From positions 1 to 64,000 of the forward strand of contig CAKKTI010000085.1 in the NCBI GenBank assembly GCA_920105805.1: a stretch of DNA of 64,000 nt, read 5' to 3'. Shown one piece after another: positions 1 through 64,000 of the stretch (position 1 is its first letter; every line of letters starts with the position of its first letter). The DNA is from Condylostoma magnum. Its lineage: Eukaryota; Ciliophora; Heterotrichea; Heterotrichida; Condylostomatidae. The notes beneath the pieces were generated by a model. The model saw only the letters and a program-made list of their open reading frames with translations, searched no databases and was not told the DNA's origin. A program made the position numbers and the translations under genes.

Positions 1-2202
1 CAAATTCACTTAAATACTATATTATTATTAGGAGTTTTTAAATTCCATATTAGTTAATGAGGCATTAAAACTATTAGAGATGTACATCAAACTTCCTTAT
101 TTTCCCTAATCTTAATCAAAAATAAAATCATTTAGGAGTATTTCCTTTTAGTTTTGATTAGAAATACTAAGTAGGTTTCCGTTAAGACTAAATTCGTTAA
201 AAGAGGATCTTAAATAGTCTAAAGAGATAGAATATCCACTTACTTATAGCTTTAAGGCATAGCTATTTTCCCCAATCCAGGTATTATCTGATATAATAAC
301 ATTATTGAATTCACTTCTAGCTACACTATTTAAAGAAATCCCTCTTTCTATATTATTATCTTTGATATCTAAATCATTAGCCAAGATATTATTGGTATTC
401 TGAGCAAATAATAGCTAATGTCCTTATATCTACTATGAATAAGTGAATTGGCTTACATAGCTCAATGGATCATCTATTAAATATTAAATAAAGTAGTCTT
501 TATAGTCTTAACTTAGAAAGCCATTTCCATTAAATTTTACATCTTATATTTCAATATTAGCGAGATTTTGTAAGAATAAGATAGTTCCACCCTGTATGAC
601 AGGATTATTTAGAAACTAAACATTTCTTAAAATGAACTATTTTGGTGGTAAGTAAGCTTCTATTGTTGAATTATCACTAGTCACTCCTTATGCCATACCT
701 CCTATATTGCTTACACCTAAATTAGAGGCTATATTATAATTTAGAAAGTAAACTGATGGTAAAATAGTGTTCTCTACAATAAAATTTTCCATGAGCATGT
801 TTCAATTGAATGATGCTGAAGATAAATAAATAGCTGTTGAAAATACTTCTGAGTTCTTAATATGAATGTTCATTAATCTTATATCGTAGAATTCATGATC
901 AACAAATTTCCCGTCTTCATATCTTAAAGTCTTTTATGGATTGCTTAGGTATGTTATTAGTCCTATTCTTGAATATGCTATATCGAAATGATTAAAAGTA
1001 ATTTTATTTATATTATAAGCTAATGCAACTCCAAACGCGGAGCCCTGAATTCCTATAGCACTTGATAATATAGATTTCAGTATTTTAAGCTAAGATATGT
1101 ATAATTCGTTGCATGAGGTAATACTACTAAGATAAGATAAATTACGATTTTCTGTACTAATCTCGAATCCATTGGCATAATAGTTAAACTCAACTTAGTT
1201 CATTATAATAATAGACTGGTCTTATTATCCAAATATGTGCATGAAGTATGTAAATGAGCTTATATTATTAAATTAAACATTGTAAAATGAGATTTTTAGG
1301 AAATCAGAAAAATACATGAATGATTTGAAGTCCTATAAGAAATACTCAAATTTAGTATCAGTCATTATTACTTTTTTCCCGTCCATCAACAGAAAATCTG
1401 TATTTTATAAAGCTAAGCATAAAGAGGACTCAGCATACTATGATATATCTATAACCTAGTTTCTATCGTTAATATAGTCTCCATTACTGTTTTAGCTGAT
1501 TTTAGGACAATAAGTGCAAGTATCAGAACTGCATCCAGGCTTTAAGTAAGCTTTCCCATTTGCAATAATATTCTTTATACTTACATCACTCTTAAAGTTA
1601 AGGGTAGATCTGACTGAAGTTAATTAAATTGTTGGCTTTTCAAACTAGCATCCTGTAATTTCACAGTACTCACCTTCAATACTTATTTTTCTCTGTATCT
1701 GAATCGACTAATCTCCCAATAAGTGAACTTCTCCAAATAATCTAATAACATCAGCCTGTCCTTCAAGCGCTGTTAAAATGTCATTATACGGTGAGATTTA
1801 ACTACCATCTCCTGTATTCTAACTATCACTGTCCACATAAGCAATAGAGCAGTCCCCATCGTCATAATTACAGTCTATATTTGCACATTCTATGTCACAG
1901 GTTCCATTCCCTAACATAGTCTAAAAGCAATCACTACTACAGAAACCGCAATCACCCTTATCTCAACCACATTCTTTAAAACTGCAGGAATAGTCACATA
2001 TTCCATTCTATAGGTCAAGTGGATCGCATCCAAGGTCAGTGCAGGTTTAAATGCAGTCTGACTCAGTGGAATTTGAATCAAAACTGCAGGGTTCAAGCAT
2101 GCAAAAGAGGTCACAAGTACCATTTCCTAAGGTTTACTCATCACAGCCTGTCTAAGAACATTAGAGGGCGTATGAGGCGGAAAAGAGGGAAAGTATAAGC
2201 AT
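1..2202 (-). CDS. Secreted LNR-repeat / beta-helix-like protein (3' end off window)
   Basis: Reads without a frame break from an ATG at 2202 to the left edge with TAA/TAG as Gln and TGA as Trp. The first dozen residues form a hydrophobic signal peptide ending near SASYA. Three cysteine-rich Lin-12/Notch repeats follow (about residues 15-115), recognised by NGxCD...C...C..DxGDC; the second contains GWDKGDC with Trp written as TGA. The remaining 600 residues are rich in Asn, Ser and Ile in short repeated turns, like the right-handed beta-helix of ciliate surface proteins. Probably secreted or displayed at the surface. LNR calls are firm; beta-helix is an inference. The C-terminus lies outside the window, so a transmembrane anchor cannot be excluded. 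Confidence 0.8.
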
Positions 2203-2438
2203 TTATATTTGAAATTATTAGGTTAGAGGGAAGAATAAACTAACATCATAATACTAAAACTATTCATAAATAACTTATTTGCTTACTATCAAATGCCTTG
2301 CTTCCAATAATAACATACTAGATTTTTTTATCATTTTAGAAACAAATTATTTGCCTATTTTTCTTTACTAATAAAAAACTGTATTAAATTGGCCAATCTT
2401 TTAACAGCCAGAAAGCCTTTTATACAGGATTACTTGAA

Positions 2439-3995
2439 TCAATAAGAAATTGTCAATTACAATTTAACTTTACTAAACTAGCTAAACCCCTTAGTTCTAA
2501 TTTGATCTTCTCCTTTCTTAATTAAATTGGAAGACATTGCTCCAATAATCTTTGCATTTACACTTTCATTAACACTTGCTTTATCTAGAGTACCTGTATT
2601 CTCGACACTCATTTAATTTTTATCATTATCCATTCTTGCCGCTACTTCATTAGTATTGATTCCCATATTTCTTGCACTTTATTTAAACAATAATACCTGT
2701 GAGCTCCATCTGTATTAATGGGGAACCTTTTTCAACTGTTTGCTTTCTATATCATCAGGCTTTCATCCCTGTTTTGGTGCAAAGTGATTAGGCTTCTGTG
2801 CTAATTTTTATTTCTTTTAATACGGCTGTACTGTAACTAGCTTTTTCCTTCTATACTCATCCGTGCCTTCCTATTAATCCAATTATTTATACTGACACTT
2901 TGGGGAAAATATTCTCTAAGTACTGATGAGCTAGGCTCTAGAAGTGAAACTAGGGTTTTTATAGTACTTATTCTGGTGCTCCCATCAATTAATCCCAGCT
3001 GTCTCAAACCTAGGTAAATCTACTCCATTATGAATTCCTATAGGAAGATTAGCAAAATGTTATAAGTTATAATTATTTGTCTGTAGTCTTCTTTCTTACT
3101 TGATCTAAGTTTATGTTTTATTCTCCAAACCCTCTGGTATAAGTTTAATATACTATTACTCCCTTTAAGTCAACCTTTAATCGCTATTAACATGCCCATA
3201 ATTCTTATTCTTTGATAATTCCTACAGTAAACTTTACCTGCGCATTTAATCCATCTACGATTTATACTAATAATTCGGTGATTTTGTATATGTCAATCCT
3301 GGTTGAGTTATAGATCTCCCATCAGTAGGACTTCCCAGATTAGCCAGTGACCTAGTCCGCATGAACTTATCTTATTACATCTGACTGAAGGTTTTTCTAT
3401 TCTAACTTGTTTACTAATCCGCGGTGAAAGTAATTCTATGTGGATTGGCCTCCCCTCATCTTTCCTAGGCCTGTTTGATATTATCTAGTCTTTCTTAATC
3501 TCGATGCTTCTACAGCTGTTTAGCAGTCCTATGTGCTGGTTGAGCAGTTTTCATGCTGGGATAAGTTTTCTTAAGTGGAGAAAAATCATCGTTGTCTAGC
3601 ACCTCCCCTCGCTTCTGCATAATTCGTATGGATCTATAAGGGGACGATACTTCCACTCCTCATATAAATTTATCCATTATTCCATCCTTAATAGCCTATT
3701 CCGCCTAAACTCTTTCCTATGGATCTAAAACACCGTCTTTGTTTTTATCAAAAATCCGTGAAATCACTAAATCCTGACCCCCTACCTTGCCATCACCGTC
3801 TAGGTCGTAGCTGGGATCAGGAATAGCCTCATACTTCCGTTTTTCCAGCATTTTCCTTCTAGATTTGCTCTATATGCCTGGATTCCACCCAGCTGGCAAT
3901 TTATCAGTTTTTTCTAAGTTAGCAGTTTTGTTACCTGGAATCTATTTTCCAAATATATCAAATCTGGGGAGATTATGTTAAAGCTATTTATTCAT
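2439..3995 (-). CDS. EF-hand-containing protein, otherwise unknown
   Basis: About 518 residues from ATG 3995. An EF-hand region lies near residues 50-90, with a loop of the form DLDGDGKVGGQD followed by DKNKDGVLDPQE, so it probably binds calcium. The rest is polar, Gln/Lys-rich and low in hydrophobic segments, with no recognised domain; a cytoskeletal or basal-body role is possible but not shown. The 3' end is ambiguous: in-frame TAG (2478), TAA (2457) and TGA (2439) follow one another within 42 bases, and the last is used here. Its start codon is only 47 bases from the divergent Bax inhibitor gene. Confidence 0.72.
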
Positions 3996-4042
3996 TTTTA
4001 GCTGTAAATTTAACATTTTGTTGGCATAAAACACGTAATAAA
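3996..4042. promoter_or_regulatory. 47-bp divergent intergenic spacer
   Basis: Only 47 bases separate the start codons of the minus-strand EF-hand gene and the plus-strand Bax inhibitor gene. Both promoters and both 5' leaders must fit here or extend into the neighbouring coding regions. It is AT-rich and no specific element was recognised. Confidence 0.5.
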
Positions 4043-4756
4043 ATGGATTCTTTTATAAACCGACCAATTGACTTGAACAATCTCTTCAAATTCAAAGATT
4101 TAGACAACCAGGTATAGGCCCACTTGTCAAAGGTGTACGCTGCTTTGTCAGCTTGCATTACAGCAGCTGTTATCGGCTGTGCTATTAGCTTGTATACAGG
4201 TTTCGGAGGAATTGGAACTACACTTTTAGCATTAGGATGTGTGTTTGGAATGATGTTCTCTGGTGATAAATCTGTATATAGGCCTGCATTTTTCGCTGGG
4301 TTTGGGTTCTTTAAAGGAATGAGTCTAGGACCCTTGGTATAATCAGCTTTTAGTATTGACCCTTCGATTGTTTTGACTGCTCTGTTGTCCACGACTGCTA
4401 TTTTTGTGTGTCTGTCCTTGGGGGCTTTGATGTGCAAGAAGAGAAGCATGCTTTATTTAGGATCGATACTCGGGTCAGGGCTGCTGTTTTTGATGATTTT
4501 AAATATTTTAGCTTTGTTCGGAATGAGATCAGAATTGATGATGAATCTGTAATTGGGGGTTGGGCTGCTAGTTTTTATGGGGTATGTTGTGTATGACACC
4601 TAACTTATGATCGCTAAGGTAGAGAGTGGTAATAAGGACTACTTACATCATGCTTTAGAGCTATTTATCGATTTTGTAGCAATTTTTGTTAGAATTTTGA
4701 TTATATTAATGAAGAATTCAAAGAAGAACGAAAAGAATTAGTCTATTAAGTTTTAA
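4043..4756 (+). CDS. TMBIM6: Bax inhibitor-1 / TMBIM6-family membrane protein
   Basis: 237 residues, the usual size of BI-1. It has a short hydrophilic N-terminus ([12 protein letters not shown]) and about six hydrophobic helices. The family signature is clear: [11 protein letters not shown] in the middle, then VVYDTQLM, and [13 protein letters not shown] near the C-terminus, followed by a Lys-rich tail. The family acts in the ER membrane as a calcium-leak and stress-survival protein. In-frame TAG (4739) and TAA (4754) lie four codons apart near the end; the TAA is taken as the stop. The next gene starts 64 bases on in the same direction. Confidence 0.93.
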
Positions 4757-4820
4757 ATCATGCTTATGTTAGTTGTTTTCCCTAATTTCTTATACACCAT
4801 TTTACCAATACATTAATAAA

Positions 4821-5516
4821 ATGAATTAAAATCTAGTAAATTTAAACGACACTTTTAGTAATGATGATCTTTATTAGCCGGACTGTTGCAATGAAACTCC
4901 TAAAGCTGAGTCTCTAAGTCAAGATTCCCTGGGCTTTTTACCCCCTTAACTAAACCTCTATGATTTTTCATAGCCTGACACACAATCTGGAAGTACTCCG
5001 AGAATGGAAACCTGATGATCTAACTCAGATTCTGCTAAACGGGCAATTTAGTCTGCTATGTTCAAAGATTATCCTGCTTTTTCAAATTCTTAAAAACTAG
5101 AAAACTTTGATTCTGCCTTCACTGATGCAGATTCTTATAGGTCTCTCACTCCAAACTAAGATGGAATGCTATATGCATATGTAAGATCTCTGTAAAATGA
5201 ATTATAGCATATTTACAGTAAGCTGGAAATTTCTGAAGCGAATTAGAGAACATCATTAAATGAATAGTAGCAACTAAGAGCTACAATTGGAAGAATGGAG
5301 AAGAGATTGTAGAAAATAAGGATTGAGGGAGAAACAAAGGATACTAGTTGTTCTAAAGCTTGTGAGCTGTTCTGAAATTGGTAAATAGTTTAATAAATTG
5401 ATTTAATGTACTAAGTTATAGATAATGTTATGAAGACTTATATGCTTTAGGGTTGTGGACTACTACTTTATTAGCTTCATAACTAATACTTTATAATAAT
5501 TTCCAAACTAACATAG
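4821..5516 (+). CDS. Unrecognised protein with a short coiled coil
   Basis: About 231 residues from ATG 4821 to TAG 5514. The N-terminal half is acidic, Ser/Asp/Pro-rich and probably disordered. A heptad-like segment near residues 115-170 (SLQNELQHIYSKLEISE and on) predicts a coiled coil. The last 50 residues are more hydrophobic. TGATGA near residue 73 reads as Trp-Trp. No family was recognised. It sits 22 bases before RABL2 on the same strand. The 3' end is uncertain because TAA/TAG codons also occur near 5378-5400. Confidence 0.58.
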
Positions 5517-5538
5517 TCCTTTAATTTAACACTATAAA

Positions 5539-6348
5539 ATGACCTCAAATGAAACAAGGGAACTCTAGAATATTCCTAAATCTGATGTAAAACTAATAAT
5601 CCTAGGAGACTCAGGTACAGGGAAAAGCAAACTAGTAGAAAGCTTTCTAGACGAAGATAACGTTGAATATTAAATAGCAATGCATTCTTTTACAGTATCT
5701 AAGCGTTAAATAGAGTTAGATGAGTAAAAGCTAGCAGTAGAGATCTGAGACACTTTTGGATCTTTGGATAATATTAATGATTCTTACTATTTCCAAGCTC
5801 ACGGATGTTTGCTAGTTTTTGATGTTACAAGAAAAATAAGTTATTAAAATCTATAGTTTTGGTATAATCTATTATAAAGATAACGCCCTGAACTCCCATG
5901 TGTAGTAATTGCTAATAAAATAGATCTTAATAAAGGGATGATAGATAGGCAATTTGCTTTCCCGAAAAAGTATAATCTCCCGTTGCATTTTGTCTCCTCA
6001 GTAGATAGATTAAATGTTGTATAAGCATTTACAGATATAATAAGAATGGCAAGATAGTACAAGCTGAGTTCTATAGAGCCATTTAGTTCTGTAGATTAAT
6101 TAGATGATATCAGAAAAGTAGATAATACAGGAAAAATGAGGTAAAATAAGACCTTAGGAGCTTTAGAAAGTTAGATTAGTGATTTATTAGATGGTATTGA
6201 AAAAACGATAAATTAAAGTGAAATAAATCAGATTAAAACTTTATAAAATAGCATAAATAATGAATTAGAGATCAACATAACAATTGACGAGATGGATCAA
6301 GCGATGTTTGAACGATATTTTGGAGATGATAGTTTAGATTTATTATGA
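5539..6348 (+). CDS. RABL2: RABL2-like small GTPase
   Basis: 269 residues ending at TGA 6346. The GTPase core matches RABL2 closely: P-loop GDSGTGKS (residues 23-30), YYFQAHGCLLVFDV, RPELPCVVIANKID and LPLHFVSS. RABL2 binds the IFT-B complex at the ciliary base and helps launch intraflagellar transport. Unusually, switch II reads WDTFGS instead of the usual WDTAGQ, so the catalytic glutamine is missing and hydrolysis may be slow. A 70-residue acidic tail follows the G domain. TGA also appears once inside the gene as the Trp of that same WDT motif, so TGA is read both ways within one gene. Confidence 0.92.
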
Positions 6349-6677
6349 TTAAAAATAAGAGTAATTACTTTAGTAAAAATATCGGAAATAGTATTAAGTA
6401 TAAATTCACATATAATAAACAAAAATATAGAATTAAATTAAAATTATTGGTAAAATTACTGTTATTATGTAATAAATCAATGCAGATTTAAGCTGTATAT
6501 CATTATAAAGGGTTAAAATTTAACATATTTTTAAGACAGCTTATTATTATTCTAATCATAACCTCTTTTATAAAACTAATCAAAGAATCAAGTTTATTTT
6601 TGATTATAACATTAAATTAATTATATCCCAATTATTACGCCTTGGACCTTCCATCTCATATTTTAATAGTAAATAAT
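6349..6677. other. Intergenic, nothing recognised
   Basis: AT-rich spacer between RABL2 and the next plus-strand gene. No protein similarity, RNA gene or repeat was seen. Confidence 0.5.
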
Positions 6678-7553
6678 ATGTATAAATACACGATCGATGA
6701 TTTTATTTCATGGTTTGCAGATAACAACAAATTCTTTGATATAGATAGCAGAGGGAACTAAATAATGATTTAATTGTAAAGCAGTGAAGTCTAAGAATAT
6801 AGAATAAATCGCAAAATAGCTTTTTCTAGCTAACATTAGTTTCCCATTGGAATACTAGTGACTATAGATTAATTTGACGGATAAATTTAACAAAAGCTGG
6901 ATATTTTATCTGACTTATGCATTCAGTACGTCAGTAAAGGAACTTATAAAGTAATATTACAAAAGAGCTGAAAAAGAAATTCAACTCCTTAGGAATGATA
7001 TCAAAAAAGCAAAAATATCAAAGATTAAATAAAAGGCTATATACAAAGCACTATAAAAACTAATGATTTTAGCGATTTTTAGACTACTATATTCAAAAAA
7101 GTTGTATTAAATAAACACTTTTTTAAGGTGTTTCTAGATTATAAGGATGAGTAGTTTACTGAATGCATTGCGTGAGTTTACTGTGATGAAGATAATCAAA
7201 GTTATAATATTAGACTCGTTTTTGATATGGATGATTGGAATTTAGCCGCATAGTTTAAGCAATATTAAGGATAGAACGTATTTTAAGCTATAAAATGTGC
7301 ATATGAGGAATAAGTGAATGCTTTTAAGTAATATAATAGAGAGACAATAGACTTGTAATAACCAGGGTCACAACCATTTAATAGTAATAGTTAATATATT
7401 GAATTATAGTTTATATGCTTTCTTATTGGAATTTACTTAAAGATTTATAATAGCTTTAAACAATACAGTTTATAATCATATATTTTATACAAGTTACTAC
7501 CTTTTGATTAGGTAATGCATATTTTAAGAACTGTATTAAAACAATTCGTCTAA
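6678..7553 (+). CDS. Unrecognised protein, convergent with SK-type channel gene
   Basis: About 291 residues starting MYKYTIDDFISWF. It has mixed alpha/beta character, many Tyr, Phe and Gln, and no signal peptide; one weakly hydrophobic stretch lies near residue 245. Coding character is supported by TAA/TAG at Gln-like positions, even codon use and an AT-rich upstream flank. The stop is taken as TAA 7551-7553, which overlaps the stop of the convergent channel gene by two bases. An in-frame TAG at 7509 is an alternative end. Confidence 0.62.
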
Positions 7554-9106
7554 GAATCATTACTTAAACTACTAGAATCTAAAGAAACATCAGGAACATA
7601 TCTCGTAAACTTTCTTCTTCTTAAATTAGCCTCAAAAACTTAACTCTACTAAACTTTTAAGCTTCCTTCATCTTTAAATTTAGAAGTTGAGGAAACACAT
7701 CGAATGTCATCATAAAATCTGAATTGACATTGAGCCATATCACTGGTTAAATTATTCATTTGTATTGAAAGCTCTTTTTATAAGTAAGTCATATTCTTAA
7801 CTAAATTTGATACCTTTAGGGAATCAGTTAACTACTCTCTTGCAATTTACACACTTTATTATTTGACAGTACATGCTAATGTATAATAGTATCTTCTAGT
7901 TAATCTTAATGTGAGTTGTTTTATACTAAGCGATTGCTTTAAAGGTATCAATAATAGCTTAAATCTATGCAGCTGTTAATAGAACTTATTTACTTAGCTT
8001 AATCGAGACTTACATTTATTCCGCCTTAAAACCTATAATCTAAATCTACTTTAAATCAATAAAGCTGCCTATAATTTGATACTTTACCTCAAAAATATCT
8101 GTTTTCATAGATATTTTTATAGTTTTTTCTCTTGTGCTTTGAATTGAAATAGTACTTGTAGAATATCAATCTATGAAGAAAGAATGTAGGCTCCACATAT
8201 AGCAACTACTAGAATAACTCCTCTTCCTATATGGCTTTAAAGATAGAACTCTCCATAGCCTAAAGTTGTATTTGAAGCAAAGATTCCTCAAAAACTGTTG
8301 TACACTTCCTATTAAGTATTACCTTCAAATTATCGTTCATACACATGCAAAAGGAAACCAAAAATTCAGATAACCAAACAATAGAAAATGATAGAGTAGT
8401 GAAGTAAATTAGATTTGACTGTAAATTTCATTAATGATCTTTGCGGGCTTTATAAATCTTATTTGTAAAGAAAGTTCATAGTATTGTATTAAGCATAGTA
8501 AGAACGATAAAACAACACTCTGATTAAATGATAGAATTTTATTAAGGATAATGTGAAAATAATATCACTTAGTTCGTAGCGGCATTCATTGCCCATCTAA
8601 GAAATCGTAAACTCATAATCATAAAATACTAAGGGCATTGGTAAGTTTAATACTAACTCTATGATTAATTAGACAGTGTACTTTTATTATGACTGCTTCT
8701 CATCTAGTTAAAACTTACTTATTAATTTAAAATAGTTATAGTTAAAATTCTGTCAATTTTTGTAGTAAATTATAATAATGAATTCAAGTATAATTGTAAG
8801 TATAACTACAATGATGCTAGTTAACTACACTTCAGATTCTTTAAAATTTTAGAACTTCATTTGATCCTGTATAAATATTACTGCAGCTTAGTTAAGAATT
8901 AGTATTAAAAATGCTATAAATCCTTATAGATGAATGTTTCTAATAAATTTAGTATAGTATTCAAAGGACTTTTGGTCATAAATTGTGTTTTGTTATGGAA
9001 AATCATATTTTTAATTCTCCATATGCAGTTAGAATAGAGCTTTGCTTGATATGTCTGCTATTAGATATTTGGATTCGGGTTTTTGATCTTAGTAAATTTC
9101 AGACAT
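7550..9106 (-). CDS. SK-type (small-conductance calcium-activated-like) potassium channel
   Basis: 518 residues. Six hydrophobic segments lead to a pore loop with the filter NTTLGYGE (LGYG is the potassium signature) and a final helix, then a basic, Gln/Arg-rich tail in the position of the SK calmodulin-binding region. The Trp in the WGIFASN stretch just before the filter is TGA. SK channels open on calcium via bound calmodulin and hyperpolarise the cell; ciliate versions act in swimming control. No dense Arg/Lys voltage sensor was noted. A second SK-type gene lies 779 bases upstream on the same strand, suggesting a tandem duplication. Stop TAG 7552-7550 interlocks with the plus-strand stop. 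Confidence 0.86.
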
Positions 9107-9885
9107 ATTACTATAAGATTGACTAAAAAAGAATTTAGGAATTTATTAATTAGTAAAGCCTTAAACACTTATTATATAGCTCATTTAAACTCTACATAAA
9201 CTTATCTAATTTTTAGGACTTGCATAATTATTGAGTAATTGAAAGTTATATTATAGTTATGATGTATAAAGCCATTATAAGTGATTATGAAGAATAGTGT
9301 TTAGGGATACAAAGTCTAATCAAAATTTGAACCAAGAGAGCAAAACTATTAAATTCATTGAGTTGACAAAGATAGAATACGTTCTTTATAGTTAAAAGTT
9401 GATTAAAATAGCAGGTTCATTTTTATTATCATTGATTCTTAATTTCATGCATGATTGTAAACACTTGTAAATTATCTATTAATTACTTAAATTAGTCTTA
9501 TTAAAACTAACAATTAAGAATTTATATTATTGATTTAATTTAAACTATATCAAATAAAGTAGTTACAATAGTTTCTTAAATGTTAAAGTGATTATAAATG
9601 CTTATTGCTCTCTATATACAATCTAGCTTTTATAGTACTACTGAAATTCATAATTTATAATAATAACGAGTATAAAACTAAACAACAAAATTTAATTTCA
9701 AATGATTAAAGTTCTAAATCTCTGTGATATTGTGCTATATTGCCTTTCTTCATAATATCTATCATCAATTTAGATACTTCTTATTGGGTAACAAATATAT
9801 TTTTTGCATATTAATACTGTTTTCTAAGACAACGGGCATCTTTTTAACAGTTTTAAATAGGATTAATTACGTCATTATTCAACTA
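9107..9885. other. Intergenic between the two SK-type channel genes
   Basis: 779 bases, strongly AT-rich. Open frames exist on both strands, which means little under this code. No conserved motif was found. It holds the promoter of the 7550-9106 gene and the 3' flank of the 9886-11139 gene. Confidence 0.5.
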
Positions 9886-11139
9886 TTAAAACTTCCTATA
9901 TTTTAAATCCAGAATGCTAGTTAAAACACGCTCATCTGGCTTAGGTTTAAAAATAGTTCTATATAACTTCTAGTTATGAATAGAATTACGGAACATAGCT
10001 AATCTATCTAAAATCCTCTTATTTGAATTTCTCTAAAATCTGACTTTATAGTATCTTTATATTACAATAGCAGCTTTTTCCCTTAGCTACGGTAATATAA
10101 AGTGCCTATAATTAACACCCTCATAGCACTTTTAATCAGACTCTTCAAATACCACAAAGATATAAAGAGTGTTGACAATCAAAGGAACTAAATAGGCTCC
10201 TAAAAGGCATACAGTCATAGCTACCATTCTACCTAAATGACTGTCAGGGGTGAAGTCGCCGTATCCTAGTGAAGTACAAGATATAAAAACACTATAATAA
10301 GAATTATAGTTATTAGTAAACTGAGAGTTTTTAAAGGATCGTTCAAATAAGTGAATGAAACTACCAAAACCTCACAGTAATAAAGCGAATACTGTTATTG
10401 ATGACCTTAACGAATAGTTTCTGTATACCATTTTGTAAAGGGAAATTGTTTAACTGTAGGTGTATTGATTAAGGCTGATTATAAGTTACATCATTTTGTA
10501 AGATTATAATGATCCGTAGTAGGAGTAGTATACTAAAAATCTCACAATATGATAAATCTTGATTATCATTAAAGAGAATACTATATCGTCTAGAGAAAAT
10601 TCCATCATTAAGCCTAGCTGTTCCACTTTATACTTCTATTGACAAATTAAAACAGGCATAGGAATGTTAATCACAAATTCAATAATAAAATTATATTATA
10701 AGTCCTTAAAGTCTCCTAGTGTTGCTGAGTAGAATTTACAATTATTATGGAATTGATACGTAAAGATGTATATTCTTTTCCATGTCTAATAATAAAGCCA
10801 AATAAGGAGTAGAATTGATAAGTTTAGTAATATAACTATTCCCTTGAGTAACTGTAAAAGTGTATCGTCAATAAAATCTCGTCAGTATAACTAGTTCTAT
10901 TTATTACTTACCTAGAAATGACATATTAGAAGAGAGCAGGAGCTAAGAGCTCCAAGGAGTAAACTGAAAAACTACATTCTACTATATTAATTAGGAATTT
11001 TCTAGCTTTAGTAGAAATTATCCCAGTTTAATAGCCTTTTTAACTTATTAATCTTCGGTTCAAACCTTTTTTCTGTAAATTAACTGCTTTCATGCTCAAA
11101 GTTCTCAGATTGCACGGTGAATCCCTTCCTATTAAACAT
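9886..11139 (-). CDS. SK-type potassium channel
   Basis: 417 residues from ATG 11139. Six transmembrane segments, then the filter SCTSLGYGDFTPDSHLGR, which is very close to the SK/Kv consensus, then a last pore helix followed by a short basic tail (KAAIVIQRYYKVRFQR) as in calmodulin-binding regions. Shorter than its neighbour at 7550-9106 but with the same plan. It ends with tandem TAA TAG (9888-9883). Its start codon is 149 bases from a divergent plus-strand gene. Confidence 0.88.
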
Positions 11140-11288
11140 AATGTTATAAAAATGTAGAATAGTTGAACAAATTATTTCCTTAATTTTAATAAACCTTATA
11201 AATGTTAATATCCTTATTACACAGTTTTACGAATTTTAATCAATATTATAGTTTATTACTTCTTATCTATTATTCCATAAATAAAATA

Positions 11289-12356
11289 ATGGAAAATAAC
11301 CCAGAGCAAGACTAATAAAATCCAATTTCCTTTACTCCCAGAGTCCCTCTATATGCTCCAAAAAGTGTTAAATAGAAAACTGTTTTTGAAAGACCTGAAT
11401 TTTAAGCACTTTACAACAAGTTTAAAAAGTTCCCAGTGAATTCAGACCACTTTTCACCTCTGAAAAAAGTAAAGGACACATCTAGATCTAAAAGTAAGCA
11501 ATCTAATGACCAAATAGAGGGGAAAATATAAGACAAAGCTGCTAAATATTTGTAATAGATCGGCTACAAATTTGGAAGGCTAAACAAGACTGATGAACAT
11601 TCTGTTAATTTTAAACAAAATTCAATTAGAGCACCTGGCCCAGATAAGTAATAATATGAAATTGATTATTCAAAGTAATTCAAAGAGTTTATTAATTAAG
11701 AACAAGAACCATTAAAGTTCAAAAGGCCTAAATTTAGAAAGACGGAATATTAAGCCAGGAAAACAACTAAGTCTCTTTCTCCTTTGAATAAAGGAAATAT
11801 TTCAGACAGTAGGAAATAAGCAATTGAACAGTTGAAGTATACATTTGGTCTGAATAACATTGAATAAAAAGCATTAAAATAGAAACTTTGCAGTGAGAAA
11901 GTATAAGTAAAAGCTAACCTAGACAAAAAGTACCAGACTGTCAGAAGTTAATTAGATAAAAGGGGAATTTATAAAACCAACTTAAACAATTACAGAGCTT
12001 AAACACTCAAACAGGCTGAATACTTCTAATAAGTACTAAAACTATTACCCAAGATAGAAGGGAAAAAGCAGGAGTATTTAAAAGAAAAGTACAAGAATAA
12101 TGATTAAGGGGTTCAAGATGATAAGAGGAATATCAATGTAGAGGATTTAGAGGCAAAAATAGTACTACGACGAGCATATAAGCGGAAAGCAATGGCGGAC
12201 TCAGATATGCTGGCCGATGCGAAAAACCCGGATTTCTAAAAGCAAATGCATAATAAAATCATACAACGTATACAAAAATCTTAACCAGCTAAGTGAATTT
12301 AAGAAATGAGGCCTTACTAACTGGGTACAAGAATAAACAAAAGTGCCATGACATGA
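11289..12356 (+). CDS. Unrecognised basic protein
   Basis: 355 residues from ATG 11289 to TGA 12354, with no frame break. Very rich in Lys, Gln and Arg with few hydrophobic residues. Charged helical stretches (about residues 190-300) could form coiled coil. Short repeats of the RPxFRK/KRPKFRKTE type suggest nucleic-acid or microtubule binding, but no domain was recognised. An in-frame TGA at about 12294 (AK-W-IQEM) comes 20 codons before the TGA used as stop, so both readings of UGA would occur within 60 bases if this 3' end is right. Confidence 0.68.
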
Positions 12357-12402
12357 TTATTGTGTATTAATTTATGTTTGTATTAAACTTGTAATAAAAA
12401 GC

Positions 12403-12948
12403 TTAGTTACTAACTAGATAAAATTCTATGTTTTTGTAGATTAGGAAACTGTTGATGAATGTAGTACTCAAAAATCCTGGAGTTCTGAATTAGTATATTT
12501 CAGTGATACCCTCGATTATGTAGCCAATTAAGTACAGTATTCTTGCTAATAACATGATTGCAATCAATAGCATAACTTGGTCATCGACAGTATGACTTTA
12601 ATTAGAAAATGCGGCTAGATTGGGTAAAAAGATGATTAATTGCTCAATTGTATTATGCATAATGCGGTTGTTCACAGTAATAAACATACTGCTCGTTTTG
12701 AATGGGCTTTATTAATACAGGAATCTTGCAATCATTGTAAGAAGCATTGGTATTAAAATAGGAATGCCATTAAGGAATCCAGATAGTAATACTAAGTAAT
12801 TGGAGTTGCTCTTGTTATATATTATTCCACCTGCAGATGCAGAAGTCATTTACTGTCGTATATAGTTAAGCATGAGTAAGGTAAACCCTGAGAAGCTGAT
12901 TGTTATACAAAAGCTAATAAATTTAGCGAATATGCTTAATAATCCCAT
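12403..12948 (-). CDS. MAPEG-family membrane protein
   Basis: 181 residues with four hydrophobic segments. The central element NNRIMHNTIEQLIIFLP fits the MAPEG signature (N..H.NT.E...F), and the later LLARILYLIGY fits the conserved segment near the last helix. The family covers microsomal glutathione transferases and FLAP/leukotriene synthase relatives, usually trimeric in ER membranes. Stop TAA 12405-12403. This convergent pair is not interlocked; 46 bases separate the two stops. Confidence 0.75.
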
Positions 12949-13341
12949 ATTTTTATTTAGATGTGAAACTGTTAATAATATGTTTGTAGTATTTACTAAA
13001 TTGTTAAAGCTGTAATTGAATCTTTTCTATCATCTTAATTTGCTTTAGTTTTTGATAATAATGCAAAATCATTGCGCATAATTTTAACTTAAGTTTATAA
13101 ATAAACTAATTAGATCAGCTTCATTACTTAAAAAATTGTAGGATATATATTATTTAAACTGCTCGTAATGGAAATTAAATAATTGCATTTATACTATTCT
13201 AGAATAAGCTTTCATGCTAAATATTATTTCGATAAATTCATGTTTTCTTAATACATTAAGACATAAATTTACTACAAAACTAGGCATAGGGTGATTATAC
13301 TTGGCTCTGATTTTAAATATAAGCTATTTTATAAATAAATA
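12949..13341. other. Divergent intergenic region
   Basis: 393 AT-rich bases between the MAPEG start (minus) and the TmcB-like gene start (plus). It must hold both promoters. No clear element was recognised. Confidence 0.45.
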
Positions 13342-16300
13342 ATGTCAAATCAATCTGGTACCAATTTCGATAATGAAATAATGTTTCCGACCATAAGTAA
13401 TCGCTCCCCAAGTATTATTCCCTACATTTAAAGACAAATGAGCTTTATTGAAAGTAGCCTCTCGGAAAAATACTTTGATTTAATCTTTAAAATATTCGGA
13501 ACTCCCAAAACTTATGAAGAGACCTAATCCGTATATATATTTAAAGAATTAGGCTTCTCTATATTATGAATAGCTTACATATCAACTTTTAGTCATATAG
13601 CAAATGAGGATATTAAGGATTGAAATGATTACTCCTCATAATGAATATCATTAGACTATTTAAGATTTGATTTATTACTAGAGAGCCTATTATCCTTTAA
13701 GATATTTTTTATTATTTAAGCGATTATGTCACTAATGATTTGCTTTTAACTGTTAGCTTTGTTTAGTACATTTGAAGGAATAATTTATAAGATTGTGCTT
13801 GCAATTGTTAAATTTCAGCTAAAGTTCTTTATAAAAGTAACATTTATTCCTATTTTTGTATTAAATGCCATAGTTGTTCGTTGTTACTTATTCTAATGCT
13901 AGGAATCTCTCCATTATACAGAAATAAAATGGCTTGAGGAGGACTTAATCACTTTTCTTTTCAGCCTGTTAATCATAGCTATCAATCTGATTTTAGAATT
14001 ATAAAGAAATTATGCAGATATAAACTTAAGGTAAGTTAATTAGGTACATCACGTTAATTCAATGCCTTCCTGCAATTTTAAGATCACAGAATTTTACTTA
14101 TCAGGATTGATTGTTATTCTTTATATTATTGAAGCTGATAATTATATTTAATACATAAGAATCTATTCATTGCTGGTTCTTGTATATCTAGTAGTGTATG
14201 TATTTAAATGACAGCCTTATCACTCCTAAGTGTTTTGCAAAATTCACTTATTCAAATATGCAGTCTTAATAGGAATAAATTTAGCTTTCTGTATAGCTAG
14301 TATTCAGGACAATGCTTATATAATAGGATACTTTTTCATTGTTTTTACTCCTATTCTATGCTATCTTGTCTTTAAACTATTCCAAAACAAGATATTATTT
14401 CACGAACAATCTTAACAGTCCTTTGGCTTGAATTAAATAATAAATCAAACACAATTAGAGTTAAAACTAAGGCCATACATGAAAGCTCCTTAAAATAAAA
14501 GCTTTATAATCAAAACATTTTATAAATATCTAATTAGCAAGAGATATTCAAAAACAAAAGTGTTAGTAATATGAGAAGTTTACTATTGCTTTGATGTTTT
14601 ATAAGATGAATGCCTTGCTTAGCTAAAACTAGCGAAACATTGCAATTTACAAGGAAATCTATTTGAAAATATTCAAATTTACTTGATTAATAAGTTATTC
14701 GAGAACCAAAAGCCCAATTAAGAAAAAATAAGTGAATATATTAATTTTAGATACTAATACGATAAAATACTGAAAAAGGATTTAAAAGCTTGCCAATAAG
14801 TCATAGATTTCTGGTAAAATATCTCTTAAAGCTAATTATAAAAGGATGTTATCACAAAAAAGCTAGAAAAGATGACAGATACTCTAGAAAAAGTGTCATA
14901 CAACTACCAATATTTATTAAATAGACATGGTGAGAACTGTGAACTATTAGATACCTATGCTAATTTTTTACTTGATTTGCTGCATAATCAAAAGCGGGGA
15001 TGGATTCTATTAGGAATTAAGCAAAATAGTGAAAAAAGTTAACAGCATTAATTCTTCCAAGGAAACAGAATATACTACAACAATACAGAAAATGGGATTT
15101 TGATAATAAACGGAAATAGCCGCAAGATAGGAAGAATTATTTATGCAAATAGAAAAGCTGAAAAAGATTTAGGATTTAAAGAATCAATTTTAGGTAGAAG
15201 TATCAGCATTTTAATACCTTCATATTTCTTTAAGAAACACTTCAAAGCTATAAAATAATTTGGGTAATCTGCAAAAACTGCCTAAGTTGATAAATCGTAG
15301 GTAATGCCAATACTAGGGCCTAATCATTATTTGCAAAAATTTTAGATGAAAGTATAGGGAGCTAGTTTAGACTCAAATATTCTGTTTCTAGTCGCTTTAC
15401 GTAAAATGAGTTATAGCCATGAGATTGCTATTTTAAATAGGCATGGAAATATTATTGAAGTATCTACAGATTTTGCAAATATGCTATCAGTTTTAGAAAA
15501 TTAATTGATTAATACTCATATCCAGGATGTTATTGTCAACTATGACTTTTAGAATAATCCTTATAGGATAGGGATGATTAATTATATAGGAGTATGGGTA
15601 ATGTATGCGCCTATAAAAGTATGTAGAAAAACTATACATTAGATCTACGTTACAGTTGATATTAAAGAATATGAATAATGAGCATAAGGTAATTTAATTG
15701 AACTTTAAGATTATTGCAAGTACTATAACATTGATTTTTAAAATAATCACGGGCAATTTAAACAAATAAATAAAGGTTTAAGCATAAATGAAAATTTTAT
15801 GGATCAGAGTAGTTTTGAATGCATGGATATGGAAATTGTAGAGTAAACTGAAACTTTGGAATATGCGAATGTTCTTAATTCAGTTTAGTTTAATAGATTT
15901 GATAGTTAAGAAATTCTAGAAAGGATAAAAAACATGTAACAAAGTCAAGGTGGAAAATTTCAGCCTATTGCAAAAGGTTAAAGTTATAAACTACAAGGTA
16001 GTATTGAATCCAATAAAATAAGCAACTTGAAAAGATTTATTAGATTTTTTTATTTTTTAGTCCTAGGGTACTTTTTTGTATCATTCATCTCGATTGCTGC
16101 TTACTTATCTATATATAGAGCCAATATATAGCAAGTTAATGAGGATACTTTACTGATTGAATCATCAGATTTAATTGATTTAGTTTTGTTTAATGGAAAT
16201 GCTGCGTTAATGGCTTATTACGAGGCAGTTTATGATATATAAGTACATAATAATCTTAGAGAAATTTTAGGTGAATTGTACTAAAAGCTAGATTCAATTA

Positions 16301-17649
16301 CTAGCCAACTTAATAGTTATAATTTTCAAGATGGATAGGATAAAGCTGAGGCGGCGTTATTTACAAAGTAAGCAGTTGTATGATAGGATGCTTAAATATC
16401 ATATATACAATAAAAGGAGCAGCTTATTGATATAGTTCGCACATTTGTATATTATGTAACTTTTATTCAGGATTAATTATTTTCAGAATCTGATAATTAC
16501 TGGGAGGATTTTGACAAAGTATATTATCTAGTTCAGAACTCCTAATTTGATACACTGAAATATAGTAATATAACTCATAATAGCTTATAGCATTACTAAA
16601 TATAGCATGCAAATAATTTCAATGATATCAGCAGGAATTTGTTTATTTCAATTATATCCATATTTACCTTTGTGTAGTTGCTAATATACTATAGCTTGAA
16701 AGTAGTAAATAATAAATATACTGATTTATGGAAATGCTTTACTTAGCTAGATCAGTTAAAAGTCTTTCAAATTATTAAAGATGCTAATTAAAGGATAAAA
16801 AGCTTTCATAAGGTAAAATCTGATTATCAATTGAATGATTTTAACTAATAGGTTGATTATGAGCGACATAATCATATGAGTATAAAGAATGATTTATAGG
16901 TAAGATGAATTATATTTACTTTAATTTCTATAGGAGGATTTATTATAATCATTTGGTAGATAGTATTTAAGTTTGAATAAGAGCTTCTTTCATATCCTAA
17001 TATAATAACTTGCTTTACTAACTTTATGGCATTTTAATAATAATTACTTACATGAAAATCAAATCAATATTTTAACTAGCATGAAATAGGCATATAAGAC
17101 CTTATACAAGACAATTAACCTTTTAGAAGCTAAGAAATTATGATATAAGAGTCATATGTAAATGCAAAATACTATAAAAATGTGATATAAACTAGATACT
17201 ATTAAGAATTAGTGTTTAATAGTGAATTATGGAGCTTTTGGTATTAGAATAGAGATTTTAGTACTGAATATCTCAAAGTAGGCCTTGAGTATGCTAATAA
17301 TAACTTTCTAGATGATCTTTACACATTGAGAATTACTAACTCCTAAAACTCATTTGAAGAGATAAAAAAGTATTGGAAAGTTCATTATGAGTTGAGATAA
17401 TTGAACAATGGGTTTAAATACAAAATATGATAATAATTGGAGGACGATGCAAAATAAACGGAATCTTTGATAACTTATATGCTTTCATTCTACATATTAT
17501 TCATTGCTCTACTAAATGCAGCTATTTATCTTCCAGTTGTTTTAAGACTTGACAATATCATTACTTAATTTTCTACTATATTATGCACATTTCCCTCAGG
17601 TGATACAAGAGAATCCCCAATCCAAAAGTTACAAAAATTAAATGATTAG
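13342..17649 (+). CDS. Giant PAS-domain multi-spanning membrane protein, TmcB-like
   Basis: About 1435 residues in one uninterrupted frame. The N-terminal 350 residues hold about ten hydrophobic helices. A soluble part follows with the TmcB-type element NCELLDTYANFLLDLL and then a PAS-like domain (RIIYANRKAEKDLGF...GRSISILIPSYF). The C-terminal third has four more hydrophobic helices separated by hydrophilic loops. This is the architecture of the large ciliate 'tiny macrocysts B-like' family; its function is unknown and sensing is an inference from PAS. The end is ambiguous (TAG 17647 or TGA 17659), and either overlaps the ATG of the next gene. Confidence 0.8.
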
Positions 17650-18529
17650 TTAACAAAATGAATTATAACTAGGAAACTTTAGAATAATTAAGGGCTGTAT
17701 AATAGGGTAGGATATAAACAGCTCTCAAGTGTTTAGGTTTGTATTAACAAACATACTTACTATTATTCTAGGACTTATTATATCTATTACTACTATCAAT
17801 CATCTATCTGATGACTATTATATTTTTATTGTATTTTATGCTATTTTACTGATATAGAGTGTATTATTAGCTACTTTTTGTTTTATTATAGAGCCTGGAA
17901 TCATACCTAAGAATTAACCTGAAAGTGTGAGTATATAAAAGTGACAGAGCTTCAGAGTATAATGAAGAGGATCAAAAACTCAAATAAAGTTTTGCTATAC
18001 TTGCAATATTTCGAGACCAGTGAGAGCAGTGCATTGCTCTATTTGTAATATTTGTATTTAAAACTTTGATCACCATTGCCCCTGATTAGGAACATGCATA
18101 GGAAAAAGAAATTATAGAATTTACTTTACATGCATTTTATATGATTTTGTACTGAGCTTGATTACTCTAATATTTGGATTGATAAGTTTGATAGATTAAT
18201 ATGAGGATTTAACCAATATTTGATACTTGGAGCTAATAAGCTAGATTATTGTGGTAATAATTTTAATTCTATTAGGATCTTTATTAATTTTCCATATAAG
18301 AAACTTAATTTACAATAATTTAACCTATGAATACATAAAAAGTAAGTACTAGAGATATGCTATCAATCCCTTCAGAAAGACTATCAAAAATACTTTAAAA
18401 GTTAACCGTCAAAATCACCCATCATAATTCACAGAAAATATCTTAGAAGAACTTACAACAAATCAATCAGAAGATAATATAAACCCAATATCTCAAAAGT
18501 ACGACAGAATAGATCATTTTAAGGAGTAA
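17642..18529 (+). CDS. DHHC-type protein S-acyltransferase
   Basis: 295 residues. The DHHC cysteine-rich domain is complete: CYTCNI..RPVRAVHCSICN, then D143-H144-H145-C146-P-W148, then LGTCIGKRNYR. Trp148 is written TGA (18083-18085), one of the best proofs of UGA=Trp here because CPW is nearly invariant. Two hydrophobic helices lie on each side, giving the usual four-helix fold, and the N-terminal element NFRIIKG..IGQD is typical of the family. It palmitoylates cysteines of membrane proteins, usually at Golgi or plasma membrane. Its ATG lies eight bases inside the preceding gene. Stop TAA 18527, with another TAA two codons later. Confidence 0.94.
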
Positions 18530-18549
18530 GCATAATTAGTATATTTAAT

Positions 18550-19454
18550 ATGTCAAATTCTAGAAAGGCAACTCATGCTGGCTCGTGGTATCCTGCAAAT
18601 ACTGAAGAGTTAACGTCCTAATTAAACGAGTTTATATCAAACGCTTCATAATTAAACTCCAATTCCAAAGTAATTATAGCTCCGTAAGTTTAATTAGACA
18701 TGCTGGTTATGATTATTCTGGGCCGACTGCTGCTTGGGCTTATATAAATATAAACCCTAATCAATTCTCTACTATATTTATACTGGGCCCTTCCCATAAA
18801 ATCGCGTTCAGTGGATGTAGATTACCTTATAGCAAATTTTATTAAACTCCTTTAGGCTCATTAGAAGTAGACACTGATATAATAGCTCAGTTATAATAGA
18901 CTCAGCAGTTTGAATAATTAGGGAAACGGGCGGAGGAGTCTGAGCATAGTCTAGAAATGCATTTACCCTTTTTAAGGTTGATTTTTATGTAAAAGTAGGT
19001 GAAAATAGTTCCTATAATGGTTGGAGATATAAGCTAAAGTTAAGAATAATAATATGCTAGTATTTTACAGTAATATTTTGAATAAGAAAGTACTTTGTTT
19101 GTTATATCATCTGATTTTTGTGTAAGTTATATAAAGCATTGGGGAATGGGGTTTGATTATTTGCCTTATGAATAAAGTAAAGGAGAAATATGGTAGTATA
19201 TTGAATGATTAGATCAGCAAGGAATTCAGCATATACTGAATAAAGACCCTGACTCTTTCAGGTAATATATAGATGAAACTGACAATACTATATGCGGGTA
19301 AATGCCTATTTATATCATTCTAAGAGTAATCAATAAGCAGCTTCTATAAAATTCTAATTTAAATGTATAATTAGCAAAATATGAGTAGTCAAGCAAAGTA
19401 AGAAGCCAAACCCAGTTCTCAGTTTCATATGCTTCTATTCTAGCATTTTATTAA
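18550..19454 (+). CDS. MEMO1: MEMO1 family protein (two mini-introns)
   Basis: 291 residues after removing two mini-introns at 18684-18697 and 19122-19136. It aligns with human MEMO1 from start to end: HAGSWYP at the N-terminus, IIAPHAGYDYSGP, ILGPSHK, ESEHSLEMHLPF, VISSDFC joined to HWG, SKGEIWQYIEWLDQQG, DNTICG and SSQTQFSVSYA-like C-terminus. The metal-site residues of MEMO1 are kept (His of HAGY, His of GPSH, Cys of TICG). MEMO1 is a copper/redox-linked protein involved in cell motility signalling in animals. The Trp of IEW is TGA. Tandem stop TAA TAA at 19452-19457. Confidence 0.96.
18684..18697 (+). other. 14-nt intron in MEMO1
   Basis: GTAAG...TTAG, 14 bases. It interrupts the invariant MEMO1 motif IIAPHAGY. 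Removing exactly 14 bases restores Pro-His-Ala-Gly-Tyr in frame; 13, 15 or 16 would not. The donor GTAAG matches the intron at 19122. A one-base sequencing error in a 15-nt intron is the main alternative. Confidence 0.75.
19122..19136 (+). other. 15-nt intron in MEMO1
   Basis: GTAAGTT...AAAG, 15 bases. Read as coding it would add five residues (VSYIK) between the conserved Cys of SSDFC and HWG, where MEMO1 homologues have no insertion. Its length is typical of heterotrich introns and it does not shift the frame. Confidence 0.8.
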
Positions 19455-20482
19455 TAATATCTTTAATTACTTAAATAAAGCATTCTGTATATCATACGCT
19501 TCATCAGAAACTTGTGCTTGAGTCTTGCCTAGCTTCTTTGAAATAAACAAGCAAAAAATCCAGTCAATTCTTTACTAGGAGGAACTTTGATACATTTTGA
19601 AGCTATTTTTCCTTAACCCTTGAATAAATCTCATTTTCTATCAAGTTTTATTCAAAACTGCTTACAGAATCTTCTTAAAGCTAGTTTTACCACTTATTCG
19701 TTTTCTATTTCATTTACTGAGCAAGTTGAATATACTATTTGATAAATCTACGGAATGCTCAGGGCTTTACAAAGTACTTTGAGCTAAAACTGCTATAAGT
19801 TCTAAAGTCTATCACATTAGTTCTCTTATCCTGCTAATTTATGATCTTAAAGGCCTGATCCGGAGCATGATGGATCTACTACAGCAAATTTTATATTTTC
19901 TTTACTAAAATCTAAGCAATCCTAGTTTAAAACCTCAACTGTGTATTTTTAATGCTATTCTATACGATTATTTAAAATTTAGCATCGTTTTTCACTTTTA
20001 TCTATAGCATAGATTCTTCCAGTGCTTTTATTCTGTCATTTAGACGCTAGTTAAAGAGTTTTGTTACCAGGGGCTGCACAGAAATCCACTGCATTGTAAT
20101 TTCCTGTATATAAATCTAGCATTTCTACTGGGATACAACTTGATTTGTTTTGAGATATAATTTCTCCTTTTTGTATTGAATTGTTGAGTGTGCTTGTTTA
20201 TTTTGCCTTGAATAAGTATGGAATTTGACTATCTTTTTCTCCAAAGTGGCTGAGATCTTTGTGGTTGATGTCTCATATCCATTTTGTTTCCTAGTTCCTT
20301 TTTTTAGGTGTTTCACTTCTCCTTAAGTCTTTATAGTTATTCTTTATTTCATTAGCAATTTTTCCTCCTGAATTTAACTTTCCATTATAAATCCAATCAT
20401 ACATCATTGGTAGTTTTGTGTAATAATTCCTATCTTTCTTGACTAACTTATTTAAATGTTTTAGATTTTACAATACTCCCAT
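19451..20482 (-). CDS. NSUN5: NSUN5-like rRNA cytosine-C5 methyltransferase
   Basis: About 343 residues. SAM-binding motif I reads VDFCAAPGNKT, motif IV reads VVDPSCSGSG (as in NSUN5/Rcm1, with the PSCSGSG form), and motif VI reads YSTCSVNEIENE with the catalytic cysteine. NSUN5 methylates one cytosine in large-subunit rRNA. Length is shorter than the animal protein but fits the fungal core. Trp is encoded by TGA several times. The stop is taken at the distal tandem TAA TAA (19453-19448), which interlocks with the stop of MEMO1; an earlier TAA at 19463 is an alternative. Confidence 0.9.
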
Positions 20483-20631
20483 AGTTATAGCATATATTAT
20501 CCGAACATTACCCTTACACTTATATACTTAGGTTTTTATAGTGGATTGTTTGTTTATTACCTCATTTAAAATATTTGACACTTATTTGTAGATAAGTGAC
20601 ATTTATATTTAACTAAACATACTTAACTTAA

Positions 20632-22845
20632 CTAATTTGCCCTTAAACGATATAAAAGATAGCCTAGAGCTCCTGCAACTATAGCTGATACTCCAAGGAC
20701 TATTGCCTTATTTCTCTTAGTTTTCTTGGTCTTCTTGGTTTTCTCAGTTACCTTCTCCTTTTTCTTCCCCTGCACCTATACTGGCTTAAAGTTTTCCGTA
20801 ATCATAATATGTTATGATAAAAACTTAATTTCTTCCTGATAAGTTTCATACCTAAAGCTATATCTAATATTAGATAGATTTGAGCATTCCATATCATTAT
20901 TTTCTGGCAATCCGATTATATAATTTTAACCCAGCCACAGCTTTTTCTATTCTATACTAAATCCACTTACTAATACACTGTTTCTGGATATTTCAGCTAA
21001 GTCTACAGTGTTATAGTTCCAATACTGCCTAGCCACACTGTACTCCTCCAGTAAGGGATCTCTAGTTAAATGGCACATCAATGGATCACTAGTTGCTAGA
21101 GCAACATTCAACCCAGTTTCAAAGTAATAAGGAAAAGGATTTTTACCATACTTTAAAAACACCTTATTTTAAGCCAATGGAGGGACAGCAATTCCGAACT
21201 GAATTAGGTAGAATAAGTACTGCATAGTAGGATAGTTTTTTATATTAAGTCCTTGCGATATAGAATGTGCTACAAGAAAAGCTGAGGCTAAGTGAGTTAC
21301 ACTTCCTGCATCTCCACAATGCGGTCTAAATGAAAATGTATTGAGTCCTCTAGAGTTCCTTAACTAATTCAGCATGTAACAGTTAGCATATATGTAGTAC
21401 AACCAGTAAGTGTAAGGAGGCTACTCTGACTTTGTCCACTTATCCGCTGTTATACTCTTGTAGTTTGGATATATCTCATTAACCTCAGGCTTTGACTCAT
21501 CATCACAGCTATCAAAAGCCACAACGTTTTGAAGAAAAGCAGCTATTTCAGGGTGTTATTAGGGATTTAGAGTAGCTTGGAAAATAGGATAAAAGATGTT
21601 GTAGATTTACTCCTCATATGATTTCAGCAGATTCTTTTCTAGGTATTCGATGAAAATTCTAGGCACCTGAAGTACCCATTTGATATTTTCAGTTTGCAAT
21701 TCATTGTCTTTCACCCATTTTGCTATATTATACAACTCATTTTCGTTTCTACCATATAGCGACACCTTGTACTCCACTTTGATATAGCCATCATACCTAC
21801 TTATTACTTCCTTTGCCAGCTACCCAAAATAATCCCCCTTTCTATGGTTTTCTATTTTCAAGAAAATTTCACGAAGCTTAGCTGACCCTAAAGGATTGTT
21901 TTTGTTTTAAAAGGAGTCAAATCTTCCAAAAGTGGTCATATTAGCGTGCATATCAAGTGCATCCACTGTTAGATTTTCCGGCTAGATTCCTAATTCATTG
22001 AAAACATCTCTCAGAGTTAACTGCTTACCGTTTTCCACTATAACTACGTCATCGGGACATTTTTTATACTTATTTTTGATGAATTAAAGGAGTTGTTCTT
22101 AGTTCATGCAGCATGAAATATGGCAATTATTATCAATTTTTATACTGTTGTAAAAATCACGCTTTGGAGTCACCTTGCATTCTAGAAGCTCACTTCCTTT
22201 GTTGAAAATTTAGTGTAAGTTAAACTTTTACCGCATTGCCTTGAGCCTTTAGTCACAATTACCCCTAACACCAGGGTGTTGCAAGGATTTTAGTATTAAG
22301 TCGATGTCTGAATAGTACTGTTGTTAAGATATGGGGTGTATGTCTAACAGAGCTCCATTCTTCTAAAATCGGATAATTCCTTTTTTCATTACTACATCTA
22401 CATCTGAAGAAAGCTATTAAATAGGTTATTATTGTTTCCGCTCCACCAGTGTATTGACTAGAGGATGATCATTGATCTACTTGTCAATGTATATGTATTT
22501 ATTTCTAAGTAAAATAAGTCTGTATAGGATATTAGCGGTTGCACTTCAATCTTCCCATATACTTTTAGAACTTTGATCCTATTAATCCTCTACTTCTGTA
22601 ATTTCCACTCTATGGTAGTTTTTTATATGATTCTTTATCACATCCTTATCCTTCATAGAAATAATCCACTGCATACTTTGCTCTTCATTATAATTAAATC
22701 TAGCACTCTATGCAGCTATTTTCTAATCATCGTCGAACTTCGTAATAATCTATTTAATATCTTTATTCTTGTAGTTAAGTTGCTCCTGAAGAGATTTGAG
22801 TCCAAAACCCAAAGCTCCCTTATTCAGCTGGCTCTCCTCTGACAT
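20632..22845 (-). CDS. AMP deaminase homologue with lost active-site residues and a C-terminal membrane anchor
   Basis: 737 residues, clearly AMP deaminase from the CMNQ element through the C-terminal RYE region, but key residues differ. The first metal-site His of H-x-H is Asn240 (His242 remains). RPHCGEAG has become RPHCGDAG (Glu to Asp512), the catalytic His of NISHGL is Gln531, and the metal-binding Asp of STDDP is Ser586. The conserved LDxHA..NTFHRFD reads LDMHA..TTFGRFD. The last 40 residues are a Lys-rich stretch ([11 protein letters not shown]) followed by a single hydrophobic helix and LLYRLRAN, like a tail anchor. This looks like a membrane-attached pseudoenzyme, perhaps a scaffold or regulator. 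Stop TAG 20632. Confidence 0.92.
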
Positions 22846-22888
22846 ATTTATAATAAAGTTATATGAAATTAATTTACAAACAACCAAT

Positions 22889-24295
22889 TCAATGTGGAGA
22901 ACAAACAGCTGATCGTGTATACCTCAGCTTATCAGAGTTAAAATGCCGACTTACCTTTCTCCTTGTGACACCTTTGCTTACTAATCTCTTGTTCTCATTT
23001 TCCAAGAAATGACTGAGAAGTTTTGTTCTGTTATACTCAGGACTCAGGCTGTGTTTTATTACAGGATCTATATTTCTTTCTCTCCTTTGCCTTTCTCTTC
23101 TGTATTAATGAATAGCCTGGGAACTTATCACTCCATTATGCTAGGGAGGAGTGGAGCTAGTTACTGTGCTTTAGGTCTTCTTATGTCCTACTGCTAGTTT
23201 TCTCAAATGCGCGCTTATTCCATTGGGAAAGAATCGTTTATAAAGTCTTACGGAATTATGCCTTTTTAGCCTGTGATGTGGCTTATTTGTGTTAGAGCTG
23301 AAATTAGGGCTGAGGCCTAATGTTTCTTTTAGTTCTCTTAGCCTTTCCTAGTCAGGAGTTTCTACTAGGTTTGACTCACATGTGGAAATTTTATCGTTTA
23401 TACTCAAATCTTGCCTTTTTCTGCATGGATTTTAGTTTTTTACTAGGGTTTTTCACATTAGCTCAATGAAATGAGGGTTATTTGGTTATGGTTTTTGTTG
23501 TTTTAATGCAGGAGTTGTTTTAGGGCTTTAGTCTTCATCGCATATTTGTATTTAAGTGAATTATTTTGTAGCCAAATTGCTCTTAATTCTATTTTTTATT
23601 GCATTTTCATTATAAGTTTCTATTTCTTTAAAATTTCTGATTCGATTTTAAACTAACAGTGTATTTTAGCATATATTCAGCAGAGGGATGTCTAAAATAA
23701 ACATCTTTTAGCGTTCATCTGCCACTAATATCAGTTTTATTCTTACAACTCTTTTCTCGGAATATTCTTCAATTATTTGTACTAAATTACTAGCTATTTT
23801 ATTTACATTATTAATCAGTCTTATATCAGTTACCATTGTTTTATCAGTTTATCCTTCATATGCAGAAAGCATTATTTTTCCTTCCAATGCTCCATTGTTT
23901 AGTACTAAAAACAAACAGTATGTTTTATCTGAATTATTACCAATGCACAACGAGAACTATCGTATATCTTGTCCTTATAATTAATTGTTAACTAAATCCC
24001 TAACTTATAATCCAGAGTAAATTCGTTAATTATTCGCTGTTTTAATATAACTACATGGGTTGCAAAGGTCAAACGAGGCATCATCATCTTTTAATATAGG
24101 ATTCAATAGAAAATGCTTAAGCAAAGCTCTTGTGTTTTAATACAGTCTTTTAGTTTATCTTACTAGTCCTTCCTAAGAATTAAAAAAATAACCGTATAAG
24201 TGGTCAGATTTGCACAGTCCAGTGGGGCAAATGTAAAACTTCTTTCTTGACCTTTGTAGAGTTTTTAGAATTCATCCTATATTTCTTTCTTCCAT
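22889..24295 (-). CDS. Unrecognised protein with basic C-terminal half
   Basis: 468 residues from ATG 24295 to TGA 22889. The first 200 residues have alternating hydrophobic character suggesting a folded domain (QGQDIRQFSLCIGNN, KTYCLFLVLNNGA); the second half is Arg/Lys/Ser-rich and looks disordered. Two in-frame TGA codons read as Trp. No family was recognised. It lies 43 bases upstream of the AMP deaminase-like gene on the same strand. A kinase-like fold was considered but no kinase motifs are present. Confidence 0.62.
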
Positions 24296-24444
24296 TTAAA
24301 TATGAGGGAAAATTCAATAGTTAAAAGTACAACAGGTATATTTAAGCTATTTTTTATAATTAAAATTCCTTACAATATGATCTACATATAAAGTATCCAA
24401 TCACCTCAGATAATTAACTAACTTTTATTAAATTTATTACAAAA

Positions 24445-24807
24445 CTAATCTTTTGGTGAATGGACTCTTCTAACCTGCTCACCGTCAGCTCTTCTTGTCC
24501 AAGATTAATGATTCTAAATTTAGCACAGGTCGTAAGTGATTTCCTCGTCTGTATGCCCATTTGCTTTAACTTAGGTTCAAAATCCAATTCACTCATCAAA
24601 GTCAATTTTACCATTTTAATCAGCGTCCACATCATCAAACATTGCCTTGGCATTGATATTAGCAAAATTGTTATTCCACCACTGAATCACTTCTTCTCTC
24701 TCTATTGTTAGGCTTCCATCGGTATCAATTTCTTGGAAAATTTGGGAAGCTATGTCATAATTCAGCTGAGATAGTCTAGCTTTATTTCTGCTATTTTTTG
24801 CGCCCAT
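24445..24807 (-). CDS. Small EF-hand protein
   Basis: About 120 residues. Two EF-hand loops: DTDGSLTIEREE near residue 26 and DVDADQNGKIDFDEW near residue 60, spaced as in a paired EF-hand. In DFDEWIGFW both Trp codons are TGA. The N-terminus MGAKNS begins with Met-Gly and could be N-myristoylated. Resembles calcineurin B-like or calmodulin-like sensors but is short. Candidate stops are TAG 24445, TAG 24418 and TGA 24406, so the last ten residues are uncertain. Confidence 0.8.
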
Positions 24808-24976
24808 ATTTTTATATATTTTGTAGTAATTACTATAGTATAATTTATTTTAAGGAAAAATATAATGAAAAGTGAATATGTCTTAAAATGTTATAAGTAC
24901 ATTAGGTAAAATGCAAAAATAACTAAAGTGTAAGATATTTCATTGATTTTACCAAATAAGTGTTTTAGATAAACTA

Positions 24977-26401
24977 TTATGAAGCCGAGGTGTGAATGCT
25001 GGTATTGTCATCATACTCTAAGCTTTAAGGAGTGGAGGGACTTTACTCTAAATTTTTTGCTTGTAAAATCTCCTAATACTCCCAATTTTCTCAAATTTTA
25101 GGCTTTTTCACTCTTATCTTAGTTAATTCAACCTGAAATTCAGCATTAAGATAAGGCTTATGTTCTATAATATCCTTAAGATGAGCTAAAACCTCATAAA
25201 AGAACTTTCTTGTGCGATTACTCTGCCTAGTACTTAAACAAAACTTAGTTAGAATTTTTACACATTTTTTGTCAATATGCAACTAATAATTCAATAAGGT
25301 AAGCCTAATATAATTAATAGCCTAGGAAACAAATTTCAAAGCATATATGTTTCTAATCAGCATGCTTAAAAAGAGCTCTATATTTTCCATTGATGATTTA
25401 GCGAATAAGGCTATTATCAGCTATGATGTTTTAGGTACATTAGTAGTTGTCAGTATATTTTCTTCGAAAAACTACTACAATAATGTATACGAAATATTAT
25501 GCATATCTATTATCTTTTCTATCACAAAAGGATAAATATCGTCTAATACTTCATAATCCTCCTCTGTCTCAATTACAATTAATTTTTAAAAGCAAACTTT
25601 TACTACGTCTTCCTACAGCTTAGGAACCTTTTCAACCAATACAAATAGATTCCTGAGATAAAATATTTACATGTAAGCATCGAACCTCCTATGTTAAAAC
25701 TACTTAGAAACTAATTCCCTTATTTAAGGAAGCATCATAGGGAAAAGTCTTATTATCCTAGCCAAGCACTCTAGCACCTTATCAGCAATTTCATTCGCCT
25801 ATTCCATCAATTCCTCAGATTTATTCTTCCTAGCAATGTCCATCAACCCTTACAAACTTTTCTTATACGAAATCTCAGTCTGATTTCCATCACAGTCAAT
25901 AATCTTAAAGCATCTTGTAGTTTTTCCGTTTTCCTTATGTATCCCAACAGTAATTCCCTTAAATCCCTTCAATTTCTCCGCTTATTTCGGATGATATTAG
26001 AACAAATCTACCAAAAAGCACTGATGGTTCTCGCTTAGCACATCTCCAGTGCTATAATGCTTCATGATTCTGTAAATATACTACGAAGCCTACCGCTCAT
26101 CCTCGAATTGGCATTCATTAATGAGTACAGGCAGTTAGAATAGGTCAATCTAGAAGTCATGGAGAGTTTTGAATAAGAGATTGCTAAGCTGTGAAACCAG
26201 AAGGGGTCTGCGGGACAGAAGAACCTGATTTGTTAGGGTTTAAATCATTGGAGTGAAGCGTTGGTCAGACGCACAGAGCTGAATCCAATTTATTTTAGAT
26301 AAATTAGTTAATATTTGAGGATATTCTAATATTTATGCTATCAATTCAGTTAGCTTTTCTGGATGATGCCGCAACTAGCTATAAGATATTTCTGTTTCCA
26401 T
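24977..26401 (-). CDS. RRN3: RRN3/TIF-IA-like RNA polymerase I initiation factor
   Basis: 474 residues, nearly all helical and HEAT-like. The segment around residues 210-280 resembles RRN3: LARIIRLFPMMLPQIRELV followed by QFQHRRFDAYMQIFYLRNLF, matching the family's pattern of a hydrophobic repeat, a basic FPHKR-like turn and a YxRNLL helix. RRN3 bridges RNA polymerase I and the promoter factor at rDNA. Shorter than yeast and human RRN3 (over 600 residues). Trp is TGA at KI-W-ENW near the C-terminus. It ends with tandem TAA TAG (24979-24974). The match is by pattern only; another HEAT-repeat protein is possible. Confidence 0.62.
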
Positions 26402-26414
26402 TATTATATGATTA

Positions 26415-26864
26415 TTAGTCTAGATGTGATAGGAGAAGTTTGGCAAGTTGGATTGATTCGTTTAAGGCCTTTTTAGTTGCTCTGTGCTTTTGTTTTGACC
26501 TGCAGCAGCTTCGGCAACGTTTAGGAAGGGATTTCTGCTTGCTTTTGTCCATGCTGAGGCTTCGGTTTTTAAGGGATTTGTACTTTTAGCGTATTTAAGA
26601 TTGGTTTTAGAAGTCCATTTCTGGCCAAAGGCCAAATTTTAAGTAGGTTTTTTAGAAGTTTTTGATTGTTTGTATTTTGCGCTTTGGGGCTGGGTTTTTA
26701 GGAGGTCTAATGAATTGTTTTTTAGTAGGCTTGCCTATGCTTAAATCGCATAGGATTGGAGAGTAGGTTGCTATGGATGAGGATAAGGTGCTAATTGAAG
26801 TATAGTCGTATTAGCTTAGGTTTAGCTAACCAAGTGGAGTGTGGGAAGGAGAAATTGTCGTCAT
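26415..26864 (-). CDS. Unrecognised small basic protein
   Basis: 149 residues from ATG 26864, ending in tandem TAA TAA at 26417-26412, 11 bases before the ATG of the RRN3-like gene on the same strand. Ser/Thr-rich N-terminus, Lys/Arg-rich middle, and a short Cys cluster (CRSCCRSKQKH) near residue 115. No family was recognised. Support comes from the clean double stop and the tight junction with the next gene. Confidence 0.55.
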
Positions 26865-28632
26865 TTTCTTAAAATTTATGCGAAAACTTTAGGTTTCGGG
26901 AGAATTGTCGGTACTGTTATGTTATTAGGGATTTTGTAGTTAGTTGTTTAGGGAATGTATAGAGTTTTATAAATGTTAGATTGCCTTATTATAAGTTGAG
27001 TAGTTTAGGTGGAAATTATCAGATTTTTTTAATTATTTTGAATGCTGAATTTATAAAATGGATTCGATAGTTAATCATTTTACTATCATTTTGCTTAAGC
27101 ATTCATCTAATATCATCAACTTGATAGATACAATATAAGGATCATTAAGTAAAAACACTACACTAGAACTTACATATATTCATTATGGTTAAGTGAATAT
27201 CTAATATTATTTATATCATTATAATAATCACTTATTTAGGCAATGAATACAATTGTTTTATTCATTCATAGTATTATTATATAAACTTAATTTCATTTCA
27301 TAAATGTTTCCGTATTGGTGAATAACATACATTATCTATAATTATTTCAATTAGTTTTCCATATATTAAGAAATTTGTCTAGGAGCATCTAAAATAAATG
27401 ATAATATCTATAAGAGATCATAGATTTTGGAAAGCAGCCATTTTTATTGCCTTCGTTTAACTTACTACCTTTCATAAGTTTTGTAAAATATTATTACACA
27501 GATGCATTCCTTTATTAGCTTAAAACGATTTTCAATATAATATTGCTTCTTGTAAAACACTTATTATTTTATAATATCTCTTTGCTCCCAGCTTGCATAA
27601 AACACATGCAATGAATAATAGTAACATATTTAGATATCTAGCTATTGCTTGTTAAGCTTCATATATGTGATATAGCTGGTATAAATATTAATTTAATTTG
27701 GTGGATCTTCAATCCTATTCATTGAATTCCTGCTATAATTATTCATCATAGATTATCAATTTAATAATGGTATTTTAAAAAGTATCCATATTGAGTAAAT
27801 ATAAAATTTCTATAGTTAAAATTGTGGATTATTTCTATATAAACCTATTAACATTTTAATTAAGTTGCAATGATATTAACGGTTTTCATTATCTCTAAAT
27901 TGAAAGCATATTTATTGATTATTCTCTTTAATATAGTTGTAAATTTAAGCTACATAAGTTTCTACATTGTTATACTAGTAGTTTTAATCTTATATGAAAT
28001 CTTTAGAAGGAGGAAAGCATTCTATATTGCATAGTATTTTAATTGGTAACTTACGGTTAATAAGCATAACAGTAATTACAAAAACGAGTATATAAAATTG
28101 AAGATTACCTGTAACTAAACAATTATAACAAGTAAATCAATAAGAATAATAAAAATTCCAACAATTCATATTTAAATATCTAAACATTTTTGACCTTGGA
28201 TGTAAGAAGTCACATGCTATTATTATTTAATTTATCACCCCTGCAATCAAATTAATTAAAGAATTTAGCAAATACAGATAGTTTCACGCTCAGAATAGTT
28301 GAGTATATTAGCTATTAGAAAGCATAGTAAATACCTAATATACAGTACATATACAATAAACTAGTTTTTGGTTATATTATTACTATAAGTTTTAAAATTC
28401 GAAATAGTAATTGAAACTATACGTTGAATATCTAAGGAAGCAAATTTAATAAAATATTTCTATGATAATCTATAATCATATGCTAATATCCATTCAAACT
28501 AACCGGATTTTATTGATAAACATGTCTCTAATGCATCCCTATTGAATACTAGTTCACATTTTACGGATAAAAGATTTATTAGTATATTTTAATAGAATTG
28601 TAAGATACTCTAGAAGGATTGGAAGACTTAAA
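26865..28632. other. Largest region with no confident gene
   Basis: 1768 bases. The first 200 are rich in G and T on the plus strand; the rest is strongly AT-rich. A plus-strand ATG near 26893 opens a long frame under this code, but the encoded composition is poor and resembles nothing known. No RNA gene, repeat array or conserved protein was seen. Confidence 0.5.
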
Positions 28633-29196
28633 TTATTGACCCCCGATACCTCTTACCAGGATTCTTCTTTTACATCTCTGTTAACCTTTTTCTCTATTAT
28701 TTCTTATCTTAAGTTGACTATTTTTTTAGCATTTTTATAAAGATAGATTAATCTTACTTCTTGAACCATTATTCTAGCTTGATTACCCTTTAATATCTAA
28801 ATAGTTGTTTCTCTTAGCAATAACTCTACTTTTATTATTCAATGGTGAAATGGATCTATTTATAACAGGCAATTAACTCATAGACTTAGATACATATTAT
28901 TTATTCCTTTTTCTAATAGGCACTTAAGTAACTCTTAAACTACTATTAATCCTTTGAATCTTCTTCTTATCTTAATCAACTCTTGGAAAAACATAGTTTT
29001 GGTTTACTTAAGACATTTAAAATCTATTTTCAATAACTTTTCTAATATTCCTATTAACATCCTAATTCTCTTATATTTCCTACAAAAAGCTGTTATCAAA
29101 CTCACTAGAAGAATCACTGCTTTCTCTATTTTCTATGAATCTCTAAACTTATTAATTTAAGTGACTTTACAAATAGCATCTTTTAATTTAATTCAT
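28633..29196 (-). CDS. Unrecognised basic, low-complexity protein
   Basis: About 187 residues from ATG 29196, which begins eight bases after the stop of the acid phosphatase gene. Rich in Asn, Ser, Arg, Lys and Gln, probably disordered, with short motifs such as SKSMSQLPVINRS. No domain. The stop is taken as TAA 28633, after GIGGQ. The close head-to-tail junction supports it as a gene. Confidence 0.52.
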
Positions 29197-29204
29197 TTTA
29201 CTAA

Positions 29205-30296
29205 CTAAACCATACATTGATGATCCCAATCCTCTATAATAAACTGCTCTAAATGTTGCTTTAGATTATCAAAAGAGCATGGCCAGTCACAGTTACTAAA
29301 TTTTAAAGGAGAATCATTGAAATAGATTTGTACAGAATCATCGTCATAGTATTCAATGAACAATGTAGAGGCATACGGAACAGGGGGCAATGGGTCCTGA
29401 TCCAAACACTTCAGTATGGTAAAAAAATGTGTGTCATGTCCTGAGTAAAGGGCGAATTTAGCTCCTTTACCTTCCTTAATATCATTAATTCTTTTTAAAA
29501 TATCTTTAAAAATATTACTGCAGATCAATTACTAGGCTTGCTTATCTGAGTTAGGATAAAAATCCTATAAAAATTTCCTAATTTACCTTAACTAGTACAA
29601 ATTATTCTCAGTGAGCTCTTGTGGTAGTTAGATTCCATGGAAAATATCAGCTAGCAACACCCCAAGTAATGTATTAGCATCTGTCATATTATCAATAGTA
29701 AGGTTGAATATTTAGTTGATCTTTGGATACAGTTCTCTCTAGTAGAACAGTTCTTTCTCCACAAACTCCTCAGTTTACATCAATCTTTTCTTAATCTGTT
29801 AAATCTTGGGACAAGATGTAGCTTTATACGGCCTTAAAATCCTTTAATTATGCTATGGCTCCGTATTAATAACAAATGGAGTAATTCCTCCCCTTATAGC
29901 TTGCATATCATGTTTAGAATATTCTTCAGTTATATTAAAAGGTGGTAAAATATCAGTTTATATTTCTGGCCCATTTCCAGGAGGGTAAATTCCTAGTAGT
30001 TGTGCATGGGCAGATTCCTAAGTTCTGTGGGTATTTGAGCACAATACGCTAATTTCATTGAAGTCATAATGCTCACTTAGCAGGTTTCCAACGTAGCGTT
30101 ATCTGATTTCTTGTCCTATGAGGAAGTGTTGTCTATAGCCTTCGGGTGTAACTCGTAATAAATCCTTTTCACTTCAGTATAATTTATTATAATCAAGAAT
30201 CATTTTAGGCCCCCTTGCGCCGTGTCTGCAGTATTCTGCTACAAATTTCAAATTCCTTGATAATCCCATCAGTACTAAGTAAGCTAAAATAATCAT
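29205..30296 (-). CDS. Histidine acid phosphatase, secreted or lysosomal
   Basis: 363 residues. A hydrophobic signal peptide (MIILAYLVLMGL) is followed by the phosphohistidine motif RHGARGP at residues 24-30. The partner motif SGHDTH is near residue 285. Further matches include TPEGYRQHFLIGQEIR, SNTHRT and the Pro-rich LPPVPYAST region. Members hydrolyse phosphomonoesters at acid pH in lysosomes or outside the cell. Size is typical. Stop TAG 29205. Confidence 0.94.
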
Positions 30297-30646
30297 ATAA
30301 AATGTAAGGTAGAAATATTTATGAGATTTATTAAAAGGCTATAATTTCTAATAGGCAAGAAATGATGAGAATAATTTATGTATTATAGTATTCATTGCAC
30401 AGATAATCAATAAACTGAGAAAAAGAATACTAGAAATTATAATAGCTTTGATGCAAAATTAAATAAGTAAAACTTTATATTAAGAATAAACCTCCTAAAA
30501 CTATTTATTCAATATGTGAAACTGCGTAAGAGATGTAATCTTACACAGCTAATAAAATACAATATTGCTCACCCTATTTAAGATCACACACATATCTCTA
30601 GTTGTATCAATTCCCAAAATATTTTTATCCTCTGAAATTAATTAAA
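30297..30646. other. Divergent intergenic region
   Basis: 350 AT-rich bases between the acid phosphatase start and the TRP-type channel start. Contains both promoters; no distinct element was recognised. Confidence 0.45.
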
Positions 30647-33600
30647 ATGTTTAAATCTCTCTTAATCTAATCAAGCGATTTAGGATCTATGAGGAATGAA
30701 TCGATGGATCTTTCAAGGGGAAGAAGTGTATCCCTATTTAGACTTATAGGAGGCTAAAATGTAGGGTTCTAGTTCGGAACAAACTTACTTATATCTTCAG
30801 GAATACTATCACCTAACATATTTTCTAAATTGTAAAGACTTAGGCCGAATCCTGACTCTGTCAGGATTATTGATGCCCTAGAGGAAGGAAATATTAATCA
30901 AGCAAGGGACATTGCATTAGACCACTAATTTATCATAGAAAACAGTGAATTTGTTTAGAAGGGAGAAGTAGTGAAAATTGCCATTCAAAACGGTTACTAT
31001 GAATTTGCAAGGGAGCTTGTAAAATCATGCTATTAACTGCCATCTTCCCTTATAATAGACTCTGTTAAAGATAATGACTTATAAATGCTAGATAAAATAA
31101 TTGAATAGGAGTTCTATACTGTTCCTTAAAGTTTAGAACTAGATTTTTGGTACTTACTGTACTCCGGATTGTATGACTAAGCAATGGATCTTTATCAAAA
31201 GGAGCAATTGCTGTAGTTATTCACCAGAGATTTTGATATAACTAACAAAAATCAAATTGACAACTTTTTATATAACAGTGATGTTCTAAGCAAGGTAGTA
31301 GAAATCGCTCTTATACAAGGCCATGATTTCCTAGCATCCTTTATACTGACAGAGTACCCTGAAGTAATAACCAAACTAATGATAAGTAAGGCAATTGAGA
31401 ACTCATGTTTAGAATTTTTAAAGTAAATTATAATCAGAAAAGTATGAACAGGAAATTACGAGGTGCAAGATGCAGACTAGATCAAAACCCGCTGTAAAAA
31501 GTCCCAAATCTGGGATATTCTAGGCTCCAGGAGTCGTGATGTGGAGGACAGACGTGATCTGGCAAAAACCTTAAAACTTTCTTATATACTAGACAAATTC
31601 CTGCAAATGCAAAAAATCGATGAAGCTGAGAAAATCATTTAATGGCCTGGCGCAGCAGATGAATAAGGAATTTTAAAGGTTTTAATAAATCATGAACAAC
31701 CAAATCTGGCTTGAAAAATAGTGAAAATTACTAATTTAGGAGCAAACTAGCAAGATTTCACAGATGCCTTTGAAAGAGGGTATTATCAGCTATGTGTGTA
31801 AGTTATAATCAGTGACATGTTGAAAAGCAAGGAGGCCCGAATGGCTCTAGACAACCAAGAAATACAAGAAGAAGTTATAAAGCTGATAGATAATGGTGAC
31901 ACGTTCCAAAATGCTATAGAAATGCTTAGCTATGTGAATCTACGTTACTGGGCATTTGAGTTGACTAAAGATCTTTGCAATATGCTTAATACATTTGCTA
32001 AAAAGCGTATAGAGATCCTAGTGTGTCACTCTCCCTTACTAGTATGTGCTTTAACAGCAGAACTGCTAGTAAGAATAGCTTAAACTTCCCTCCAACACTA
32101 AAACAGGTGTTTAGCAACTGCCGAGGTGTTTAAGGAGTTAGGAATTAGCATAGAAAACTCTATAAAGGATGAAGATGAGCTTAAGTACTTTCTAAACCAA
32201 AAAGACTCAAAAGGACGCACTGTTTTGACTATTCTATCAAAAAACAGGTTTTATACTATGCTGGAGGATAATGAGATTGGCACGATTGTTAGTAAAATGT
32301 GGATGGGATCTAAGAGGAACTATGGTATTTTAGGTGGATCTACTGTTCATAATAGCGCTGCGGCTCTAGTGGAGTCGGATGATGCAATGCAGTTCTCAAG
32401 ACCTATAGACAGATCAAAGCCATATATGTTTCATTTTGAACAATGGCTGGAAAGCTGTAGTTAAAGATTCATAGCACAGGGAATTAGTACTGCATGTTTG
32501 CTTATTTTCTATAATCTAGTCATTTACACTGCAATTGCAAGCGATAGCCTGCATAATGTCGGGAATGATACCACTGCTTTATTGTACTTAAGAATAAGTT
32601 AAGTATGGATTTTCGGAATAATTATAGAGCATTTATTACATTTCATATTTGAAATGAAGACTTAAAGGGGGTTTGAGTTGGACAATTGGAGGAAATTAGA
32701 CATCTTTATGTTCTGTGTTATGCTACTACTGATGATGGAATTACATGAAGAGTACATGGGAGAAGGAAACGCTCTGGAGTGGATTGATCCTACTATGTTT
32801 AATGCTGGGTTGCACTCCTTGTAAATTGTTATCATATGGATTAGATTTATGTCCGTTTTGATTACTTCTAAGGACCTTGGTCCATTTTTAAGAATGATAT
32901 TTCTTATGATATAGCAGATCATGACGTTTCTTATACTGTTCTTTTGTCTTCTCATATGTTCAGCTGCTGTTTTTACATCGTTGTTTAATGAATCAGGGCC
33001 TTCGTATGTAGATTTTGCAACTTCATGTAGAACACTGTATGCAGCTGCTCTAGGAAATTTTAACTTTGAGTCATTTACTGATAATTTAGCCCTAGGAGGA
33101 ATCATGCTAGGAGCGTATTTGCTAATAGCGAATGTTTTACTACTGAATCTACTAATCGCCCTGCTGGCTAACATTTACAGCGATGTTATACTAAAAGTAG
33201 ACAGTGAGCATAGGTCAGTTGTTATAGCTTACCATGATAGGTGGTTTTGGGATGATGATTATGGATTCTTAATATTTCTACCCTCGCCACTTACTTACAT
33301 AGTATTAGCCTTATCACCCTTAGTACTATTTACTAAAAATACAAAGAAATGGAACATGATGCTTACTTAGCTCTTTTATATATGCTACGCATTGCCGTAG
33401 TTTATTGTGTTTATAGTTGGATCCCTTATGATGGTACCTGTGTTGTACATTAAGGGTTTTCTTATTTATGGTAAAACAGGCTATTAACTACAATAACAAC
33501 TTTCCAAGATTGAGGAGAATGAGGAAAACGAGGAAAATGATGATGATAATTCTAATGAATCTCCTTAAAAAACACAGGATCAAGGCGTTGCAGTGGTTAC

Positions 33601-34306
33601 TTACGGCTTTAATATACCAAAATTCTTCCTTTGGTTTATGATAGGACTTCCCTGAATCCTCTTCGCAATAATAAGAGACTGTAAGGATTTCTGAAGTATG
33701 ATATATCTAACCACTGGATCATAAGAAGATGAAAATGACAAAACTAAAATACAATCGCTTATAGATGTCAATTTTATAGTAAATATATAAATTGTACTGA
33801 AAAATACTATAGCAGAAGCTATGACAGTAGAGTAATTCACAGATACATTATTAACACTAGAGTAGGCAAGCTCTTAAGACTATAACATGAAACTTCGCAA
33901 GGAAATACTGCTAGACTATTTCTTCCAATTTGCTAATTCTAGAAGCGATAGAACTATTGATATTGATAGGATGAGAAGACTACTACCCAGAATACCTCAG
34001 AAGAAGTATGATGATGAGTACATCGATAGGACTCAGCACATAAATGTGCCGTGGATAATGAAAGGCATCAAAAAGTACTAAGAGAAAATCGGCGCCATGA
34101 GCCTTGGGGTTGTTTCTTTACCTAAGGAACTAGGAGTTGGAGGAGGACCCCTGGACATTCAGCATATAAAAAGCATAGAATTATCTATAAACGAGTTGAA
34201 TAAAAAGTACGAGGAGATGAAACATGTGACTAAAGTAATCAAATCTTAACTAAAAGTGCAAAAATCGCAGTTAAGAGTATTCAAGCAAAAAAGACAACAA
34301 CTTTGA
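30647..34306 (+). CDS. TRP-type cation channel
   Basis: 1219 residues. The first 580 are helical and ankyrin-like/HEAT-like without clear ankyrin consensus. Six hydrophobic segments follow from about residue 605; the pore region (TSCRTLYAAALGNFNFESF) is followed by the S6 helix LLLNLLIALLANIY near residue 830, a TRP/ion-transport signature. An acidic loop (NEENEENDDDN) follows, with another hydrophobic segment and then a coiled-coil tail (SIELSINELNKKYEEM). Likely a non-selective calcium-permeable channel. The gene ends in three consecutive stops, TGA TAG TAA. Confidence 0.88.
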
Positions 34307-34312
34307 TAGTAA
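34304..34312 (+). other. Tandem stop cluster TGA TAG TAA
   Basis: All three stop codons in a row, in the frame of the TRP-type gene, three bases before the ATG of PIG-K. Each of these codons is used as sense elsewhere in the window, so the stack probably reinforces termination. Confidence 0.8.
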
Positions 34313-34315
34313 AAA

Positions 34316-35323
34316 ATGTCATTGATTCTAGTACTTTTCACATTCGTTTTTGCAGATAACTGGGCTATTATAGTTAACTCGTCGAAATTTTACTTTAATT
34401 ACCGACATACTGTGAATGCGATGATGATATACAGACAATTGAAGCGATTTGGGTTTACAGATGACAAAATCGTTCTAATGTTACCAGAAAATGTTCAATG
34501 TCACCCTCGAAATCCGTTTCCAGAGTAAGTTTTTAATGGAATGGATGATATTGACTACTACCAAGGCCTAGTGGAGGTGGACTACAGAGGCCCTGACTTA
34601 ACTCCTGATACAATAATACAAGTAATGACTGGAAGACACCCCCAAGGAACTCCAGCTAATAAGAGAATTGGCAGTGGCCCTGATAGCAATTTATTCATAT
34701 ATATGTCAGGGCACGGGGGAGATGGTTATTTTAAGATATAAGACACTTTAGTACTGCTTACTATGGATATTGCCAATGCGTTAAGAGATATGTATGTGAA
34801 TTAGAGATATAAGGAAGTTTTTATTATTGTAGATACTTGTTAGGCGTAGAGTCTGTATAAGTATATTGATGTTCCTAATGTTACATTTGTTGCTACTAGT
34901 TTAGTAGGTGAAATGGCGAAATCTTATGGTATGTATTCAGAGCTTGGATTGACTACTACTGATCATTTCTCGTACTTTATGGTCAAAAATATGCAGTAAA
35001 TGAGTGATAGAGAAGTAATTAATGCTAGTTTTGGGAAGTTATTTTAGAATTTAACTAAAGGAAGGATTAAAAGTACTATTGTGGCACATAGTGATAGAGG
35101 TCTTGATAACATATAAGTAAGGGAGTTTATGATCAATGAGTAATATAAGAAAGCCATAAAGCCAGTTGAGTACAAAATATCTAAAAAGTACAGTTATAGA
35201 AAGTTTGAAGAGATTTCCTAATAATAGCCAGCAAACAACGAGAATATAATACAGGAGTTTCAAGGCTTTTCAGCTTACTTTTTCATAGCACCTTTAATTT
35301 TTAGTATAGCTTATATAATTTGA
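34316..35323 (+). CDS. PIGK: GPI8/PIG-K, catalytic subunit of GPI transamidase
   Basis: 335 residues. Signal peptide (MSLILVLFTFVFA) then NWAIIVNSSKFYFNYRH, the conserved opening of the C13 cysteine protease domain. The catalytic pair is His133 in MSGHGGDGY and Cys175 in VDTCQAQS. A hydrophobic segment near the C-terminus (FFIAPLIFSIAYII) anchors it in the ER membrane, as in yeast Gpi8. It cleaves C-terminal signals and attaches GPI anchors, important for ciliate surface antigens. Ends TGA TAA, followed one base later by the next ATG. Confidence 0.96.
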
Positions 35324-35327
35324 TAAA

Positions 35328-35939
35328 ATGAGATATATGAAAGACAGTCTAACTGGATTAAATTCCAGGCAAGAGTACTGAAACCTGCACATATATAGTT
35401 CTAAGGCCTAGAGACAGTACCCGTTCAGATGGCTTATAGTTCCATTTGAAAAAGGCTTTGAAATGCGTCGATTTTACGAATACTACAGAGATGCTGAAAA
35501 CCCTTTAATAAGAAACATCTCTAGATTCATTCCTTACGCTAAACGAAGAAGCTCTTGGCTTGTTTTTCTATCAATAACCTCCTCAGCCTTTCTTATAAGT
35601 TTTGTGTCAAGTTACGAGAGGAATTACTGAAAATTAAACTATGAATTAGATTATCCAGGCAGATCAATCAATAATAGAGTAAATATAATAGCCAGGACGT
35701 TCTTCTACCTGTACTACGTAAAATTTCTACCATGACTGTATTACATGGGGATATCATACGAAGACAGAGACCTAGATCTTTAATTCTCCGCTGCTAATGT
35801 AATGCAAGGCCGTAAGTTCAGAAAACTTCTAGTAATGGAGTACAAGCGCCAGCAAGAAGTATCTAAAAAACGTATAAAAGACTACGATTTCCTAGAAATA
35901 AGTCCTAAGTACTTCGAATTTTAGCAAAAAAGTGATTAA
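35328..35939 (+). CDS. Unrecognised membrane protein
   Basis: 203 residues. Basic N-terminal 75 residues, a hydrophobic segment (SSWLVFLSITSSAFLISFV), a loop, then a second Tyr/Phe-rich hydrophobic stretch (TFFYLYYVKFLPWLYYMG) and an acidic, charged tail. No family was recognised. Two in-frame TGA codons read as Trp. Its start follows the PIG-K stop by one base. The stop is taken as TAA 35937, interlocked with that of HSP60; TAG 35922 is an alternative. Confidence 0.65.
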
Positions 35940-37615
35940 TACCTCTAATACATACCCCCGGGTGCAGCTTCTCCCTTTTCCTACGGTAAATCTACCACCA
36001 TAGCCTCAGTTGTAGTCATTAAACTTGCAACACTAGCAGCATCCTCCAACGCTGTTCTTACCACCTTAGTTGGATCCACAATCCCTTACTTAACCATTTC
36101 TACAAACTGATGGTTCAGTGCATCATACCCTATCTTCTCATCATTTAACTCCAGCAAATGCTCAATAATAGCACTTCCATCCCTGCCAGCATTTTCCGCA
36201 ATAGTTGAAATAGGTTATCTTGCTGCATTTTCTACCATTTTAATTCCAATTTGCTCATCTGGTGTTGCCTCAGCCTTCAACGCTCTTAATTTCTTAGTGG
36301 CATATAACAAAGCAGCCCCTCCACCTACAACAATACCTTCCTGTACTGCAGCCTTGGTAGCATTCAACGCATCAGTGACCCTGTCTTTTATTTCCCCTAC
36401 CTCTACCTCCGATGCACCTCCTATTTTAATAACAGCTACTCCTCCTACCAGCTTAGCCAGCCTTTCCTACAGCTTCTCACGGTCATAGTCACTCTTAGTC
36501 CCCTCTATCTACTGTCTTATAGTGGAAACACGGTCATCAATGGAAGCCTTATCTCCGGAACCATCCAGTATCAAAGTATCATCCTTGCTCACTACCACCT
36601 TCTTAGCACTTCCAAGCACCTCTACACCAGACGTGTCCAGCTTTAAACCTAATTCTTCACTTATCAATTGTGCTCCGCACAATACTGATATATCAACCAT
36701 TGTGTTCTTACGGTTATCACCAAACCCTGGGGCTTTAACAGCACATACTTTTAACCCCCCACGAAGTTTGTTCACTACTAAGGTGGCTAAGGCCTCACTT
36801 TCTACATCCTCGGCGATTATTAAAATTGGTTGTCCGGATTTCATGGAATGTTCCAGAAAAGGAAGAATTGATTGAAGTGTTGACACTTTTTTATCAGTGA
36901 GGAGGATTAAAGGGTTCTCTAATTCTACTTTTTAGGTTTTAGCATCAGTGACAAAGTACGGTGATATGTAGCCTCTGTCAAACTTCATACCTTCTACTAC
37001 GTCTAGCTCATGTTAGAGAGTTTTACCGTCTTCGACGGTAATTGTGCCTTCTTTACCTACTCTTTCCATTGCTGTTGCTATTAATTCCCCTATTTCAGAG
37101 TCTCCGTTGGCTGATATTGTGGCAACGTTTCTGATACTGTTGCTATCCTCTACTTCTATTGCCCTGGATTTAAGGTCTTGGATCATAACCTCAACAGCCT
37201 TGTTAATTCCTCTGCGAATACCCATAGGATTAACTCCTGCTGCCACTGATCTGACTCCTTCAGCAAAAATAGCTCGAGCAAGTACCGTTGCTGTAGTTGT
37301 GCCGTCACCTGCCTCATCGTTAGTTCTACTAGCAACTTGCTTCACAAGTTGAGCTCCTATATTTACGTATCTGTCCTAAAACTCTATTTCTTTAGCCACT
37401 GTTACTCCGTCCTTTGTTATTTTAGGGGCACCAAACTATCTGTCAATAACTACATTTCTACCACGTGGACCCAAGGTTACTTATACTGCATCTGCAAGTC
37501 TGTTGCAACCTTCAAGCATTAAGGCTCTTGCGTCTCTTCCAAAGCGAATATCTTTGCCAGAGAAGGCACGGATTCCTAGTGTTTTTGCTAGTTAAGTAGA
37601 TCTACGAGATAGCAT
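35936..37615 (-). CDS. HSP60: Mitochondrial chaperonin HSP60 (GroEL family)
   Basis: 559 residues. A short mitochondrial-type presequence ([20 protein letters not shown]) leads into the chaperonin: [10 protein letters not shown], the ATP-site DGVTVAKEI and [26 protein letters not shown], and [10 protein letters not shown]. The usual Gly/Met-rich tail is short (APGGM then YQRY). HSP60 folds imported proteins in the matrix with HSP10. A minor note: the last residues depend on whether TAG 35945 or TAA 35936 is the stop; the latter interlocks with the stop of the convergent gene. Confidence 0.98.
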
Positions 37616-37814
37616 GATAGAATATTCTAGTAAAATTATAAAAGATGGTAAAATATGTACAGTAAGTTTAAGTAAAAGCAGTTATCTAAACTCAATATAG
37701 CTCTTTGATCCGTAGTTGATCTAGCATTCTATTAGCTCCATTATTAGGTAGGTTTTACATCCTATTTTTCTTTAATTCACTTGAAAATTCATGCGTTTTA
37801 ATTTCATATCACTT

Positions 37815-39029
37815 TTAAACAGGAGGTCTATACTGCTCCTGTAATTCATCTCTCTTCCTATTCAACAACTCTCTCTCCCTTCTCCTTAACTCCTCTAAAA
37901 TAGACTCATATGCCAAAACTGTTGTGTCATTTCCTTAACTACATAAAAATTACAATTTAGTGGGTTCTGGTATATTTGTATAAGCAACATAAGGGTTAAT
38001 GGAGGCATCATTTACAGTAGTATATGATTTTCTAGGCTAGCTACTCTCACATCTTAGGTCTTATATTACTCTTTCTATATGGTTAACAGCAAAATCTATC
38101 TCATTAGGAGGTCCAAACGGGTCCTTTGGCTCTTCTTATCTATAAACTAATGGTACTTTTGGAGGATTATCGTTTGTAGAAAAGGGATGATGTGATATAG
38201 ATTTCAAATGATGAGGATTTACTGCCCATTCTCTACTCCTTGGAGCCTATTATGCAATATTTACTATAAACTCAGGAGTCAGCTCCGTTTCTGGTAGATT
38301 TTTAGGATTTTCTGGAGTAGGGAAGTTTTACTATGGATTAAAAACTTGGCCGTATTAGTTAAGATAAGGATGAAAGGGCATTTATTGCTCTTGAATTAAA
38401 GTATCTCTTGAAATTTTACTTTAGTCTAACTCTTGTTGGTATCTTGTGTCTTTTATCTGCTGGATTTTTTAATGAATTGGAATACCGGTCAACTAAGATT
38501 ACCGTACAGCTGGTTCAGCTAAACACTCAAATGGAAATCGTTTTCTGTACCTTACTAATTAAATGTTTTTATCAAGTTACTAGAATCCTACTTGACTAGG
38601 AGGTTGGTCTTAGGTAAGATTACCAGGAACTCTAAGAAATGATATAACTTCCTCTAGTTCATTATGTTGGTTTATTGGTTGTTAAGGAGAAGTCAGTAAT
38701 GAGTTATAAGCATTTGTATTTTGCATTGTTGTTAAATTAGCATTTGATGTAGACTGCTGTAAGGATTGTTGTGGGGATCTATACCTTCTTTTGCCTCGTT
38801 TTTTTGGTTGAGTAAATCTAGAATTTTGTATTTGATAGCCTGGGGTGTGATTTTGTTATGGAGACTAGAAGCCTGCATATTTTTATGGCTGAGGCGAAGT
38901 TAGTAGGGAGTTTAAAGTACCTTGGGTTGTAGGTAGATTGGTATTTGATCTATACTATTATGGATTTTAATGTAATGATTGCTTCTTTCCCCTTTTCTTA
39001 GCAGTAAGTGGCCTATAGCTTCTTTTCAT
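37815..39029 (-). CDS. Unrecognised Gln/Pro-rich protein
   Basis: 404 residues from ATG 39029. Basic start (MKRSYRPLTAKKRGKK), then a long Gln/Pro/Ser/Asn-rich, low-complexity region with repeats such as SPQQ and LLTSPQ, then an Arg/Glu-rich helix near the end (EELRRRERELLNRKRDE) that may form a coiled coil. No domain was recognised. Candidate stops TAA 37815 and TGA 37809 are two codons apart. Confidence 0.62.
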
Positions 39030-39269
39030 GTTTTGCTATGTTGTAATAGTTTTTTATGGATTGTTAATGATAGATTTTGCCTAATCATCCCTTTTATCTT
39101 ACTCATCTTACTAGGCTTTTTGTATTCTTTCTTTCCAGGATGCAGGCTTTTCTCTACCATTCTCAAGAATATACTAAGCTCTTTACAGTCCACTTTCTAA
39201 GCTTTTAATACCAGAATCGATTGATTTAAAATACTGTATAAAAAACTCAATGCATAGCTTATTTTACAA

Positions 39270-40379
39270 TTATTTCTGTCTTTCCTTACGTCTTCCTGTA
39301 GTATTTGTTTTATTTAAGTCGATTTCTACATGTTTTTGATGATCTATGTTTTCTAGTAGTTTATCTATGTATATTTTTTTAATTTCTCATTTGGAGAAGT
39401 ATTTATCTAGTAGTTGTTCTAGTAAAGAAATGTAAATGACTTGTTCTCCAGGCCGCTTTTGTAATTCTTTCTTTATACAGTCAATGAACCTAATTAACTA
39501 CTATCTCTCTTCATGTCCTAGATTCCTGCTAAACTCTTATAACTTTTAGCCTAATCCATCTAAATCTATAGATAAAGCCTTATTAAAGACTTAGAATTAA
39601 CTAGCCACGCTCTACCTTACATCTAGTAAAAACCTTTACAATAGAATTAACTCATCTTCTTATTTTATTTTATATAAATTCATTGTATTGGAAATACTTC
39701 TTATTAATAGAGGTTATTCAAATGTTAGATCAAATAACTAAATCGTTAGTTCTTCCTTTCATATTAAATCTTTGAACTCTTATGCCATTTACTTGAATTA
39801 GGGTTATGCTTATTAGTATTACTCACTACTAATTTTTTAGCTTTCAAATGAATTTGCTAATAATTAATCTACCTTAGCAATATTTTCCTTCCAATTACTC
39901 TTTTATACATTTCTTTATATTCTTATCTGTCTAAAATTTCCTACAATTTATTTCAGTTCTTCCTTAGAAGTTCTTAAATCCTTATTACCAATTAATGAAG
40001 TTTTTCTCAGTGCTTAATTTCTTTAAGACCATCCTGTAATGTTTCCTAATACTTAGCTTGAAATGTCTTTGATTTGCATTCTCTTTTAAAATCCTGTAAG
40101 TTCTTTTGGCTGATCCTTTTAGAGTTTTGACTCCTCTTGCTTTTATTTAATAAGGCTTCTAGAGGGACTTACGAGGTGTTCTGGCAATTATACTTTTTGG
40201 TAATCTCTTGGATGCAGTTATAAAGGTTAGGATTAAATGAAAACATCTTCAAAGTCATCTGTTATTTCTGTTTTTTATACTGGTTAAGGCTCTGGATTTA
40301 TTATACCCAGAGGAGATTTATAAGTTCTGAACTAGGAGAAGCCTTAGATTTCTGTAGAAACCACCTTACTCACTTCCAT
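39270..40379 (-). CDS. Unrecognised Gln-rich helical protein
   Basis: 369 residues from ATG 40379 to TAA 39270, a single open frame. Disordered polar N-terminus (first 120 residues, with PEPQPVQ), then a mostly helical second half (QLIRFIDCIKKELQKRP, YISLLEQLLDKYFSKW). A globular helical domain or coiled coil is likely. No family was recognised. A second TAA follows one codon later. Confidence 0.62.
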
Positions 40380-40465
40380 TTTATTTGATCAAGTTAGGAA
40401 AATTGTAGTATTGACTAAAATATGGCTAATGACAAATATGATAAATTTCATGTAGCAAAATATTA

Positions 40466-40991
40466 TTAGTATAATGATTCATCTAGACTACTTCTTACAC
40501 TTGTGGCTTCACTGCTGCTTTCTTGAATTAGATCTCCAAAATCACTAGTCTCTTCAGTAGATTATGTATATTAAGATTGAGATGTCAATGTAATACTTTA
40601 GGATGAACTGCTAGGAGTTTCGTATTAGGAGCAATATGAGACAGTAGATTCTTAACTCGGAGTATATTATCTTTCTTTATCCTTTTACAAGGACTCAGAT
40701 TATAAAACTTATTTACTCTATCTTACCATTTTAATACAAAATTAATGACTAATCTAATATTCCTTTTCATATAATTCACTTATATAAGCTTTATAGTAAT
40801 TTCTAGTAATATTCCTATTAGCTTTTAAACTAGGAGATTATATAGAAAAACTATCTAAAATCACTTTGATTTTCCTAATCTCTTAAACTTTCTAAACCAC
40901 TTAATTAAATTCATATTGCTCTATAGCATCTACTTATATTCAATTTATTATCTTAAATCCATTTATCAATATAAGAAACTTCAGCAACCAT
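40466..40991 (-). CDS. Unrecognised Ser-rich protein with a probable mini-intron
   Basis: About 169-170 residues. The start (ATG 40991, MVAEVSYIDKWIQDN) and the clearly coding C-terminal part (NYYKAYISELYEKEYQ, then a Ser/Thr/Gln-rich tail ending SSLDESLY) lie in different frames, so at least one intron of 16 nt (or equivalent modulo 3) is needed. A GT...AG candidate of 16 bases is at 40815-40830; a 13-base one (GTAGATGCTATAG) lies further upstream. Ends TAA TAA (40468-40463). No family was recognised. Confidence 0.55.
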
Positions 40992-41994
40992 TATCTCTAC
41001 TAAGTAATTGTACATTAAATTAATAAAAATAATTGAAGTAAATAGAGAGTCTTAATATATATTTCCCAGTTTAAGTAGAAATATACAAAGACTCCCTTTG
41101 GCTAACCTGTAGTTCAGCTGGTAAAGTAGATAGAGATTATTATGTCTTCTCTAACTTGTATATTATTTGATTCCTATTCAATTATTTGTTAGTTCATGGA
41201 CTAATTCTAAATTCATTAGCTATTTATTCAAAATTATATCAAATTTATCCTTAGGCTATAATAAAGTGCTTTAAATTTGAACTTTCATTATTTGTTAGTA
41301 TTTGAATTATCTTTAAAGCGTTTGCTTGCAGAAATTACAGTAGCTTACAACTTTGTCTCTTATAAAATGTATTATATCAGTAATAATTCATTTATCACAG
41401 TTTTACGTAAAATTACCAATTAGTAGTAATCATTTGTTAATAATTTTAAGTCAAATAGCCCAGATCTGAATAAATAAGCTTGGAATTAATTCTTCGATAA
41501 ATTAAAAGTAAACTCAAGGACTAGGCTTCATTTTATTAGGATTTAAAGAATAAACTAATAGGAAAATAGGATGATATAGTTGGTATTATATAATATATCA
41601 ATAAGCTCACAATTGCAATTAATTAATAATTGGAAAATTTATTATATTCATAAATATTTGTAGTTGAATTCAATGCAGAAACGGAAAAGATTCAACTTAT
41701 TTACAATAATAAATTACCTTTCAAATTCTAAAAGATTATAAATTTGTACTATCGTATATAAAGATAAATCCTATTAAATAACTAAACGTTTTATACTGAA
41801 ATCCTACAAATCATTAAGCAATCTATTATCAATATACTATTAAATTATTATAATTATATGCTATATTCAAAATAAGTCCTTCTTCAAAACAGTTGAAACA
41901 CTTTTAACTTTTCCAACAGAAATATACAACTGAATTCTCTAGTTAAAATTTGCCTCTTATATCGAATTCTTATATATTTTTTACACGAATTTAA
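40992..41994. other. Intergenic, nothing firm recognised
   Basis: 1003 AT-rich bases between a minus-strand and a plus-strand gene. A tRNA-like stretch near 41105-41130 was examined and set aside. No protein-coding pattern was convincing. Confidence 0.45.
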
Positions 41995-42444
41995 ATGTCA
42001 GCTCAACCTTTAAACGAGACTTAACCAGAACAGCCAGCTCAATCTGCTGAAAACCCTTAGAAACAATAAAACGACTAATAAGAAGGTGATTATCAATCTT
42101 CACTATTTGGATGCTTTTCAAATCCAATAATGTGTCTTTGGTCCCTATGTGTCCCATGTGGAATTGCATGCATGCATGCTGCTAACTTCAAAACTTTATC
42201 GCCAAATGAAAAGGATAAGCCATGGATTGGATGCCTATTTGCAATCTTTCTATGTTGCTTTGGTACTGGGTATAATAGAAGTAAATTTAGAGATGATTTA
42301 AAGATAAAAGGGAGTTTATTATTTGATATGGTTTTATACTTATTCTGTCCTTGCTGCGCAGCTGTATAAGACTTTCAAGAAGTAATGATAAAGAAGAAAA
42401 ATCAGGAGAAAGCACTAATTTGGAGAGCTTGGCAGGGATATTAG
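41995..42444 (+). CDS. PLAC8-family cysteine-rich protein
   Basis: 149 residues. After a Gln/Pro-rich start of about 30 residues comes the PLAC8 core: FGCF then CLWSLCVPCGIAC, a hydrophobic middle (LFAIFLCCFGTGYNRSK), and CPCCAAVQDFQEV near the end. PLAC8/Cys-rich family proteins are small membrane-associated proteins linked to cell size and metal tolerance. Stop TAG 42442. Lies 88 bases before the CCP-like gene on the same strand. Confidence 0.85.
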
Positions 42445-42532
42445 TTTAATCATTTAAAAATTTTAATACTTTAATATAGAAGTCAAAATTAAGGTAATGG
42501 TAAGTACATATTAAGTAAAATAGTTTAATTAA

Positions 42533-44557
42533 ATGGAAAATTTTAGAGAAAATTCACTGGTCCACATTCCAATTAAGGCAAGATACTAAGGGAAATAGAC
42601 TGGATAGAATGTTATATTTTAAGGGGTAAGATGATGAGATAGTTATTAACCTATAAAATGATTCTACAAAGATAATCCCTTACTAGGTAATTACTTTCAA
42701 AAGTTTAAAGGGATAATGGATAAAATATCAAACATGAGATAGAACAAGGAAATTAATTCAATGCTAGGGTATAAATTTAGCTCTTAATTTGAGTGTGGAA
42801 ATTTAGATAAAGTTATATATAGATAAAACAAAGAATTCGATATTTTTATAAGAAGTGATACAAATAATAGATCTTAGCAATATTGATTGTATTTTGAATT
42901 TCATAATCTCAAGCATATTGGCTAATAAAGGTTTAATATTGTTGGAGATGAAGAGATATTAAATATAAACTAAATATTCTATAAAAGCTAATTAGAAAAA
43001 AACTGAAAAGTTGTATAAGTTTAGAGTGATATGAATTAAGTAGGCTTTTAAATCAACTTTACTTAAATGAATAAGAAATTTTAAATTAGTAGTAAAATTC
43101 CTTATGAGCTGAAGAGAATAATGAGTTAAATAAATCTTTTGCAGTATAAATATGATTCTTTTACAGTTGGGAAATTTGTGACTTCTGTATCTGGCTTAAA
43201 TATACCGATTATTACAGTAACTGAAAATGAGGATTCTCGGTAAAAGGTGATATTGATATTAGCGAGATAAACGCCTGGAGATACAACCAGCTCTTTAGCT
43301 TTACATTACTTTTTAAAGTTTATTGTAAGTGATGATAAAGTTGCAATAAAATTACGTAAAAGGTTTGTTTTTAAAATTTTACCGTTTAATAACCCTGAAG
43401 CAATTATAATGGGAAACAATTAAAACAATATATTTGGTTAGAACACTAAGTATGTATTTGAAAATCCTGATAATAACTAGCATCCCTTTGAATACAAACT
43501 ATTGAATAGCTTTAAAAATGATTATGAATAAATACTAATGTTTTGGGATATTTAGGGATCTGAACTATAAAAGGGATTTACAGTAGATACTATTTGAATG
43601 AACAAAAACAGAAAAAGTTATATTAAAGCTAACTTGTTTCCTTAATTACTAAAAAGCCTGACTCCTTATTATAGCTCAAAAATGTAGAAAAGTATTGTAT
43701 TATAGTAAAACAATCAAATAGCTCAACTTAAAATAAATTAGATTTATAAAGTATAATGCTCATATACAGTTAGGATATCAGACTTAGTGAAACAGATCAG
43801 CTAAGACGGAAGATTTTCGTATGAGTTGCTGAAATAAGTAGGGTAAATTCTTGGAGTAGCTCTTTTTAAATGAAATCAGCTTACAAAATTTGCTTTTAAT
43901 AAATCATAAACAAAAGTATTCTAAAGTTAAACAATATGAGAATTAGGAATTTGCCCTTGGTCAAGTAATGAATCACCGGCTTAACCCTCAAAAAGGAAGT
44001 AAAATATTAACTATAGGAAGAGGAAATTAAAGTAGGAATTCGAATAATTGAAAAAGCGTATTTATAGTAGATAGTCTCAAATTTGAGAAAGTCCTTACTA
44101 CAATAATTGTAAAAATATATATAAAGCTGGTATTTAATCGTTTGATATACAGAAAGCAGGGTTTTTGATTGACAATAAGTCAGAGAAATCTATAAATAAA
44201 TAAAGCTTTGACAAATAATATACAAGAGTAAAACAAAATAAACCACAGCTATCAATACAGCTTCTACCCAACCTAAGCAACTAAACTTACTAAGATAAAA
44301 GGAAGAAATTCCAAGCTCCTTAGCTGAGTAGTGTCTAATATTACCAGAAAAGACTAAGAAGGTACAGAAGTTATGAAAAGCCTCCAATATCACAGCATAA
44401 TAAAGTACTTTAAGGTAAATTCTTTCAACCTAGATCCAAAGTGGTACTACCAGCTCAAATGAACAAAGAATGTAAAGTGAATACATTTCCCTATTTGCAA
44501 CTCCGCTCTAAATCCATAGAAAATAAAAGTCTAATATCCTCATTACTCAATAATTAA
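42533..44557 (+). CDS. Cytosolic carboxypeptidase (CCP/AGBL) homologue lacking zinc ligands
   Basis: 674 residues. The N-terminal CCP domain (NIVGDEEILNI...YYDS-like) and the start of an M14D catalytic domain are recognisable, but the active site is gone. The ARVHPGET motif is ARQTPGDT (zinc His to Thr247, Glu to Asp250), NPDGV..GNYR is NPEAIIMGNNQ, and DFHGHS is DIQGSE (His to Gln341). CCPs remove glutamates from tubulin tails; this one cannot be expected to bind zinc. The last 200 residues are basic and low complexity. Likely a pseudoenzyme that may still bind microtubules. Stop TAA 44555 interlocks with the convergent ankyrin gene. Confidence 0.85.
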
Positions 44558-45888
44558 TTACCTAACTCATATTTAATTAATAACTTTCTAATTTTCGGAT
44601 CTGAACATACCTCAGAGGCTCTTTTACCACTGTTATTTCTATCAAATGCATTTACTTTTGCTTAAATCAATACTTTAACACATTCTTCAAACCCTAGAAG
44701 AGATGCCATTATCAAAGGAGTATTTTCATTTTCATCCTTACAGTAGTCATTTGCTTTGTTTTCCAATAGTATTTACAAAATATCCTAAAATCCTAGTATT
44801 GAAGCTTATATCAACGGTGGGTACTTCTCTGGTATATTTAAATTTACTTATCTTTATATCAGACTCATTAATTAACTAATATCCCTTTTTTGTATAGCTA
44901 AACTAAGTAAGCTTTCACTTTTAGCGCTAACTCAATCTAGCATTCTTTGATTATACAAACCAATAAGAAAGTCATATAGGGCCTTAAATCCTAGACTATA
45001 AGCAATCATCAATCCTGTATATCCTGTTTCATTGCAAGTGCACTCCGGACTGATGCCCCTTTTGCTGATTAGTTTCACCATCTAAATATTTCCTATATAA
45101 CAGCTCATAACTAGCATATCATGTGCTATGTGTTATTCAAGATCAAATGCTTAATGCTTTAGCAGGGCAATAAGTGTCTTGTACTCCCCATCCTTCATAG
45201 CAATTTCAATGGCATTGTTATTCTTATAATCAGTCAAGTCTTCATTATGTGCCCCTAGGTCAAATAAGTGAGTAACACACTCACTCTACCCATTTATAAC
45301 AGCATAGAAGAGTGGAGCTCTTCCTTGTATGTCCCTTAAGCAAATACTTTCTCCTTCAAGGCACAGAAGCTCTACTATTTATGAGTATCCGGCATTTATG
45401 GCCATTATAAGCACAGTTTGTTGTTTTCTACCGAACTTTTGAGAAGTGATTAAATCAGGGTCCTTTAGTAAAATTTCAACTGATTTTGGTTGATTGTTTT
45501 TAACAGCGTAATACAGGGCTGTTCTTCCATTTCAGTCTTCTATATTTACATCTACTTATTCCTATACTAGTCTTCTAATTACTTAAATTTCTCCATACAT
45601 GCATGCTTATTATAGCTTATTCTACCCACTGTTGTTGATTATTTAATTAGTATTACTTTTCTGTTTCTTATGAACCTTTCTTCTCTTAGGTTGCACTGTT
45701 TTTCTAACCAAAGCATGAGGATGACTTATTATATTATTCTCTTATTATTTCCCGGAATTTTATTGAATACCAGCGCTAACAGCAGTTAAAAATCTCGGTT
45801 TCAACACTTTATCTAACTTTTTATCAAAAGGAATATCAAGGGTCATGAGAAGCTGTATGTTATGCTTAACTCTCTCTTTTATATCCAT
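44554..45888 (-). CDS. Ankyrin-repeat protein
   Basis: 444 residues. Basic N-terminal 120 residues, then about nine ankyrin repeats (for example NGRTALYYAVKNNQPKSVEILL, GRAPLFYAVINGQSECVTHL, ENTPLIMASLLGFEECVKVL). In the first, the conserved Asp-x-Asn-Gly context contains a TGA read as Trp. A protein-protein scaffold; the partner is unknown. Its ATG follows, two bases on, the triple stop of the GAS2-domain gene on the same strand. Confidence 0.92.
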
Positions 45889-45890
45889 AT

Positions 45891-45899
45891 TTACTACTA
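45891..45899 (-). other. Tandem stop cluster TAG TAG TAA
   Basis: Three in-frame stop codons at the end of the GAS2-domain gene, two bases before the ATG of the ankyrin gene. Comparable to the stacks at 34304 and 63076. Confidence 0.75.
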
Positions 45900-47675
45900 A
45901 CTAATTTTCTTAACGTTCTTTTGTGGTGTTTTTCTCCTCAATGAGCTTTTGCTTCTATTTGATCTTTTCACCTGCCGAGTTGTTTTCTTATTTATAACTT
46001 TTTATCCTATGATTAAATCTTCCTCACTTGCTAGGATCCTAGAGGCCCTTACTAGGTTCATATGAGGCTGACTTTTAAATCTAGTAAGCACGTCTTTGTG
46101 AAGCTGGGAACTTTGGACAATTTGGCTTTCTTGTCGTAGTAGTTCTTATGTTGTGTATAAATTCAAAAATTCATCAATAAAGTTAAAGCCTCCGGCTGTG
46201 TGAATTCTTATTTAATGGTTTTCAAGCTTTAAGGAAACTCGACTGCTTCCTATTACATAGATTCCTTCTGATTCTCTGTGTATGTAAGGAATTTGCTATT
46301 ATCTGGTATTGAGGTACTCGGATAAAGCTATATCTATAGGGTCATCTTTTAGAGGTATGTACAGAGGCATTCTGCCTTTTATTCCTTGTAGGATTCTTTT
46401 CATTTCATCTATCTGGTATTCAAATGTATAGATATTATTTCCTAATTTTAAAGTATTTTTAGTTTCCTTTAATACCAGTTTTGCAAATTTGCTTATGAAT
46501 TAAACTGCGTTGTTTAGACGCTTGGTGAATTATTTTAGTTAAGATTAGTTTTTGTGCAATAGATTCTTTTAAAGCTGGCATACTTGGTATACATCTTCCC
46601 GAAGACAACAGTATTATTCCATTATACTGGTTTCAATAGATAAATTCTTATTTTCATTTATTTTGTTAGCTAAATCAGTTGTTATTCTTTGAGTTTTTTA
46701 TTATAGTTAGATGTTCTGTTTAAATTACTTATTTCTTGCTTATAATGACTTTTTCTACTTCTGTTAAATTTCAGAGATTTATCTACTTATGTTTTATAAT
46801 ATAGTAAACATCTTATTCTAGCTTCCTAGTCGATTACTATCCTGGTCCTTACTAGCTTCTTATATTTTTCTTCTTAGTACTTCTATTTTACTTAGGAAAG
46901 AAGATCTTTACTGAATTTCTTATTCTATTTTTCCTCCCTTTTAAATTAGATTTTATTCTTACTTTTTGGCATCTTTTAATCTACTTTAAATAGCATGTAT
47001 TTTAATAGTAGAATTGTGTATTTCATTTTTATCTTAGTCTAGCTTATTATTTCACTGTTGCATTATATTTTAAATATCATTCTCTAGCTTTAATCTAAGA
47101 TTATCACATTGATTAACTTTATGTTTTGCAGCTTCTATAAGAGTATATTTATCATTATGCTTTATTTTACTAGATCTTAAGCTTAAGTTTTGCTATTTAA
47201 CCTTTGATAAACGTGAGCAAAGCATATCAATTTCATGCTCAAGCTGTAATTCTTAAAGCTAGGCCTTTGTATGTATTTTACTTTGAGCTTAATTTTCTGC
47301 TATGTCTTAATTCACTTCATCTATCTTCAAATTAGCTTATTACTGCATTTAATCCATCTATAATACTATATTACTATGACAATTTTCTCTTTAATGCATA
47401 GAATTTTAAACACTATTCAATAGAGACTCAAAATTATATATTTAATCCTTATTTTATGAGTATTATTAGTAAATTCAGATATACACTTATCTTAATTGAG
47501 CTGCAGTGAAAGTTTCAGTATAATCATAACTTCATTGCAGTATATCAGAGAGATTGAGTAGTTATTGTTTATGATCACTTTAAAAGCTAATTATCGTTGA
47601 TAAACTCGATTTTAAATTTGCTCCGATTCGCTATGTATTTATCTCATTTAGCTACTCCTCTGTCTCTTAATTCAT
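45897..47675 (-). CDS. Coiled-coil protein with a GAS2 (microtubule-binding) domain
   Basis: 592 residues. Start ATG 47675 chosen because the frame from MNQETEEQLNEIN stays open and coiled-coil-like throughout; an upstream ATG in another frame was rejected. Residues about 60-440 are a long Gln/Lys/Glu-rich coiled coil. A GAS2-like domain follows: YVIGSSRVSLKLE then IRIHTAGGFNFIDEFL, the pattern of the GAR domain that binds microtubules. A basic tail ends KKIS. Probably cytoskeletal. Ends in three consecutive stops, TAG TAG TAA (45899-45891). Confidence 0.85.
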
Positions 47676-48094
47676 CTAGCATAAAAAAGGACATACACAT
47701 TCATCTTATTTTGTAACAGTTATTAATTCTAATACAACTTTAAAAACTCCTTATTACCCTTATACCCTGTCAAGCTGTATCTTATTTTAATCAATTTACT
47801 AGTAGTTTATTTCCTTTTAAGCTATAATTTCCCCATTACTTCTAAGGCATAAAATTACTCTATCTTTTTCATCAATTTAATCTATCTCAATTACTCCTGT
47901 CTACCCTTATAAAAGAGACAGTTTTTGCTATTTACATATAACATCTAAAACAAGTTCCTTAAGTGAGTCCACTCCGGTAATTTCAAAATCAATAAGTGTT
48001 ACTTAAAGTGATTTCATTTAACGAATTATTTTAAAATTATGTACTAATATACTTAGTATAAATAATCTACTACCAAATAAACTAAATATTATAA
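47676..48094. other. Divergent intergenic region
   Basis: 419 AT-rich bases between the GAS2-domain gene and the kinesin-RCC1 gene, both microtubule related. A shared control region is possible; no element was recognised. Confidence 0.45.
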
Positions 48095-50992
48095 ATGAAC
48101 TAAAATATAAAAGTAGCAATACGTCCCCGACCTATTGAATCAGATATTTTTACTTATAATTAAAGGGAAATTATATACGAAGGTTAGGAGAACATTCGCT
48201 TTACATTTGACAAAGTTTTTAATCCAAATGCCTCAAATTAATAAGTTCATGATTATATAGCATTTCCTATTGTTCAACAAGCATTACAGGGCTACAATGG
48301 TACAGTATTCGCATATGGTTAAACATCCTCTGGAAAAACTCATACAATAATCGGTACAAATGATACTCCAGGAATTATTCCCCTATCATTATCATAGATT
48401 TTTAATAACTAAAATTAAGGCAATATAGAAATAGAATGTTGGGTGAGTTTTTTAGAGATTTATAGTGAATAAATAAACGATTTATTAGAACCTAGCTCAA
48501 CTAATCTGAAAATCAGAGAAGACCCCATAGAAGGTTGTTTTGTATCAGGGCTCAAACAGGTCAAAATTACAAATCTACAGTAAGCATTGGATTAACTAAA
48601 ATTCGGGGATTAAAACAGATAGTATAAAAGCACTAAAATAAACGACCATTCCTCCAGATCCCACTGTGTATTCAGAATTCTCATAGAAAGTACGGATAGG
48701 CAAGGAGGTATTAAGGACTAATTCAACAATCTACACTTAAAGTCACAGCTAAGATTTTCAGTATTGAATATAGTTGATTTAGCCGGGTCTGAAAGAATGA
48801 ATGAGGCGTAAGGAAACACAAAGGAGACTAAATTTATTAATACAAGTTTATTTGAATTGGCAAAAGTGGTAAAAATTTTATCAGAGCGATAAGGATTTGT
48901 TCCGTATAGAAACTCAAAGTTAACCAGGATCTTAAGCAATGCTTTAGGGGGAAATTGTCTAACTGGTATAATATGCAATATAACTCCCGAAGAAAGATTC
49001 TTTCAGCTTAGTTTGTCAACCCTCCGATTTGCTTAAAGGGCAAAAAACGTTAAAGTTGAGCCAATATAGAACACTGTAATTGATGATTCTAAGGTTATTG
49101 GAGTAATGAAAGCTTAGATTAATAATCTTTAATTAAAACTGTAAAGATTAAAGTCAAGTACAAAATAGTAAAAGAATAGGTCATTTGTTATCAATTAAGT
49201 TAATGAATAGTAAAATACATTTAATTAGCAAGCTATTGACTGTATAAATGATCCGTTTAGTAGTCTTAAAGTAAAATTTGAGAATAATAACACGTTAGAA
49301 ATAGGAAGATGTAATATATGAGATGAATAATGCTAAAAATTACGATTATAGTTTAATAAGGAGTTTCGACTTTTGAATTAGAAGTACTGAAAAATGATGG
49401 AAAATATAGTTTAAAGACAGCAAAGCAACAGGGTCACTAATCGCAGTGTCCTATAATCATAAGCTACGGGATAAAGGAACAGATCAGTGGAAAGCACTCC
49501 TGGACGATCTCAACAGTTTAAGCGGCACTCATTTAGATCCAACATACAATATCCTTAAAATATACCAAGGGAAATAGGTAAGACTAACTTTTAATAAGAA
49601 CATAGAAGAGTCACCCCTACAAGAATACAACCTGTTAGAATACCAAAGAAAGTTTAACGATAAAACTTCTCTTAAATCCAAAGAAGTATATCAAGTTAAA
49701 ACGACTCAGTACAAGAAGACTCCCCTGCACAACCAAACACCTCAACTATCTCAGGTGATAAAGCCTTACAACTTTTGAACATTGAATCTGATTCAGACCT
49801 AGAAAACATCCCAGACTACAGGCCTCCCCCAGAGAAAGATCAAATTGAGTTCTCTAATAACTCAGTATAGTTTAATTTAGTCAAAGGAAACAATGTGTTT
49901 CTATGAGGACTCAACAACTAGGGTTCATGTGGGTCAAAATATGATGGTAATACTGAGGATTACAACTGTCTTTCATACAAATTCAAAAGAATATCAAGTG
50001 GGCAGTTCCATACCGCTTTGATTGATACGAATGATATTTTGTACTGTATTGGAAAGGGTGGAAATGGCCAACTGGGCACAGGGTCTTTAAGCTCGACTCG
50101 GAAACCAGTACCAGTTACGCATCCAATACACGGTGTTTAAATAAAGGAGGTTGCATGTGGCTGAACCCATACAATATGTGTTTCGTATATGAATGAGGTA
50201 TACAGCTGAGGAAATAACTTCGAAGGGTAATTAGGAGTCGGGGACTTTTATGATAGATGTTGGCCTGTAAGAATAACCGGATTGTTTGAAGGAGCTAACA
50301 ATATCTCATGTGGTAGGTTTAGCTCAGGTCTTATTGACTTAAATGGGAAACTGTTCACTTGGGGAAGTAATCCGGAGGGTAGGCTGTGTTATTAGCCGGT
50401 ATAATTGGCACATTAGAAGTTTTAGAAGGTAAATAGGCCTTAGTAGGTACTGGAGATTAAGTTCTGTAAGTAGGTGTCCATGGGAACAACTCACTCTATT
50501 GTACTGGACACTGATGGGCTGGTGTACTCCTCAGGGTCCACGGATTTCGGGTAATTGGGAGTTGGGAGAAATTTCGATTATTATAGAATTTTACACAGGT
50601 TAAGTCAGTTTACTCATACTAACCCAGCTGTGTAAGTACAGGCAGCTGATTATTATAGTGCTGTTCTTACTTAAAAAGGATTCATTTATACATTTGGTAA
50701 AGGGTCGTTTGGAAGACTGGGCATAAGAACTTCCTAAAATACTTTGACACCGTCGAAAATAAAGTCAGATTTAGTATTCACAGCTATCGCATGTGGAGCA
50801 AGACATATGCTAGCAACTGATTCACAAGGGGAGCTGTATGCATGAGGTGATAATTATTACTATCAATAGGGAATATTCGAGGAATAAGAAGATACAGACT
50901 ACCCAAAATGCATTAATTTTAAAGAAAGTATAGGAAAACCTGTGAAAAGAATAAGCTGCGGGCTTTTTAATAGTGTAGCTATTACTAAATAG
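48095..50992 (+). CDS. Kinesin motor fused to an RCC1 beta-propeller
   Basis: 965 residues in a single frame. Motor domain residues 1-330: P-loop GQTSSGKT (75-82), switch I NDHSSRSH (183-190), switch II VDLAGSE (227-233), and [10 protein letters not shown]; closest in style to kinesin-7/CENP-E. A neck and coiled coil of 270 residues follow. From about residue 600 there are at least six RCC1-like repeats ([47 protein letters not shown]). Several WG tryptophans are TGA. RCC1 domains bind chromatin, Ran or ubiquitin-pathway partners, so this motor may carry such a partner. Ends TAG TAA; next ATG is one base later. Confidence 0.95.
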
Positions 50993-50996
50993 TAAA

Positions 50997-51857
50997 ATGG
51001 GAAATAAATCGAGTAAAAAGCCTATTGTTATAATAAAACGTTAATAGTCGTTTTATAGTAGAAATAATGAGAATAAAACTGTAGATTATGGCAGGGATAA
51101 ACAGTCAAAGTTGCCTTAGTTCCTAGATTAAGATGAGACACCACCTGAATCGCCCAGGCCTGAAAATCTAGAAAATAGCGATGATGAAGAAAAAAACAGC
51201 AGTTCAAACACATTCTAGAAGAAATATCAGAGGAAAGAAATCGATATAAAGAAAATTACCAGGAAAAATTTAAGGAAATAGCAAAACACATAGCAAATTT
51301 GATCGAAAAGGTGGAGATTGGATAGAAATAGAATTTAAAGGATTCAAGATACTACGCAAAATAGCAATCAAAGCTTTATTTAAATGACTTCACAGAATTC
51401 TGATACAGAGGAAGTGTAAAATGTTTTTGATGATGAAAAAGGTAAAATTAAACAAAAGTGTAGAAGTGGATCTTAAAGTCTTCTTAGACTTAGAAAAACT
51501 CCCTTATAGCAAATGAAATACAATGGTAGCTTGAATAACAGTTAATTTAATAGTTCGAATGCTTAAATGAAATTATCAGCAATGACTACTACAAAACTGG
51601 ATTTTAGAGGTGCTACTAATACAGTAAATAGTAAAATAAATGCACAGCAAATTGCCGTAATGTAAAGAACAAAGAATGGTAATCGGTTTAACCCAACAGA
51701 CTCTGTAAATAAATCATTTTATATAAGAGGATCATAGCCAGTTGTTAAAAACATTTTTATAAGAAAGAAAAGAACTTTGCCACCTCCTAAAGGAAGACAA
51801 GAAAGAGCATGGAAGTGGGTTTGCTCATATGGAGTAATTCCAGAAGATATGTCTTAA
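50997..51857 (+). CDS. Unrecognised basic protein, possible N-myristoylation
   Basis: 286 residues. It starts MGNKSSKKP, a good N-myristoylation context. The rest is Ser/Asn/Gln/Lys-rich and mostly disordered, with a basic Pro-containing stretch near the C-terminus (KKRTLPPPKGRQERAWKWV). No family. ATG lies one base after the tandem stop of the kinesin gene. Stop TAA 51855. Confidence 0.66.
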
Positions 51858-52223
51858 ATTTTATTAGTTGGAATTATTTATAGAGCATCTGCTTGTGTTA
51901 TTTTTAATTTTTTTGGCGGGTGTTACTTATTTTGTATTTCACATATATGTAATTGATTTTTACGAATTTAGGCCAAAAATTACTATTTAATTAAGCCTGT
52001 ATAATAACAGTTTCAATAGAGAGTCTTTTCATCAGCTTAAAATAACTCAATATTTTATGCAAAGCTAAGTGTTAAAAATACACGATTTACTTTACTCCAG
52101 AAGCATTAAAGAACACAATATGTAATTTTGAAGTGATTTAATTCATCTATTTACTAGAATATTAATCTAACCTATTTGCATATTACTGCCTTTTTTTATT
52201 CCATTGACTAAATTAAAATATTA
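51858..52223. other. Intergenic, nothing recognised
   Basis: 366 AT-rich bases between two plus-strand genes. A run reading GGCGGGTG is the only GC-rich patch. The preceding frame stays open for some 30 more codons, so a longer C-terminus for that gene cannot be excluded. Confidence 0.4.
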
Positions 52224-52865
52224 ATGGAAGGAATTATTCGAAATGGAATTTCAGGGTAATCTGAGGTTTTAGATTGGGTAAACTCAATGAGAAAAGTAAT
52301 GCAATAGAAAGTGGAAGAATAGTCGAAGGTATATGGTTACGACTTTTTTAATGACTAGCCCATAAGGAGCCACTAAGGTTATGAGTGGATGAAGGAGGAG
52401 ACAGACAGTAAATTTACACATAATATAGCTTAATACTATAATTTAATTTAATCTGTTCTTAGTTTTGCAGCAATTCTAGAATGTAAAAGGTTGAGAAACC
52501 CTCCCAAATTACAAATAGAAAAATTTGGGATTTAATTTTTTTAGGCTTTTTGGTATACCATTAAGCATAAAACTGTTTAGTATAAGGCATACTTAAGCCA
52601 ATGAGGCAGTATTTTATATCTTATGATATTCCCTCTTAATATTTTGAAAGCTTGGATTTCAAATAAAGGTAATCTGGGCTATAATGCTTCAATTTTGTAG
52701 TATTTAAGAAGATGCAATGCTATTTAAGAGTTTAGATTAAGTTTTCAAAGTTTTAGGTTATTATAAGCTGTGAACTTAATTAGGCTATTTTCAAAAGGGA
52801 GTAAATTCATTCTAGAAATTCTAAGTTTTAATGGCATGAATTTTTCAAAGTGCCAAGAATACTAA
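52224..52865 (+). CDS. Unrecognised protein
   Basis: 213 residues from ATG 52224 to tandem TAA TAA (52863-52868). Hydrophilic first third, then more hydrophobic and aromatic stretches (SFAAILECKRL, LYLMIFPLNILKAW, FRLLQAVNLIRLF) that could be membrane or packed helices. No family was recognised. Trp is TGA once. The double stop supports the gene end. Confidence 0.58.
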
Positions 52866-53179
52866 TAATATACTACTAGTGCTCATAGATAGTAAATGTA
52901 TTATATAAATTTTCACTTAATATTATAACAAAGCTTATAAGATTTGCATTATAATATGATATTTGATTAATAAAACTACTGCTTATTATTTAATAGCTCA
53001 CCTTAAAACATACGTAAAATGAATATTGTTTTGAAAATAAGTTTAAAATGCGTGAATAATTCATACCTCATGATTTTAAATTTCAACCTTAAATATTTAT
53101 CTTATAAAATGTACCCATTTTTCTACAACTTAAATTTTATAAGTCCATTGAACCTAAACCTAAAAATTATACACTAAAA
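52866..53179. other. Intergenic between convergent genes
   Basis: 314 very AT-rich bases between the ends of two convergent genes. Nothing recognised. Confidence 0.45.
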
Positions 53180-54079
53180 CTAATTGTTAATGTTTAACTG
53201 ATTGAGTAAATTTCTTAGAGGTGTTAAATCCTCTTCCATATCACTCTATAATCTCTAAGTATTATCTTATACAATATCCTCTTGCCGCTGCTACCTCAAC
53301 CTTTCTATCTCTGGCAAATACTTCTCAATAAACTCCTACTTAGCCTCCAACAGCACAGGATACAACGCCTCGAATCCAATCCCAGTATACGAAGACACTC
53401 CTATTTTTGGTAAATCCTCATAAAACTCATCAATAACTAGCGACAAAGATCTACTCAAAGAACTCATGTAATTATCTTCTAAATCCAAAGCATCTTAAAA
53501 TACACTGAAATCTTCCATTCACTCAAACTAAGTCTAACTACTAACTACATCTGTTTTATTAAACACTAAATACAAAGGAACCCTTGATTTATAAAATATA
53601 CTACAGCCATACAGCATGTTTGACATAAAACTATTAGGATTTTAGCATCTAGGAGTGTCAACGACGTATAGAATAGCAGTGGGCATGGAGCTTGCCAGTG
53701 CTTCTGTTATAATAGTCCCTGAGACTGATCAATTAAAAACTTCTATTTATCCAGGAGTGTCAATTACTACAAAGTCAAGATTCTCTTTTTCCTCGATTTT
53801 CTTTAAAACCTGCTCGAATTATGTAGTAAACATGTTTAAAGAAGTCATTATAGCACCATTAGGCCCAAGGCCGTATTACTGCATTAGAAGCTTGTAGTTT
53901 ATAGTATCTCTTATGTCAATATGAGCTGGAAATGATAGTTAATGTATTGCTGGGTCTAGGTTTATGTTATAAGACTGTTTATTCATTTACTGAAACACTG
54001 AAATTAGCTTTCTAACAAAGGTTGTTTTACCAGAGCCAGCCATTCCCATTACAATAAGACATAAAGGTTTTTACTCCAT
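53180..54079 (-). CDS. GPN1: GPN1 (XAB1-type) GTPase
   Basis: 299 residues. P-loop GMAGSGKTT near the start, NLDPA, then the family-defining GPN loop in YGLGPNGAI, the G3 element DTPGQIEVF and G4 NKTD. The acidic C-terminal tail is like GPN1. GPN1 acts with GPN3 in cytoplasmic assembly and nuclear import of RNA polymerase II. The ATG is 17 bases after the IP3 receptor stop. The end is TAG 53180; another TAG lies two codons later. No TGA stop follows for a long distance, so TAG must terminate here. Confidence 0.95.
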
Positions 54080-54096
54080 GATATACTTTAAAATTA

Positions 54097-57000
54097 TTAG
54101 TTAGATTTAAGTAATTTTAGCTCTTTTACAGCCCATTCTAAGTCTTTTTCTATAGTTGAAGTACGCTGCATTATAATTTCCTCCTGGCTTGACTCTAAAT
54201 TCTGTATAAACTTTGATTTTTTCTGTGGGAACCAACAGATGTCCTCAGCTTTATACTTTTTCCACAAATAGCTCTCAATTCCTGTTCTATCAGTTTCTTC
54301 CTTTTTTGTGAGATATGATATAAAGAATATGTAGTTTCATTCATGATGCTCGTATATTGTATGCAGTTAGAACGGTTTGCTAGTGGCTCTTTCAATAGTT
54401 TCTTTATCCAAGCCACAAATAAAGCATCTTCTGTATCTGTCTTAGTCATCTTTGTCCTGCTTTTCTCTTAAGTCCGCAAAAGTATCGATGATGATTCCTT
54501 GTACTATATTAAGCATGATGATCATTATTACTATGTTGTAGAGATTGTCATATAGAAACCTACTGAATATAAAGGCACCGTTTTCACTTCAGTCTGTTAA
54601 ATAGCCGCCAATACCACCATCTGTTTTAAATCCTCTGTCGAAGATTACAATAGAACATATGAATAATCCGTCACAATTGCTTTAAAAGTCAGTGTAAACT
54701 ATAGCATATCCTCACAGAGCAAAGTAGTAAATAAGGACTAGTGTGAATACAAAGGTAACTATCAGTTGTTTTCTAGGTTTAGTCACACTCTTAATAACAT
54801 CTTAAAGCCTAGGCGATCTGTATAAAATTTCTAAAAGATGCATTGCAAAGTAAAAAGGATGAAACACTATTCCCATTATGCTAAAAAACATGTATAAAAT
54901 ATGATAAAGGACGTCTATATTGCTGAGTAATCCAAAAAAGGTCTTGCAGGAATTCAAAGCATAGTTAGTCAGTCTTTGGCATTTTGTAGCATTATGAATA
55001 TCTTCTAATTAATTCCTATCCCAAACTCTTTTAGCTAAAATAGGAGTATTTTGAATCAAAAAGATAGCTACAATAAGCCCTACCGATATACTTTGAATAA
55101 ATCCAAAAACACTGAAAAGTGTTAAAGTTCCTTCTACATCAGAACCATTTTCATCATTATACAAAAACTCAGGGTTTTCAAATCGTCTAGAACTTGTATT
55201 ACCGTCCCCTGTGTCATAATAAGATGATATAATCATAAAATTCAGTATTAAAGTCATAGTCAATGAAATTTGCCTTCAAAGACTTAAATGTGTGACTATT
55301 AATTCAATCATTTTATTTTTTTATAGTAATTTATGCAGTCTTAACTCATATTCTAACTCTTCCAAGTACATTGGAGCTTTGATTAGCAATCATTTTAACT
55401 TAGCCTTTTCACTAGATCTATCGACTTAATTCTAAAACTTTTCCTTCATTTAATCATTAAGGCAATGTGACTCAGGAGTAAGTATGAAGTAAATTCTGTA
55501 TATAATTGAGTCAGTGAACACTATTTCAACTGAGGCTGTATGCTACTCAAAGAACTCTAATGCAAATTGCTGAAGTTTTGCTCTATCTTTCTATATCTAC
55601 TCGATTCTAGAGTCTTATTATTTTGTTATTTTGCTCAATGCATTTACCCCAGATTTAAATAATCCCATTCCCAACTTACTTAAATCTCCTAGAATTTTAA
55701 CACCGATAAAGTTGCGTAAGCCTTTGTTTTAGTTAGCATCTGGCAGCATTTTACTTGCAAGTTGCTTGTTCTAAGGGTCATTTGTATCATTAACTATTTT
55801 TATTAGATGATATATATAAAACCCAACTTCTACAATAAGTTAATAGTATAGTTTATTCTCTTCAACATCTTATGGATTATGAGCAAAAGAAAAGTTGTAT
55901 TTGTCATTTTTATCATAATGCTTAAAGATTTTATAGTCATAGTAATCAATTCCATACAGTTCCACATAGCTTAGATAAATTGATAAAAGGTTTTGTCTTA
56001 AAACATCCATGTTCAAGGTTCTAGACATTCTATTAATCGAATAAATGTCTTAATTTCCTTCTAAAAGACTATGCATAGTTAGCATACATTTATACTTAAG
56101 ATGGGAGACCATTCATCCGCTGATTTGAGTGCTATTAGTTTGGTTGATATAGAAATCATATCTATAGTCACTTGCAATTGATTAGTATCTCTGTAAAGTA
56201 GGACTTTTCTCATCTAGTGATAGTAAATCACTTGCAAGTTCAAAGAATTTACTATCAACTATCGCTTTTTAATTTCCTCTGCAAGGCCCTTGGATAAATT
56301 CAGTCAAAGTGTCAAAACATTAACTCATTACTAAAAATTGATTATAGTACTTCCCCTTCATCAATTCCTCCAAAAGCTGTATAGTTTTTTATACAAGATC
56401 GTAATTATTCCTATTCATTTCTTAGTAACGTAGATAATCTTGTAGCTTTCCATTATGATTTTCACACAATAGTTGTAATAATTTTAGTATATTAGTAAGA
56501 ACCTTGTTTTACTTTGTGTCATTTTCATTTTATTCTCCTAGTTTAGGATTTATGACAGTGTCTATGTGAACTTGAATTAGATCTATTAATTTTTTAAAGA
56601 AATACTCACTGTTCAGTACATTTATAAAGTATCTGTAATACTCATTTTGCACTTATTAATTCCCCCCGTATAGCAGTTAAGCTGATAGGGCAAGTAAAGA
56701 TTTAAAAAGTACATCAGGGATTTGTGTATTGCACATTAAACTTAAAATAACACTACTCAGTCCTAAACGATTAAATTGTACTTAAATATTCCTTCTAGCT
56801 TATTATTTAGTTTCTCCTCGTTTTATATTTGGAATTTTTATCATTCAAATAATGCATTTGATCACTCTTATAAGAGTATTAACGGGAGGATTTGCTTACT
56901 CTCCAAACTTGATAAAATTCACAAGTTTTGTCATTAAGCTTTCAAATTTTATAGTAGTAACTGAATCTATGGTAAATAGCACATACTAAAACACTTATTA

Positions 57001-60000
57001 TTCCTATTTAATCATTTTTTGAATCTTCTTACTATGATTAATCGTTTAAATAAAATTTTACCACTTTTAATGGTTATCATCATATTTTCAATTATCATTT
57101 TAGAGCTTTGCAGGGGACTACTAGGTTATAAGCTAATCTTATTATGGGATTTCAATGGAAAATTAGTTACAAAGATCAAAAACATGTTCTAACGTCTAAA
57201 AATCCACTCTACTTGCTCACTTATCAATTCATTTGATAATAGTTGTTAGATACCCGTATATTTAATCAATATCATCTTAGTCTTTGATTATATCTTTATC
57301 TATTAAGTATTATGAATTATAACACTGCAAAGTTTTAATAAAAATCTTAAAAAACTCAATGAACTCGTCATCTCCCTAAAACAAATGCCTTTCAAACATC
57401 CTTATCTATAATTGAATATACTCAAAAAATTCCTTACAACTGTACAATTACTCAGTTAGTTTCTCAGCATTGACATAAATATCGTAAAAGAAGTCAATTA
57501 GAGGTATTTTTAGTACATAATACTAGCTATCCTGCATTTCTGCATATGTTAGTAATTAGAAAGTTTGTCTCAAAGGAATAATTTTTTAGCACTTTGCTTC
57601 GTTTAAGTATACTCCTGATGCACCAGAGCCACACAGCTTCAGAACATTTATCAACTTTGCATGGTAGTAAAAGGGAACATCTATGCTTGAAGAGAGTTAG
57701 TTTTCCACTATATCAAATTAAAACTCGTTTGAACTATTAGCTTTCATGAATAAGATCTTTTTAGATTCTTAATTCTGTAAAAACATCATTAGTACAATTC
57801 GTTAAATCTCTGGAATAGGTCTGTTTTTAGGAACTTATACAACTTCAAAGATTTCTAGAAATATAGGTTATCTGCCTTTATTTAAAATTAATTGAATAAA
57901 TTTCTGCAGTAGATCTTCCTAAACTTAGCTACAGAGTTTGTAGTTATCTCTGAAAATTTCACATATTAATTAGATTTATCCGAGCTGTATATCTAAGTTC
58001 TATGTAAATAAGTATATATATTCACTCAATGCACTTTAATTTTTAGGGTTGTTTTATACAAATTTTACAAGTATATTAAAACAAAGCTCAAAGAATTCTG
58101 AAAGTTTTTCTATGGCTTCTCTTTCACTCTAGTTTTTAGGATTGCTGTATATTTCTGCAAGTATGTGTATACCATCTCTTATTAGATCGATAATCTGTAT
58201 ATGTAATTCTAGGTGAAATAGCATATTTTGTCTTAAAACTGAAATACTGTCGTCTTAATAACTAACTGGAACTCCATGAGTTATTTAAGAATCCTTTTAT
58301 AATAAAATTTCATAGTATTCTAATAATTCTATGACTATTTCAAATTTTCGCATGTTTTTTTGTTATAAATAAGGTTATTATACCCAATATCTTAACCATA
58401 GTTCACTTTATTCTATGTTTTGTTATAACAGCTTCTTATTATCCTTGGCCCAAGTGAACACAGATGTATCCTCTATTTATGTTATGACATGCAATTGCTT
58501 CAGAGAGTATATAAGTTCTTTTCTTTATCTAAAACATCTCAGTATAATTCCTAATAATTCAATTTACATCTTGGGATCTATAGTTATCATAAACACTTAA
58601 ATCAAGTCGATTAAATAAGGTGTTCCCCAAGTATTTAAATCTGGAATTATAGGCCTAAAATATACTTAAAATGGTTATTTTTGAGACTTTTAAACTAATT
58701 TTGTAAATAATTTGTCCTTAGAATTAGTACTCAAGTTAATCTCCATTATTTCAGGTAGTAAATTCATTATTTCACTTCCCTTGAATTCATCGTCCTCTTT
58801 ACCATTAAACCATTCAACTATATTAGAAATCAGAAAATCTTACCTTAAATTGAGAAAATAGTCAAAAATTTGAATTATTTATAGTTTACACTTAATTTCA
58901 ATATCCTCTTCTTATGATTCATCTCCAGTAGTTTCCTGCAATGCATTTATATAATTCTTTAGATTAGAAGCATGTCTTAGAATAGGATGCTTCATGAGTA
59001 GTTGCTTATTATTTAGCAATTTTTAATCTTCTGCACGGTCTTTGGATGTTTTAATTCCTTGTGAGGCCTTAGGAGCTATTAAACTTTCTATAGAAGTGTA
59101 CTAACTAATGGTCATATTAGACTTAAACTCCGACATTTGTTAACTATTTATCAAGATTGTCTTTACTTACTTCACTAGTAAAACAATATCAATTTTATGT
59201 GCTATGTACAGAGATGACCATGGATTTATAACACAAAAATCTCCCTCTTTATCAGTATATAAGGTACTGAAAAGCTCTAATTTACTCATTTTAATAGCCA
59301 TATTTAGCATTTAATCTGTGAAAGTGTTGAAAACTGGGTTAAATTTTAGGTTTTTGAAGTAATCTATCAAATTCATTTTAAGCTCTTAAAGTATTATTTG
59401 ATTAGAATCGAATTTTATTATATCGAATTCCTCATTTAAGGTCTCAGAAGCTAGTATTCTACTTTGTCTTGGTAAATTTATTACATTAGCTGCTTGTCTT
59501 CTTCTCTAATTCTTTACGGGAACAGTAGCCGTATATCTTCTTTATTCTAACTTTTCCATCTACTTCAAATCAATTCCTAGATCAAGACTATATTTTTGCA
59601 ATTCCGTAACCCTAGGATCACCTTTGGACACAAATCTAAGCACTCTTATCAGCTCAGGCTTTATATTCTCTTACCTGGGCAGTGAATCAATATACATATT
59701 TAGTAGTAGTCTTGCAAAGGCAGATCTGATTTCAAATGTTAGTTAATCATTTCAGATATTATTCAGCAATGTGACTATAGGAAACCAGTCTCTTATACTT
59801 CCTATACTGATGTAGTTTCTTCCTAAGCATAAATCCGCAAATAGCTCCAACATTCTAGTAAAATATTACAGCTCAGTGTGATATAAAATCAAGTGAGAAT
59901 TTTCAAAACATGAGTCTAATAAAACATTCTCTTCTCCTAGTCCACTTTAGTGCATTAACGTCACATAAAAGTTTTACCTATTTTCATTAGTAGTTGTAAT

Positions 60001-62109
60001 TATAACAGCTCTGCTATGAGTATCCGGGTTTAAAAACAGATTTTTATGCACTTTTTCCTAGTTCATTGATAATCCTGTTTTATTACACACACAAATTGTC
60101 CGTAAAAATTCCAAAAGTTAAGGTTTTCTTGTACGGTAGAATTTTCTTAGAAGCCATGTGTAATGGTTTATTATATCAGCGTTATCTTTTGTCAGATTTT
60201 ACAGTTGAATTAACAAACTTTCGTTATTTTCTAGTATAGACATCATACACTTGGAAGCACCTAAGCCATATGCTGCGTGTTTTTGAAAAATAGGGAAAAA
60301 CTTGCATAGGTATTATTAGTTTTCTGGGTTTCTTTTGCAGATAATGATTATTAAATCATAGATTTGCCTTATTATCGAAATAATATTATATAGAATATAA
60401 GTTTCGTACTATTCTCTAGTAATTCTAGTTTACTAGTAATTAACATAACTTTATAGCTCATCATTTTTTACTCTTAAAACCTTTTGCAGTGAAAATGGCT
60501 CTATGAAGCTAGTTTTGCATATTTCAGCTATAAAATCAATAAAATGTTATTCTTTCAATATTTTTTACCTCTAATACTAATATTATCCGTACATCTTATC
60601 AATTGATGTCATACTTTGATGTTTATTTTAACAGAAAAGCCCTATGTTTTTAAGAACTTTGCTTATAAGCTTTTTGTACTGCTCAAATTACTATAAAAAG
60701 TAAATCAGTGATGATTCCTGCTATTAAGTAGCCTGTACAACTAACTCTGGGAATTTATACAGAACTGGAATGCAATTTAATAAAAATAAAGTCTCCCATA
60801 CTATATTGTCATCTACTTTAAACACTTTAAAATACGAAAACTCATCCGGGTTATTGGTAATAACAGGCAATAACTAAATATCTAAGTTATCAGGAGTATT
60901 TATTCCATGTAAAACCATCCCAGTGGCATTATTAACTAGTCTATAGTACTAATCACTCTACAAATACCTTTATTTATTTGTTTAATTTACTAGTTCAAAT
61001 TTCCAATATGAGTACTTAGTCTTCATATCACTTACTGATACATTATAAACAATTCCTTTATCAGTTATTTTATCAGCTATATACTTCCCCAGCCCCTTAA
61101 TAGACAAAAAGTCTTAGTTCTTAGGATCTGCGATTAAGTAAAGCCCATTACTTATATTCCTCAGTCTATAATTCTTCCCTAATTCAATCAACTCACTTTT
61201 ATACACATCCGCTCCTTCTATTTACCATAATCCATTGCTATCGCTTAATTAAGAAGTAAACTTAGCATTGGCATCTTCCCCAAGCATCTTTTAATTTGAG
61301 CAAATTAAACACAGTTCTTACTCAGCATGAGTAATCCATATATAATCTCCTGTAAGAAGAAACCCTAGCTCCTCATTATCAACCTTACACTGCATGTTAA
61401 TCTATCATCTAGTCATTTTCTCCAAACTTGCATTGATCTCGTAAAAATTAGCGTCATTAGTAGGATTTAAGTCTCTTTTTAAATTAGTTAGTACATTAGT
61501 GCCTTAAATCACCGAAGCAGAGCAATGTAAATACGCAGGCTTGTGTAACTCTAGTACAGAAATCTGCAGTATAAGTTTGTCTCCGAATTAGATTATACCG
61601 TCTCCCTCTTCTTAGTACTTAAAGCCTGGAATTATTCTAAAATGTGAGTAATAGCTGCCGTATGATTTTAGTTTTAGCTTTAAATTATCCTTTTCCTGAT
61701 TAGCATTGTCTCTAGGCTTTAGGGTTAAAAACTTATGAGAAACAACGTGAAGAAGCTAAACCAACGCGCCAAATTTTACAGGTTCACTCTTAAAATTATT
61801 AAAGGATGAGTAGTTACTTCTGATTTCATTTTCTAAAGTTTGCTCCTAGTTTTGGATGGCTTCGAGGAGATTTTCACCTGTTAGTTCTTCTGAACATTAT
61901 AGCAAGGAGTTCTGTACTGAGTAATTGCATTGGGGGACTATCCTGAAAACGCTATAGGAGTATAGATTCTTTGTCTGTTTTATTGAGTCGTAGAGTTGTA
62001 TGGAGTTGTCTATGAATCCGTTTGAGTATAGATAACCATTATCGTTGATACTCAGAGTAATTTTGCCACCATAATGCAGAACTTTGTTTTAATCGATTTT
62101 TTCTTCCAT
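54097..62109 (-). CDS. ITPR: Inositol 1,4,5-trisphosphate receptor, full length
   Basis: 2670 residues in one frame, the normal size. N-terminal ligand region with MIR-type repeats (VLHYGGKITLSI, GALVQLLHVVSHKFLTL, LRNISNGLYLIADP, VLHGINTPDN). A long helical RIH-type region follows. Six transmembrane helices lie near 2270-2540. The filter is GGIGGYL rather than GGVGDVL, so the acidic residue is Gly2502. The cytosolic end DTFADLREK and the zinc-finger-like CFICGL...HTIYEHHEWNY are intact, with Trp as TGA. It releases calcium from internal stores. Ends TAA TAA (54099-54094). Confidence 0.95.
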
Positions 62110-62514
62110 TTATACTAAAAGGGATATTGAAGATTGAATTAATGATTTGACCTATTTTTAGTTTGATATTTATTGATTTTGAGTATTTTTGATTAATTTA
62201 AGACATTTTGAAATATTGGTAATTTTGAAGCTCAAATTATATAATTATTGTTTGTATTATAGCTTAAAATTCCAAATCTATATAAGTTGCATTGATTTTA
62301 ATGTTAGTATAAGTCTTTCCCTGAGATTTCACTCTACCAAATATCCCTATAAAATATATTTAATAAAAAACATAACAGTATTACAATATAGCAGCAGTCA
62401 TAAACAAACTAAAACTACTTTCTACAATAAACACGTGCATTTCAACTCCAAAGCAGTCTAATTGTAATAAATAATTTGTTTTAAAACGGATATAATTAGG
62501 CTTATAAAAATTAA
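62110..62514. other. Divergent intergenic region
   Basis: 405 AT-rich bases between the IP3 receptor start (minus) and a small secreted protein (plus). Open frames here look non-coding. Nothing recognised. Confidence 0.45.
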
Positions 62515-63078
62515 ATGATAACTTGCTATCTCCTATTACCATTCACAATAGTAACTTCTTTGCCAATTACTTAAATTTTACTTCAATAAGAACAATCAAC
62601 CTAGTAAGAAGAAACTGCAATTAACTTAATAGATGGCGAATTGATAGCTGAATAACTAGCTTCAATTACATCTCAAACTGCAAACTCTATGGGAGAACAA
62701 TTTGATACGTTAGTTGAAACTGCATAAGAAAACTCAACAGGGTTGTAATCAATGCTTATTAATACCCCAACTTAAATAGCAAATGGAACTCTGAATAATT
62801 TCATGCTTCTGGCTCCTAGATAAGTGCAAGACTTGTAATAAGCTAATAATAACTTCTCCAATAGTTATAATCAGCTAATAAACAGCATGAAGCAAACAAT
62901 TTCAAATGGAGCATAAGAACTTAATCATCAATTCTAAGATTAATTGAATCAAGGAATGCAGTAACTAGTCACCTCTGTTTAAAATCCATTTATACAGGCT
63001 AGATAAGAAGAAGCCTAAGATGTCCAAGAACAAAATTAACAAGTAGAGGACAATGAAACTCAAGAAACTGCAAATTAG
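62515..63078 (+). CDS. Small secreted Gln/Asn-rich protein
   Basis: 187 residues. A hydrophobic start (MITCYLLLPFTIVTSLP) looks like a signal peptide. The mature part is polar and helical, with repeated Gln/Asn/Glu (VETAQENSTGLQSM, NSYNQLINSMKQTISNGAQE) suggesting a coiled coil or amphipathic bundle. No cysteines after the signal region and no family recognised. Ends in three consecutive stops, TAG TAA TAG (63076-63084). Confidence 0.68.
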
Positions 63079-63084
63079 TAATAG
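63076..63084 (+). other. Tandem stop cluster TAG TAA TAG
   Basis: Three in-frame stop codons at the end of the small secreted-protein gene, 48 bases before the next ATG. Confidence 0.7.
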
Positions 63085-63132
63085 TATTTATTTAAATTGT
63101 TTAAAACATATAAAAAACAGACATTTTTATAC

Positions 63133-64000
<868 letters not shown>

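Follow-up and report, generated by a model that had tools for sequence, protein, structure and literature searches.

A putative tail-anchored AMP deaminase-like protein of Condylostoma magnum with a substituted active site

The locus and its genetic code

The window analysed here is a stretch of 64,000 nucleotides of Condylostoma magnum DNA (contig CAKKTI010000085.1, positions 1 to 64,000). Its AMP deaminase (AMPD)-like gene lies on the minus strand (22845..20632) and consists of 737 codons, which are read with no break once TAA and TAG are taken as Gln and TGA as Trp (Table 1). The initial annotation had placed the gene correctly at 20632-22845; its strand is added here. Inside the gene 30 sense TAA or TAG codons are read as Gln and a single TGA as W100, while under the bacterial code the same frame is crowded with stops. 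Translation table 6 (TAA and TAG as Gln, TGA as stop) was tried and rejected, as the gene would break at codon 100 and would also extend past the TAG at 20632, overlapping the neighbouring RsmB/F-type methyltransferase frame at its start. There is no need to assume an intron at codon 100 once TGA is read as Trp. The TAG at 20634-20632 is very probably the true stop, since an in-frame TAA follows shortly after it and the next gene begins just downstream in another frame. This downstream neighbour carries a 16S rRNA methyltransferase RsmB/F domain, and only a short spacer lies between the two separate frames.

The same reading applies to other genes of the window. TAA and TAG serve both as Gln and as stop, and TGA is a sense codon within genes, i.e. 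the pattern is that of the Condylostoma-like ambiguous code (NCBI table 28). An HSP60 gene (35945-37615, minus strand) has 11 internal TAA or TAG codons and ends in GGMY-TAG, and an IP3-receptor (ITPR)-like frame of 1,699 codons (57229-62328, minus strand), with Ins145_P3_rec, MIR and RIH domains, reads through two in-frame TGA codons. The code usage in the window matches that described for Condylostoma magnum, in which each of the three stop triplets may also encode an amino acid, termination takes place close to the end of the transcript and the 3' UTRs are very short (PMC4967479).

Other genes of the window include a membrane protein of the Bax inhibitor-1 family (3479-4864, plus strand), a large Ion_trans/polycystin-type ion channel whose N-terminal region is long (30452-33655, plus strand) and a Peptidase C13 (GPI8-like) gene with a hydrophobic segment at the C-terminus of its product (34307-35320, plus strand). 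In addition, one frame at 25091-26860 (minus strand) has matches to DUF3223 (residues 264-335) and to the Pol I initiation factor RRN3 (residues 347-436), and is a candidate fusion.

Table 1. Features of the AMPD-like gene, in the order of the encoded protein; residue equivalences are given in FAC1 numbering
Feature	Position	Strand	Basis or remark
Whole gene	20632..22845	-	ATG 22845-22843, 737 codons, stop TAG 20634-20632 (very probable), in-frame TAA soon after
N-terminal region, residues 1-143	22417..22845	-	no Pfam match; holds the only in-frame TGA (W100)
AMP deaminase domain, residues 144-681	20803..22416	-	PF19326 and alignments
Ile235	22141..22143	-	effector-phosphate Arg position, FAC1 Arg386
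Asn240 (AAT)	22126..22128	-	first zinc His position, FAC1 His391
His242 (CAT)	22120..22122	-	second zinc His retained, FAC1 His393
Ser311 (TCC)	21913..21915	-	AMP-phosphate Lys position, FAC1 Lys462
Asn316 (AAC)	21898..21900	-	AMP-ribose Tyr position, FAC1 Tyr467
His509 (CAT)	21319..21321	-	third zinc His retained, FAC1 His659
Asp512 (GAT)	21310..21312	-	catalytic Glu position, FAC1 Glu662
Gln531 (CAA)	21253..21255	-	catalytic His position, FAC1 His681
Ser586 (AGT)	21088..21090	-	zinc Asp position, FAC1 Asp736
Met590 (ATG)	21076..21078	-	substrate Gln position, FAC1 Gln740
Lys-rich linker, residues 693-713	20707..20769	-	sequence
C-terminal hydrophobic helix, residues 714-732	20650..20706	-	hydropathy; then RLRAN and the stop; candidate tail anchor

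The AMP deaminase domain and its active site

The Pfam family PF19326 (AMP_deaminase) matches residues 144-680 with 632.3 bits (gathering cut-off 27), and the E-value of 1e-189 excludes a chance match. The NCBI equivalog model for AMP deaminase (TIGR01429) scores 615.7 bits, which is below its curated cut-off of 726.3, meaning that the NCBI rule would not call the protein a functional AMP deaminase. By sequence, the only relatives with a solved structure are Arabidopsis FAC1 (2A3L) and human AMPD2 (8HU6, 8HUB, 26XC). The protein is ~45% identical to each of them over 497 columns, FAC1 and AMPD2 being 60% identical to one another, and the alignment with the two contains no frameshift across ~536 aligned residues. 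The fold had been described as kept over all 737 residues; this holds for residues ~144-681, but the first ~143 are without a Pfam match and the C-terminal ~56 consist of a linker and a hydrophobic helix. A single-sequence structure prediction of the protein gave a pLDDT of 32.

For the zinc and catalytic residues we use FAC1 numbering in which the first zinc His is set to 391. From knowledge of the ADA/AMPD family, together with PMC3042610, we take His391, His393, His659 and Asp736 to be the zinc ligands, and Glu662 and His681 to be catalytic. The substitutions that the initial annotation had reported at positions 240, 512, 531 and 586 proved exact to the residue when the protein was aligned to FAC1 (2A3L) and AMPD2 (8HU6, 8HUB and 26XC). 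Of the zinc site, which is made up of three His and an Asp, two ligands are changed (His391 to Asn240, Asp736 to Ser586), and the catalytic motifs read GDAG (Asp512) instead of GEAG and ISQG (Gln531) instead of the SI-x-HG type. The initial annotation had allowed that intact catalytic residues might be found elsewhere; neither the alignment nor a motif search of the whole protein found any. The protein contains no HxH, GExG or HG motif, nor a further DD, that might take over from the lost site, and the intact site has thus not moved elsewhere.

The losses extend into the AMP pocket. The pocket residues of FAC1, both the AMP contacts and those of the effector phosphate, are named in PMC3042610, and we transferred them by motif, as the text and the legend of that paper are inconsistent for some residue numbers. 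In this way four more losses were found: Lys462 to Ser311, Tyr467 to Asn316, Gln740 to Met590 and Arg386 to Ile235. Four of the seven AMP contacts are kept (Phe463, Lys466, Arg476 and Asp737) and three are lost (Lys462, Tyr467 and Gln740); the equivalent of Arg380 is retained. A sequencing error is not a credible source of these changes, since replacing Asp736 by Ser takes two or more base changes and the eight losses are spread across ~1.1 kb.

The pseudoenzyme reading is thus well supported: both catalytic residues, Glu and His, are changed, and so are two zinc ligands out of four. Judged by its sequence, the protein is a member of the AMP deaminase family by homology, yet it fails the features that define the enzyme. 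We consider it highly probable that it is not an AMP deaminase, and it is very unlikely to be active as a deaminase or to produce IMP.

It is instructive to compare these losses with the conservation of the domain as a whole. FAC1 and AMPD2 are identical at 296 positions, and 183 of these (62%) are kept in the ciliate protein, which retains the conserved blocks RDFYN, CMNQ, DDESKPE and EEYS. A working enzyme would be expected to keep near 100% of its functional positions; here 7 out of 15 are kept, and loss at functional positions is not in significant excess over loss at other conserved positions (odds ratio 0.52, p = 0.28). Protection of the active site no longer exceeds that of an average conserved position, and the domain is still recognisable and in frame.

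No second AMPD copy was found within the 64-kb window, where both probes matched this gene only. Four different alignments found no relative in bacterial and archaeal genome contigs or in viral contigs, and there was none in phage and plasmid records. A literature search on AMPD pseudoenzymes and ciliate AMPDs returned nothing relevant among the papers covered.

The C-terminal tail and comparison with known proteins

The Lys-rich linker and C-terminal hydrophobic helix described in the initial annotation are present after the AMPD domain. Residues 714-732 (19 residues) have a mean Kyte-Doolittle value of 2.07 and are clearly more hydrophobic than any other stretch of the protein, the next best (~1.15) being located in the AMPD core. 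This is the sole hydrophobic segment and it lies within ~30 residues of the C-terminus, as in tail-anchored proteins. The claim that the protein is membrane-anchored is plausible in view of a hydrophobic helix so near the stop, even though it is a prediction from sequence; a lone terminal helix between basic residues is in keeping with a tail anchor, and we regard tail anchoring as likely. Moderate hydrophobicity combined with positive charge on both sides fits the outer mitochondrial or the peroxisomal membrane rather than the ER, and the tail would fit one of the former over the latter. Fis1, a C-tail-anchored protein of organelle membranes, has a single, moderately hydrophobic C-terminal helix with basic flanks of this kind, although the predicted cytosolic domain is in our case an AMPD domain.

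The two relatives of known structure differ from the ciliate protein in several respects. FAC1 (embryonic factor 1 of Arabidopsis) shares the domain, at the 45% identity given above, but has all of its zinc and catalytic residues. The membrane segment of FAC1 is N-terminal, plant AMPD being membrane-associated through an N-terminal transmembrane domain (PMC3042610); the one predicted in the ciliate protein is C-terminal. Human AMPD2, equally 45% identical, has the same domain and the same order of motifs and belongs to a tetramer-forming family; it is, however, catalytic, and in the solved structures its chain stops shortly behind the domain and shows no extended Lys-rich linker or hydrophobic tail.

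Many metabolic enzymes have dead paralogues. The yeast proteins YBR284W and YJL070C are described as AMP deaminase-like proteins that lack key catalytic residues, and as such would set a eukaryotic precedent for AMPD paralogues without catalysis; we know of no C-terminal tail like the present one in either of them. Two points set the ciliate protein apart at the level of sequence, namely its putative anchor at the C-terminus and how much of the pocket has been lost. A stripped AMP deaminase site is here joined with a putative membrane tail. We consider this of moderate relevance for purine metabolism and pseudoenzyme research; it opens no new class of system.

Possible roles of the protein

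The initial annotation had taken conservation of the frame to imply selection. An open frame is by itself a weak argument and proves little here, since TAA, TAG and TGA may each stand for an amino acid in this code; a better argument is the lack of frameshifts over the ~536 aligned residues. The same observations bear on the possibility that the gene is a decaying AMPD duplicate that has lost its function and is still free of frameshifts by chance. Decay would agree with the change of 38% of the AMPD positions shared between plant and human and with a loss of functional residues no less frequent than that of others (8/15), and the openness of the frame cannot be held against it as evidence of selection. 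On the other hand, the homologous part has remained free of frameshifts, 62% of the shared positions are kept, among them the four blocks listed above, the start and the stop are intact and the spacer to the next gene is short; we regard decay as improbable.

Two further readings assign the remains of the pocket a function. A membrane-tethered sensor of AMP or phosphate, which would bind the nucleotide without turnover, was the suggestion of the initial annotation, and it is weakened by our results. The equivalents of Phe463, Lys466, Arg476, Asp737 and Arg380 do remain, but those of Lys462, Tyr467, Gln740 and Arg386 are replaced and half of the zinc site is gone, which removes much of the grip on phosphate and base. 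Nucleotide sensing is doubtful because the AMP pocket, and not only the catalytic site, is degraded, and we give it the same low probability as decay. Alternatively, the protein might be an enzyme with an altered metal site or substrate, in which His242, His509 and Asp587, together with a new Cys241, support another hydrolase activity. These residues are in place, as are Phe312, Lys315 and Arg325, and Cys241 adjoins His242; yet the catalytic Glu and His are both changed, two metal ligands have been replaced and contacts to the substrate are missing. We find an altered enzyme very improbable.

In our opinion the best explanation, to which we give an even chance, is an inactive, membrane-tailed AMPD paralogue that acts by protein-protein contact, most likely in mixed oligomers with active AMPD. 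Such a protein could neither hold the catalytic zinc nor deaminate AMP; its C-terminal tail would insert into an organelle membrane, leaving the AMPD domain to face the cytosol, where the oligomer surfaces of the AMPD domain would mediate the contact. In the mode that seems most likely to us, mixed oligomers with a catalytic AMPD might place that enzyme at the membrane or tune it there. The working form of AMPDs is a homo- or hetero-tetramer (PMC12246493), and contact with other AMPD subunits would thus be the simplest use of the domain that is kept. This specific mixed-oligomer role is at most a tentative proposal. In its fullest form, which we regard as speculative and rather unlikely, a dead, tail-anchored AMPD subunit is kept by selection in heterotrich ciliates and, via mixed oligomers, recruits or allosterically tunes active AMPD on an organelle membrane. 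If the protein has been retained by selection, the AMPD fold would be reusable as a membrane scaffold or as a regulatory subunit in adenylate metabolism.
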